The position numbers were made by a program, and so were the translations under genes. From Plicaturopsis crispa FD-325 SS-3 (Eukaryota; Basidiomycota; Agaricomycetes; Amylocorticiales; Amylocorticiaceae), in assembly GCA_000827205.1 (NCBI GenBank), contig KN832555.1, positions 2,344,541 through 2,408,540 of the forward strand: a stretch of 64,000 nt of DNA. The letters run 5' to 3'. The notes under the pieces are model-generated. The model saw only the letters and a list, made by a program, of their open reading frames with translations. It was not told the origin of the DNA and searched no databases. Positions 1 to 64,000 of the stretch are shown in pieces (the stretch's first letter is position 1; the number at the start of each line of letters is the position of its first letter).

Positions 1-317
1 CAGTCTCAGTCTTCAAGTCAGTAAGAACTAAGTGTAGCTCATCGTCATTGTCCTCATCGATAACATCTGTCTAGCCATTGATCGTCTAAGAATATCTGCT
101 GAAATAGGAGCTTCGTCGCTGTTCAGTCTAGCTTGAGTTCACCGTGGAATTGTCAGGATCTAGTAGATTATCTGTAAGAGGCAGATAATCATTGCTCGCC
201 ATTACGAACACCGCATTTCAGAGATATAGCCAGCAACAGGTGCTGACTTCGTCATCGTCATCGACATCGAACACCTCTAACTTTCAAGGAATATACACTG
301 ACCTGATTGGATTATAG
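1..317. other. No gene recognised at left edge
   Basis: Stop-rich sequence in all frames. It should hold the 5' half of the RAD5-type gene that follows (HIRAN domain, helicase Q-motif region), but I find no matching coding stretch. A polypyrimidine-poor acceptor (TATAG) ends at 317, where recognisable RAD5 coding begins. Confidence 0.4.
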
Positions 318-3271
318 GCGAAACCCGAATATAGAACTATTCTCGAACAACGACACTTCCAGTTTTAGTTCTAGTGATCTTATTATTCACACGACACCGT
401 ACTCCGGAGAGCTGAGCCTGGAGTTCCCCAAAGCGGATATGCGATGCAAAGGTGGTATCTTAGCGTGCGTAAATGTGCTTTACCCTCATTATTAATCGTC
501 TCAAGTCTGCCGTTCTAGTGATGGTACGTCGAGCGCCATAGAGCTCTGGTTTTGAACTGACAAATTCCTACGTCGCTTCGATTGGTATAGAGAGTACGTC
601 TTGGTCCTTCCGTCGTAAACGCACGTGCTCAATATATACCCGTCCTTGCTAGTGGGCATGGGCAAGACCATCATGCTCTCTGCGCTCATACAGACTAGCC
701 TTGGTCCGGATACGTCGGGTGTCGATGACGAACCACGCGAAAACTCGAAGGGAAAGCAGCTCAAACTGGACAAAGCCTTCCGGGTAACCGACCGCCGCAC
801 CCAGAGTTCGAAAGGGCCCTGTGCTACCTTGATCGTCGCTCCGACGTCACTTCTCAACCAATGGTCAGAGGAGATACAACGTTCAGCCAAACCCGGGACT
901 TTCAAAGTATTAGTATGGCATGGCACGAATCGATTGGACCTGGAGGCTGCTACTGAGGATGACAGTGACAACGATAATACCATCAAAGTCATTGTGACAT
1001 CCTATGGGGTGCTCGCCTCGGAGCACGCGAAGCTGGAGAAATCAGGCAATGACGCGTCTAGAGTTTTCGAAAGTTAGCGTGCACGCCTATTCGAGCAGCG
1101 CCGTGACAAGTTGCTAAACCTTTTCATACAGTCGAGTGGCTTCGCGTTATTTTGGACGAAGCTCACCACTGCAAGTCACGGCAGAGTAAAACTGCTCGTG
1201 CTGTTTATGCCTTGCGTGCGAGGCGACGTTGGGCGGTAACGGGTGAGTGCCCTTACTATACAAACGATTGTTGTTATCCAAACAAGAGAACAGGAACGCC
1301 AATTGTGAACAAGCTTGAGGATCTCTACTCACTACTGTAGGGCTCGTTTGATTTACCTTCGGGGCGATTTTAAAGACCATGGTTTCTCTACAGGAAATTC
1401 CTACGCTTCGAACCTTGGTCGACGTTCTCATTCTTTCGATCGTAAGTGCTCCGCTCATGGAGAACCGAGTTGCATTGACCCACCGTTTCGCTAGGTTTAT
1501 CACTCTTCCCTTCCTTGCACGCGATCCAAAAGCCATCGAGATTGTGCAGGTAAATAATCTAGAATCACGAATGTATCGCGGTCTTAAAGGTAACGTCTGC
1601 AGGTCATTCTTGAAAGTGTTCTCCTGCGGCGCGAAAAAAATATGCGGGACGCCGATGGTAACCGGATTGTCGAGTTACCTGCTAAAGAGGTGTGTTGAAC
1701 CATTCATTTCAGCAATAGTTGGTGCTGATCGCGAGTTTTCAGGTCACCATCGAGAATCTTGAATTCTCCTCCTTGGAGCGCAAGATCTACGATGCGATTT
1801 ATCGCGACGCAAAGCTCAACTTCGAACAGCTGAGCGAGAAAGGCCTCGTCAGCAAGAACTATACTCACATCCTTGCCATGCTTATGCGGTAGGTGATGTC
1901 GGCAGTATTCTTGCTCATTTGCTGATATCCGTTGCAGTCTCCGCCGTGCCGTGCTTCATCCTAGCCTGGTCCTGACTGCCGACGAAACCACCCCCCAATC
2001 GAAAAGCGACGGGAAAATCGATGTCAACGCGATGATCAACGAATTTACGAACGCAGAAGGCGGTAAACCTACACCTACAGTGTTCGCTGAAAATGCTTTG
2101 ACCAATCTGGGCGAGGAAGTGGAGTGCCCCATCTGTCTTGATGTTGCGGAGGCGGCCATGATCATTCCTGGCTGTATGCACCGATGGTATTTATCTGTCT
2201 AATATGATTTTATCTCCCGCTGATTCAAGCGAAACAGCTGCAAAGACTGTATAGTGGCGTACATTGAAAATCGTCGGGAACGCGGAGAAGAATGCCGCTG
2301 CCCGACGTGTGGGAATGGTCCGGTCAAGGTACGTAGGTTTGTGGTGGGACATGATGGATGCTGAATCTGTCTTAGGAGAATGAGTTGATGGAAGTAATGC
2401 GTCCTAAGAAACAAGAGGACGCGTCGAATTCCCAGCCAAAATTCACGTTGAGGCGAAACGATTTCCAGTCGTCGACAAAATTGGAGGCATTGGTTCAAAA
2501 TCTGCGTATGGAGTCATTCCGCTACTAGGACGACAAACACTGACTTTCGATAAACAGGGCGACTGCAGGATCAGGACCCTTGCTTCCGGGCCGTAATATT
2601 TTCTCAGTTTACCAGTTTCCTCGACTTGATCGAGGTCGTGTTGACTCGGGAGAACCTCGCGTGGTACAGATTCGACGGATCTATGGACATGAAGAAGCGC
2701 AATGCGGCTGTGAATGAGTTCCGGGATCCTTCCAGGAAACCCAAGGTGCTCATTATCAGTCTCAAAGCTGGCGGTGTCGGGCTAAACGTTGGTATCTTCG
2801 TTCGTATGCAAGGTAGTCTCCGCTGACTTTTCTATCTCGTAGTTAACAACTGCCAATCATGTCTTCATGGTAAGGCACGCTCCAAGATTGACGAGTTGCT
2901 TATGAAAATGCTGAGGCCGTTTGCGATAGATGGACTGCTGGTGGAATGCTGCCACCGAGAATCAGGGTAAGGTCAATCTCTATTAATGTAATTCCCGAGC
3001 TGAGAGTCTTTCTTTAGCGATCGATCGTGTCCACAGAATAGGGCAAGAGAAGACTGTCTATGTTAAGCACTTTGTGGTATGCCTCTATCGACCAACCGGC
3101 GTGTTTTCTATGTTCACCTTGTCTCAGGTCGATAACACGATTGAGCGGAGGATCCTGCAAATACAGGCTCGGAAGACTGCTATAGTGAAGGAGGCGTTCC
3201 GCGGCAAAGGCGCCAACGGGGAAGATTCGGAAAGCCTGGAGAACTTGAAGATCATGTTCGGAGACGACTAG
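318..3271 (+). CDS. RAD5: RAD5-type SNF2 helicase/RING ubiquitin ligase, 5' part not found
   Basis: RAD5/HLTF family proteins couple a SNF2 ATPase to a RING E3 that polyubiquitinates PCNA in the error-free branch of post-replication repair in the nucleus. In order I see: the family motif [11 protein letters not shown], a Walker A GMGKT, the DEAH-like box [11 protein letters not shown], a C3HC4 RING starting CPICLD (about 2121-2330) and continuing CRCPTCG, then the helicase C half with [16 protein letters not shown] and DRVHRIGQ, ending KIMFGDD and a stop at 3271. About a dozen short introns are needed; for example exons join as [14 protein letters not shown] across a GTAGGG donor near 1337. 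The HIRAN domain and the segment preceding the ATPase are missing, and the first readable residues (about 318-380) do not look like the family. The frame into GMGKT seems to need a 5-base exon at 519-523. It could be a 5'-truncated gene, or one whose start lies left of the window behind a long intron. Confidence 0.85.
519..523 (+). other. Putative 5-base microexon in RAD5
   Basis: TGATG is flanked by CTAG on the left and GTACGT on the right. Spliced between a donor at 465 (GTGCGT) and an acceptor ending at 652, it yields A-D-V-G-M-G-K-T. That restores the family Asp before the Walker A, though one residue shorter than the usual ADEMGMGKT. It is inferred from frame only. Confidence 0.3.
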
Positions 3272-3943
3272 GCGGTCGCTGATACAAGGTACATGAGTGA
3301 TTTTGAGTATGCGCGCCCAGACTGACTAGATGCATATGGTGTTTAAAAGCAGCCACATGAGAGAGGTTATAGACTCGGACAAGCTGCCCATGTACATAAC
3401 GCCCGTCAGCCGCGGCCGGCGTAGTGTGCGTCGATAACTCCGAGGCAAACATTTTATAGATATCGCAATGACGCCACGCTGGCAGCCAATTCTGCTTTGA
3501 AGCACTCTGAACTTTTGTTGGCAGGAATGCTGGCCGCGATGCAGCGTAGTACTCGACCCAAGACACAGTGTCGTCGGGAATGGCGGGCCGGCCATGCTTG
3601 TGCATTTTCGAAGCTTTTGCCAAACAACGCCAGCAATATTAATTCATGCACATATATATTGCTTGCAAGTATTCTCTCGTCCTCGTCTTCAAAGTATAGC
3701 ATTCACTTATCCTGGTCGAGAGGCTGCAGCTTGCTGCGGCCTTCAATGCTGCGGCTCTGCAGTCTTGATAATCACCGATCGGGCCGAGACTCGGTTGTCC
3801 TCGGCCGGCCGACATATGCTGCGGACGCCACTCTTATCAGATAAAAATACCACAGCGACTTGAACATGCGCAACGCCTTGCGATAACTTGCCACCACTTT
3901 GACTGCGACCCTCATCTTGTAGTTGGTCCAGCTCAGCGCTGCC
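3272..3943. other. Intergenic, RAD5 to secreted-protein gene
   Basis: Holds the 3' flank of RAD5 and the promoter of the plus-strand gene that starts at 3944. Overlapping minus-strand open frames at 3252-3702 show no family motif, so I do not call them genes. No clear TATA element was found. Confidence 0.4.
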
Positions 3944-6238
3944 ATGCGCACCTTTCTCCTCTTTGCTATCAGCGCCTTTAGCTACGTCTCTGCCAGCGCA
4001 TCGCCCCAGACAGTCCTATCGGTGGATTCTACAGCCTGTTGCATAAGTCCGTGAAAGCACAAACTTTTATTTTCGCCAGAGTGTGACCAGACAAGATCCG
4101 TCCCACGGCGACAGTAGGTAGCAACGGACACCAAAAATAGGCCCGGATGCTCGAGCTCGTTGCCTCTCGCGATGGGGTCGCCCATTTGCTCACTGTGCGC
4201 TCCGCCCCCGACGACAATAAAGCCCTATTTTTGATGCACTGCTAGTTTACCATAACTGGGAAGTACATGGGACTCCTCTTCCAAAGACTTAACATTGAGG
4301 GTACACTCCGTGCTACTAACGGCGACGTTTAAGGTGGCGCGCTCATCGTTTGCGACAGCGAGCTCAGGGTGCTGAGCGGCGGCGACGCGCCCTTCTCGGA
4401 AGGGCTCTAGCAACGGTTGAGCATCGGCATTTCTTGCCGGCGTGACAGGAGTCACAGATCTCCCGAGAATAAAAGTTGACGCTTTCACGGACTTATGCAA
4501 CAGGCTGTAATAATGACCAGGCGAATAACTCGAATTTGATTTTCGCGTCTTTGCACTCCTTACTACGGTCCTGGTCCCAAGCGTTCGCCGACAAGGGCCA
4601 TGCCGTCGTTCCAGCGACCATACCCACTGGCACATTGATGTACCACGTCTGGGGCTCGGGCACACCGCCCGTTGGAATGGAGTGGTTTGCGTGCGTGTCA
4701 ACTTCTCGTATCATCCCCATCTCCCCTCGCTTACGCACAGGATAGCATGGACGCCGAACATAGCTACATGTTTGGAGGTCACGGATCGGGCGTCGCGTGC
4801 GTTTCTGCTATCTCGTCCATTTCCACCCTGCGCTAATTCGTACACCGCAGCACTCAGTGGACCTACATAGCTACACGCCCGCTGCGCGTCCTCTACTTTG
4901 ATGGTTTCTCCGCGCAAAAGGGCGGAAATGGGTACCTTGACGCACAGGACATCCTTGCCTTTGGCGCCCCCGATGGCGCCCCAGACGGGTTCTCTGAGTA
5001 CGAACGTGGCAAGGGTCTGTGCGAATGGGGCGAGGAGTTCGGCATCGAGGGGTTCATACGTGAGGAGGCCACGTTTGAGGTCATATGGTGCGACTTCCAG
5101 AACGGCGTGAGGCTCGTGGACGCGACGAATGTCTCTGGTGAGACCGGACCGCAGGACAGCCCTGGCCCACCTCCACTATGGCAAGAAAGCACCCCGCCGG
5201 CATCTCCCTCTAGTCGTCCTGGACGTGGTCCCGGAGGTCCCGGAGGCCCAGGTGGCCCCGGCGGAGGAGGACGTCGTGGCCCTCCTAGACCCAGTAACGA
5301 ATACCACGATCAAGGAATGTGGTCCATGTACCGCGCCGCTAGCTGGCACAGCACGGTTCCGGAAATCCGCATTAAACCGGAACCCGCTCACCTCGTCTCG
5401 CTCTACTCACCCGCGTACCGCTCTCTCGCCGCGAACACGGCACTCCCGCGCCGCATGCACAACCTCACGGACATCTCGCCGGAGGACATGGCAGCGTGGC
5501 GCGCCGAGCTTTCACAGGCGCTCGGCGATTGGCGCGCGGGCCGGAGCAGCGGGGTGGACTGGAGTGCTATTGCTCAGGCGGTGGTCGACCGCAATGGCGA
5601 CCGTCTCGCAGAAATGCGAGAGGTACTTGCGGCGGAGGGGACCGCGTCGGTCCCGGTGAACGAGACGGCGGTGCTCGCGCGCGCACGGCTGGTGGCGTTT
5701 GCGCTAGTCATGCCGTATGTTGATGCACCCATGGTGCTGACCGCGTCCCGCACGCCCGCCGCGCTCGCCCGTGTCGTGAGCAAGTGCACGCGGGCCTTTA
5801 CAGGTCATCTCGATGGATTAACCCTGACGCCGCAGGAGCAGGGCCTGCGGGACGCAGTCGAGGGTGTTCTAGATAGAATATGTAGCTTCTCCACGGGCAC
5901 GCTGGGGGAGGCGCTTGATTTCCTGAGCAAGGACGACGGTGACGCGACAGTCCTCTTGAGCCGGTGGCGTGCGGATCTGGACGACTTGATGGAGTGGCTC
6001 GGGTGGGCCATGTGGGAGCGCTGTTCCCCTGCATGTGCATGGAATGTAAGGTTTTTCTAGCTTCACTGCGAAAGTATCGCCTGACCCTTGTTCATCTACG
6101 CAGGAGCAATGCTTCGTTCCGATGTGGCCTATTGGCAGGCGCAGGCGCAGGGACACGCCAGGACCTCCTGACACGAGCGACGATGAGCCACTCGTTCCTC
6201 GTTGCATGAGCATGGATCAGTTTTTATTCGAGTTTTGA
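3944..6238 (+). CDS. Secreted Agaricomycete family protein, exon 1 interrupted by a MITE
   Basis: The start ATG at 3944 opens a signal peptide (MRTFLLFAISAFSYVSASA). The body carries features I know from an uncharacterised family common in mushroom-forming fungi: a PTGTLMYHVWG segment, DAEHSYMFGGHGSG, an ATRPLRVLYFDGFSA strand, GLCEWGEEFGIEGF, and FEVIWCDFQNGV. A Gly/Pro linker (GGPGGPGGPGG) and an alpha-helical C-terminal half with PMWPIGRRRRR follow. Exons other than the insertion are 4510-4690, 4746-4796, 4851-6045 and 6104-6238. Without the element the gene encodes 549 residues, and the total coding length divides by three. With the element, translation from 3944 stops a few codons inside it. 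Whether the gene is dead or the element is removed at RNA level cannot be seen here. The family's function is unknown; it is probably extracellular or in the secretory pathway. Confidence 0.8.
4032..4507. mobile_element. 476-bp MITE with TA target duplication (Tc1/mariner/pogo-like)
   Basis: A perfect inverted repeat of 26 bases starts CAGCCTGTTGCATAAGTCC at the left end, with its reverse complement at 4482-4507. The similarity continues imperfectly for about 25 bases more (ACTTTTATT, then GTGAC). TA flanks both sides at 4030-4031 and 4508-4509, the target duplication of Tc1/mariner elements. No transposase-like frame lies inside, so it is a non-autonomous miniature element. It sits inside codon 29/30 of the host gene, and deleting the element plus one TA gives an uninterrupted frame (SVDS|NNDQANNS). 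Superfamily assignment rests on the TA duplication and TIR only. Confidence 0.9.
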
Positions 6239-6563
6239 GGCCTTGTGCGTTTATGATAGATACCTACGTTGTGCCGATGGAGCATCCGACTGTATTATGA
6301 TATCCGAGACTGCAATCACGTTCGATGCTTTCTGCTGGGTCTCCAGTGCATTCCTCGGTCCATTTTTCAGACTTGCAGACAGCAGCGTTCACAATGACTC
6401 TGAGAGTCGCGAGTTGTAGCCCCTATCAAAATTCAAACCCAGCTGCGCGATCACTACCTTCCTTATAAGGCAATATCTTTTGCGGCGTACGTCCCCGCTG
6501 TCCTCAAATCAAAGATTACGGCCTCAATTTTGATCTGTTTCACTTCATTCCTCGACAAAAATC
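6239..6563. other. Intergenic with no gene seen
   Basis: This is the 3' flank of the secreted-protein gene and the downstream side of the minus-strand tRNA. A TTTTT stretch near 6533-6560 could serve RNA polymerase III termination. Nothing else is recognisable. Confidence 0.4.
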
Positions 6564-6692
6564 TGATGAGAGTGGGATTCGAACCCACGCCCTTGTCGGA
6601 CCAGATGACTAAGCATGATTACGTGCTTGTCAGGTGCGTTCCATTGGAACTGATCCTTAGTCTGGCGCCTTAGACCGCTCGGCCATCTCACC
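6564..6692 (-). tRNA. tRNA-Leu(AAG) with 48-base intron
   Basis: On the minus strand the sequence opens GGTGAGATGGCCGAGCGGTC, a class II leucine-type start with a D arm. The acceptor strands GGTGAGA and TCTCATC pair with one G-U, and the discriminator base is A. The anticodon stem CCAGA/TCTGG encloses loop CTAAGGA with anticodon AAG at 6656-6658. The T arm GTGGGTTCGAATCCCAC is complete. A 48-base intron (6607-6654) follows position 37, the canonical place, leaving an 81-nt mature tRNA. It decodes CUU leucine. Confidence 0.95.
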
Positions 6693-7269
6693 ATGTATAA
6701 TGAATTTTTAACGTTCATTAGAATTTACGCAGGCATCGAAATCACTCTGTACTACTCGGGGGGCTGAAGGGGCCGCTGCCTCAGCCTGCCTGACGCTCCT
6801 CTGAGTCTCTAGTCAGATAAAGGATATCCGAACTTGTATTGTCACGGTAAAGTTGAGGGAATCATTTCTCTCATCAACAAAGGAGATTGAGTCTCTGACG
6901 CATTTTTGAATTCTGATGACCATCACTGGCAACGGACACGTGGGGGGGGGGGGGGCTTGCCAATAATTCATATCGTTAGGTTCCGTCACAAGGAGCCAAA
7001 TTCAATGGTAAGTACTACATGTTGGTCAGCATCCGTAGCTTCAACTTCACCTCCAGATCGAAGATGAATTCGAGCCCAAATGCCATGCTGAAACAATAGC
7101 CGTTTGCTTGCTTCTTCGTCGGGTTTAACTGAATCTGCGATCTTCAGCACTTCAACGAGGATGAAACCAGGCAAGCACGTTGTTCAAGAAATATCAAGTT
7201 TAACAGTCCGTATTTGCAACCCAACCTTGCCACTCGTACATTTGTGTCGTTCTGAGTAATTAGTACATA
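6693..7269. other. Intergenic with 14-base G run
   Basis: Contains the upstream flank of the tRNA and the 3' flank of the MDR gene. A run of 14 G (6942-6955) stands out. A 62-codon minus-strand frame (6986-7174) has no recognisable motif and is not called. Confidence 0.4.
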
Positions 7270-8528
7270 TCAAGCAACTGTAAGCACGAGCTTCGCCCGA
7301 CTGCCTCCACCCTCTTTCAAAAGCGCCAACGCATCCTTAATTCCCTCAAGACCCCCTGGCAGCTTCTTGATCTCCTGCGGCTTCACTATCCCTTTCGCTA
7401 TGGCCTGTTCACCCAGCAAGGTGAAGTCTGCGTGAAACTTCGCCCGCACGGGGTCCGCAGGATAGTGCGTGCCGTAGAAATCCAGCGCCCGTCCGAGCGC
7501 CACGTATCCCAAAGGAGTGGTCGTAGTGATATCGGTCGGGATGTCAGACTTGGGAATATAGAGGACGAGCGTGACTTTGGTCTCGGGGCTACGAGTGACA
7601 CTTGAAAAGACGATATTAAGCGAGCTGCCCTCCGAGATTCCGTCGTGTGCAAGCTGGAATTATACGTCGTTAGCCGGATACTACACGAAAATGCGAGAGG
7701 AAACACCAACCTTGAGCTCGCGGCCACTGAGTGCGGATTTGATGCCTGCAATGCACTTGTCTGCGTCGTGGTAGTCGATGACATGGTCTGCACCGAGTTT
7801 CGTGAGATACTCTCGGTTCTTCTCGCTCGCCGTCGTGATAACCTCGAAACCCAGTGCCTTGGCAAACTGGATGAACGCCTGGGAGACAGACGTCGCGCCG
7901 CCGTAGATCAGAATCTATACTGCGTGGTTAGTGCTACCTCATCAAGGGATAAGGGGCTGTGCGTACCGGCTCCCCACGTCTGACGGGCTCGAGCGACACC
8001 GGAATGCCAAGGTCATGGAAGGCAAGGCCTGTCGTCACGAATGCGACTGGTAGACTCGCGCCGTCCTCGAACGACATGTCGGCGGGCAGCTTGAAGGCAG
8101 CGTGTTCTTCGACGGCGGCATACTCTGCAAACGCACCGGACGTCGGGATCAGCTTCGAGGATCCGTGCACGAGCGCTGCGACGCGGTCCCCAGGCACAAA
8201 ACGCGAGTTCGGTCCAACTTTCTCAACGGTGCCTGCGAGGTCGCAGCCGACGGTAGAGCCGGGGCCTCCGCCGAGCTCCTATATGATTATGGTGAGCTGG
8301 CGAACATCGTAATCATATAAACAGAAGTGGCGCACAAATTCAACATGTTTCCTGCGACAGAGCTGTCAAGACAAGGATCTCTGGTGGAAGGTGAACATAG
8401 GCTTACCAGTCGGTGGGGTTGATAGCAACAGCCGCGACTTTAACGAGGATTTGAGAGTCAAGGAGCGTCGGAATGGGGACTTGCTCTACGGCAACGGTCT
8501 TTCCTGGTTGGATCTTGACGGCTTTCAT
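7270..8528 (-). CDS. MDR-superfamily oxidoreductase (zinc-independent, enoyl-reductase-like)
   Basis: The protein starts MKAVKIQPGKTVAVEQVP at 8528 and has the MDR layout. A GroES-like N-terminal half carries INPTDWKHVEF, GCDLAGTV and PGDRVAALVHG. A Rossmann half reads ILIYGGATSVSQAFIQFAKALG, followed by GADHVIDYHD. It ends KLVLTVA at 7270. Zinc-binding residues of classical alcohol dehydrogenases are absent, so it resembles fungal trans-acting enoyl reductases and quinone oxidoreductases that use NADPH; the substrate cannot be told. About four introns interrupt it; the second uses a GTGCGC donor so that VEF joins ELGGGPGSTVG. It lies in the same orientation as the dehydrogenase to its right, about 500 bp away, but no secondary-metabolite cluster surrounds them. 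Confidence 0.85.
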
Positions 8529-9026
8529 GATTGAGAGATGGTATTGGGCGAGTGAAATGTTGATACTATAGAAAAAACATAGTGTCACGGTAGACGGTCT
8601 TTATAGATAACTTGACGATCTATCATTGACGCCAAATCATTGTCAGCGTCATGTTCAAAGTATACAGCAAGTGCCAGGAATTGTCAGGAAGTGAGTAATC
8701 GCTACATAGGCCAAAGTTTGGCAGCCTTTGACGACCGCGGTCAGCGCTAGTCAGCGCCCAGCCAAGCTCAGGCAGAATTTCCGGCAACCCCTTGGCCTTG
8801 ACGGTCAGGACTGGCCCTGGGGGAAATGGCTCATCGTCGCGGGGTTTCAATCTTCAAGGTTAATTCCGTCGCGGTTAGTTTCTGAACCTACCAGCAGCGT
8901 CTCAACCAGAGCAGTGCAATATGCAAACATACAAGTTACAACATCTGGTTTCCATAAAACAATCAATAACAATGACAGGTACAACAGTCTTCTGATTTCT
9001 TCTTTCCTGAGCGTTTCTTCTCTGCT
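8529..9026. other. Intergenic between two minus-strand oxidoreductases
   Basis: Upstream region of the MDR gene. A TATAGAAAAAAC stretch near 8567 and TTTATAGATAAC near 8600 could contribute to its core promoter. Nothing coding was recognised. Confidence 0.4.
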
Positions 9027-10634
9027 TCACTGTTCTTCTAATCGTCTCTTACGACCCGTGTGTTCTGCGAAGCTCCAGTCAGCAAGATGAACCAGAAAGC
9101 CGCCTCTAAAATCGAAACGTACCGGACTTTCGAGCCCGTCCAATCCAGCAGCAACGCGAGTGCCTGCTACGATCGCACTCCAGTCAAGGGTGTCGTATTT
9201 CTGCGTCCCTGCACGGACTTGCGATTGGTGCAGTGCACGAGCAGTTAGCAAGTGCTGATGAGCATTGTCGATCGTCGGCATCGGCGAGTTGTGGTGGGTA
9301 GTAAGGTTACGGATGTGCCTACACGACATAGGGGTTGAGCACAAGAGACTGCCACGGCTGCAGAGGTACATACGACGCATCCTTGATTCCTCCGTCAATG
9401 GCGAAGCCCTTGCTGCCGTCGAAAGCATCGTTTACCATCTTGTCCCCGTATGCGACGAGTCTACGAAGATGCACTGTGCTCAACACTCAGTAGCAGGGAG
9501 ATGATCTGCGCAACGTACGGTGGGGCAGGTAGCAGATCTAACGAGTAGCGTGCATCATTAGACGAATCGTACTTAAGGGTCAAGAAGGAAGGACACTGAC
9601 CCTTCACCAAGTTGTTGATATTGGCTGCGTCAATTCCAGACTTGTCCGCCAGAGTAAAGGCTTCGGCGAGAACCTCTAGAGAGCCTAAGATCATGGAGTT
9701 TCCAATCAACTTGAACGTCGGTGCTACAATCGATTTAGCACGGGCGCTCGAGAAAGCAAAAACAGCGAATGTACCCTTTTCGAGATTTCCTCCGAGGTCC
9801 ACGATCTTGCGACCGACAGCAGGCACAAGAATATATGCGAGTTCTTTCTTCGAGCGATAGTCCCCGGACATTATGATAATTAGTTGCGCAGCATCGGCAG
9901 CAGTTGGCGCGCCGAAAACGGGAGACGTGATGAGGTGTGAATGAACATGCGACGTTATGAGTTGATCGATTTCGCCTGAGACATGTAATGCGTGAGTACA
10001 GGATTAAGTATCTTTGCATAAGATATATTACCTGCAACGGTAGGGTAGATCTACCCAACCCTGATGTTCAGCCGAAGAATACGTGAATCACAGCAATCTT
10101 CGCACCGTGCTGGTCTCGACAAAAATCTTGTTCTTCGTAGGCGGTGAGTGCTTGTAGTACATCGCTCGCGTTAATGACACCGGCTTCCGTATATAACCAC
10201 AGCGTAGCTCACCGACAGTGCCGCAGAATACTCGGCGTACGTCGCCCTCACCACATCGTCGTTGGCGAGGTTGGTAATTATCACGTCGCATTCTGTCGCC
10301 ACTTGGCCTAGACTACTCGCTACGCGTACCCTGTTGTCACCGACCTCCTGGCGAAGCTTCTCGCTCTTTGCCACTGTGCGATTGTAAACTAGGAGCGCGG
10401 GCAAGCCTGCATTTCCCTGCCGGTTTGCAAGGTTGCGGGCCATGACTAGGGGACAATCACAAAGATCAGTTCCCGAAGGGTCGGCCGTTAAGCTAGCTGC
10501 GCACAGTAACCCATGGCACCGAGCCCGACGAAACCTATCTGAGTGGCATGGACACCACCAGGTGTCGAGGGCCGAGAGAATGCGGGGGAGTGCACAGTAT
10601 GCACCGCTGTGGGGCTTTTGAGCAGAGAGGACAT
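9027..10634 (-). CDS. 3-hydroxyisobutyrate dehydrogenase-like NAD(P)-binding protein
   Basis: A member of the beta-hydroxyacid dehydrogenase/6-phosphogluconate dehydrogenase group. From the ATG at 10634 the nucleotide-binding motif IGFVGLGAMG appears after about 34 residues. It then joins YFMARNLANR over a GTGCGC intron, followed by LLVYNRTVAKSEKL, CDVIITNLANDD, KNKIFVETSTV, SPVFGAPTAADAAQL and the C-terminal helical domain with FKLIGNSMILGSLEVLAEAF, where the lysine of the GxxxN-type catalytic region is expected. FDGSKGFAIDGGIKDAS and DNAHQHLLTARAL follow. At least seven introns are needed. The 3' end is uncertain: reading straight through stops at 9027, while an acceptor near 9036 would give another short tail. 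The family acts on beta-hydroxy acids; the exact substrate is unknown. Confidence 0.85.
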
Positions 10635-10837
10635 GGCCGTTCGAGTTCAAGGAGTGTTTCTCAAGTGTTTCTCCGGTTGGGCCAAGATTGGGTCCAGTCC
10701 AAGGCAAGGTCGCTTTCGGCGATTGACCTAGATTGCAGTCGGAGATCGGATGCCACGTGCTAGCGCTGCCCGTAACTGTGCTGTTCGCGAAACCGTCTAT
10801 CTCGAATACTCTTCAGCAACCGTCTCGCGGCCCTGGA
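10635..10837. promoter_or_regulatory. Short divergent promoter region
   Basis: Only 203 bases separate the start codons of the dehydrogenase (minus) and the kinase (plus), so both must be driven from this stretch. I see no clear TATA box, consistent with housekeeping promoters. Confidence 0.5.
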
Positions 10838-13800
10838 ATGGCTCATCAACAGCCGTACCAGGCCTATCCAACTAACAAGGGGACGCTAATTCCAGGTCAA
10901 ACTATCTCTGTAAATCAATATGAGGTTCAGGTCGAGCGATATCTCTCTCAAGGTTCGTGCAGTTCGTCGCGCTGTCCATTATACCTGCTTTGAACTGGTC
11001 GCGTTCCCCGATTTTCAGGCGGATTCGCGCATGTATATCTCGTGCAGACCGCCAAACCGGTCTATAATACTACGCATCATGTTCTCAAACGCATCGCCGT
11101 TCAGGACGAGGCAATGCTTACCGACGTCAAGAAAGAAGTGGACATCATGGTGCGCGCGACCGTGCGATCCTCATGCGGATGCTCATGATCCACGATTCTC
11201 AGCGCATACTGAAAGGGCATCCGAATATTGTCCATCTGATAGACGCTGCTTGGCACAAACTGCCCACCGGGATGTATGAAGTGTTCATTCTCATGGAGTT
11301 CTGTGCTGGTGCGTGTTGAGCACAATATGCTGCGACTTACGGTTCCAACACTGCCTGTGCAGGTGGCGGCATAATCGACATGATGAACCGACGCCTACGC
11401 GAACGCTTGACCGAGGCTGAAATCCTTGGTATCTTCGTCGACGTACTTGAGGGCGTCGCTGCTATGCACAACCTCAAGCCGCCGCTATTGCATCGCGATC
11501 TCAAGGTGGAGAATATCTTGCAGGCCTCCCCAACATCGTTCAAACTATGTGATTTTGGCTCTGCGACATCTGTCGGGCGCGTACCAACCTCCGTAGCCGA
11601 GATTCGCGCCCTCGAGGCAGACCTAAATCGCCATACAACCCTGCAGTACCGCGCGCCTGAAATGGTCGATCTATACCTGCACAGACCTGTCGACGAGAAG
11701 AGTGACGTGTGGGCACTTGGCGTGCTTCTCTACAAGCTCTGCTATTATACCACTCCATTCGAAGAACATGGTCCGTTGGCCATACTCAATGTCCAGTATC
11801 GCATCCCGCCATACCCCGTATACTCCGCGCAAATGAACTCCCTCATTGGTGTGTACCCTGCCATTTATACCAATACCCTTCATACTAAGACTATACATAC
11901 CCAGCGTCGATGCTCGTTGAACACGGCACGCGCCGGCCACACGTCTTTGAACTTCTAAATCATGTGCATAACCTGCGTGGTACGAGATCGCGCTTCAAAT
12001 ACGTGCTCCCTGCGCCTGCCCCTCCGCTTTCCCCACGTCGCGCCCTTGCACCTACGACGAACACAAACACAAACCCATTAGACGATCTTGTGTCCTTTAG
12101 GCCGTCGGGTGGCCAGGGGAAGAACGCAGGTGTCCAAGCGCGTGAAAAGGTCCTGGAAGCTATTGCGCCGATGCGCAGGGGTCGGCCGGTTGCCGACGCG
12201 TCGTCATCACGGTCCGCGAGTCCGAGTAAAAGTAGGGATACGCAAAGACCAGCGAAGAATCTACTCGATGACGACTTCGAGGCGGAATGGAAAAACGTCA
12301 AGGGGCATGCCAGTGGGGCTGCGCGGCCGCAGCCGTCTGGTGCGGGTAACGCCTCCGATGCTTGGAAAGTGCGAAGCAGTCCGGCACCTCCAGTCTCTAA
12401 GGACGACGCATGGAATATGAATGCGCGGGGAGGGGACAAGAAACCACCATCATCTTCGTCGGGCTTGGGCGGATTCGATAACAATTTTGCGGAGAAGCTC
12501 TGGGATTCATTCGATGGTCGACCAATGCCATCCAAATCCCCTGCACTGCCACCGCAATCACAAGCGAAACCAGCCTCAGTTCCGTCTTCCTCCTCGCGGT
12601 TTACGCCTTCGAAATCGAAAGATGCATTTGAGGGCCTTGGCATTGCTTCGTCTGACCGGCTTCCTGCACCCACCCTCGGTGAAGCACGAAAGCTGCGCAC
12701 TGGGCTAGCGAGTATCCCGACGCAAGCCTCCTCGAGCTCAGGTGTACCCTACTCGCGGCCCACACCCTCTCCTCGACCTTCGCCTGTCCCGCCGAGCGTC
12801 TCCCCGGCCTGGAAATCCAATCAACAGGCCGGCGACCAGCCAGCCGAGTCTCGCTTCCCGTCTCTTGAGGAGCTTGACGCAACTTTTCCTCAACCAATAT
12901 CTCGACCTGTTCCTCCACCACATGCCCAGTCACAGCCTACTGCCCATACCACTACAGGTGGTGGACTTCGGCCCCCCGCCTCACGGCAGGGTACCTACAG
13001 CCAGGATGGCGTTCGGTCTGAGCAAGTCACCGGCATCGCTATGCGGGATCCGAAGAGTGACGGTGATGGGAAACGTGCTGGTCGTGCTACGCCCTCACCG
13101 ACGCCTGTAAAGGAGAAGCCGGCTCCTTCCGCCACCGCTGGTGGGCGCACTGAAGGTGGCATTGGCAGGGTAGGGCAGTCTTTTGCCCGGCCAACGCTAT
13201 CGCGGAAGCACCGCAGTTCAATATCAATCAAGCATCGGCAGCACTCTGGTGGAAGCACCGACTTGTTCTCTCCTCATGTCCCTGCCTCTCCTTCTACACA
13301 ACGTTCCCCGACGAAACATCAACCGGACTGGCTTACTGGTGATGATGTTGGAGATATGAAGCCTCCTGGTACCCCCGTGCTACGCGAGTCTCCAAGCAAA
13401 CGCTCGTCTTATATCGAAGAGGGTGGTTATGTGAAGATGCCTGTCAGTCCCCGCGCTCAGAGTGCAGTCGTCGAGCGCTCGCCGTCGCCTTCGAAGATGT
13501 CGCAGAGGCCGGCGTCTAGGACAGCACGTCCCTTACCCTCGACTGATGCTGCACAAAGAAACCGGAACGCGGTTGTAGCCGCCCCGTCAGCTGCCCCGCC
13601 GTCAACCAAACGGAGTCCCCCTTCCACCCACCGCATGCTATCAAAGGACTCCTCGTCTAGCGATGATATCGAGGATGGGCCAGAAGATGCGAGCGGATAT
13701 TTCCCCCCTGCCAAAGAAGCATCTCACCGCAGAAAAGGCAAGGGGCGTCAGAGCTCTGTGCATGATCTCGTAGATCTATATGGTGGCCGCCAGACTGGCA

Positions 13801-14873
13801 AGGAGAAGGATAAAGAATTTTCGCAGAGCATCAGCCGTCAGCCGGAGTCACCTACGAAGGAACGGCAGAAAGCAACGGATCCTGCGCGTGCCCTTGGCAG
13901 CGCGTTCAACGACTTTAACGCTTCAAACGGGCAAAGCCGTCGGTCGACAATGCTGGGATCAGCATCTACCACGTACCGGTCTAGTTCTCCGCAGAGCTTA
14001 ACACCTCAGCCTACACCGACCTCCCAACGCCCTCTTGCTGTCCATACGGGGAATCCAGACTCCAATCGCTCCTCGCGGCCACCGGCTTCTGCACACAAGA
14101 AACAATCATCCGTCAGCAAAGCTGCTCCTGCATCACCTGCACCGAACCCAAGTCGATCTACTCGACCGCAGTCAATGTTCGTGTTCCCTGCCGCAAAGTC
14201 CGAGAGTGCTGCTCTACCCTCCCCTGGCCTCATGCCGCCTCCGGAACAGAAACCACGTGCGGAACGCCGTACGTCCATCTCTGATATGGTTCAACGTTAC
14301 GAAGCCATAGGGGTTCCCAGGGCCACTCCTTCACCCAGTGTGGCGATGAAATCGACCGGCTTAAAGGTGTCTACTCAAGCTGCTAATGCGGCGAGTGCCA
14401 TGAATGGGCGGATGCATACCGGCGGCCCGTACTCTCCTGCCACTTCTCGGACAAGCGAAGATCGGACGTCCTCTAATATAACGAGGCCTAGTGGACGAAC
14501 TCTGCCCGTTCCAAATAATTCCACTGGAGATCCGTCCAAACCCACGCGGTCGGTATCTGGGTTGCCCAGCCCGTCACCCGTTGACAAGGGTGACAGTGCA
14601 AACTACGTATCGGGCCTGCCACCGCGGACATCCTACCGGACTTCAGACCCATCTTCGCCCAGCCGCTCGTACCCCGTGCGCCGGTCCGCTACACCGTCGG
14701 ACGAGAATCCCCCCGAAACTCCTTCCTCGCCTGACCGGCCTTACCAGGGTGTAGGGAAGTTGATTGACCAGTGGCAGCGAAAGACGGTTGAGCCAGATCA
14801 GAGAGGCGGCAGGGGAGGCTATCCTTTGAAACGGGCGGGATTGACAAGTGGTGGCGGTGGCCGAGGACGTTGA
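10838..14873 (+). CDS. Ark1/Prk1 (NAK family) serine/threonine kinase
   Basis: NAK-family kinases phosphorylate endocytic adaptors and control actin patches and clathrin uncoating at the plasma membrane. After MAHQQPYQAYP the kinase domain shows the glycine loop GGFAHVYLV, the ATP lysine in HVLKRIAV, GHPNIVHLIDA, LMEFCAGGG, the catalytic loop HRDLKVENIL, DFGSAT in place of DFG-x-T, and YRAPEMVDLY with the downstream SDVWALGVLLYKL. These features together are characteristic of Ark1/Prk1/AAK1. The exons rejoin cleanly over GTTCGT, GTGCGC and GTGCGT donors; the last intron lies near 11848-11905. A disordered Ser/Pro-rich tail of about 950 residues with many SPSP and PxxP motifs follows and ends TSGGGGRGR at 14873. 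Such tails bind SH3 proteins and EH-domain partners in this family. The start is chosen because it gives the usual short lead before the glycine loop. Confidence 0.92.
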
Positions 14874-15057
14874 CTGTATGTACATCATATCTCATTTGTC
14901 GAATCTTGCTTGCTTTCAGGAAACTTTACACGGATCTAATAATATTATCGCTCTGTCGCCGATGATACATGAGCTGAACAAGATAACGTAGCGCTGAGAG
15001 CAAGTATTGAAAACGAAAGCAAGTGAGGGTGTTTGCAGGGAGGCTCCTCTGGATGGA

Positions 15058-16010
15058 CTATACCCGCCGACTGCTACCTAGTAACTGTCGGGCGACGCCC
15101 TGCCCCTTCCCTAATTCCCATCCGTCGTCGTCCGGGGGATATGCATGTCCTAAGCCTTTGACGCGTTCCGTCTCGCCGGAAAGTCCCATTTCGAGAGCAA
15201 CGGCATCCGCGCGGGCGATGTTAGATTGAGTGGGATGAATAAATATGGCGTCAGGTTTTGATTTGGAGCGGGGACGCGTAGTTGGAGCCGTTTCAGGTAC
15301 AAGACTTGCAGTGGAGGGGCTGAGGAGCGGCTCCGTGTCTTTCGAATTATATACACTGCGCAGAGGACGTGTTACTTGACGCTACAAGACCACTGAGTGA
15401 TGCTCACCTTCGGGATTCGGGGGCATCCTCGTGCACGTCCATGTATTCAATAACAAACTGGCCTCCAGCGATGGCAGTGGCCTGGTACGCGTAAATACGA
15501 CAATACAACTCGCACTACTTGAGGGACTCACTGTCACAAGAATCAATCTAAGCGGAACATAGTCAGGCTCATGGAAGCTTAGTCGAACTGGTCGGCGCGT
15601 CCTCACCCAATATTGTATGACATCGCTATCAGCATATATAGGCTATGGGAACAATCAGCACTTCGAAAGCAAACCAAACGTGTAGGAACTCGCGCACAGT
15701 CTCGTCAGCGTCACGACCCAATGTAAGGCAGATCTCCATAACGCATTCCGTGCTCGAGACCGACCGACCGAAGGAAACGGGTTCCACCGTTTCGCGATCG
15801 CGAAAGTCAACGCCCTGTGACACGACGAGTGAGCAAACGCGAATCTGGGGAAAGCTCTATATCTTACCTCTCAGACAAACAGAGAAAGACGGTCAATAAC
15901 GACCCCCAGAAAAAATGCGCGAAGGAATCAAGCGGTAGCGACTTGGTGAGCACATGTTCCCCACGGAACAAGAAGTGGAGGTAGTCTTCCCGGGCACCGT
16001 TCATGGGCAT
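15058..16010 (-). CDS. CTR-family copper transporter
   Basis: CTR proteins are trimeric three-helix Cu(I) transporters of the plasma membrane or vacuole. Spliced from 16010 the protein begins MPMNGAREDYLHFLF, a Met-containing N-terminus. Helix 1 ends in LTVFLCLSER. Helix 2 carries the diagnostic YMLIAMSYNIG with the MxxxM copper motif. Helix 3 reads LILVTATAIAGGQFVIEY. The long acidic/Ser C-terminal tail ends LLGSSRRV. Four introns join in frame: SER|ALTFA, TRL|LYMLIAM (donor GTGCGC), NIG|LILVT and ESR|SVYNS. The N-terminus is short and Met-poor, which suits vacuolar or low-affinity CTR2-like members more than high-affinity CTR1. No conserved copper-response element was looked for exhaustively. 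Confidence 0.85.
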
Positions 16011-16347
16011 TGCGCTCCGAAGATATAGTAGCCAGATGTTCAAGAAACCCGTAGCACTAGTGCAATCTGTTATAAGGACCCACGCACAGGCAGTCTCTGT
16101 AACGACGTCTGACGAAGCAAATGTACATTCTTCAACTTGAGAACTAGAAACTTGTGACAACGGCCTAGATCTCAGGGGCTATTTACTTCTAAGTATACAG
16201 CGGAACGTTCAACCAATATTTATGCAACGGCAGCGCCTGCCAGTGTGCCACCGACCAAAACCGAGAGACGTTGTGGCCTTATAACATCTTATATTCAACG
16301 CAGGCACCAGGCAGTGCAACTTGACATAAGTACAGCTATACCAATAA
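16011..16347. other. Intergenic between CTR gene and EXO5
   Basis: Holds the promoter of the minus-strand copper transporter and the 3' flank of EXO5. Nothing coding was recognised. Confidence 0.4.
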
Positions 16348-18684
16348 TCACCGCCCGTGTTGCTTCCTGCGCGCTCGTAGCCGCTCATTCGCCTCTTCTG
16401 CTTTCATTTCCCTCCATTCGCATCCGTCGCGATACTCGCATGTGCTGGTGAAATTAGCATAGGAGTGAGTCAGCAGGATTTCAAGTGCTATATCCTATCA
16501 AGCACTCACAAGCATCTTCGAGCCAAATTCACCTCGACTCCACGCGGTGGGCGCACGCCATGCCACCATTTGAGAACATCTGTAAGATGTGCATCTAGCA
16601 GCGCATCATCAGCCACAAAAGTCTTTGTTCCAATGATGTCGGATTCTGGGCGAGGAGGAGTTGTTGCGTGGGAAGCTGTGGGCACCGCCTTCGTTCCATC
16701 AGGTATAGCGCTCGGACCGTCAGACGTCGAACCTACGATAAGCCTGATCAGAAATATTCCCAGCACGGATCACCCAATGCAAAGCGTGGATACCTATTGG
16801 GCTCTCTGTCGAACCCTTCGAAGAGTCCAGCAGGGACTGCTGTATTGCCCAAGCTAATGCTGGATCATCGTCCGCGACCATATCAAGCGCCTCAAGAGAC
16901 TCCTCGCTCGTCGAGAGAACGTCCGCTTCCTGTGCCTTCACGCCAGAGATATCTAGTAAGCTCGCCTCAAGTGCCCGTGCAATATCGCGCTCTTCCTGTC
17001 CTGCGTCGGTCGGAGCCTTTTGCTTGCCTCGCCATTTATTGGATGTGTCCTTCGACTTGGCATGCCGGTATATGAGCTGCAATTCAGGATCTATACCGTC
17101 TATATCCAGCACGCGCACTCCTGCCTCCCATTGTTGTGTCAAATCGTTCAAGCAGCCTGCCGCGCCGTCTAAACCAGCTTGTGCGCGAAAGCGTTCGGAG
17201 AAGAGCTTGGCCGAATCGAGTCCTAACCGGTGGTATAGGCCGGAAAAATCAAAGCCCGAAGTAGAGAGAAGGGCCGACAGCAGACGGCGGTAGAGATTGA
17301 GCTGGAGTCGCGAGGAAAGCGTGTCTTCATCTGGCGGAAGGCTTCCGGATCGTCTGGTCTTGGTATCGACAAGATGCAGGGTACATTTCGGCGAAGAATT
17401 GGCAGGTACGGGTGTATGACTGTTTGTACCATGAGAGCTTGGAGGCGTACGGGGAGGGGATCGCTCTGCTAGAGATACCTCGGGTATATCGATAGTAGGT
17501 GGCCCAGCATCCGCATGTGTACCCGAAAAAACGTCCGTGCTTGGTATGTTGTACGAGCTTGTTGCATTTGAGAGTGATACTCCGATGATATCAACCTTTG
17601 TAGGACTACGGAAGTACGAATCTAACTGCGATTGGTTTGGAGATGGTGTACGCTTCTTATTCCGCTTCGAGTTTGGGGTTGCGTGTGTCGACTCCGTCGT
17701 GCGCTTGGGGCGTGCTGGAGAAGGTTCTGTGGAGCTATTTGGCACTGATACCCGCGCGGGCTTTCTTAGTATTTCGTCCTGAACGAGGGCATGTAAGGTT
17801 TCGACCAGTTCAAGATATTGAATGATCCTCACAATGACACCCGTTACCAAGTGATCGTGCACGATTCCAAAGACAGGCATCTCCCTCTGTATGTAGACTT
17901 AGTTCAGCATGCGACGAATAGAGAAGTCGCAAGTGGGCACTGACCGCACATCCACGCAGTGACATGAGATCTTGAAGACACGCAAGCATGTCTATGAGTC
18001 TGCACAAAAAAGGCTCGTTAGCCAGTTTTGAGGGTTGATAGCAGGCGTACATACCGTACTGCCCAACGTTCTTCATCCGTTGTGATATCTACGAGTACTG
18101 CTTCCGGTCGAATCTCACGTTCAAGTTTCTTGTGCACCGTCTATGGAAATAGCGGTTGTATACCTCCAATGCCCCCAAGCTTGGACGTATATGCGCACCT
18201 GGCCTCGCTTCAGTGTCTTGTCATTCCGTGCTGCCACCGCCTGCTCAACCACGATTTCCTTGCCAGCGCTCGTGACGAACGATTTCGGTCGGTCGTCGAG
18301 CTTCCTGTTTCTTTTTTGGCGGAGGCCGTAGTCAAATTGAACTTCACACCTTCTTGACAGGAGTGGGCTCAACATGTGCGCCGGCGATAGGACAAATGCG
18401 ACGTACCACACTGGCGCAGTAAGATCCGTCACAGAAAATGCGTTCCTTTTCCAGCGGTATCGTTCAAATGGGCTTTTATTCGCCGCATCTTCGTGCGTTG
18501 GTGCATTTTCAGCCCCGCGCGTTGGGCCGTCCGTTGCAGCACCCTTCATGTCCGTGTCAGCCGCGTCTTCAACCTCGACCGTGATAGTTGGTCCACCCTG
18601 CGAAGCACCAAGCGCAGCCTCCATCTGGGCCAACTGCTCCTCAGAGAATTCGGATAGATCATACTCATCGTATTCGTCGGACAT
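16348..18684 (-). CDS. EXO5: Exonuclease V / defects in morphology protein 1 (mitochondrial or nuclear)
   Basis: EXO5/DEM1 is a PD-(D/E)XK single-strand exonuclease with an iron-sulphur cluster; fungal members maintain mitochondrial DNA. From the ATG at 18684: an acidic N-terminus (SDEYDEYDLSEFSEEQ), SVTDLTAPVW then CEVQFDYGL, RPKSFVTSAGKEIVVE, HKKLEREIRPEAV, TTDEERWAVR, REMPVFGIVHDHLVTGV, the family motif DTKTRRSGSLPP, RLQLNLYRRLLS, and the C-terminal KWWHGVRPPRGVEV. The end reads RRCFTCEYRDGCEWRE, supplying three of the four cluster cysteines. The last exons join over introns whose acceptors lie near 16727 and 16450. It ends KQHGR at 16348. A second ATG at 18699 adds five residues. It is a complete family member, with an insert rich in Ser/Pro between core motifs. 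Confidence 0.92.
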
Positions 18685-19027
18685 GCGCAGTTTCGACAAA
18701 GCCTAGTGTCTTAAATTTCTTCAAGTTCGGCAAGTGGCGGTTTGGAAGCAGGTTTGAGTTAGGGGCCGATAGCACGTGAAGGCGACACGTATGCGTTATT
18801 TGCGTCTGTTGATTCTGAGGGGATTGTGGCGCCGACTTGGTGCTCGGATTCCACGCCAAAGGGTACTACGCGCCGCAAAACTTCAGGTTAAATAAATGCT
18901 GGAGCGTACACTCAATGCTACAGGGATGTCTAACACATAAATTAGGGACCGCGATCAGATATGACGGGGCGAAAGCCGAACCGGCTTTAGATACCTGTTC
19001 CACGTCGCTCACCGCGACTGCCTCCCA
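18685..19027. other. Intergenic between EXO5 and DUF6534 gene
   Basis: EXO5 promoter on the left and 3' flank of the DUF6534 gene on the right. No gene or repeat recognised. Confidence 0.4.
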
Positions 19028-20609
19028 CTACACGGATATAGCGCCAGGCTTGAAATCGCCAAATTCAGCCGCCTCTTTCATGACATGAATCGCTAGCTCG
19101 GGATGCCGGAATCCGGAGGGCGACAAGTGCTGCCGTGCCGTGTCAGTGAAGCTACTCGATTGGGCCTGTTTAATTTGGCATGTGAGTAAAGAGACTAATG
19201 ACGCAGTGGAAAGGAAAAGGCTCACAGGAAATGCGATACCTGTGTGTTGTGAGCGGTCAGAAAATTCGAGGACGTCGCTCCGATTCCTCTCTCGGAGGTC
19301 TACTCGCGCATTCAATCTTGAAATAAATTGTAGTGAGAAAGAGTACCGTGTACTCCGGACGTAATATCAACGCACGATGCGAGAAAGCAGTTAGAGAATA
19401 CTGGAGTGACGCATCGGTCAACAAATATACTTCTGAAGTCGTGGCGTTGTGGACTCACTTCTGGATGTTACAACGAAAATACCAAGCCAAACGACTAGAG
19501 GAAGAGACGGTCAGCAACATCCTCTTGTAAAAAGATTGCACTTCTCACAGTTGGTCATTGTCAAAAACTGGGGAGAACATGCCCGACATCAGCCAAGAAT
19601 GAGAAGGAAGAACTCCTAGTACTTACTAGGATGAGCATGGCGAGCGTAGTTAAGCTGTATCATGATCAGAAGAGAACATCAAGAACGAAAGGTCGACGCA
19701 CCATGTCAACAAGCTAGTCTCCAAGGTCAGCGCGATGAGTCGGTCGATAGTCCTCGCCGTACTACAAAATGCACGTCACAATCGTCCGTGCAGAGATGCT
19801 GCCAACCTTCACTCACTGAGCGAACAGGCTACTCCGTTTTTTGAGAAGGAAGAAACACAGAGATCCCGCTATCAACACGTCCGCCACTGCGCCCGTAATC
19901 AGAACGACGAGGATTAACCACCGATTGTGTGTCTCAAAGAGAGCAATATTTGGCGTATTCACACCGAGACCACTCAGGCTCATGATCGCAAGGAACCGCA
20001 CAAAGAGGACGGCGTAGCAGATAAGGGCTATCCAAAGCTTTCTGGAGACTGCATGCACGCGTTGTGCAAAGAATGCCTGCACTGGACGTGTCAATTAGGA
20101 TGCTGACATAAAGAGAGTAGGCGACATGCCTGGCAAAGCGGTGTGATAAATCCACTGAAGAACACGGACACGAACAGGCTTTTTGGAGGGGTGAGCAAAA
20201 TCTCTGGGTGACCATAGTTCTTGACGGTGATGATGTAAAGAGCGTGAGTGACGAGTATCGTGTGGACCAGCTCTAGCGTCCTGTTGCTGCACTGTCAGTC
20301 GTGGCGATCGTCCCATGCTAAGGTCGCATACCAGATAGAGGCGACCTGAGCATGCGAAACTGATAAATGCAATGGCAAGAATGTGGCAAGGACGTGCGTA
20401 CCAAGGCTTTAACAACTCGATTGTCATCGGGGAAATTCCGATAGTACACGTACGCCTGCACTTTACAGATGTCAGCGCGAGCTAGCACTAAGCTACAGCC
20501 AAGGAATATGGGATGACCTACCTGTGCAGGCACCGAACAAAGAAAGGGATATGACGGTCCCAATTTCCAGTGCACCGATGGTAGCGTCCAAACTGGGGGC
20601 GGCAGACAT
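19028..20609 (-). CDS. DUF6534 multi-pass membrane protein
   Basis: This family is strongly expanded in Agaricomycetes and has about seven transmembrane helices; its function is unknown. From the ATG at 20609 I read SAAPSLDATIGALEIGTVI, the typical opening helix, then QAYVYYRNFPDDN, THALYIITVKNYGHPE, FSGFITPL, QAFFAQRVHAVS, the helices around LWIALICYAVLFV and LVVLITGAVADVLIAG, TIDRLIALTLETSLLT, and FSNCFLASLNARVDLRERN, all matching the DUF6534 order. It ends FGDFKPGAISV at 19028. Seven or more short introns are needed, one joining LAS|LNARVDL over a GTGCGT donor. It appears intact by motif order, though I could not place every exon edge in the region 19380-19700. Confidence 0.85.
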
Positions 20610-23137
20610 GACGGCGGGGCAGGCATTTAGGTGCACAACCTGGAGGTTTTGTACTATTCGGAGACCAAGAATATAGCGCCATGCTGGGATTGCGCGGGCG
20701 TTTGGTGAGAATCATGGATCGATGTACCTATTGAAGGAGTTTGTGCCAAATTGGGAGTCTGAACTCGGAGATGGCTACCATTGCGGCGGTCCGCACAAGC
20801 TTCCGTTGATCACGATTTATACACAGCCAGACTTTCTGCTGCATCGTACTCCGCCATCTCCAAAGTTTCTCCATGATGTAGCGAGAGTTGTCGTTTCAAC
20901 TCCAACGCACATCCTTGCTAACTGAGCAGACTGCCGATATGACCCGTGCTAGTCGGCGCAATTAAACACATAGGGTAGTCGTGCATAAGATGCATGATGA
21001 GTGCTCACCGCCCACTGCGTATATACTTCGAGAGCGCTACAGATGCAGTTCAAGACCTTCCGAGGCAGTCGCAAGAACCGACAATTGCTGTACCACTGGC
21101 ATCGACGCACAGAACATCGCATACATGCTACAGAAATGCGATTCGGATATCAGAGAATACGCGTCAAAAGGCTATGAAGATATGGCAAGCACCTATTTAA
21201 TTGTAATCTGGGAGCAGCTGATACTGCTCTGTTTCAAGTCGCGTCCTTTGACAACCTTGAAACTCATAGAGCGAGTCCGAAAACTCCAGAGCCACGTGTT
21301 TTGAATTTCGCCAACAGTGACCGCTTCCTCCTTCTTCGCCACCATTCCTCCACTTATGTACCTTCAAAAACAGACTTGCATATCACATATGTGGTCCATG
21401 CATCGCCGATAGCCATCTTTGTATGGCTGCGTCTAACTTGTTCTCTGTGACGTGGCCAGGCTTTCTCATGTCCTGGGAACGTATCGGCACGTACACACGC
21501 AGGAGAAGTGTATTGGACGCATTCCCAAACACATGCTCCAGCTCGATTGTGTCGGTGTATCCCCCAAGCGGACACTTTATACGGTCGTACACATGACAGC
21601 TTTATTTCCAGTGATCGCCCATGGTCGTCCAAGTGCGTGGTTTTATGCATACATATACTTCCAACTTCTCAAGCCGCGTGAGTGGAATGTTGACAGGCTT
21701 CGGGAATTTTTGCGGGACTAATTTCGTGTCTTTTCACCTTCATTGTCGCAAGGCACGCCTGAATCATATATTCTTCACCTGTCCGGCCATGCGATCCACC
21801 TCACCTCTGAAATCTAGAAGTTCCCGTTGCCCGAAACGCAGTAAATGCGGCGGAGACAGAGAGGTACGCCGTAGATCTACCTAGCTCCCGTTTTGTTACC
21901 AACCGGGCATCGCGCGCTGGAGCGCGATTGCGCACAGCTGCTCAGGCATAAATAGCGCAGTACGAACAACACGAACGACACAACAAGCAGAATGCATAAC
22001 AGAGCCCAGTGGGCTTGACAATTGAGGCATCGTAGGTCTGCAGGCATCCCTGATGCCATCTCTGGTGCGCTACTCGCCGATCTCCTTCGTTTTACAAAGT
22101 TTGCTGTCGCCATTTTAGGCCTTGTATCTGTGCACATTAGGAGGCCATTGCAACTGAGATAACCACCATGATATCGCGGTTACTGCGCACCTTCCGCGGG
22201 CACTGCTCGAGGTCACTCGGCTTAGCACCGTCCTTCGCCGCAGTACCGGTCACCAGGTGCGTTGTGCGTGGATCAGCGACAAGACTTCGATGTCCACGTC
22301 TTGGAGAAACATTAATGGAGGTAGCTGCAGGCGGATGATTCATTTGCAACAACCAGCAAAGTAGAACATGGACATCATTAATTCAAAGACCGACAACGGC
22401 ATTATATCCTCGATTGTGAGTTTGCACCTGGTCCGTACCGATGAAAAGTGCGTACGCTAACAATTTCCGTGTCTAGCAATGGATCCCGACATGCCAGTCG
22501 TGGCGCGCTGCCACTATGTAGTTGCATCCTCGCCCATCTCGTCCACTCGAGGCACGGACTCACCCTACGACTCCTCTATCAGCTCGAAGACGGCAATCCC
22601 TTTTTTTTCCTCCTCAGTCTCTGAGCCTCCTCGGATTGCGAGACATCGACGATGACTACTCCCTGACAGCTCATTGGACGTACCGGATATTTCGATCATG
22701 GATGAGCTTGACTTAGGTAGGACACCCTCTTTTCATCGGCTGGCAGGATCACGTCGGTTCATCCTTTCTAGACACCTCAGGAGGTCCATGTATCCTCGAG
22801 GATGACTGTAGTATTGTCAGCATTTATTTTTGTCATGCGCCAGTGATTTTCCACTGTTGCCTCCTCGCAAAACATATTTCTCGTCTCTTTGCTTCTGAAA
22901 ATCGTGTTCCCACATCTCTACGCAGCTATATGTCCATATACGCAGTTCACCCGTCCTTCTGCGAGGTTTCCTGGGCTCACGAGCGCTCAAACCAGGCCTA
23001 GCTGAGCTCAAACAACCATTCGGTAAATTTGCCTCCGTTTCCGTACATGTAATCTTTCGCGGATCGCCGAGCGCACGGTCGCACCCGCCGCATATACACG
23101 AGGCCCCCGGCAACTACTATCCGTCTACTGGAAATTA
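20610..23137. other. Gene-poor stretch, about 2.5 kb
   Basis: The first 250 bases act as upstream region of the DUF6534 gene, with TATAAATC on the minus strand near 20815. Beyond that I found no supported gene. Minus-strand frames at 21383-21592, 21877-22137 and 22137-22352 contain some protein-like stretches, such as GYTDTIELEHVFGNAS and a hydrophobic run WALLCILLVVSFVLFVLRYL, but no joinable gene model. No transposase, reverse transcriptase or long repeat was recognised. Confidence 0.4.
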
Positions 23138-23725
23138 GGGGATTACACAGTACCGTTTTCAACCCGTTTTCAGAGCCGTTTTAGAATCCGTTTTCGATTG
23201 TTTTTCGAGATTTTCTGTACATCCAAAACGCGTCTGAAAACGAGATCCAACTTTGACAAACCTCCGTTTTCCACGAGCGGACTTTAAAAGCCAACGCTGT
23301 TACCCGCGCTCGTAGGCCGAGCTCGCTGTCGCACACGTCGAGCACCCCATATGTTAGACACATCATTTTGTCTATGCACCGTGCATCCAGATAGATATAG
23401 AGACAAAGTTGGCTATGGAAAAAGATCTGGGCCCTTCAACACAAAATTGGCCCTATCAACGTTGCCCTACGGCGTCGACAGTGACGAACATGCCGGCGGT
23501 GATGTTGATGACAATGAGCGCACCAGTTTCGTCGCTGCCGACGATGGAAGCGCCTGCTCCTGTTTCCAAAGTCCGCTTTCTGAAAACGGATCTTTGTCAA
23601 AGCTGAAACTCGTTTTCAACGGCGTTTTGGACAGTTTTGGATGTACACGAATTTTCGAAAACGGATTGAAAACGGATCCCAAAACGGCTCTTAAAACGGG
23701 TTGAAAACGCTACTGTGTAATCCCC
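23138..23725. mobile_element. 588-bp TIR element with CCGTTTT-rich arms
   Basis: Both ends read GGGGATTACACAGTA and inward, with arms of about 150 bases (23138-23290 and 23568-23725) that are inverted copies at roughly three-quarters identity by eye. Each arm is made of many CCGTTTT-like units. TA flanks both ends (23136-23137 and 23726-23727), which fits a TA target duplication and thus a Tc1/mariner-like miniature element; the GG start would also fit a Harbinger-type element, but its three-base duplication is not matched here. The 280-base core has no transposase motif. Divergence between the arms suggests it is not recent. Confidence 0.75.
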
Positions 23726-23727
23726 TA

Positions 23728-23959
23728 TTGTGCATACAGTCCTATACCGTTCATGGGCTGACGAGGGCAACTAAGTAGGGAAACACGAGCACCTTAGGGC
23801 GGGAAACTTAGCCGTTTAAAAATTTGACGTTCGAGGCCAAAATCTAACCAACTGGACGAGTTGTCGGGGGCCTGGCCGCTTCATCCACGTCAGTTGGTGA
23901 CTCTCCTGCCGATCGCGTTTGCAAACTTTTCATATCGTCTCCGGCAGGTCTCCGGGCAA
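23728..23959. promoter_or_regulatory. Upstream region of the single-pass membrane protein gene
   Basis: The 232 bases between the right end of the TIR element and the likely start codon at 23960. The element therefore sits directly in the promoter-proximal flank. No TATA box was identified. Confidence 0.35.
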
Positions 23960-25479
23960 ATGGGAAACGGAAAAGGCGCTGACGACGCATGGGACAGTCC
24001 GCCGGAATATGAGTCGATTGTGCTGAGTATACAAGTATCGGACCACTTTCATTCAGACCGTTTCCCTTTCCCCCTCCTATCCTTCAGCTGTAGCCGCCGT
24101 ACGCCTTTTCGCATTCAACGCCGCCAGTCCGCTCGCTGTGTCGATACATAACAACGCCAGGGCCGTCGAATGCTTCTTGCACAGGTTCCCGGGCGGCCTA
24201 TATTGAAAGAGGCGCCCCTGTCGAAAAGTCTCCTGAAAATTCGTCCTGCGCGCTTGGTTGCACGAGTAACCATGGACGTCGTGCCCCGTAGGGGCGTCGT
24301 ACGTGCGCTGACCATCGTGTTCGCAATATCTGGCTTTGTCTTGGTGAGTACCAGCTGGATCTGCAGATGGCGCTCTCTAATGCGCAGTGGCACGTAGAGT
24401 CTCCTCGCGGTCATATTGAACCCTTTGTTTAAGGCAGAAGCAAACCCGCCGGTGTTGCGCAAGTCTCCGTCTAAGCAACGCATTTCCAGCAATAAACGGA
24501 GGAACGAGCAGAAGGAGCGCACCGACGAGGATTCGCACTCCACCACCGTGTCCTCTTCTGATAGCTCGCTCTCTAGGACTTCTGTCTCTGAGTCTCCTCA
24601 GAGTGTCACTGTCAATCTCCCTTCCGTACCACGCACCCCAACTGCATTCAAACTCCAGCCAGCCCCACCCCGTCGCGTCAAGGTCGCGTCTCCTGTGGCT
24701 GCCCTCCCGCCACCCTATGCATCCACATCCGAAACCACGATGGAAATGCATGACGCCCTCGTGCAGTCTCCTACTGGTATAACCTCCATCTCGTCCCACC
24801 CTGAGCGCGAGCCGTCTACTCAGATTCAGAGTACGGAAGTCATGTCCACGCACTCGAAGCGCTCTCCTTCGTCCGCACATCCGCACCTGCTGCATCATGC
24901 GTGCTCGGTGATAAAGAAACCGACGCCCGTTAGGTCGAATACATCTCCGGAGGCGGGTCTGACGCGACGTTCGTCGACGCTGATGTCTACCATCAAGCCT
25001 CCATGCCCCAAGCGAGTGCTAGAACGAAAACTCAGGAAGTCGAGGAGCGTATCGACTGGAGAGCGTGCGTATCGGAAACAGTCCATTTCTCTGGCCCGTA
25101 CTAATATGCAAGCACAGTCACACAGACGCAGCGGCGCAGAAGTTTTACCGCACCTCCACCCGTTCCAGAGAGACCCAAAACGGCTTCCAGTGCCCTTCCT
25201 GCGGACGTCCCAGCGCCGGCAGGTCCTCCTTTGCGCACGAATCCATACGACGCGCCGTATTTCTTCCCTCACCCGGGCTCACCTGAAGCCGCCAACTACG
25301 TGCGCCAGGCCCGCGAGGAGCGCGCTATGCGGGCGAACCCTAGCGGGGACGAGTCGTTCTCATCGTCGGGGGAGACACGGAGCCCCAGTCTGTCGCCGGT
25401 GAGGAGTCAGCGTGGGAGGCGGAAGACGAAGCAGCTGTCCATGACGGCGCTCCCGGGCGTTCTTGGGGGCAGCGAGTGA
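23960..25479 (+). CDS. Single-pass membrane protein, Ser/Pro-rich, function unknown
   Basis: A well-supported middle part reads VPGRPILKEAPLSKSLLKI, RPARLVARVTMDVVPRRG and a transmembrane helix ALTIVFAISGFVLSLLAVIL, which is formed by splicing out 24343-24397 (donor GTGAGT). A long disordered Ser/Pro/Arg region follows, joined over a GTGCGT intron near 25064 to LTQTQRRRSFTAPPPVPERP. The protein ends LPGVLGGSE at 25479. The first exon probably starts at 23960 (MGNGKGADDAWDSPPEYES), with an intron beginning near 24035, but the exons between 24035 and 24170 are uncertain: two acceptors are possible. I recall similar Agaricomycete proteins with PPEY near the start and the RPILK...RPARLVARVTM block; no function is known. 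Arginines and prolines around the helix suggest a cytosolic juxtamembrane segment. Confidence 0.6.
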
Positions 25480-26010
25480 GTGGTGATGTTCATGATTTCG
25501 TTTTTTCTGGGCACATACACACATAATTTATTTGCATCATCTCACCCCTCCTTTGCATTTACCTCACTCCTATTATCTATTTCACCTCGTTCTTTTCGTT
25601 GTAGTGATCGCAAGTACTAATGATATGATACGGTCAACGCACTAACTACTTAATTTATAATGTTCATCATATGGGCCGTTTTCCCCCTGCAAGTACTTGA
25701 CTGAGGAAAAGATTAAGAGATGCCCGTGCATGCAATTGCAGCGCCCGCAATATTTGCACCGCGTCTGCAGTCAATGAACAGTTGTTGCCCCGGACTTATC
25801 CTCTTCCCCTCCCACTCTCATCCTTCACCGCTATCCTGCTCGCTGCTCTCAACGACAAAAGCCGTTGCGATTGCTAGTAGTCCTATACTGAAGGACCGAC
25901 GACGACGGCGTTTGACGACTTTTGGTTCCGTTGATAAGATTACTCGAGGCGAAATCTTTCGGTTCCAGATCTAAGCGGTCGTTTCCGATCTTCTTGTCGT
26001 CTTCTCCCAA
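25480..26010. other. Intergenic, single-pass gene to SIN3
   Basis: AT-rich 3' flank followed by a pyrimidine-rich SIN3 upstream region (CTTCTTGTCGTCTTCTCCC just before the ATG). No gene recognised. Confidence 0.45.
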
Positions 26011-29000
26011 ATGCTGTCACCGCCAAAAGTAGAGCCTCCGGCCCTGGTCGTCGACATGGACCAAGAAATGACACAGACCCAGACGCCCATTGTCCCACAG
26101 TCTCCTCCCCTCCAAAAATCTCCTCAACAGTCCCCCGTAGCGCCCGACGACGAAGCACAACATATCCCCGCCGCATCTCTACCAGCGCCTCGTCCGCCTT
26201 CGCCATTGCCGGCACCGCCCACTCAGGTAGAAAACGACATGCCGAAACCGCTGTTCAATACTTCGCGCCCGTCGTCGCGCCGTGGAACTCCCAAACCACT
26301 TACGCGCACACCGAGACCCAGCCCGCCGAGACCGAGCACCGGCGACGGCGCAATGCTGGCAGGCGCGGCCAGTGCAGCAGCAGCGCATCAACTCCAGCAA
26401 CAGCCGTCAAAAACACCACCGGAGGGCACGCCGGGAAGACCACTAAATGTCGCGGATGCGCTGAGCTACCTGGATGCTGTGAAGGTCCAGTTCCAGGACA
26501 AGCCGGACGTGTACAACCATTTCTTGGACATTATGAAGGATTTCAAGAGCCAAGTGTGCGTCGCTCGTAGTCTTTTCATCTCTCCCGAACACGCTGACCT
26601 CGAGGCAGTATCGATACCCCTGGAGTTATCGATCGTGTATCTATGCTCTTCCACGGGAACCCGCTGCTCATCGAGGGCTTCAACACGTTCCTACCGCCAG
26701 GCTACCATATCTCAATCTCCGCTGACCCGCGCGACCCTAACATGATCACCGTGACCACACCATCTGGCACGACTACCCAGCCCTCCAATGCCTTCGGCCA
26801 GATGGCCCGCCGTGCGGCCGAACCCCCCGCCCGCGACCTCGCCACAATCGCCTCTCAGTTTGGCCCTCCGCTGGGGTCCGGGTCCGGGTCGCGCTCGATG
26901 ACACCGAACGCTTTCCATCTTACCCAGATGCACTCGTCCGCACCCTTCGATAATATGTCCACCGGCTACGCGTCGCCTGGGTTCCCGGTCTCGTCGACGA
27001 ATGCCGCGGCGTCATTTCTAAATACATTGAACAACAACAACAATCGTGCAGAAAACCGGACACATGGCGAGTTCAACCATGCTATACAGTATTTGAACAA
27101 GATAAAGGCGCGTTACTCGGATGACCCGAACACTTACAAACAGTTCCTTGAGATACTTCAAGCGTATCAAAAGGAACAAAGGCATCTGCAAGACGTTTGT
27201 TCTCACGTCTTCTGCAATGATGCGAAACACTGACTCCTGCTTGCTCACAGTCGCAGGTCTATGTGCAAGTGCAAATCTTATTTAAAGACGCGCCGGATCT
27301 ATTGGGCGAGTTCAAAGACTTTCTACCCGAGGTACTGGGTGTCGGTTCCGCAGCGAGTGGCACCATTGGCATACTACCGCAGCCATCTGGTATGGACACC
27401 CACGGACCCTCCTGGAGTAAACCCGAGGTTGGACTCGCTAGCGATCGAGAGAAAACGAATAAACGACCGGCTGCATCGAAGCGACGGAAGAGACCCGTCG
27501 AGCCTGAGATCGCTCCCGTGCCACCTGTGAAGGCTTCATCCAGTCGTGTAAGCTGCATTTCTTATTTTTTTTCCTTCGCCACAACACCTGACACTTTATG
27601 TAGGCGAAGAAAGCGAAGCATCACCACAAACCTGATCCATCCCCACCTGCATCCATCCATACGCCCCCGTCTCCTCATGCCCATCTCCATCCGCACGGAC
27701 ATGTACTGTCTGCACAACCCTCGCAGCAAGGACCTAACGCACACCCACTTCATGCTACCGGGTCCTCAGGGGCACACGACGAGCTCCTCTTCTTTGATCG
27801 CGCCAAGCGTGCACTGGAGCCCCAAGAAAGCTGGGAAGAGTTTCTCAAGCTGCTCAACCTGTTCTCTCGAGATATCATCGACGGAAAAGTACTTGTCGAC
27901 AAGGCTCAGGTCTTTCTCGGCGACGGGGAACTATTAGCCCAATTTCGGGATTTAATGGGCTTCCCAGACAAGAATTTAAGTTCTGACCAAGGTCCTCCGG
28001 GGAGCGTCAGGACAGGCCCTCCTGAGGCACTTGCTGCCTTGCCCGCTGACGATGGGCAAGGGCCTAGTTATCGTAGACTACCCGAAAGCGTACGTCTCGT
28101 TTTGCCACTTCTCGCTTTATCTATCCATTGACCACTTTCATCAGGAGGTTCACTTGGCATGCTCAGGCCGTGATCAGCTGTGCCGCTCCGTTCTGAACGA
28201 TGAATGGGTCTCCCACCCCACTTGGGCATCTGAGGAGGCTGGTTTCGTCACGCACAAGAAGAACACCTTCGAGGACGCGTTGCATAAATCGGAGGAAGAG
28301 CGGTACGAGTACCACGTCCACATTGAAGCACTCACGCGCACAATCGCCGTTTTCGAGCCCCTCAGCATCCGGATCGACGAGATGTCCCCGGAGGAGCGCA
28401 CGGCATTCAGACTCGGACCTGACTTCGGTGGCCCGGGCAAGCAGATATATCATCGCATCATAAAGAAGATATATGGGCGCGATGCAGGCTCGGAGGTGAT
28501 ACAGGCGTTGCAGGAATCTCCTGGCGTAAGCGTTCCCGTCGTGCTGGCTAGGCTGAAGAAGAAGGACGAGGAGTGGCGGAGAGCACGGCGTGACTGGAGT
28601 CGGATGTGGCGCGAGGTCGACGCCAAGAACTTCTATAAGTCGCTCGACCACCAGGGCATCAGCTTCAAGGCCAATGACAAGAAGGCGATCACGGCCAAGC
28701 ACCTCGTGGGCGACATCGAATCTGTCAAGGCGCGGCAGGCGACCGAACGCGCGAGTCGGGAGAACCCACTGCAACATTGGGCTCATGGATCACTCGGGTT
28801 TCAGCTCGAGTACGGATTTGACGACACTTCTGTCCTGCAGGACTCGCTCAAGATGGTGTACTCGTTCCTCGATCACTCTCACGCCCAATACAGTTTGGAG
28901 GAGCGTCGGAGTGTAGAGACATTTTTGCGCTCCTTCGTCCCCCTTTTGTGCACGTTCCCAAGTGGCGAGTTCAACGACGCGTGCGGGCCGCTCGATGGTG

Positions 29001-30532
29001 CGCCAGACATCAACGCTCCAGCCAGTGCTGGGAAGTCCGATGGTGGTGGAAGTCATTCCGGTGGAATCGTGGCCAGCGACCTCCGAAAGAAGCTTCTCAA
29101 GACCGTGCAGGAAAAGACGGTCGGTCAGGAACCCAATTCTACCATTGCATCGCAAGCCGGATCGCTCACACCAGAATCCCCCCGGCTGTCGACCCGCGAG
29201 GATGAGCCGGAGACTTCTGTTTTCCGTGCCAATGCAGATGATGTCTGGATACGTGCGAACCTATCCGGGGAGCAGGCAGTCTCGCCTCCCATGAAATCAA
29301 GGCCTATCTTCGTGAACACCACATATTACACGTTGCTGCGGCTGCTTCAGGTGTGTGATCATGTATCCCTTAAGGACTTAGATATTGACGGTCCGTTTTA
29401 GCTTCTCTATTCCCGGTTACTCATGTGCAAGACAATTGGGGAGGCGTTGGCTCATGACCAGCATAGGAACCTACTCGCGAATCCTATCGCAGTCGATCTT
29501 GGCATGGATGAACCGAATGGCCCACCAGCTGTCCTGGCCCAGGCCATAGATGCTCTCGGCGAGGGCGCGTCTGCAAATGCTAATGTTGTATACATGTACC
29601 TCCTCGACGCGTGCGAGAAGGTGTTCGACAACGAGCTAGACCAGGCGACCTTCGAGGAACACATGCGCTGGTTCTTTGGAAACAAGGTGAGAGCTTTCTT
29701 TTTATATCGGTTCGGATGTGATCTTAGGCTGATGGGAAACATGCAGGCCTTCCATGTATTCACTCTTGACAAGCTGATCACGGCGCTTGTGAAGCAGGTA
29801 TGCGTGTTTCATGCCAATACGGTTGGTCGACAGCTGCTAACTGTTCACGACCCTGCCAGGTACAGACAGTGCTGTCGGATAATAAATGCCAGGAGTTGTG
29901 GACTATGATGCAAGATGCGCATAGTGCGGAGACCGGGACATTAAGTCAACGAAGTCTACGCCAAAGTCTAATTCGATACCGCCGAGAGGCAGAAAGGCAC
30001 GCCGGCTCGGATGATCATCTATACAGGGTTGAATGGGTCCGCAGGCTTGATCTTTTCTTGTTTTCCTGTGCGTGTGACGCTGACGCACTTTCTGCAGGAT
30101 GGCCACACGAGGAAAATGCGCATCCAACTGCTGGGTGTGGATGACCCGAGCATCGAGGCCGATAGGTCTGAAGTGAACCGGTGGCAAGAATACAGCGAGT
30201 CGTACGCGATGTGTTACGAGACGGAATGGGTACCCAGCAGCGTTTCCGATAAACCCCCATTCCTACGAAGGTGGGCTATTTCTGTGTCCACGCGCCTATC
30301 ATCGATGGCATGCTGAACTTATTATAGGTGTCTGCCGGCCGAGGACCAGCCATCAGCCGGGGCCCAAGGGACGAGCGGGCTGGCTATCCGGATCAGCCTA
30401 GGAACTTACAAGCTTTTCTACGAGCGGGGCACGGAGGATGTGTTGTTGCAGGCTACCAGGCCAACGGAAGGCTTGCAGGAGCGAGTGCGCCGACGCGAAG
30501 AGGAGAGGAGGCGGAGTCGGTGGCTGCTATAA
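26011..30532 (+). CDS. SIN3: SIN3 transcriptional co-repressor
   Basis: SIN3 is the scaffold of the Rpd3/HDAC co-repressor complex in the nucleus. A Pro/Ser-rich N-terminus precedes PAH1 ([16 protein letters not shown], then [16 protein letters not shown]). PAH2 ([18 protein letters not shown], then [11 protein letters not shown]) and PAH3 ([10 protein letters not shown], then [11 protein letters not shown]) follow. The HDAC-interaction domain begins [19 protein letters not shown] and includes [19 protein letters not shown] and [13 protein letters not shown]. The C-terminal Sin3a domain carries [33 protein letters not shown] and [15 protein letters not shown]. It ends RRSRWLL at 30532. About ten introns all join in frame. 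The start at 26011 is the first ATG in the frame. Domain order and length are normal for fungal SIN3. Confidence 0.95.
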
Positions 30533-30901
30533 TTGACTGTAATAATATGGAGGACCTCGAGGATGTGTGCTATATTTTTAGTGTTACCAGCGACCGTGCT
30601 CTATTCATAGGTTATAATTCCGGTGCGTTGCCGGCTGCTGTCTTATATTGGCGTTTTTGCCACCACGTCGAGCCTTGTCCGCCTCTTTCCCCTTTCCCCT
30701 TTTCTCAAAGCTCTCTCCTCCTCCCCTCGTGTCCGTTCGGTCCTCTTTGTTCTTTTGCCGCCGTTTTCTCTTATATTTCTGCTCCTCTGGCGTACTCGCG
30801 ACACGGTCGCTGCACCGTCCGAAAATATTCCGGCGCCAAATCCCAGCCCAAGTTGCTTGGCGCGATAAAGTTGCAGCCTCGATCCGCAATTTCGGTGGTT
30901 C
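30533..30901. other. Intergenic, SIN3 to large membrane protein
   Basis: Pyrimidine-rich sequence with TCTTTCCCCTTTCCCC and similar tracts, as in fungal promoters without TATA. No coding sequence recognised. Confidence 0.45.
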
Positions 30902-32814
30902 ATGGCCAAGCCAAGCCCCTCTGCTCATCCTCGCTTGCGTGAATGCAGCTCTAACGGCACAGGCAGTAGCAGCTCGTCCATACATTGTACACCAGAACAC
31001 CATCCATCGCCACCTCATCATCATCATCGGCGACGACGACGGCGAGATCAGCGCGCGTTTGCAGTGCCATCATCCGGCTTCTTGTCGCTACTTGCTACCG
31101 TCGTATCCGCCTCTTCTATTGCTCAAGGGAGTCCTATAGCCGGCCAGGATTCACCGCCCGAGTTTCTGTGCCCCCTTGTTGGATGCGACGCCGTCGAAGC
31201 ACGACATCAACTAAGGTCCGCATTCGACGCCGTACCAACACCCACCCCAACGCGGCCCCCGCATAAGCTTAGACGCGGCGGCGTCCCAGACAAATACGAG
31301 CTGAGAGCAGACGGACGGTGGCACAGGGCGGAGTCCGTCACATTATACGGGTCCACGATGTGCTTGGTACGCTCCTTCGTGCTCTATTCTCTGTACAGCA
31401 AATTGACCAGTATCACTGCCAGTCTTGCTCTGCAAGCAGTGCTAGCCCGAGTGCGACATCACCACCCCTCGCTGACGTAGACTCGTCTAAATCTTCGTCT
31501 TCCCGCGACCCCATCCTCGACACGCTCCCCACCGGCTGGCAGCCATCCAGCAACAAATCCACTGCCGACCATTCACCTCTCATATTGTGCTTATCACTGG
31601 TCACCGCATTTCTCATCATTTCGTTCATGTTTGGGTGCGTTTTCTGGCGAAGAAAGAGGCCACCAGAGTCAACGGATGACATAGAGATGGAGGCGCGGTT
31701 GAGGACAAAGACAGAGGACGAGGAGCAGGCAGAGAAGGAAATTCTCGCCAAGAAGAAGCTATGGGAGAAGGCCACGGCACGATGGCGAGCCAACATCAGG
31801 CAATCTGCGCGCAGGAGGCGGGGGCATAAACGCTTTGCAGCTGCCAAAAGCACGACCAACTTATCCACCTATTCCGAGCACGAACTATCTAATTGTCGCC
31901 ATGACCTTGCCCACCCGTCATCGACATCCTTACGGCGGCATTCAACCGTATCTCTCCACGGAGCACACGACACTTCTGACGAACCCAACCATGATCGTCG
32001 GTCTGGAAGCTCCACCCCTGTTCCTCACGATCACCATACCCCACCCATCACTGCGCCTTCATCTCCTCCAGCATACCACCAGCAACTGACGGGAAGATCC
32101 TCATCCTTCGAGGCTGGTCCCCCTCACGTCCTCCTGCGCGCGCATGGTTCGGCACATCACCCTGTTGCTTCCCAATCTCATAGACATTCTCAATTCGACG
32201 CACCTTTGCCGTACGACGGCCCGGCCGGCGGCCATGTAGCTACTGACGATAAAGAGCATCTTGCTCGCATTGCGGCGCTTGCCAGCGCTCCACCCCTCGA
32301 AGATGACGCTTCGGAGAGCGGCGGCCCGTCGGCTGCCGCTCAGGTGTCTGCACCTGCTTGGTTCGACGAACAACTGCGCTTCGCTGCAGATACAGCCGAT
32401 CCACAGTGCAGCTCCCGTTCCCCGCCAGATAGTTCGCCGCCGCCTCTCTTCCCTCCTCCGCCATCGAAAGGCGAGATGGCCGCGCCGATGTTCTACGACT
32501 ACTCTTATTCCTTCGAGGAGGACGTCGAGAACCTGGAGCCGGAGTTTGGCCCGTCCGCGCCGCCTTTCGAGGAACACTATCCTCTGGAAGACGCCGGCGC
32601 TGCACCCTCTGCCCCTCCGCTCGACGACGACGACGAGGATGGCATTATCGGTGATGCATTGGTGCCAAGTGCACCCGACATCGAAGGCAAGCATGACGAT
32701 GATGATGACGAACCCGAGGCGCAGGACCACGATCGGATGGGCTATAGGGAGGAGACGGACCCGCGTGCAAACGTATCACCGAATGTTTTCCCATCCCATT
32801 CCCCCGCTCACTAG
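30902..32814 (+). CDS. Large single-pass membrane protein with acidic Pro-rich tail
   Basis: Two exons (30902-31366 and 31411-32814) join in phase 0 over a GTACGC intron and encode about 622 residues. The N-terminal part has a His/Arg-rich lead and a hydrophobic segment GFLSLLATVVSASSIAQG that may be a signal anchor, then a short Cys-containing ectodomain (EFLCPLVGC, YHCQSCSAS). One clear transmembrane helix, LCLSLVTAFLIISFMFGCVFW, is followed by basic residues RRKRP, so the tail is cytosolic. The tail has a charged helix (RTKTEDEEQAEKEILAKKK), basic patches, and an acidic C-terminus with repeated PSAPP/PSAPD motifs. PSAP-type motifs can bind ESCRT-I in other proteins; here that is inference. 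I do not recognise the family. A later ATG is possible because the His-rich lead is unusual. Confidence 0.7.
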
Positions 32815-33164
32815 CACCTACTTACCTGCCTTTTATTCATGAGGGTGGTCGTCATCTTTTGCTGGCGGCGCTTTGCCTTTGGAGCGCTCGGAATACGTAT
32901 GTCTGAGCGTGCTTACTACTTTATCAATTTCGCAAGTTGTTTTCGATACGCATGTTCGATAAGTATCTGTACATGCTGTGCTAGTTTTCAATAATGTACA
33001 ACCGGAGTGAGCCCTATGGATGCGTGAGCTTGACTGTGTACAAAAGCTAAGTAACTCATAGTCGTTGGGGTCCAAACTTTGTCCTCGTGGTATTCCCGTC
33101 GCTCGGGGCGTCCATCCTTCCGCCATGCGAATGTCGCCCCCTATTTCTGCCACAAACCGTCTCA
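32815..33164. other. Convergent intergenic region
   Basis: Lies between the 3' ends of the membrane protein gene (plus) and the F-box gene (minus). Nothing coding seen. Confidence 0.45.
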
Positions 33165-34421
33165 TCAAGAGTCAGCGCGCGCCTCGATATCGATATATTT
33201 GAATGTGAATTGTAGAACCTCGATAGAGTCTGTGGGCCTCAGGAGCACGGTGATTTCCATGCAGTGGAGGCGAGGCCACATTTCGCCCGCATCGCCCGTG
33301 CTAGTGCTGTGTACCGCGACTTCCTCGTCGGACAGGTGATGATGACCGTCGTACCCGATTGTCGCCCAGCAAGGCTCTTCGCTGAGAGCCAGCGCACGCA
33401 AATGCGGACACCATATTGATTTTGTATAGTGCGACTCCAAGGCATCCGCGAGCACGGTGACCTGGGAATTGAAGGAACAACCCAGCTCCAACTTCTCTAA
33501 AGCGGGCAGATGGAGCGCTCGGGAAATATGCCAGAATAAATCTGGATCGGGGTCTGCATCGACGGAAAGCTGAAGAACCGTAAGCTCCTTCAACGGCGAT
33601 GCTCCGATGTAGAATTCTTCATTGCGGTCCTCGGGGTACGGTATGATGTCGTGGTCAATGGTCAGTTCTTGCAACGATGTCGCCGCCGCAAGGATCTCTT
33701 GCAAGAAAGGAACGGTTATTTTGACCTTTATTTCAAGTCTTTCGACTGACTCGAAGGGCACGGATGGCATGAAGACACCGTCAAACTTAGCGTCGGCCAG
33801 GAGCGGCGCGCCCAGTGTGAATATGTGTGTGCTCTCTACAGATTCGGGAGAGAAAATATCCGCCCACCAGACATGGATGTCGAGGTCGCGGAGCATTGGA
33901 GCATAGGTCTTGGCGAGTAGTTCCAGGTTTGGTCGTAGATCAGACAGCGCTACGAACGACGACCAGCGCTCGATGTGTGCGATGAGTTGAAGGAATACGC
34001 TCGCCGGCTCGGAGCCATCACATTGTATATGGAGTAATGATGTGCGAGAGCGTTCAAGGAAGAGGCCGACCATGCACGGGTTGCATCGTCGCTCATTGAT
34101 TGCGATGGTACTCCAAAGACGAGGGTAAGCCAGTGCGACCTCCCGCCAGTGGCACGAAACTTGCGAGACGTCGAGGGCGGGAATATACGATTCCAGGGCC
34201 CCATCTTCGGAGCAGTAGTGCAAGAATATTTCTCCCAAGATCTCGTTCGGCAATTGCGAGACGGGGGCCCGTCGGTTGACGCGAGCTCCTAGCCGTGCAT
34301 TCAGGCGGGACCATGTATGGACGACTCGACCTGAGCGACCCAACGCGACGTCGGGGAGCTGTGGTTCTTTTTCTTGACGATTCTTGGGTTCGATGGTGTC
34401 TGCGTCTGTAAGGCGGGCCAT
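33165..34421 (-). CDS. F-box protein with LRR-like C-terminus
   Basis: From MARLTDADTIEP at 34421 the protein has 418 residues in one open frame. The F-box reads APVSQLPNEILGEIFLHYC, then VSQVSCHWREVALAYPRLW, the standard Agaricomycete form. A leucine-rich region follows with repeats such as FESVERLEIKV, TSLQELTIDHD, LKELTVLQLSV and LPALEKLELGC. Such proteins act as SCF ubiquitin ligase receptors through Skp1 (family knowledge); the substrate is unknown. The open frame runs upstream to 34553, but a consensus donor GTGAGT with acceptor TTTGCAG just before the chosen ATG (34427-34487) points to a 5' UTR intron. This family is large and fast-evolving in mushrooms. Confidence 0.85.
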   Translation of the reverse strand: MARLTDADTIEPKNRQEKEPQLPDVALGRSGRVVHTWSRLNARLGARVNRRAPVSQLPNEILGEIFLHYCSEDGALESYIPALDVSQVSCHWREVALAYPRLWSTIAINERRCNPCMVGLFLERSRTSLLHIQCDGSEPASVFLQLIAHIERWSSFVALSDLRPNLELLAKTYAPMLRDLDIHVWWADIFSPESVESTHIFTLGAPLLADAKFDGVFMPSVPFESVERLEIKVKITVPFLQEILAAATSLQELTIDHDIIPYPEDRNEEFYIGASPLKELTVLQLSVDADPDPDLFWHISRALHLPALEKLELGCSFNSQVTVLADALESHYTKSIWCPHLRALALSEEPCWATIGYDGHHHLSDEEVAVHSTSTGDAGEMWPRLHCMEITVLLRPTDSIEVLQFTFKYIDIEARADS

Positions 34422-34533
34422 GGCTTGCTGCAAAGATGATAGGATCTTTGAGAAAGCCGAGAACATAGAGGAAACAGACAACTCACCTCGAGGTGACTGC
34501 GACAGGGAAACAGATGGTTGAGGGAGAAGAGCT

Positions 34534-35039
34534 TCAACGGCGCAAATGCACAATTATGAAGCAAGGAGTGAAGGTCACGGTGACGAATAAGAACGTGCAG
34601 ACAATGAACTCGCTTAGTGGATTTTGCCCATTTCTGGACCAATGAATCGCGCGTAATATTGCCATTGTCCACACGACACCGCATGTAACGAGCGCTGTGG
34701 TCATGTCCTGAGGCCTGCTTGATCCCGTTATGCTCGCATAACTGTTTATACGACTCACCTAGAGGCCTTCAGTTGATCAAGTTTACGGCGAGCCTTTGGG
34801 GAGCCTATATGAGCTGCATTCTTCATAAGTACCTTTTGGGACATCGTAATTGCTGACGTCCTGTTAGTGTCGTGAAACCCAAGCGAGGGCCACGTCACAG
34901 GGGCCGGTGAGAGGTCGTCTGTAGCGTGGACCCCGACTACGAAATTGAATTGAGGAGTTGTTTTGTCGATAACTATCCTTGACCATGGAGTAGCCGGTGG
35001 TGACACAAATGGCTGGGATTCAACGAGCATGGTATGCAC
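34534..35039 (-). CDS. Putative small two-helix membrane protein
   Basis: Two frames join over a short intron (34718-34758, donor GTGAGT, acceptor ATCAAG). The first exon (34759-35039) starts MHTMLVESQPF and ends KLDQLKAS. The second exon (34534-34717) continues RPQDM and holds two hydrophobic helices, TALVTCGVVWTMAILRAI and EFIVCTFLFVTVTFTPCF, ending IIVHLRR. The phase fits and the two helices with a basic end look protein-like, but I recognise no family. The 41-base intron is shorter than most here. It ends about 45 bases from the 5' UTR intron of the F-box gene on the same strand. It may be only an untranslated leader or chance. Confidence 0.35.
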
Positions 35040-35586
35040 CGTCTTTCACATCTTAACACTCAACGGCACACAGATCGGAGGCCGCGATATGTTCTGTGAA
35101 AACGCTTTTGTAATGATCTGGGATACACTCAAGGGCCATTTAATTGTTCATACTGACCGCCGCAGCCGGAATCTCCAAAACATGTTCGTACGTACGCTCT
35201 GCGCGCTACGCAACAAGAGCTCGGGGCAAGCCAAAAGCTCACTGCCACCATTCGTCGTGGGCGTCGTTCTAGTCCGGAGAACTTGTGTGCCATCCCATGA
35301 GCCACGATTCCCCGGAAGTCTTGGAGCCATGTTCTTCGATCACGATGGCCCTTCGTACGACTGAGAGTCACCAAAAGGTTTTTATAACAGAGTATACGTA
35401 TAGATGTCTTTGCCACTGGAAGCTGGACAGCGCGGGAGGGAAAACGAGTCCGCGGAGGGCAGCAAGTTTGAAGTCCAAAGCAGGAAAATTTGGCGATCAA
35501 GACTCGATGATCACGCCGCTCCAGTCAATCTTCGATCTTGCGACCATCCTTCAATCCAAAAATTATCCTGGCCTCGTACATTCACC
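35040..35586. other. Intergenic before SYO1
   Basis: Upstream region of SYO1 (plus) and of the putative small gene (minus). Long frames on both strands at 35129-35500 lack motifs and are not called. Confidence 0.4.
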
Positions 35587-38175
35587 ATGGGAAAGACAAA
35601 CAAAAAACGGTCGACGCGCAGGCACAATCCGATGCGAGTCCCGGATTCACATTTGCCCAAGGGACTCGAGTCCGCCGCATCTTCCTCGTCCAAAAATGAA
35701 GCAATTCTGCCCATTATTCACAAGGTTGTCATATGCCCAAAGGTCCTTTGAAACAAGAACTAAATGTCGTTACAAACGAGGCTAGATGGAGAGCCCCGAT
35801 GGCGCGGAACGCAAATGGGCATGCGTCGCGGTGTCCAATATCATACAAAACGATCCCTCGACGCGAAGACTTTTGCAAGGCAAGAATGTTGTCGGCGCGT
35901 TGATCACTCGGCTCTCAGACAGTGAGGAGGAGGTCGTTGTAGAGGCTATGGGGGCCCTTCGGTACGTCGTATGATTATTTGGCATTCGACGCGTTCAGGC
36001 ATTCATCAAGCCTCTCAGGAACCTCTGCATCGACGGCGGATACGATATATGCGCTGAGATGTACAATAAAAATATCCTTGCACCTCTTAAAACATTTGTC
36101 CCCAAGGTAAGCCTTGCAAAGATAGTTATATCAACGTTAGGGTTTACGGGCGCAATCCAGATCTCTACAACGCTTTCGCAATTTTTGGAATCCCCAAAAA
36201 CTGCGCCTGAAAATGCACAGAAGCTAGTTTATGAATTCGCCGACAACGTTATTACAACCCTATGGTGTTTATCGTGAGTCCCCACTGCATTCTGTATGTT
36301 GTTCTTGTATCTAAGAAAGACCAGAGAGACGTCGAACAAGGCTCTCAATGCTATCAATCAGATAGAACTCTTACCATTCCTGATGTCTTTCCTTGGATCC
36401 CGAGATAAACTACCATTGTCGACGGCAACGGCTGCTGGTTAGTTTACATCCATTTTCTGACATGCCCCATTACTAACTGTACGAATTTCCAGCGCACTGT
36501 CTGTATGTTTTGACCGACGACAACCGACCGATCATAAATGAGCTGCGCAGTCATGCTTCGTACACCTCATGCTTGCTAGATATCGTCCGGCCAGAGGGTA
36601 CTGTGTCAAATGGGAAAGGCAAGGATATTTCTGAGGACCCAACTACTACTTTTCGCGTCCTTTCTGCCGGTACGTGCACCTACGGCACCGTTTGAATGCC
36701 CACCGACGTTTCGATTATAGGCATCTTGCGAAATATTTCGCCCTTACCCCCTGCACTGGGCGTTTCTATAGATATTGACAAAGAGATTGTGCTCCCATTG
36801 CTGCAACCCGTCGTCTCCTCTGTCTCGTTACTAGACGCGTCAAAAGCTGTAGAAGCACTCATCTCGAGACAGGTACAGTCATTTCTAATACGCACTGTCC
36901 CGTATTACTGAGCCATCTTGATAGGCTTCGGAGCCTGAGCTCGACAGACTCTCGATAAAAAATACACCCCCTTCCGACTATAAATCTCCGACTGAGGTCG
37001 AGCTTGAGAGGATAGAAGGAACATTGCGAACTGCACAACTTGCACTCGAAATCTTGACCGGTGTATGTGCAACGCTACCCGATCCCGAACCTGATGCCCC
37101 TGCCACCGGTGGAGACGATGACGAAGGTAGCCCTTTTTGTTGCATCCTCTGCTCCATTCAGCTAAAGGCTCGTAGATATTGTAGACGATATCATAGACGA
37201 CGATATCGCAGATGTCAATATGGCGACAGACGATGCTCCACCTGTGAATGACGCGTCAACCTCGACGTCCTTTCTTCCAACGCTCGTTCAACCCCTCCTC
37301 AACTTGGTTCAACCTACTTCGCTGTCCTTCCCTCCGCCTACCGGTCCCTCTCCACACCCTCCCACGACATCCGCTCTCAGTGCTATTCACGTGTGCGCTC
37401 TTGAGTGCCTGAACAATGTTTTCCTCTCGCTCGCAACAGCACCTAATCCTGCAATCTCCGCAGACAAGGACAGCGGGCGGAAGATCTGGAACGATATCTG
37501 GACTGCACTCGGCGTAGTAGGTACCGTGGCGGGTTTGGGCCAGGAACGACGGACAGATATATGGGAGGTTGCGGTTGGCGTCCTCTGGGGTGTTGGCATT
37601 GTTTGGAAGGGCGCCCTGGTGAGTGTGCCGGCGTATAAACGGGTGCCGGCTGTCGCTCAATCTTTTTTGTGCCCTCTAGGTACCAGATGAGGAACAGGTC
37701 AAGCTGCTGATACAGCTATGCGACTCTGCCTCGGACCCACGGGTACGGGTGAAATGCATCGGCACCCTCGAATGTCTTGCGCAACACCCAGAGTCTGTAG
37801 CAGCCAACAAAGTGCGTCCAGCCTTTCGTCGCCCCCAGATTTATTCTAACGGTACATGTGAAACAGGTTATCTCGGAGTATCTACTGTCGATGCTACCGA
37901 CGCCTTCGACACCGTCTTCCGCAGGCACGGAGCCACTGATCCAGGCCCTCTCCGCTCTGATCGACATCTACTCTGACGAAAACATGCCCTACGATATAAA
38001 CTTCCGGCACTGGGGTTACGTCGACAGGCTCGCGGCTAGTGTGGAAGGAGTTAAAAAAGCGGTCAAGGCGATTGACAGACGCAAGGAGGGGGGCAGAGAG
38101 TTGAAACGCAGGGGGGAGGAAATGCGAGAAAATCTGGTGGCTTTCATACAGTACCGAAAAGAGTTGGGAGTGTAG
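35587..38175 (+). CDS. SYO1: SYO1 (symportin), ribosomal protein import chaperone
   Basis: SYO1 is an ARM/HEAT-repeat adaptor that co-imports ribosomal proteins L5 and L11 with Kap104 for 5S RNP assembly. The start MGKTNKKRSTRRHNPMRVP matches the family's basic N-terminus, which is followed by NEAILPIIHK. The ARM repeats begin SPDGAERKWACVAVSNII and GALITRLSDSEEEVVVEA, then NLCIDGGYDICAEMY. NLLPFL-type repeats, TDDNRPIINEL and a central acidic loop (DDDE..DIVDDIIDDDIADV) come next. The C-terminal solenoid has RRTDIWEVAVGVLWGVG and LLIQLCDSASDPRVRVKC. It ends FIQYRKELGV. About nine introns join in frame. The acidic loop is the expected histone-mimic-like L11-binding region (family knowledge). 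Confidence 0.92.
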
Positions 38176-38631
38176 GATGCTCCACACTGACCTCGTGTAA
38201 ACCCACGTTCTCTCTCAAATAAAGAGAACGACTCTCACTGTCGACTCTCGAGCTCTACACGCGTTGACACTGTTTTCTAGGCTATGATCCAGGTCCGTGG
38301 CGAGGGGTTTGATTTGCGAAATTACCCCGGATTTGGGGAAACGACATATTGCAAGAAGTTTAGAGATTCAAGTTCCACTGATGGCGCCAAACTTTCGATC
38401 CTCCAAGTTCTGGATCTCAGGCTCTGCAGCGCGCTGACCTTATCCATTCCCCCCACCAGTCCCAAGCGGACCGTAATACCTGCAGGGGAGCCCAAGGCAC
38501 CGTTCATCTGGCTGGATCATACATTGGTATGGATGAATTCATTTTTACCGCTCTAGAAAACACTGACATGGACCCGACGCTGGGTACTACAAAGTCTATC
38601 GCTTGCCACCTTCATGCCATTCCTAAATAAC
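38176..38631. other. Intergenic, SYO1 to small unknown gene
   Basis: A 90-codon frame at 38284-38556 (plus) has no motif and no fitting splice join to the next gene. It is left uncalled. A tandem CTCTCTCAAATAAAGAGAACG near 38210 may be a poly(A) region. Confidence 0.4.
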
Positions 38632-39186
38632 ATGGGCAGGCCTACACACGTAGGCCCAGTGGGCCTGTGGAGGTACAATGACCCCGACGAAGTTCTTCTC
38701 ATCCAACTCATCGTTTTCCGTGCGGCGTACGGTATCGCTTTTACACCCACCCCCAGGGACAATCATTGGTAAGTCTCATATGATTTCCTCGGTCTTCCGT
38801 CTCCTTGCTGAACATCCCGTGGAAGGATGATCGCCTGGCGCATTGGCCAGACGTCCGAGGGGCATACCGTGCAGCGACAGGTGCAGATCGTGCAGGAGTC
38901 AGGCCTTGACCACCTCACGAATTGGGGCCCCATCACTTCTGCGACCGACAAGGAGACAGAAAAGAATGCCGTGGCCGTGGACATCACCACCATGACCCTC
39001 GCCCAGCGACAGACGCTCGAGCACATCGCGAATACCACCCGTGTACGTGTGCCCAACGGGGATTTCAATGGCCAGGACTGGATCATCAGCGTGCTCCAAG
39101 AAGCTGTGGCCCAGGGCCTCGTCGAACAGGCGGAGCTCGAAAGAGCGGTTACGACTGCTTCGAACGTGCAACCAAAAACACGATGA
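38632..39186 (+). CDS. Small unknown protein, 165 residues
   Basis: Two exons (38632-38768 and 38826-39186) join in phase over a GTAAGT intron. The protein reads MGRPTHVGPVGLWRYNDPD, an aliphatic segment EVLLIQLIVFRAAYGIAF, RDNHWMIAWRIGQTSEGHT, then DHLTNWGPITSATDK, AVDITTMTLAQRQTLEHIA and NGDFNGQDWIISVLQEAV. The order (a HW-containing strand, a segment around a hydrophobic THxTL helix, then a QDW helix near the C-terminus) resembles small Agaricomycete proteins of the DUF6914 type, but I am not sure of this. No signal peptide or membrane helix is clear. A conserved His and the Gln-Asp-Trp could be functional; that is inference. Confidence 0.55.
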
Positions 39187-39806
39187 GTACGTATCAGGAC
39201 GACCTCCCCTACCGTCCTTGCGCTAATGTATGGCTCCTGCACGCAGACAGATAAAGCGATACAACTAACTCGCGTCCCACAAACGTCTACTCATGCCATC
39301 TACCCTGTAACTGGATTTCATTATATATGCGGCCTACCAAGGCTATCACACGGACCTTCTGCCCACTGTATTACTGTGCGTTTCTGCTTATCATGCGCTT
39401 CATACCCGACTGATAATGTGCACCCAGTCTCTGCCTACGTTATCCGTTAATTGCCACTATACACTTGTGATACTTGGACATTTATTTCAATACAACGACT
39501 ATCATGGATATACACGACATGCTATCGTATTCTCAATGCCTTCGACGATGCTCTGCGTCCTCGGGCAAGCATTGGCCTTTGCCTCACTGACGGCACAATC
39601 AATCATGGCCATGCTCCGAGAGATGAATTCAGTTGGAGGGGTTTACATTAGTACAATGTCAGGTATACGAGACGATATCCGGAGTGGTGGTGAGCAGGAG
39701 CAAGCGTAGAAGATATCAGTAATACAACAAATAATGGATGGGCACAAGCACAAGGGAAAATCCTCCAAAACGGGGGTAACAAAACGAAGACTATGCACAC
39801 CACCAC
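39187..39806. other. Convergent intergenic region
   Basis: 3' flanks of the small gene (plus) and the F-box-like gene (minus). A 97-codon plus-strand frame at 39416-39709 shows nothing recognisable. Confidence 0.4.
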
Positions 39807-41216
39807 TCACTCGCTCTCCCTCCAGTCTGCATCCATGACCCTAATCCCCCGCCGTAAGAGTCGTCGTCTCCACTCCCTGAGCTCGCCCTGCACGCCCGCA
39901 CCCTGAGCATGTAACGTCATGCCCTTCCTCAGCCACCGCACATCTCGCGCCCGCACAACCTTCAGCGCCGGAAGCCGCGGGAGCAGGCCCTCCAGCACTG
40001 TCCAGAATTCCGGCGTCGGCCGCGGAATGGAAAGGATTTGGAGGGGGTGCACAGCGTCCAGCTGGAGCCGTGGCAGCGGGTTCTCTAGCGAGAGATGGCG
40101 CAGGTTGGGGCACGCGTGCAGGATTATCTGTGGAGAAGGGTGGAGTCGCGTCGGCCATGTTTTTGGAGTAAAGAGGAGTAAGGAGCGGAGGTTGTGGCCG
40201 TGAATGTTGACGAATTCCGACACGAGGGACGCGGGAGCGGGTATATCGTCGAAGGGGGTGACGACGAGTTTGCGCAACGAGGGCAGGGTGCTGTAAAGCA
40301 GTGCGAGCATGAGAGGCGAGGAGTGCATAGATAGCAGCGTCATGTTTCGGAGGTGAGGCAGGCTGAGCGGCCTGAACGTCTGAGACTGGGGCATCGTCTC
40401 TGAGCCCTCAAGAGAGAACTCGAATTCAGATGGGTCAAGGCCTGGGCCAATGACCTCTAGCGTTTCTAGATTCACGCAGCTCCGGAGCAAGTTTACGAGG
40501 AAGTCGTCCTCGACAGCAGCACCCGTCGCAGGGACGTATCCCACCCCTTCCAGGACACGCAAATAGCCATTCTGTTCACGATCGGTCAACGACGCCAGTG
40601 CACGGCGGCTGAGCACGAACGACGGGTTGAGGGAGAGACCCGTGAGGAAAGGGACCAGCGGGAATAACTGGGTGAGCAGCGAGTCCAATAGAAACGCCTC
40701 GGGCTGCGAGGTGAATGGGATGCCTGAGACATCCAGAGTTTGCACCCACCGACCAGGCGTAGAGTACGGGATCCGTCGTATTGAGTCCCATTTCTCATCG
40801 GAAGAGCGTAGGTGCCGCACGAACTTCTCCAGGGAGGAGAGAGTGCGTATGCGTACCCGGGAGTAGAATACAGGGAGGACTATATCCTGCAGTAGACACA
40901 GAAGTCAGAAACATGTGGTATAGGAAGGATCTCAACAATAAGCGGCCTTGCTACCGCCCCCCTCAGCAGTAAGCGGAAGACTCACCGTAAACGACTTGCA
41001 CACGGTCAACAGTCCATTCCGAGCCGCTGTGTCGACTCCCAGCGGTTCCGTAGAACCCTCGGAATCACCTCCCAGGATGAACTCAAAGACATGAGACCAT
41101 ATCTCCGACGGCAGAGGCCTGAGTGGACGCCTCTTGGGAAGCAGGGGAAGCAGCAGCAGCCGGCCAGAGTACACGGCGAATGGACGGGGAACAAGCAATA
41201 TTTCCGATGTACTCAT
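39807..41216 (-). CDS. F-box-like/LRR protein
   Basis: Exon 1 (from 41216) starts MSTSEILLVPRPFAVYSG and holds the F-box-like stretch LRPLPSEIWSHVFEFIL, then NGLLTVCKSFT. After an intron the second exon opens with a short segment ending FVRHLRSSDEKWD. It runs through leucine-rich turns (LVPFLTGLSLNPSF, CVNLETLEVIGPGL, LPSLRKLVVTPFDD, CPNLRHLSLENPL, LPALKVVRARDV) and ends DADWRESE at 39807. The intron boundary near 40985-40880 was not placed exactly. The layout (F-box, then irregular LRRs) is that of Agaricomycete F-box proteins; substrate unknown. It is not closely similar to the F-box protein at 33165-34421. Confidence 0.75.
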
Positions 41217-41489
41217 AACAATATAGCACAGATTCGCCGAATTACAAGGACTTGGAGCAGAATGCAGGAAGGGAGCAGCTTTTATTTGAAGTCCCCCACT
41301 CGATTTCCGTGGGGGTGAGATGACGAGCTCGGAACGCGGTGGACGCGCGAAATGTCGGGATGCGTGTTTACATGACTCACGTGGACTTGCAGGCGTCTAT
41401 GGGTCCGTTTTATCATTTCAAGTAGCTTGCGCAGAGCAAACGCAGAGTCAAATTAATTATATCGAGGTCAAACACTGCCTATCATGAGC
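41217..41489. other. Short tail-to-head intergenic region
   Basis: Promoter of the F-box-like gene on the left and 3' flank of WBP11 on the right. Both genes are on the minus strand. Nothing else seen. Confidence 0.45.
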
Positions 41490-43447
41490 CTACGAGGCAC
41501 CTAAGATATCACCCATCTCCTCCTTGAACTTCTCATAATCGTCTTTCGGCTTGGCCTTCTTCACTTGGCCACTTGTGCTCGGTGCAGGAGGGGCGGGTGT
41601 GGGGACAGCGCCAAATTGATGCTTCAGTGCGCTCACGAGGTCAGGTCTGACAGGACCCGATGACGGCTCCGGAGAGCCTGTCGCATCGGCACCGGTCTCC
41701 AGGGATGGTGCCGCATTGACCTTGGATGAACCAGCACCAGACGCACCCGGTTTCTTCCGCCTCAGATTGCTCGGGACGAACGCAGTCGCCTCCTTCTTGA
41801 AATCGCGCAGTTGCGGTTCGGCAGACACGGTGGCGGCTTCGGTGCTGGCAGAGCTGGAAGCGAGGGCAGGATTTGCGGGGAGTGAAGGGTGCGCTGGTAG
41901 ACGTGGCGCAGACCGGTGTGCTTGGAATGTCTGGTGAGGGATAGATGATAGTGGGTCTTGCATAGCCGAAGTAGACTGGTGGCGAGGAAAGAAACCAGGA
42001 GGTGCCTGTGGCATATGAGGTGCATGGAATCCAGGCGGATGGAAAGGCGGGAATTGCTGAGGGAATCCAGGGGGAGGTGGGGGTAAGGTTCCTGTGGGGA
42101 AGCCTGGAGGAGGTGGCGGCATAATTCCTGTGGGGAAGCCTGGTGGAGGTGGCGGTACATTGCCAGTCGGGAAGCCTGGAGGAGGAGGCGGTATACTGCC
42201 AGTCGGGAAGCCTGTTGGCGTTGGCGAAATACCCCCAGGTGGAAATCCAGGAGGTGGGCTACCTGCAAATCCTTGCGGCCGAGGCGGCAGGCCATTTGGA
42301 GGGAAACCTGGTGGCGGTGGCGGTGGCGGCGGCAGCGACGGAGGGGCACCTGAAGTTGGTGGTGATATGCTTGAGGGAAAGCCAGGGGGTGGAGGCGGAA
42401 GAGCAAATCCTGTGGGTGGAGGTGGAGGAGGGAAAGATGGGAAATGAGCAGGGAAAGATGGGGGAGCTGTATCACAGGAAACGTATCATTACAGTGTGCA
42501 ATTTGAGTATTCTATGTGAGGGGAACGTACTAGGGGATGCGCCTGGAGGTGGACCCTCTGGCATCGGAATATCATCGTCGCTGTCGACTTCCTCCTCGTT
42601 TGGAGCTCGTGAAGGACCCGGAGGAGGCCCTTCTGGCATCACTATATCCTCGTCACCGTCGTCTGCACCAAGAAAATTAATTTAGGCATAACTTATCATG
42701 AGTTGTGACAACACACCACCGTCATCTTCAGCACCACTGTCGACTTCATCGGGGCGCAGCGCTGGCAAAGCTCAGGGTGAGTACAAGTTAATAAATTACT
42801 ACCGATACACTCACGTCTCTCCACATACGGCATTCCAGGCGGCGCGACACCAAACGGATTCATGACGGCGTCGTAGTATATACTCCTCTCTGGGTGTCGT
42901 GGCAGGCCATTCTTGTTGAACAAATTCCGCTTCTGTGGCCCGGCAGGTTTCTCTGCATCCTTATTTTCCTGGTCGCCCTCACGGCGTCGCGCCCTGAACA
43001 CGAGTTTACGCTGTTCCGGGTGCTCCTCGACATATTCTTCTTTCTTCTTGACAATCTTCTCAAGGTCTGCCTTGAGTTCGGTCAAGCGCGCACGCTCTAC
43101 TGGGGAGGGCTCGGCGATCGCTTCGAGTTTCTCTATCTCTTCTTCGAGGTCTGCGTTCGGGGTAGTGGATTAGCGAGAAGCCTGAGGGGTGGCGGATACA
43201 TGACGCACCTCGGGTGTCCTTCTTGACAAGCGCGAAATCACGCGTCTTTGCGCGCTCAGTCTTGTTCTACTAGAGTATACCGTGTGAGCGGAGGTAGGCA
43301 CACAAGACGGTATTGCTCGCCTTCTTCAGCTCTTTCTTCCGCTGAGCCTTGCCTGCATGGGTTTAATCAGTGTCAAGGATGATTGAGACATAGTGGGTAT
43401 GTCTCACGAAAGGAGTCTGCTGGATTTAGGTTCTTGCCCTTTGCCAT
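41490..43447 (-). CDS. WBP11-like splicing factor
   Basis: WBP11/NpwBP is a nuclear proline-rich splicing factor that binds WW domains and activates Prp19-complex steps. The protein starts MAKGKNLNPADSFRKAQRK, continuing KELKKNK, the family's signature N-terminal Wbp11 domain. The coiled coil EEEIEKLEAIAEPSPVERA and LEKIVKKKEEYVEEHPEQR, then LPRHPERSIYYDAVMNPFG and APPGMPY, follow. Acidic PEGPPPG segments (DIVMPEGPPPGPS, DIPMPEGPPPGAS) lead into a long Pro-rich tract with tandem PPPPPGFPTG units. The C-terminus has FVPSNLRRKKPG and DDYEKFKEEMGDILGAS. About six introns lie in the 5' half. The PPLP-like tract is the WW-binding part (family knowledge). Confidence 0.9.
42060..42215 (-). repeat. 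36-base minisatellite coding for PPPPPGFPTG units
   Basis: Within WBP11, about four tandem 36-base units encode the 12-residue motif PPPPPGFPTGxx (GIM, GNV, GSI, GTL linkers). Degenerate continuations lie to about 42440. The linkers vary while the PPPPPGFPTG core is kept, so the array is in frame and probably selected. Confidence 0.8.
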
Positions 43448-44029
43448 TTTGTGTGGTCGGCCGGAGGACCAATGCGATCAGACTATACGTTCGGAGGAAG
43501 ATGGCTCTCAACGCAGGATCTGAGTGCAGTTCTAGTCCAGAAAGATATCGTTGAGCCGACACTGCAAGCAGTAAGGACTGATGGCAGATGTTTGAGTTAT
43601 GTAGTGCAAATTGACAGCAATGGACACAGTCTACTCAAAGAAATGAAAGTCGCGAGCAAGTCGCGAGTCGCGCCGCCGCCGTGTCGGAAGCGGCATCCGG
43701 ATGCATTTTCCTGTGGTTGTTGAACATTTCGCAAGACTTCAAGCACTAAATCACTCAAAAAACGCGAACGCAAAAGCACTGTAGGATGTGTGCTCCTCTC
43801 CGTGATTTCTTGTCATTTTTCTGTGTGGCTAGCATGAGTGTAGCCATTGATTTCGGTTGTCGAAAAGCGGGACCGCGCACGTGGGCGGTGGCGTCGAGTC
43901 AGCGATATCGCGGTCGGTTCTCTCTTGTTAAGCAACGCAGCGGTGGTATATCCCCACTGCACAAGGGAGGCCCCCCGCACAGCGACAGCGAGCTCGACGT
44001 TTATACTGTTTACTATCTCATCTTGAATA
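43448..44029. promoter_or_regulatory. Divergent promoter region, WBP11 and MAG2
   Basis: 582 bases separate the two start codons. Near the MAG2 side, GTTTATACTG at about 44009 might act as a weak TATA-like element. Overlapping small frames here are not called. Confidence 0.45.
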
Positions 44030-46121
44030 ATGGCTAGTACTCCTAGGCAGCAGCGGCCGGCGACGACGACGACGCCGACACCGAAGCGGGCTTCCAAGGC
44101 GGCGTCCAGCCAGTCTCTTAATCATCTCCTCAACTTCTCGTTGCCTCCTAGGCAGACTCAGATGCACAGTCTGCCACGAAGGAGTAGGAGGACCGGCACG
44201 CATCAGGGCGTATGGAATAAGGAACGTGAGTGCAATGCATGAGCGTCTCCTTACTCGCATACATGATACCAACTGGGCGGGCAGGCTTCGTGAACGCGCA
44301 GTATCGGTTTGTTATGAACCCCACGGGCGACTATACTGTGCATTTTGCGGATCCTGATATGTACGTCTGCTGTTGGATCTTATCGCGCGCTGTATTTACC
44401 GATATGCAGATTCTTCCAATGGCACGATATCCTGCAGGTCATTATGCCTCGTTCGTCTGCACTGGCATCTGCCGCTGCCGGACATGAGCATACCGGCAAA
44501 GATGAGGGACATATAACTTGTCCCATCTGTCTCTCCCCGCCCACAGCTCCTCGCATGACGAAATGTGGTCACGTCAGTCCACTAAACATACAATTTTGGA
44601 ACATCCTGCGCTAACCACTTTCCACACCAGATTTTCTGTTTCCCGTGTATCCTACACTACCTCAGCACGTCTGACAACCTCAAGTGGATACGATGCCCCA
44701 TCTGTTTCGACTCTGTCAATGAGAGACAGTTGAAGAGCGTCAAGTGGTTCGACGGGCCCACCGTCACGGATGATGACATGGACAACCCTCAGGGGGAAGG
44801 ATCGTCGGCTTCCTCTTTCACCTCCTCTGCATTCGAAGCTCTTCCCACCGAGGGCGCGCCTATGCGTATGCGCCTTATGCAAAGGCCGCAGATCACCACA
44901 CTAGCCCTCCCTCGCTCCGCTACTTGGCCTTCGGATTTGGTGCCGCCCCACCAGGCGCCCTTTCACTTCCTCCCTGATGTCTACAACTATGCGAGATTCA
45001 TGCTCGCTACTCCTACCTATCTCATCGCCGATCTCACTAGAGACATGGATGAACTCGCTACAGAACGGCGCATATTGTCCGGCATGGACGATCTTCTAGG
45101 TATCTCGTTCGTGGATGCCGCAGAACAGAAGCTGCGCGACCAGATTGCGAAAGCTGCTGCCCTGGAGACACCGCAACTGCGGGAGGCGGTGGATAAAGCT
45201 CTTCGAGATCAACATGAAATCGAGGCGCGTGCTACAAAGCGGCGTAGAGCTGAAGAAGCCGCGTCTCAAGCGCCGCTCCAAGGTGCTCCCGATGCGTATC
45301 TTGCAACAAAGACCGCACCGGCGACACCATCTTCCCCAGCTACCAACCGCAACCCCCGCCAACGCAGGAACCTCAATCCACCGCCCCCTTCGACGTCGAC
45401 GTATTATTACTACCAAGCAGCTTCTGGCCTCCCCATCTTCCTGCATCCATTAGATATCAAGATCCTGCTCTCGCACTTTAGCGGGTATGCGTCGTTTCCT
45501 GATTCCATCACCGTGCGCGTGGATAGCGTCACCGAGGGGACCGTGAATGACGACTTGCGCAAGCGGTGCAAATACCTTGGGCACATGCCCGAGGGCGCGG
45601 ACGTCGTCTTCGTCGAAGCCGACCTCGAGGGCGTCGTGGGGGCGGACGGGCTCAAGAGCTTCGAGGGCGCGCTGGGGACGCGGCGCGCGAAGAGGAAGGA
45701 GAAGGGGCGGAAGGACGACCGCGCGAGGGCGCGCGCGGAGGAGCGGGAGCGGGTGAAGGAGCATGTGTACGTTCCGAGCGCAGAGTGGGGCGCTGTGCGG
45801 CACGTCGTGAGCCCGGAGTATGAGCGTCCGGACACGCCGGTGGAGGATGTCGTTGTCGCGGAGGGCCCGCAGCCGCAGCCCTCCGGCGCGTGGGGTGCGC
45901 GGAGCTTTGCGTCGGCTTTGCACTCGAATTCGCCTGCCCAAGGACGCAATGGCCGTACGTCGCGTCCGACAGGACTGCGGGACGAGGCGGATGAATGGGA
46001 TATGGATATCGCATGGCACGAGCTGGAGCAACGAGGCTCTGGTGGAGGAGGCGGTGGAGGGAAGAAGAAGAAAGCTAAAGGCCTCGTGGTACTAGGGGGT
46101 GGAGGTGGCCGGAGACGGTGA
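44030..46121 (+). CDS. MAG2: RING E3 ligase of the MAG2/RNF10 family
   Basis: MAG2/RNF10 ubiquitinates 40S ribosomal proteins on stalled ribosomes. After a basic N-terminus (QSLNHLLNFSLPPRQ), exons join KER|FVNAQYRFVMNPTGDYTVHF and ADPD|IFFQWHDILQVI, the family's most conserved block. The RING is C3HC4: CPICLSPPTAPRMTKCGH, IFCFPCILHYL, then WIRCPICFDSVN. The C-terminal part carries FFLHPLDIKILL-type sequence (GLPIFLHPLDIKILLSHF), KRCKYLGHMPEGADVVFVE and a charged helical region. It ends GLVVLGGGGGRRR at 46121. Three introns (donors GTGAGT, GTACGT, GTCAGT) lie in the first 600 bases. Length and motif order are normal for fungal members. Confidence 0.92.
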
Positions 46122-46659
46122 GCATCGCAAGGACAGAGGGTAGCAAGCCTTACAGTGGGCGTATATCCATCATCTTCTCAAGTGTGTTATAATCAAAGGC
46201 TCGGCAACATCTCGTGTAGCAACAGTTCCAGCACATAAATATTTATATTCGCTTTCAATCTCATAGCACACGCGTACGCAATGCGTTTGAAACTCGTCTC
46301 TGTCATAATATATGCACTATAACAGTCAGGAAGCCCATGATGGCGCGGTATCAAAGACAAAACGGCAGAGGTCCAGCGCAGAACCGACGTCGGATGAATG
46401 GTATCGGTCGTGATAAGTAAACAAAAAGACTCGAGGTAAAGATGGCGGGAGGGATATAGATAGAAGCGCAGAGGGCAGGTGTATAACAGCAATAGACAAC
46501 AACCAGACTTGACGAGCCCTGGTAGACGGGAAGGATTTAAAAGCGTTCGGATCGACCGTATTAGAGAAGCGTGGCGCCCGAGAGCCGTCGGAGCGCGCGG
46601 TTCTGCTGAAAAGCGGGTAGAGTAAGCAGTCGCAGACGTCAAGGCATTTAGCCAAATCC
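46122..46659. other. Convergent intergenic, MAG2 and SHO1
   Basis: 3' flanks of both genes. A minus-strand open frame continues here past the SHO1 stop only because of an unspliced intron; it is not coding beyond 46660. Confidence 0.5.
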
Positions 46660-47913
46660 CTAGATGATTTGAAGGTAGTTCGATGGCGCAACTGCGGATA
46701 ATCAGGTGAGTTCATATCCGTGTCACCGAGGCGACCGCGACTGTACGCACTTCCTATTGTGCCATCTGCTTTCTTCGCTTGCCACCATTTCCCTTGTTTG
46801 TCGACAATATCAAGCACTTCACCCTTGGTAAAGGATATTTCGTTCGGGTCATCGGGCGAAGCAGTGTCTAGATTGTCTTGCTTAGGACATGTTAGAGAGT
46901 AATGAGGTCGAATGACTTACATGCATACAGTGCTTTCGCCCTGTAAGAGTACACTTCTCCCGTTGGCGGATTTGACTCTGCAGCGGTCGTGCTGGTGCCT
47001 CCTCCTGAGCCGATTCCAGCATTGCCGCCGCCCATCAATGGCGACGTGGGACCTGTGTTGTGGTTGTCGCCACCCCCTATGGACCCATTTCCTCCCGTCG
47101 GGGTCATATTGGGTGCGCTTCCTCCGCCGATGCTTCGTGCCGCGTTCCCACCCTCGACACTGCCCGCTCCGCCGAAGCTGTTCTGACTGCGCACGCCTGG
47201 CCCGATGCTTCCTATGCCGCCGCCCATTTTCGTTTCGTACGGTACGACATCGTGCGAGCCGATACCACCGCCGGACGAGTAGTTGGTCGCGTAACCGTTG
47301 TTCGAGCCCATATTGTGTACAGAGCGTGCGCGCGTACCGCGGCGCCGCGAAGGCGGTGTGAGTCCGCCGGTGCCCATGGAGTTGAAGACGTGTAGTGTGA
47401 GGGAGTCTTCTTCGGATGTGAAGTAGAGCACCCATAATATGTCGACAATCGCGAGTATCAGCCAACCGGCAGCCATTGCGTCGAGCGAGCCTTGGCCGGA
47501 GAAGACGCCCTGGTTGACACCGATGACAGCGAATACGATTGCGACCGAGCCGAATGTAGATATTTGAAATCGGTTCATTGCTATCGAGTCGCTCGCGAGG
47601 GTGTACAGAACACCGAGTATGAGGAAGAGTTGAAGGAAGATGGCGAACCACAGGACGCCGACACTTGAATGACCCACTGTAAACTTGTTAGATCGGGACA
47701 CTATTCAAAGCAGCAGAACCTACGCGTTGCTGTTGCTATAGCTTGCGACACGAACGCTATAAACCATGCAACCTACGAGCGACAACATATCTGAGCGGTA
47801 AGACGTCGCGAAGGCAATTGGGAACATACGATCGAGAGAATACTAGTGAACAAGAAGAGATAATGCGTAAGGATTGGCGTGAAGTCAAGCCCCTCATTTC
47901 CACGGGGAGGCAT
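46660..47913 (-). CDS. SHO1: SHO1 high-osmolarity sensor
   Basis: SHO1 is the four-helix plasma membrane scaffold of the HOG branch; its C-terminal SH3 domain recruits the MAPKK Pbs2. From 47913 the spliced protein starts MPPRGNEGLDFTPILTHYL. Helices are around FLFTSILSIVAWFIAFVSQA, SSVGVLWFAIFLQLFLILGV, ISTFGSVAIVFAVIGV and AMAAGWLILAIVDILWVLYF. A Gly/Ser-rich linker follows, then the SH3 domain with AKALYAYTASPDDPNEISF, KGEVLDIVDK, GKWWQAKKADG and the terminal GIAPSNYLQII. Introns join I|VAWFIAF, AT|LGHSSVG, YA|YTASPDD and TIG|IAPSNYL. The protein appears intact and of normal layout; the Gly-rich linker is longer than in yeast. Confidence 0.95.
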
Positions 47914-48409
47914 TGCGGAAAACAAGGACGAATACGGCGTGCAGAAGAGGAGGAAAGGAGGACACGAAGGTAGGGAAAGAGAGAGACTGCAGCTGTGCGT
48001 AAAAAGTCGAGCAATTCCAGCAGCGTTCCCGAGTCCAACGAAGGCCGCTTACCGGTCGCGTGCGTATTTTCCCACGCTACCCTTGCCGTGTGGCGTCCGA
48101 TTCCTCGATTTGACGGCTTGTCCATAAACCGCTTCCTCGCCGTTTCCTCTTCGTAAAGTCTAGAACTCGAGCTCAAGGACTGCAGGACCGCAGGAACATA
48201 CCGGATCGTACCAGCGGGCAGGACCTCGGCATGCGTCGTGCAATTACAGTACTCCAACAGCCCGTAATACACCATGACGCACTTTCCAGCATCTTCGACC
48301 GGAGTCGCTCCACTCGGAAACCTCAAAACTGCAGACAGGACACCCCCCCTCCTCATAGAAATAGGAACTTTGTTCCCCATCTAGAGCCTTAGACTTTCTA
48401 CTGAAAAAA
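47914..48409. promoter_or_regulatory. Divergent promoter region, SHO1 and multi-pass gene
   Basis: 496 bases between two start codons. A minus-strand frame of 207 codons (47757-48380) covers most of it and overlaps the SHO1 5' end. It has no recognisable motif, and I take it as chance. Confidence 0.45.
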
Positions 48410-49432
48410 ATGGCAGTCATTTGGGGATTGGACGTGCGTGCATGCATAAACGCTGGCTCTGACCGACTTACTAATATGGTTATTTCATACAGCTCAGCGC
48501 AATCAGGTTCAGCGCGTTCAGACACAAGCAGATGTTCGACAAGAAGTGGCATCTTCGGGGAGAGCGGTTCATTATCTATCAGGCAGCAATGCTGCTCTGC
48601 GTAGTAGCCGAGAGCGTTGCAACATATGCGTTAGACAAGTGAGTTCAAGTTATCCTCAGACGGACACCCTCTGATCGCTCTTCGTGCAGATACGTAGACT
48701 TGCAGAACTTCATGCACGCGTCGAGTGGCTTTGTTGCGGCTATATATAATAATGACATCGTCGCGGCCGCATGTGTAGGTTCCCTCCGCGTCATATGCCT
48801 CTTGCACCAGTATTGACTGCCCAATAGGTCACCATTGTCTCTGGTGTCTTTGTCGCGACCGTTTTCGGAGCGGAATTCTTCTTTCTTCTATTCTGGCCTG
48901 AATACACGTATCCTCCGTGGGTTGTGAGGTGGAAGAAGATCGCAGCGGTCTTTGTCACCGTGCTTCTAACTGCCGATGTCCTGCAATGGACGGTTAGTTA
49001 TTGCTCGTATAGCGCTTAACTACCTTGCTCATAACGGCCACAGATTATCGGTGCTTCGCATGCTGCAACCATTTCAGGCGTCGACGAAATCACGCGAGCG
49101 GGTTTATTGCAACGCTACCCGAAGCCACCTCTCGAGTATCACAAATTCCCGTCAATCGTTGCATCTATCGTCTTGCTCTGGCTTGGTTGGGTTTCGACAA
49201 TCGCGAGGTATGTCTTGAACATACCGCTATACACGACCAATTCATTCAGCATTATCATCGTAGCACCATCATATTGTTCAAGTGTGCGGAACATGATGCC
49301 CTCCACGGCCCACTGCAAATGCCCGTGCAGGATATCGAAACCAAGGCGGGTGGGGCATCCACCCGCGAATCTGGCACGCCAACGCCGCTTGGTGTAGACG
49401 CTCAACCAGCTACGACGAAGCCTGACCTCTAG
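48410..49432 (+). CDS. Multi-pass membrane protein, unknown function
   Basis: Exons join MAVIWGLD|LSAIRFSAF (GTGCGT intron), YALDK|YVDLQNF, AAACV|TIVSG, QWT|IIGASHAA, and ST|IILFKCAEHD. Helices are around FIIYQAAMLLCVVAESVATY, FVAAIYNNDIVAAACV, GVFVATVFGAEFFFLLFW, KIAAVFVTVLLTADVLQW and SIVASIVLLWLGWVS, so about five. The loop after helix 4 holds RAGLLQRYPKPPLEYHKFP and the tail ends PATTKPDL. I do not recognise a named family. The layout resembles the many short fungal membrane proteins of unknown role. Two remnants of the 3' half lie just downstream. Confidence 0.7.
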
Positions 49433-49749
49433 AGCCTTGCATACCGTTCCCTGTATTTGTTGTGGGTTATTCATTTGACAATTTATACGCGCACTAATAG
49501 CTTATGTGTAGCCTAGTGCACTGCTTACCTATGTATACTTCACCTGTAATACTCTTTCACTCGATACACTGTCCCACGATGCTTTCTCGACCACTAATGT
49601 TATTTGCATTCTTCTATAGACTGCCCATGTACATGCACGTCCCGACGGTCCCGTGGATGAAAGCAAATTCTCCAGCGTAGCAGAGATGTCGCAACTCATG
49701 ACGGGACATATGAGCACTCGTGAATTCATGTCTAGGTAAAAATCTCGTT
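49433..49749. other. Intergenic, no gene seen
   Basis: 3' flank of the multi-pass gene. No motif or repeat recognised. Confidence 0.4.
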
Positions 49750-50040
49750 TTTATCCTCCCGATGCCTCTCGTCCACAATGGCAATTACACATATGGAGTC
49801 GATTGCTGCAACGCTACCCGTCGCGGCTCGCCACTTTCCAAGTCTATATCTTCTTTTTGGCACCGCGTCGCTCGGGATTGGATGGTTGTTTACGGTCTAG
49901 GTGTCTAGGTGTGTCACCAATGCACGGCCCTCCCAGTTATACGTATACGTCGAACTCACCAATAACTATGCATCATCTGAAGCATTTCTTTGCTCCTCAA
50001 GTCTGCGAACCATGATGCCGTCTACGAATCACTGACTAAG
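49750..50040 (+). pseudogene. Decayed tandem copy of the 3' half of the multi-pass gene
   Basis: The sequence CTGCAACGCTACCC at 49807, with a downstream stretch near 49995-50035 (AGTCTGCGAACCATGATGCC), matches the upstream gene's CAACGCTACCC at 49110 and AGTGTGCGGAACATGATGCC near 49284 in the same order and spacing. Several stops interrupt the copied frame, so it is not coding. The 5' half of the gene is absent. It looks like an old local duplication that was cut off. Confidence 0.6.
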
Positions 50041-50853
50041 TCATCCGCGATTCAAGCTCAAGTCGTGGAGGGTGCCCGTGGTCTGGCGGTCTTCGGAAAC
50101 TGCTCTCTATTGCCCCATGCTCTCAAGCCAATTGTTTACATCCACCCTGTCCAGCGCGTGAATATGCCGGACCTTGCGTCCCTAGCTTTCCCGTTTGTTC
50201 ACCGGATACCGATCTCCGTTTATATGCCCCTCCTGACTCTATAAAGTTGGCAATGCCATACCCATTGTACAAGTCCTGCATTGCTGTAATGGCGTCGCTA
50301 CTTACTACCGTCTGGCTTGGATTGCCGTTGTCGGGCTCTTCCCTTTGCGGTGCGCAGTATCTCTATCCTTGTATAATGCGCCCCAGACTTACACAATTGG
50401 CAGGGACTCGCGTCCCCGATCAGTACAGACAATTCTGGTATCGATCCGCCTGAACAAGACTTTGGGATGGAAACCCATTTCCGTTGCGATGTTACCACAC
50501 TACGACTCACGAGTCATCCAACATGAGTGGTCATTGCTATTGTGGGCGCTAGTGATTCTATTAGGAACCGAACGCGAATGCTATTGACCAATCTGCGCAC
50601 TCTTATAGGTCCTGAAGCCTATACAGGAATGCACCGTAGCGGCCGAAGCGCTGCTTTTTCCTTGTGTAAACTAAACGGCGTTTGAGCGCCTTGTATGGTA
50701 TGGAGCACGCCTGCGCTGCGATCTCCATGCTATTTGCAGCTTAACTGTTTCCCCCATTTTCCTTCACCAGTCTTCACTACCCCATATCCACAGGTTACTT
50801 CAAGTCTCAGTCCATCGAATCTTTGTCACACAGTATCCCCATCATCAACATAC
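50041..50853. other. Intergenic, possible second remnant
   Basis: Around 50240-50345 the plus frame MPYPLYKSCIAVMAS, then TTVWLGLPLS, vaguely recalls PPLEYHKFPSIVASIVLLWLG of the multi-pass gene and may be a further decayed copy. From 50640 onward it is the SET gene promoter. No intact gene seen. Confidence 0.35.
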
Positions 50854-51873
50854 CATGGCCAACGGTATGTGTGAAATTGGATTGAATTTGCTGTACTCTT
50901 GCTGAAGATGCCCCTCGAGATACAAAAGGTTATGCCCTACAGCCAATCTCAGGCAAGGGACTGGGGCACGTCGCCTTACGCCCCATCCACGCAGGAGAAA
51001 CTATCCTTTCGGAGGCACCCCTCATCACCCAGTCCATCGGCTACAGCCAAGACACTATCGCGTGGAGCTTGTGTACACTGAGCGCCGACAATAAGCGGCG
51101 CTATCTCACTCTCGCTAACTGCCACGGGGATAAATACCCGCCGCTGCTAGGAATCTACAAGACAAACACCCTTCCATGCGGTGTCAATGACGAAGTCGCA
51201 AGGAAGCGCTCCACGAAGTCGGGGCTGTTCCTCGAAGGCTCGCGGTTCAACTCGTCCTGTGTGCCTAACGTGAGGAATACGTGGGACGAGCGACGGCAGG
51301 TTATCAACTTCATTGCTGGGAAGGATATCGCAGAAGGGGAGGAGTTATGCATCGCGTACGGAAACCTTTTGGCCCCGCGCAGTGAGCGCAGATCGAAATT
51401 AGCAACTTCGTTCGGCTTCGAATGCACCTGTGCGGCGTGCTCCCTATCTGGGGCGGCGCTGGAGAAGAGCGACGCCCGTCGAGAACGATTGGGAGTCTTG
51501 TATGACGAGGTGGCTGATTGCGGAAACAGCCCCCGCCTAGGTGTACAAAAGGTGAGTTCCGAACGTTCATTATTTGTCTTCAAGTTTTAACCGTGAATTT
51601 ATTCATGCGTAGGCAAAGGAGGCACTCCGGTTGCTCGGCGAGGAGCAATTGATAACGTATACCGATACTTTCGCATACGACGCCTACCAATTCTGTGCAA
51701 TAGCGAGCGACCTCCGCCACGCAAAGGAGTGGATAAAGCAAGCGTACAAAGCAGCAGCGATAATGGATGGCATTGACGGGGAAGAAACACTGCAGTTCCT
51801 GGGGTATGTGAAGAACCCAAGAGCGCACCCGTCGTGGGGCCTGGGGAGGAAGATGCTGCTGCAGGGCCCTTAG
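50854..51873 (+). CDS. SET-domain protein
   Basis: A short first exon (MAN) joins over a GTATGT intron to DAPRDTKGYALQPISGKGL, then GHVALRPIHAGETILSEAP, the usual first SET strand. RFNSSCVPNVRNTWDERRQ carries the NHSC-like motif as NSSC (His replaced by Ser), followed by FIAGKDIAEGEELCIAYGN with the ELxIxY motif, and the post-SET-like FGFECTCAAC. A final helical region (exon after the intron 51553-51613) ends LGRKMLLQGP at 51873. This is the architecture of fungal SMYD-like/small SET proteins, which methylate lysines on histones or other proteins. The changed NHSC motif makes the enzyme activity uncertain. Confidence 0.85.
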
Positions 51874-52197
51874 GATCCGTATATGCTACACGGAAATTGT
51901 GACATAGGATGTTGCGATGCGTGCCACACAGGAAGGGTTATGGAAATAGTCGGGTGCGTCGTTTCCGGGGAGTTGTTACTTTTCTGTAGCCTGAAGATCA
52001 TGGACATGATGACATTGCACCGCTCACTGCGGTCCGCTTGTAGCAGGTGTCCAAAGAAGTACCTGTACACAAGAAGCCGTACGAATTTTCCAACAACATG
52101 GACAAGTCTTGCCACTGCCAGCCTCAGTGTCTTGGCCAGTGGATTTTGATGCTTGCGCTCTCTCGCGTAGTTTGATTAAAACCATGTAATTGCGACA
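51874..52197. other. Convergent intergenic region
   Basis: 3' flanks of the SET gene and of the MAPEG-like gene. Nothing coding recognised. Confidence 0.45.
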
Positions 52198-53030
52198 TTA
52201 CAGATGCACCCCTAGTAGCCCCAGCAGTGCGACTAACAGCGCAGAGATGGACGACATATGGCTCAGGGTCCGTACGAGATCGGTGTCCAGCGCATACGCC
52301 GGCGCGTAGATGCAGACCCTGATGAATATATGCAAAGCCAGTGCGTTCAAAGGAACCGCGGGCTGGAATCCAACCAGAGTCGAAGTGCCCGGGGAAGGAA
52401 GAAGGCAGACAACCATAGCAGCCGTGACCGCAAACGCTGTAGAAAAGCGGCGTGTTAATTTACATCCGGGCAGACGGACGACTTCACGGACCAGGGAATA
52501 CGTCCATCAGTGCTTCATGTGCAGAGATTATACGATGCGAGAGACCTGGTGGGATACTCCGCTTGTACAGACGAGGTTCTAAACCACGGAACGACGTGTT
52601 AATTTTCGTGTCTCACTGTCATAAAATCCCATGCACCTTTGTTTCGATATCCTTCCTTGTTGCCCGCGACCTGAGCCGTCACGCTGAAGACGGCGCTGAA
52701 GAGATAGACGGCCACGATGTTCAAGATAGTCAACATCACCACGATTTTTCGCGGATCATCTTTGACCGCCTGGAGTGGAACGCCGGAAATTGAAGATATC
52801 GCACTTGCAACCGATGCCACAATATAACTGGCAAACCCCGCGTCGGGGCGAGCAAGCCATGCGACCACAGGAACGGTGGCGGAGCACCTAGTGAAAGTGT
52901 ACAGAAATCCTCTAAATATCGTAAAACATAAGGTCAGCAGTTGTTGGCTACGAGGGATCCTCCGGAAAACTCACTTGGTTGGGCTCGACTGGGGAAAGTT
53001 TGTGACCAGCAGATGTTGCGCGATCGACAT
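52198..53030 (-). CDS. MAPEG-like small membrane protein
   Basis: Spliced from 53030: MSIAQHLLVTNFPQSSPTK, then GFLYTFTRCSATVPVVAW, a hydrophobic span ASYIVASVASAISS, LTILNIVAVYLFSAVFSVTA, NKEPRLYKRSIPPGLSHRI, ISAHEALMDVFPAFAVTAAM, and LNALALHIFIRVCIYAPAYA, ending LLGLLGVHL at 52198. The pattern (basic loop, AHE..L..FPAFA helix, then a helix with HxFxR..Y) is that of the MAPEG superfamily (membrane glutathione/eicosanoid enzymes and many uncharacterised fungal members). Introns join TK|GFLY, NK|EPRLY (donor GTGCAT) and VFP|AFAVTA in frame. Enzyme activity is not known; some catalytic MAPEG residues cannot be assigned by eye. Confidence 0.7.
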
Positions 53031-53870
53031 CGCTAAGGATAGACGAGTTAGTGCTTGACGTTCACAAAGACCTAGGTTATGGCTGATCAGACGTCCAGAA
53101 CGATGCCGTGCCAGGATGCTTATATATGTTTCTTCTCTAGTCGCTGGGTGCTCATTAGTGATTATCGATGCTGAAACGTTGATCATCATTTGCGTGTCCA
53201 CGGACGCTACTTGCGGGGTAGTACAGGGTACGGGGGGCCGTGACCTGGCGACTCCGAGAGGCACTATCGGAGAAGTAGGCGAGCTTTCGGACTTGACCAT
53301 TGGCTCCCGGATTTAACAGTGTGTACGGCATTACGAATACCGATACAGGTGGAGAGCAGAAGCTGTAAAGCCGCATTGATTGATGAAACGGATGCAAAGT
53401 GCTGTGGTACACGTACCGAGGACGCTCAATGAGAGCTATGTACGGTAGGAGTGGACCAATGAAAACCGGGGGTCAGGGTAGTTAAGCCGTGAGATGGCCG
53501 GCTCATACGGACTAGAGGAACAGATGATGAACTGGAAGAAAACATATACATGAGATCGATGATGCAGGTTCGGAAACAGCGAGTGAGCGAAAACAGATAT
53601 TCGGAAATGCAGGTTGTAGACGCAGCGTGAACGTAAAAAAGTCGATGATGTGGATCCGGAAAAAGCGAGATGATATGTATGACCTATGAATGTATAACAA
53701 GGATCGATGCAGGCGTGATAATTGGATGAAGGCAATGCAGATGATAGTTCCTGGAGAGCGAGAATATATGCGGCGTTGTGACGAGTGAACAGAAAGGCAG
53801 AATCTGACCGGTACATTTTTAGCAGTGTGACAGAATCTGGTCGCGACGCTGAGAGACGTACCAGACAACA
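53031..53870. other. Intergenic, MAPEG-like to Cys-rich gene
   Basis: Promoter of the MAPEG-like gene on the left and 3' flank of the next minus-strand gene on the right. A long minus frame (53436-53870) continues from the next gene only if its intron is retained. An imperfect duplication (TCGATGATGCAGGTTCGGAA and TCGATGATGTGGATCCGGAA) lies at about 53559 and 53641. Confidence 0.4.
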
Positions 53871-54891
53871 TTACATAGACTTCAGGCAGCCTGGGCGTCT
53901 GTAGAAGCAGAAGAGGAGAGCGACGGCGAGGAAGGGCGAGAATATGATACAGATGAGCATTTGCAGAAAAGACGCGTTGTTGAAGGATAAAAGTCGGCCG
54001 GCGAAGCTGGTGCTGAAGGAAGGTCCAAGTGCGGCGGGAATGCTCCGAGACGCCTCTTCTGCAATTCGAGTGCTTATTAGTTATAGAATCTTGACTCTTC
54101 AATGCACGGGACTTACTGCAGATAGTCGGATGAGAACCGAACGTTAACCAGTCGTCTGTTGTTTGTGGCGGGAGTAGCAGATTTCTCTCCGCCTTTCGGA
54201 GATTGACCTCCGTCTGCCACTCCAAATCTGATACACCCTCTCCTTCCTCGACAGAGACAATATGCACCGTGTCGATGGAATGGGGCGAGCGGGGGGTCGA
54301 GTTGGCGTGTTGAGTGATGGCTTTACATGAAAATTCGTGCAGGACGGCCGAAACAGCGTTCCAAATATGTTTGGGCCCAGCGGACAAGCGGCGAAGTTCG
54401 TTGGAGAGAAAATCCTCTAGCCAATCTGAGCGAGTTGCGAACAGCTTCACCGTCGGGATGGGAGAATTGCAGATGATCTGCGAGGGTTTGCGGCTGCCAA
54501 AGCATGACAGACGCTTCCCCTCCAGACACATGCACGGTCCGGTAAAATTCTCCCATCCCCAGACGTCTGTCCCAAACACTTCATCGCGGTACGCTTGACA
54601 GCCAGGACACAGCAACTCGCGTATCGATGTCTCGTAGCGAGCGAGTGAAAATCGGGCACGCGACCGACATGCAGCGAAAAGCTCGGCGTAGAGATAAGTC
54701 CGGACTATAAGCAAGATCTCTGGCGAAAGAGAGGCAAAAGTGGTCCGTCGAGTGATGTGCGGTTCAATGCATAGAATGTGCTGGGATCGAAGACGAATAA
54801 TGGTGTCCAAGGATTGCAACTCGGGCGAGAGGTACGCGACGCACGCCTGCAACAAAGTAGGGGAAGACACGGAAATCGCGCGAGATGGCAT
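53871..54891 (-). CDS. Cys-rich protein with C-terminal transmembrane anchor
   Basis: Exon 1 (54117-54891) starts MPSRAISVSSPTLLQACVA, has an F-box-like stretch FASLSPEILLIVRTYLYAE, then a Cys-rich section RELLCPGCQAY, GPCMCLEGKRLSCFG. A helical region (LEDFLSNELRRLSAGPKHI) follows. Exon 2 (53871-54058), joined over a GTAAGT intron, ends in a hydrophobic span LQMLICIIFSPFLAVALLFC then FYRRPGCLKSM. The combined coding length divides by three (320 residues). A tail-anchored protein with a weak F-box-like N-terminus is unusual, and I do not recognise the family. The retained-intron reading ending at 53512 gives a low-complexity tail, so the spliced form is preferred. Confidence 0.6.
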
Positions 54892-55199
54892 GTTGACGGC
54901 GACGAGAGACGGCGTAGGGGGAACCGACTCGGCACAGTCGACAGAGGCCCTCGACTAGACGCCTTGTTATATGGCGAGTGCAGCTTAGCCTTGATCGGAG
55001 GAAGTCAGTACAGAGAAGGTAAGACTGCAAGAAAAGGCGTTCGGCGTCCATAAGCATGCGTTATCCAGAGCTTTTACCTCACGAAACCAGTCAAGGAAGG
55101 TGCTCGCCCGGAAACAAAAGACAAAAGCATCGATCCAGCAGACTCGAATCGATGCGCATTGCGGTCCAAGAGCACGTTAACACATCGCCAATAGAGATG
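54892..55199. other. Intergenic upstream of the Cys-rich gene
   Basis: Promoter of the minus-strand Cys-rich gene. No repeats or motifs recognised. Confidence 0.4.
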
Positions 55200-55673
55200 T
55201 CAACAAATTCTACCAAAGAAGTGTATTTTGGCATCAAGATCTGTACGGCATAGGCGGGGCAGTCTTCCATAAAGTGCGTCCCGCCGAACCTTAGCCTCGA
55301 GCACTTGAGCCTTGTAAAGATGCTGTAAAGCCGAGCAGATGATACAGATGATGAGGCCCATGCAACCAGAGCTTGAGTCCTGACATCGGAAATGCGCATT
55401 TGATAGGGCTGCAGAATCGGCAGAGCAGGGACAACAGCAAGCCAGGCCGTCTTGAGTCACTGCGTCTAAATGAAAAAGAACAGAATCAAATCTGCGAGAC
55501 TCGAAGCCGCCAGCTACAGAGAACGTTCCAAGAGTCCAGTCCGGTGTTGAAGAAAACGTAGAATGACAACCATCGTAGAAGGTATCGAACGCAACATTCA
55601 ATTTGATATCCGCGGCACCGAAGTAGGAAGCCTCAGCGTGAGTTTCGACAAAAAATCCAGTCTTGCGCTCCAT
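55200..55673 (-). CDS. Doubtful ORF with C-terminal hydrophobic stretch
   Basis: From MERKTGFFVETHAEASYFG (about 55673) one uninterrupted frame runs to 55200. It includes GAADIKLNVAFDTFYDGC, CCCPCSADSAAL and a hydrophobic segment CMGLIICIICSALQHLY. There is no family match I can name and no intron, unlike its neighbours. It may be a lineage-specific small gene or chance. Confidence 0.25.
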   Translation of the reverse strand: MERKTGFFVETHAEASYFGAADIKLNVAFDTFYDGCHSTFSSTPDWTLGTFSVAGGFESRRFDSVLFHLDAVTQDGLACCCPCSADSAALSNAHFRCQDSSSGCMGLIICIICSALQHLYKAQVLEAKVRRDALYGRLPRLCRTDLDAKIHFFGRIC

Positions 55674-55751
55674 TGTAAAAAATACAGATATCCCCGCACG
55701 ATGGGTGTACACCTATGAACAACCTATGGAACACGAGCAGTCATCCCTTTA

Positions 55752-58581
55752 TCAATTAGGTGTATGCACAGGCCAACCCTGTACTCGCTGAATACCGAGA
55801 TCATACTCTGCAAGAAGGTCCGTGGTCTGCAATTGTGCACCATCGGTTTGCTTACCCTTTCCACGTCCGTGATGGTGAGAGTGGTAAGGGTCGGTCCCAG
55901 CCATCCCTGCAGTGCCAGTGCTGGCTACGCTGTACTGTTGAATGCGTGGATCCTGCGCTGCCCATTCTTGTATGCTAGCATAGTAGGAAACCACGGTCAG
56001 ATAAATTATGGCACCCTTGTAGAATGACCGCTATCGAGAGAACATACCGTCGCCGAATCAGGTTTTTGCGAATAGTGAAGTGCGATGCAATCACATCCTG
56101 GTTGAGCGGATCATCAGGGACCCTGTGGCGCACAAGAATCCACGAATACGTACTGCCCACAACCCATGCTTGTGTTCCGCCTTTAGCCATTCGACAATTC
56201 CGTAACGTACTGTTTGCAGCGCGATGTTCTTGTTATAAGCTATGCTTACAGCACTTTTTGGGTTGGCCTGTCCATGCCCTGGCCTAAGGTGAAGCTTTAT
56301 GAGCAAATGCGATGACAAACGTGCCGTTGACAGAGGACGTACTCGTTGTAGTAAGGCGCGTCGATGAGAATCATGCTCTGGATAGACACTAAAACCTGGA
56401 GTAATGTAGACTTTGGCGACCATTGTTCCTCTGGACGCCCTGGCCAGGTGCCGAGGAGCGATAGGCAAACCTTGCCGTTGGCATAGAGATTTGGATTGAA
56501 CCGCACGCGCCCGCCGCCGGTAGTCCTCAGATGCATCAAGGGAGGCGTATTCGGATACTCCAACGGCATGAAGCAGTCGAACTCGAAGAGGCCGCCGGCA
56601 TAAGGGGTGTCCTCTGGTCCTGCGATCATGATTTTTCTGATAAAAAAGGGCAGCTCAGTGGATCATTGGCCCGAGATAAGATCGGAGCAGCCTCACATCG
56701 CATCGTTCCGTACCTCGTCGACCCGGACGAACACCCCCGGTGGCAGACACGTCGCCATTACGGCAAGCTCCTTGACGAGGTGCAGTCGATTTTTGGGCGT
56801 CCTTGTTGAATTCTCGGTCTGTTTGAGGTTCTGAGCGTAGTTGTATCCCGTGTATTCCAGTGCGCCACTTTTCCCGACACGTCCCAGCGCAACGTGTTCA
56901 AAGGCAAGGCGTTCGCACTCCATGGAGTACGCCTTCTCCACGTCAATAGCGGTGTCCCGATCTTTGCCTTTACCAGTACGACTGCTGGGCCCGGCGGAGA
57001 TGCCTGTGGTAGATGTCTTGCCCAATACGCTCATAGCTCGCTCGATGTCATCCCTGGCGGCGATGATGTCCCCACACAACGATGTCGCCTTGACTGTAGT
57101 TTCGGTTTCCTCGTCGTCTCCGTTGCCGCCTTCTATAACATGAGTAGCGCCCGCCAAGAACGCCTCGCACTGCTTAGTGAGCTTCCGAAAGTGCTCGTAG
57201 AGCGGGGGAGCCATCGCGCGCGTCTGTTGTCCTGCATCGTTTTTCTGCATCTCCCACCTAATCTCGTCGTCCCCCCACATCCACTCTTCCAGCCCACAGC
57301 TTCTAATTTTCTCCCACCGCTGGCCGATGAGCACCTCGATCGTCAGCTCGCAGTCCGCCATGCGCCGCAGGAGCCCGATCATGGCGTAGTACGTCTCACT
57401 GCGCGCGATCCAGTCGGTCACGGAATCGTTGCGAAGTAGACTGCCAAGGAGCTCAGGCAGCTGGGAGAGGGAGAGAAGATGCCCGATCGACGCGTGGGGG
57501 AGTATATCGTATACTGCGGGAAAGTCGGCATATGGCGCCGGTAGCAGAGCCGTCAGCGCAGTTATGAAGCGCACGCATAGTTCCTCCCAGTGCTTCGCGA
57601 GGCTTTCCCCTATCGAATCGCGCGCAGGCGGTGGCTCCATATTGCATTTCCCGCCTCGACCAGAGTTCGCGTATCCACCGTAGCTAGCAGCACCGCCCGT
57701 GCCATACCCAGTACCACCAGGGCCAACGGACGTGCCCTTAGAATGCTTTTGTTTTGCGGCAGCGGCCGTCGCACGGGATGCCGATGTAGTGCGTTCTCCA
57801 ATATAGTGCCGGTCGAATCCCCCGAGCGCTTCGAAGATTGCGATTGCTCGAACAGCAGAACAACATTGATCTACGTTGCACTCGCCATTCTTGAGTCTTC
57901 CTTTGCAAGACGGGGGACATGGAATAGGCGTGAAGCAACCGCGACAATGATTAGTGCGACACTTTGAACAGCACGCGTGCAAAAGGGCCATAAGTGAGGG
58001 CGGTGGAGAGCTCGCGGAGAAAGTAACCTACATATAATGCATTGCTTACGACGTGAATTCTGGGTCAAGCAAAATTCAGAACTATGAAGACGCACATATC
58101 CTCTTGGAGACTCGACGTCTGCACCGCATTTGGAGCATTTTCGCGTAGAGGTAAAGAGGTCACGATATTGCAGAATCTGCTCATCCGGGGGAGATGCTTT
58201 GTCCACCGAAACTGCTGGAATACGCGAAGGCCCACCAGATGGAGACGTCCCGATTGCAGCAGCAGAAAGAGCAGGCGTATCCTCATCTTCCCATTGACGA
58301 GCAAGTCTTTGAGCCATCGCCTCGTCATCTTCTTCCTCGTCCAGAACAATAATTTCTGGGTCACTTCCACTCCCGGAGGCAACTTGGCTGCTGGAGGTCG
58401 ACGGGGTGTTCCACTCATCTTGCAGCTTCCTCGCCAGCGCCTCACTCTCCTCTTGCTGTCGAATCTGTGCAAGTATTACCTCTAGGTCATCCTCTTCCTC
58501 GGCATCGACGCGTTCAGTGCGAGCGCGCTTTGCGACAGAGCTCTCGGCCGATTTTTCGACAGAACGCTTTTCTCCCAGCAT
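55752..58581 (-). CDS. Large ubiquitin-conjugating enzyme with N-terminal Cys-rich module
   Basis: From [17 protein letters not shown] at 58581: acidic and coiled segments ([35 protein letters not shown]), then zinc-type pairs [14 protein letters not shown] and, after an intron, [54 protein letters not shown] middle helical region leads to the E2 core: [55 protein letters not shown] and the active-site motif [11 protein letters not shown], then [19 protein letters not shown]. Later exons give a C-terminal helix ([25 protein letters not shown]). It ends GWPVHTPN at 55752. The CLSLLGTW motif is typical of UBE2O/BIRC6-class large E2s. An upstream in-frame ATG at 58614 is possible. The Cys-rich module may make it an E2-E3 hybrid (inference). 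Confidence 0.88.
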
Positions 58582-58962
58582 GATTTGGCTCAACAAGCAG
58601 ATTTTATCGGACAAAAGCTAGCAAAAGCGACATGCAAAGTTGATGCAAAGGAATATTTTTGGACTTGAAAGGCGCGTCGACCGTCGCGTGATTGGCGCCT
58701 TTACAGCATATTTACGAGGGCCGAGTCCGAGGCCGAGCCGGGTGTATTGCCCGCCACAAGTTCACGGCGCCACCATGGCTTGTGACCCCCACACTGTCCG
58801 ACCAAGTCCGACTTCAAGTTTATAAGACTTGGGGGACTGCGACAGCAGCTTGCATTAAACCTACATCTCTCTCGCTATCTGGAATACTTGGAGATGGTAC
58901 CTGCTTGCAAGACCGTGCGGTCGCAGCTGCAACTTTACGCGCGAAGTCGTAACGCGCGCACG
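58582..58962. promoter_or_regulatory. Divergent promoter region, large E2 and isocitrate lyase
   Basis: 381 bases between the two start codons. On the plus strand TTTATAAGAC at 58819-58828 is a likely TATA box, about 140 bases before the isocitrate lyase ATG, in line with a strongly regulated gene. GTGATTGGCGCC near 58690 contains an inverted CCAAT. Whether carbon-source regulators bind was not determinable. Confidence 0.5.
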
Positions 58963-61249
58963 ATGACTTCAAGTGCACCAGCTTTCCAAACACCTAAACT
59001 GCCCTTGCAGCTTCCTGGCGTCGAGGTCGAGGCTGCAGAGTTTGAGGCGCGCACTGCCGACATGGACGCGTTCTTCTCGCAGCCTCGGTTTGCGTCCGTG
59101 AAACGGCCCTACTCGCCCTCGGCGGTCGCGTCCAAGCAAGGATCTTTGCCGGTCCTACCGTTACCTTCGACACTCCTCGCGGAGAAATTGTTTGCGCTAT
59201 TTACCCGGGCGGCCAAGGAGAAGAAACCGATACACACCATGGGGGCCATCGATCCTGTCCAAATGACCCAAATGGCTCGGCACCAGGAGGTCGTCTACAT
59301 CTCAGGATGGGCCGCCTCTAGCGTGCTTACGACAGGAAACAATGACGTTGGGCCTGATCTTGGGTGAGCGATAATATGCGTCGTCCTTTTGTGCATTTAT
59401 TTATTACCGGCTGTATCTAGCGATTACCCATATACAACGGTCCCCAACCAAGTGCACCGTATATTCCGCGCGCAGCAGCTACACGACAAGAAGGTGTACG
59501 ACGAGCGAATGTCTGCACCGGTTGAGCAGCGGGCGACCATGGATAATGTGGATTATCTTCGCCCGATAATTGCCGACGCTGACACGGGGTAAATAATTTT
59601 CTTCCTGTAACATAGCGCTCCACTCAATATACATGATTTGGATGATAGGCATGGCGGTCTTTCAGCTGTAATGAAGCTTGTCAAGCTCTTTGCAGAATCT
59701 GTGAATACCATTATGATTGTTACGAATGACTTGAACCCTTACATCTAACCTCAGGGAGCTGCCGCTATACACCTGGAAGACCAACTCCATGGCGGAAAGA
59801 AGGTATGCGACCCAAAATATTTTGTCGAGGACCGATTTGCTTACACTGTGCAATGTCAGTGTGGCCACCTCGCAGGAAAAGTGGTCGTCCCCACATCGAC
59901 CCACATCTCCCGTCTCTTAGCTTCGCGTTTCCAACTCGACCTCCTCAAGAACACGATGCTTCTCATCGCGCGAACGGACTCCGAGTCATCCAAACTGATC
60001 TCGTCCAACGTCGACAGTGCCGACCACGAGTTCGTGCTAGGCACTACCGTGAAGGGCGCGAAAGCGCTTGCAGACGTCCTCGCGGAGGCAGAAGCCAGCG
60101 GTGCGACCGGTGCCGAGGTGGATGACCTCGAGAAACAGTGGTCGGACACGCATGAGCTGTGCACATTCAATGAGGCGGTCCACAAGGCAATCCAACTTTC
60201 GAGCATAGGCGATAAAGACGCTGCATACCAGGAGTACCTGGCTGCCGCGTCTGGTAAATCTAACTCGGACGCGCGTGATATCGCGAGGGATATTCTTGAC
60301 CAAGAAATCGTCTGGAACTGGGATCGTGAGTGTTTCGCTCTTGTACTTATTCAATTGATTGATCAACACGGAATGCAGTTCCTCGCACACGGGAGGGTTA
60401 CTACCGCTACACGGGAGGTATTGAAGTATGTCCCCGAATAATCACACCGAGCAATATTTGTTCATCAATCCTACGCTTCAGGCCGCTATCAAACGCGCGA
60501 ATGCTTTTGCGCCATACTCAGATCTCATTTGGCTGGAGACGAAGGAACCCAATCTTGAGCAAGCTCGTTACTTTGCACGCAAGATTAGGGAACAACATCC
60601 TGGAAAGTACGTTGGATGACCGGTCATGTTTCCTGTCTCTTACTCCGAACTGAATAGGTGGTTCGTCTACAACTTGAGCCCAAGTTTCAATTGGTCTGCC
60701 CACGGGTTCTCTGGTGAGTACATTCCTACTATATATATTGGCCTGATGCTAACATTCAATCATCAGATGCGGACCTCAAGAACTTTGTGTTCGAGCTTGG
60801 CAAGGAGGGGTGAGGCGTTTTCGATGTTGGCATTGGCATAGTACTGATCGTCTATTATCACCGTAGCTTCGTTCTCCAACTTATCTCCTTAGCGGGCTTG
60901 CACAGCAACGCTGTCGCGACCGGTATGTCATGCTCTTGCGTACATGTGGCTCCCCACTAACCACCGTAAAACTCTAGCCGAATTGGCTGCCCGCTACAAG
61001 GAGGACGGTATGCTCGCGTATGTTGAGCTCGTTCAGCGCAAAGAGAAGGAGATCGGATGTGACGTCCTCACGCATCAGAAATGGTTAGTGCAATTATCCC
61101 TTGACTTACCCAGCCAGTAACTCACACCACTGTGCACCCTACCTAACAGGAGCGGAGCCAGCTACATCGATCGCATCCTCGCAAGCGTATCGTCGGGCTC
61201 GTCGAGCACGTCTTCCGGAGGCAAAGACTCTACGGAGCATTCTTTCTGA
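58963..61249 (+). CDS. ICL1: Isocitrate lyase
   Basis: Isocitrate lyase cleaves isocitrate to glyoxylate and succinate, the first step of the glyoxylate cycle, in peroxisomes or cytosol. The start MTSSAPAFQTPKLPLQLPG leads to FFSQPRFASVKRPYSP, ISGWAASSVLTTG, DYPYTTVPNQVHRIFRAQQ, RPIIADADTGHGG and AAAIHLEDQLHGGKK|CGHLAGKVV. The catalytic motif KKCGH is split by an intron whose acceptor lies at 59850. LLIARTDSESSKLI, then ETKEPNLEQARYF, YNLSPSFNWSAHGFSD and FVLQLISLAGLHSNAV follow. The end reads SGSSSTSSGGKDSTEHSF at 61249. Family residues of the active site (LED, KKCGH, NLSPSFNW) are all present. More than ten introns fall in the expected frame. No C-terminal SKL is present. Confidence 0.95.
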
Positions 61250-61509
61250 GTAGTAGTACTAGTAGGATCGATGATCTATTGTGTAATATGCCTAGCCAAG
61301 ATGTGCGAGTGGAATTTACAGAGCCAGTAGTAGAGACTAGAATGCAGCGGAATCAAAGAAAGCGCGTAGATGTCAATGTGAAAAGAATAAGATACAGTAC
61401 TCGTGCTAGGTGGTGATGAAGAAGTGAGATATAGCCATGCAATGCGAAAGCGGGTGGACACCACGAAATACATCCTATGAATCATAGCGTCGGCTCCGGG
61501 ACCAGTCGT
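61250..61509. other. Convergent intergenic region
   Basis: Lies between the isocitrate lyase stop and the end of the last minus-strand gene. Nothing recognised. Confidence 0.45.
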
Positions 61510-64000
61510 TCAACGCCGCATCGTGGAGCTCTGGCGCGGAGGAGGGGTGACCATGTCGAACTGCGTCGTATCCAAGCTCGGCCGAGATTCCTGTGATTCT
61601 CGCGAGGACGCGGCGGAGAGCATGGACTGGGGAGGCGACGCTCCGCCGAGAAGCGGCGATCGTGTCTGCGGCGGGGATAAAGTAGCAGACTCCGTAGACG
61701 GTGACTTCGTGGGCCGCGGCCTCTGGGATTGGCGCTGCGGGACCAAGCCCGGCACCTGCGCAGACACAAACTGTTCTGGTATCCGTGGGCTAGGGGGTAT
61801 ATCGGGCGTCACTACAGAGCCGCGCTGTCTCGACGCGTCCATGCTATTCTGCTGTCGGCTCTCGCTACTGAGGCGCTCAGAGCTTGACCGGCGACCTTCG
61901 GAGATCGAGCTCTGCGATAGACTACCTGAAGCAGACTTCCACGACTTCAATATCGATTTCCGAACACTGCTCCTCTTCTCGTTGGGCGCAGCAGGGAGAG
62001 GAGGCGAGGTCGAGGTTGATGGAGCGGGAGGAGTCCCGCCTGCGGGCTTATTAGCGCGGCGTGTAGTAGGATAAGGCGATTCCTGGTCGAAATGGAAATG
62101 ATCTAGGTTAGAATCGACGCGTTTATGCATGGGCGGGGGCGGTGGCATAGTCGATGAACCATAAGGTGACTGTGGTCGTGATAGGGATTGTGCAGGAGGT
62201 CCTTCTTTAAAACTAGGCATAGGTGGAGCGTTTGAGGTGGATGTCCGGCCACCATCGGGGGGCCCCGATATCGAATTCTTTCCGCTCTTTCTCCATAGCT
62301 TCCTGATACTTTTGACGCTCACTAGCGAAGCGGGCTTGCTTTCACCTAGGTTCTTGGAATTTGAATTTGGGTCGTCGGCGGCAGCGGAATCGACGGAAAA
62401 TCGACTTGATAAGCGGGACGGATCAGCCATCCCTGACGCAAATTTCGCTCCTCCCCTCAGCATCAAAGGTGGTGTTGGATGTACTGCCGGCGTCGCATCC
62501 CAATACGGACCCGATTGCCTATTGGGCGGTGTGTCATCCGATTCCTGTCCTGAGGATGGATATCTCCCAAATGGGTCGGGTGACAACGGGATCGGGGAGT
62601 CGCTAGTTGACATGGTGGGCGGTATAAGAGCGGAGTAGGACGCCTGCTCGGCAAGTTCACGTCGGCGTGCCTCTGACTCTGACGACATTTGGGAATCAGA
62701 GGGCACCCGGAAGGCAGGGGGTGCCGCGGTTGATACGCCATTGACCGCTAGCTGTGGAGGGGAGACAATTTGATTGCCGCTGTGGTTGGACTGGGGTGTC
62801 ATTCGTCCATTGTGCCCATTGAGTTGAGAGAACGGAACGGCGGGCCACGAGCTGCCCTCTTCACTAGGAGGCCCCATCGAAACAGGCGAAGGAGGAAAAT
62901 GGGTCTCAGTCGCGGACCGCGGAGGAGAAAGCCCGGGGACGGTCAAATCCGGCGTAGCAAGGTGGTTGTTAAGCTTATTGGGCGAGAATTGCTGAAGATT
63001 CTGTTAGTCGCCAACATGACATTAGTTTGGTGGTGGTTATAGCAAATACGTAGTGCCCTTACCCTCTCTATTTCGTCCAATTTAGCCTTCATGATGTACT
63101 GGCTTCGCCTTCGATCATGTGGATCGTTATCGTCGTACTATCAAGCGAGGTTAGCGGCATCGCCAATGGATTATTCAACATTCTCACATCGCCTAGTCCC
63201 AGGTCATAGTCGTCGAAGACACCGCCAACACGTTTCTCCTCTGCTGGACTCCTCGCTCTGTAGATGGCAAGGTCTTCTGCAGAAGATGCATCGTCTTCGC
63301 CCTGCAGGTATGGTAGGCGAGTGCCGTTGATAGCACTTCCGGGAGTCCCGTCTCCATGTCCGTCAACAGAACCATTCGCCGGAATAGCCAACGGAGGAGG
63401 TATATGCTTGCTTTTTGATGCCCTACACCTCGAATCAACGGGCAAGAATGTAGAATCAGGAAGGTGCACTAACAAACGAGGACGACCCATTTTGTCCATT
63501 ATAGCTCCCACTTCATCCTCGTCCCTGTAAATAGGCCGGCCGTCTTCGTCCAATTGATACGGATCAGGCAGTGCAGATAGCTCTGCGCCGCTGAGTGCGA
63601 GGTTAACAACGTTCGGATTGTGAGAGCGGGCTATTCCAAGAGATTGGGCATCAGCACGGATGTCCGCCCACGTATCGGCGTCCGTCCCAAAAACGTCTTC
63701 CAAAGGATCAGGGTCCTCACCACCAGATGTGACAGTCAAGTCTTCGTCCCCGTCCGCAAGAGGAGCATAACCCGCGTCCATACCGTCAATTAATGCGAGT
63801 GCAAGCGGTCCTTTGCGATCCCCTTCATCGTCTCCTGATTTCCCCCTCTTACGACTCCCGGCCCTCTTGGCATGGTTCATCCGTCGACTCCGGACCCAAG
63901 GCTCATACCACCCTGCCCTCCGCTTATCAATGTCAAACTCCACCTTTGCCAAGATCGGGATGAGAGATTGCGAGTGCAGGCCCGGCAATTCCATCCCTTC
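61510..64000 (-). CDS. Ser/Pro-rich protein of unknown function, N-terminal part beyond window
   Basis: Reading from the right edge: LHSQSLIPILAKVEFDIDK, RRAGWYEPWVRSRRMNHAK, acidic/basic linkers, DPLEDVFGTDADTWADIRA, MDKMGRPRLLVHLPDSTFL, then LNNPLAMPLTSLDSTTITI up to about 63090. An intron leads to EIERQQFSPNKLNNHLATP and a very long Ser/Pro region with NEKRSSVRKSILKSWKSAS, ending PPPRQSSTMRR at 61510. A repeated basic-Ser pattern (VSVKSIRKLWRKSGK) precedes it. The frame is open through the right edge (an ATG at 63994 may or may not be the start). I do not recognise the family. The GWYEPWV and DVFG..ADTWADI blocks look conserved-type and would be good search seeds. The tail length suggests a scaffold protein. 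Confidence 0.6.

Follow-up and report, generated by a model that had tools for sequence, protein, structure and literature searches.

MITEs derived from Tc1/mariner transposons use TA as their target site. According to the available part of one survey, some introners bring both splice sites with them and add codons to the gene (PMC9860276). The locus reported here lies in a window of 64,000 nucleotides, which is the whole stretch of DNA that was analysed, from the genome of the basidiomycete Plicaturopsis crispa (33.2 Mb, 49 contigs), whose size, gene content and short GTRNGT introns fit a filamentous basidiomycete. A 476-bp MITE at 4032-4507 (+) interrupts the first exon of a gene from a small fungal family whose products are putatively secreted. 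With a probability of about 0.72, it is a Tc1/mariner-type MITE that most likely inactivates this one family member. The two nearest relatives of the gene, L002 and L003, are arranged in tandem on contig C9, and the three short introns of the host gene were placed by homology. The features are as follows.

3944-4031 (+): left part of exon 1, with the start codon and the N-terminus MRTFLLFAISAFSYVSASASPQTVLSVDS, which by eye resembles a signal peptide (compare paralogues L002 and L003)
4030-4031 (no strand): left copy of the TA target-site duplication; TA flanks all four of the four copies found
4032-4507 (+): MITE, 476 bp, from the alignment of copies; at least four full-length copies in the genome
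4032-4058 (+): left terminal inverted repeat, 27 bases, perfect
4047-4503 (+): hypothetical intron inside the element, 457 nt, in frame, GTCCGT...CTTAT (branch-like)...CAACAG; donor type unsupported
4481-4507 (-): right terminal inverted repeat, 27 bases, perfect
4508-4509 (no strand): right copy of the TA target-site duplication, from the alignment of copies
4510-4690 (+): right part of exon 1, open, resembling the paralogues (NDQANNSNLIFASLHSLLRSWSQAF...); 73-75% DNA identity with two C9 sites
4691-4745 (+): intron 1, GTGCGT...TAG, 55 nt, by homology with L002 and L003
4746-4796 (+): exon 2
4797-4850 (+): intron 2, GTGCGT...CAG, 54 nt
4851-6045 (+): exon 3, which encodes the bulk of the conserved protein and includes a Gly/Pro-rich stretch
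6046-6103 (+): intron 3, GTAAGG...CAG, 58 nt
6104-6238 (+): exon 4, up to the stop codon

Elsewhere in the window, a piece of a SNF2-family helicase gene is found at 619-1077 (+), upstream of the interrupted gene, and a tandem repeat of 36 and 72 bases occupies 42061-42254. Rfam gives a single match at gathering score for the whole window, a tRNA gene at 6564-6692 (-), which probably contains an intron because of its length of 129 bases.

The limits of the element and the flanking TA duplication (placed here at 4030-4031 and 4508-4509) agree with the preliminary description, in which the terminal inverted repeats (TIRs) were said to be perfect over 26 bases. They are indeed perfect, over 27 of 27 bases, and an imperfect extension reaches about 56 bases at 86%. 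No transposase-like frame was recognised within 4032-4507. The copy number, for which a genome-wide count had been proposed, is at least four: this lower bound corresponds to full-length copies on the four contigs C2, C6, C10 and C13, and all four copies have TA on both sides. The other three copies differ from the one in the window by 5.0, 7.6 and 9.1%, gaps excluded. When 20 bases of the TIR were searched for with up to three mismatches, 10 matches were obtained, of which eight are the ends of the four copies, against two matches for the reversed pattern as control. Thus, the dispersed, TA-flanked copies and the excess of TIR matches over the reversed control argue that the MITE is not a product of chance. 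The two weaker matches, on C3 and C26, were discarded as chance ones, having neither a partner end in the surrounding 3 kb nor an outer TA.

The C6 copy possibly represents a second exon hit by the same MITE family. Eight open frames were chosen around the C6, C10 and C13 copies, and two of the eight have a Pfam match (a histidine phosphatase in the region of the C10 copy and a KH domain in that of the C13 copy, each at a distance of over 1.5 kb from the element); no Pfam match was obtained for the remaining six. A 232-codon frame without Pfam match (L017 2533-3230) lies to the left of the C6 copy and stays open up to the element.

The TA targets and the repeats starting with CAG fit Tc1/mariner, and the link of the MITE to this superfamily is probable from sequence comparison. 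Searched without mismatch, the pattern TACAGNNNGTTGCATAA is present at all eight ends of the element copies and, apart from these, in the genome only at C10:1289730-1289746, a place upstream of a gene whose DDE_3 match falls into two pieces. This candidate DDE_3 partner shares 14 fixed bases with the element, at one end. The NNN free positions of the pattern were chosen after this place had been seen, and when one mismatch is tolerated the pattern has 15 matches versus 9 for the control. The gene itself (L029; G000:C10, about 1288640-1289750, -) is a Tc1/mariner-like transposase gene with a DDE_3 region split in two. One end of this element is recognisable; the right end was searched for and not found. 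Candidate partners of the pogo type (DDE_1) gave four matches. One of these DDE_1 loci, L025, was set aside as a partner: TACAGCCTGT equals the first ten bases of TA plus TIR and then diverges, and no matching inverted arm is listed. At L025, TACAGCCTGT is located at position 1122, near the DDE_1 transposase match.

Turning to the host gene, 88 coding bases (3944-4031) lie to the left of the element, and to the right a frame with a codon start at 4512 continues for 519 residues, across three introns, to the stop codon. No stop or frameshift was found in the gene downstream of the element. The earlier claim that removal of the element restores the frame is thereby borne out. The strongest evidence that the exon was formerly continuous is provided by the paralogues. 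The homologous exon is uninterrupted in both L002 and L003, in which a hydrophobic N-terminus is followed by LPQ(A/V)VLS in one continuous exon; the sequence MRGAGMLLYTF...SLPQAVLSANTTTQTDNSNLIFASLHSLLRSWSQAF and a close variant of it are each contained within one exon. Because these two tandem genes are uninterrupted across the site, the host exon appears to have been continuous before the insertion, and it is foremost on this ground that the proposed splitting of the first exon by the MITE is supported.

As for the family, an 85-residue piece of exon 3 matches five places in the genome, the window's own included. The Gly/Pro-rich stretch of exon 3 (about 5210-5290, +) is absent from both C9 paralogues, and a similar stretch is present in the more distant L004. 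The host protein matches no Pfam family over the cut-off, a search up to E = 1 gave no relative of solved structure, and with a mean pLDDT of 41.6 the AlphaFold2 model of exon 3 is too poor for a fold search. Nothing among the features seen marks the protein as a toxin or an effector. Between the paralogues, dN/dS is 0.16-0.18 (336-349 codons, exon 3 only; dS 0.6-1.7), which reflects long-standing purifying selection, mostly from before the insertion.

The following course of events is proposed. A non-autonomous DNA transposon would have inserted into exon 1 of a single member of the putative secreted-protein family, with a TA as its target, its transposase being supplied from elsewhere, presumably by a Tc1/mariner element. 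Translation from the normal start would then end after 36 residues: the unspliced reading from the start codon enters the element and meets an in-frame TGA there, just past the signal-peptide-like stretch. Because translation would end so early, the allele is most likely a loss-of-function one, too recent or too lucky to have acquired further lesions. A gene-disrupting MITE would be an ordinary example of transposons inactivating members of small families. The absence of further lesions in the gene and the presence of in-frame splice pairs count against inactivation. Transcription might also start inside or after the element and yield an unsecreted, N-terminally shortened protein, for which an open frame begins at 4473, still in the element, and extends across the exon. 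However, no in-frame ATG exists between the element and the methionine of PTGTLM, so that no restart at an ATG would keep the N-terminus, and both the signal peptide and the conserved FASLHSLLRSW would be missing; such a product is hardly to be expected.

The insertion had been described as probably young, and the open host frame agrees with this, but a near-identical recent burst does not fit: the nearest copy is 5.0% off, and 11 substitutions and one 2-base gap are private to the copy in the window. Since some of these changes may predate the jump, they give a maximum age for the insertion here. For an unconstrained gene, the probability of carrying no stop or frameshift is 0.06 at the full age of the private branch, 0.24 at half and 0.49 at a quarter of it, under a crude model that takes in about 1434 bases from three exons and draws on a single gap. 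Thus, the lesion-free gene weakly favours a fairly recent insertion or continued function. It could also be that the insertion is polymorphic, with the MITE carried by the sequenced nucleus and an empty site by other nuclei or strains, in which case the species would be unaffected. A single assembly was analysed, and a rare, recent allele would be expected to have an open frame, as here. On the other side, a search with the right flank for the empty TA site, a comparison that the preliminary description had proposed across strains or haplotypes, detected in this one assembly no second copy and no empty-site allele, the other matches being only the C9 paralogues at 73-75%. Polymorphism is very unlikely as the explanation, and it would be compatible with inactivation of a family member by the MITE.

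Another reading is that the element is removed as an intron. According to the preliminary description, the gene appears disrupted, barring another splice or an excision, and no in-frame pairing was found for the donor GTGAAA in what was acknowledged to be a limited check. The split exon stands. Beyond that one donor, in-frame pairs exist: among all GT-AG pairs whose donor lies at or after 3961 and whose acceptor ends by 4624, 15 are in frame and stop-free. In one of these pairs, 4047-4503, the donor lies in the left TIR and the acceptor in the right TIR, and a CTTAT branch site is present; splicing would keep the frame and leave 21 extra bases in the mRNA, that is, seven extra codons. In a second in-frame pair both sites belong to the host, the donor GTGGAT lying at 4022 and the acceptor ACCAG having its end at 4520; no element sequence would remain in the mRNA. 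By either pair, the element could be a new, introner-like intron, and the gene would stay functional. With 15 such pairs in the list, however, the existence of any one of them is no surprise.

The donors of both pairs are unlike those of the host gene family. In this family, A or G occupies +3 in all eight donors read by eye (three in the window gene, three in L002 and two in L003). A controlled count took in candidates that bridge open frames and have GTNNGT, a YAG acceptor and a branch-site motif. GTCCGT is not enriched among them (3/65 real candidates versus 2/20 in the reversed control); for A or G at +3 the figures are 47/65 versus 11/20. The count is small and includes false candidates, as the 20 of the control against 65 indicate. 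Two unsupervised splice-site models, trained on open frames of the window and other loci, were rejected for scoring, as they gave conflicting ranks to 4047-4503. The first, which included GC donors and a narrower donor range and settled on 28 candidate introns, placed it 17th of 27. The second placed it first of 15, which would speak for an intron, but this model is distrusted: its 86 candidates have implausible acceptors (28/86 AAG) and a low rate of branch sites.

The RNA of the element folds as one long hairpin (z -7.4; none of 100 shuffles is equally stable) that includes both sites of 4047-4503. Pairing of the element ends would bring the splice sites together, but the same hairpin would bury both of them. 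In addition, 457 nt is long against the 54-58 nt of the introns in the host gene. The lesion-free downstream gene and the low dN/dS of the paralogues would suit a gene that stays functional; the latter signal, from exon 3 only and with dS up to 1.7, is mostly older than the insertion. Taken with the precedent of introners that bring both splice sites and add codons, as given in the available part of the survey (PMC9860276), these points make splicing of the element possible with an unsupported donor, and an intron that preserves the gene is unlikely. A more specific form of this idea is rather doubtful: a spliceable Tc1/mariner MITE, whose TIR would give a donor when read one way and a branch site plus acceptor when read the other, so that it could serve as an intron in either orientation. 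Just as doubtful is its corollary, an introner-like intron gain in a basidiomycete soon after insertion, for which the uninterrupted paralogues would be the reference. Splicing of the transcript, if true, is the one result that would raise the interest of the locus.

Compared with known systems, the inactivating MITE that we prefer shares with Tc1/mariner MITEs the short length, the lack of a recognised transposase, TIRs that start with CAG, the TA duplication and the dispersed copies. It differs in that just four copies were found, as a lower bound, and in that its autonomous partner would be recognised by 14 shared fixed bases at one end, with no recognisable right end. Fungal Introner-Like Elements, in the part of the report available, are likewise repeated sequences newly placed in fungal genes; they are gained spliceosomal introns of Dothideomycetes and relatives, whereas the present case is a basidiomycete TIR element with a candidate intron only (PMC4457414). 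The DNA-transposon introners, as described in the available part of the survey, resemble it in being TIR elements in an exon with an internal in-frame GT-AG pair that adds codons if spliced (PMC9860276). They differ in that the element described here has only a candidate intron with a weak donor, that no gene was recognised at the insertion points of its other three copies, and that introner families there have five or more copies, versus the four, a lower bound, found here. If it is spliced, the element would be a case of intron gain from a DNA transposon that can be dated and that lies outside Pezizomycotina and the aquatic groups covered in that part of the survey (PMC9860276).
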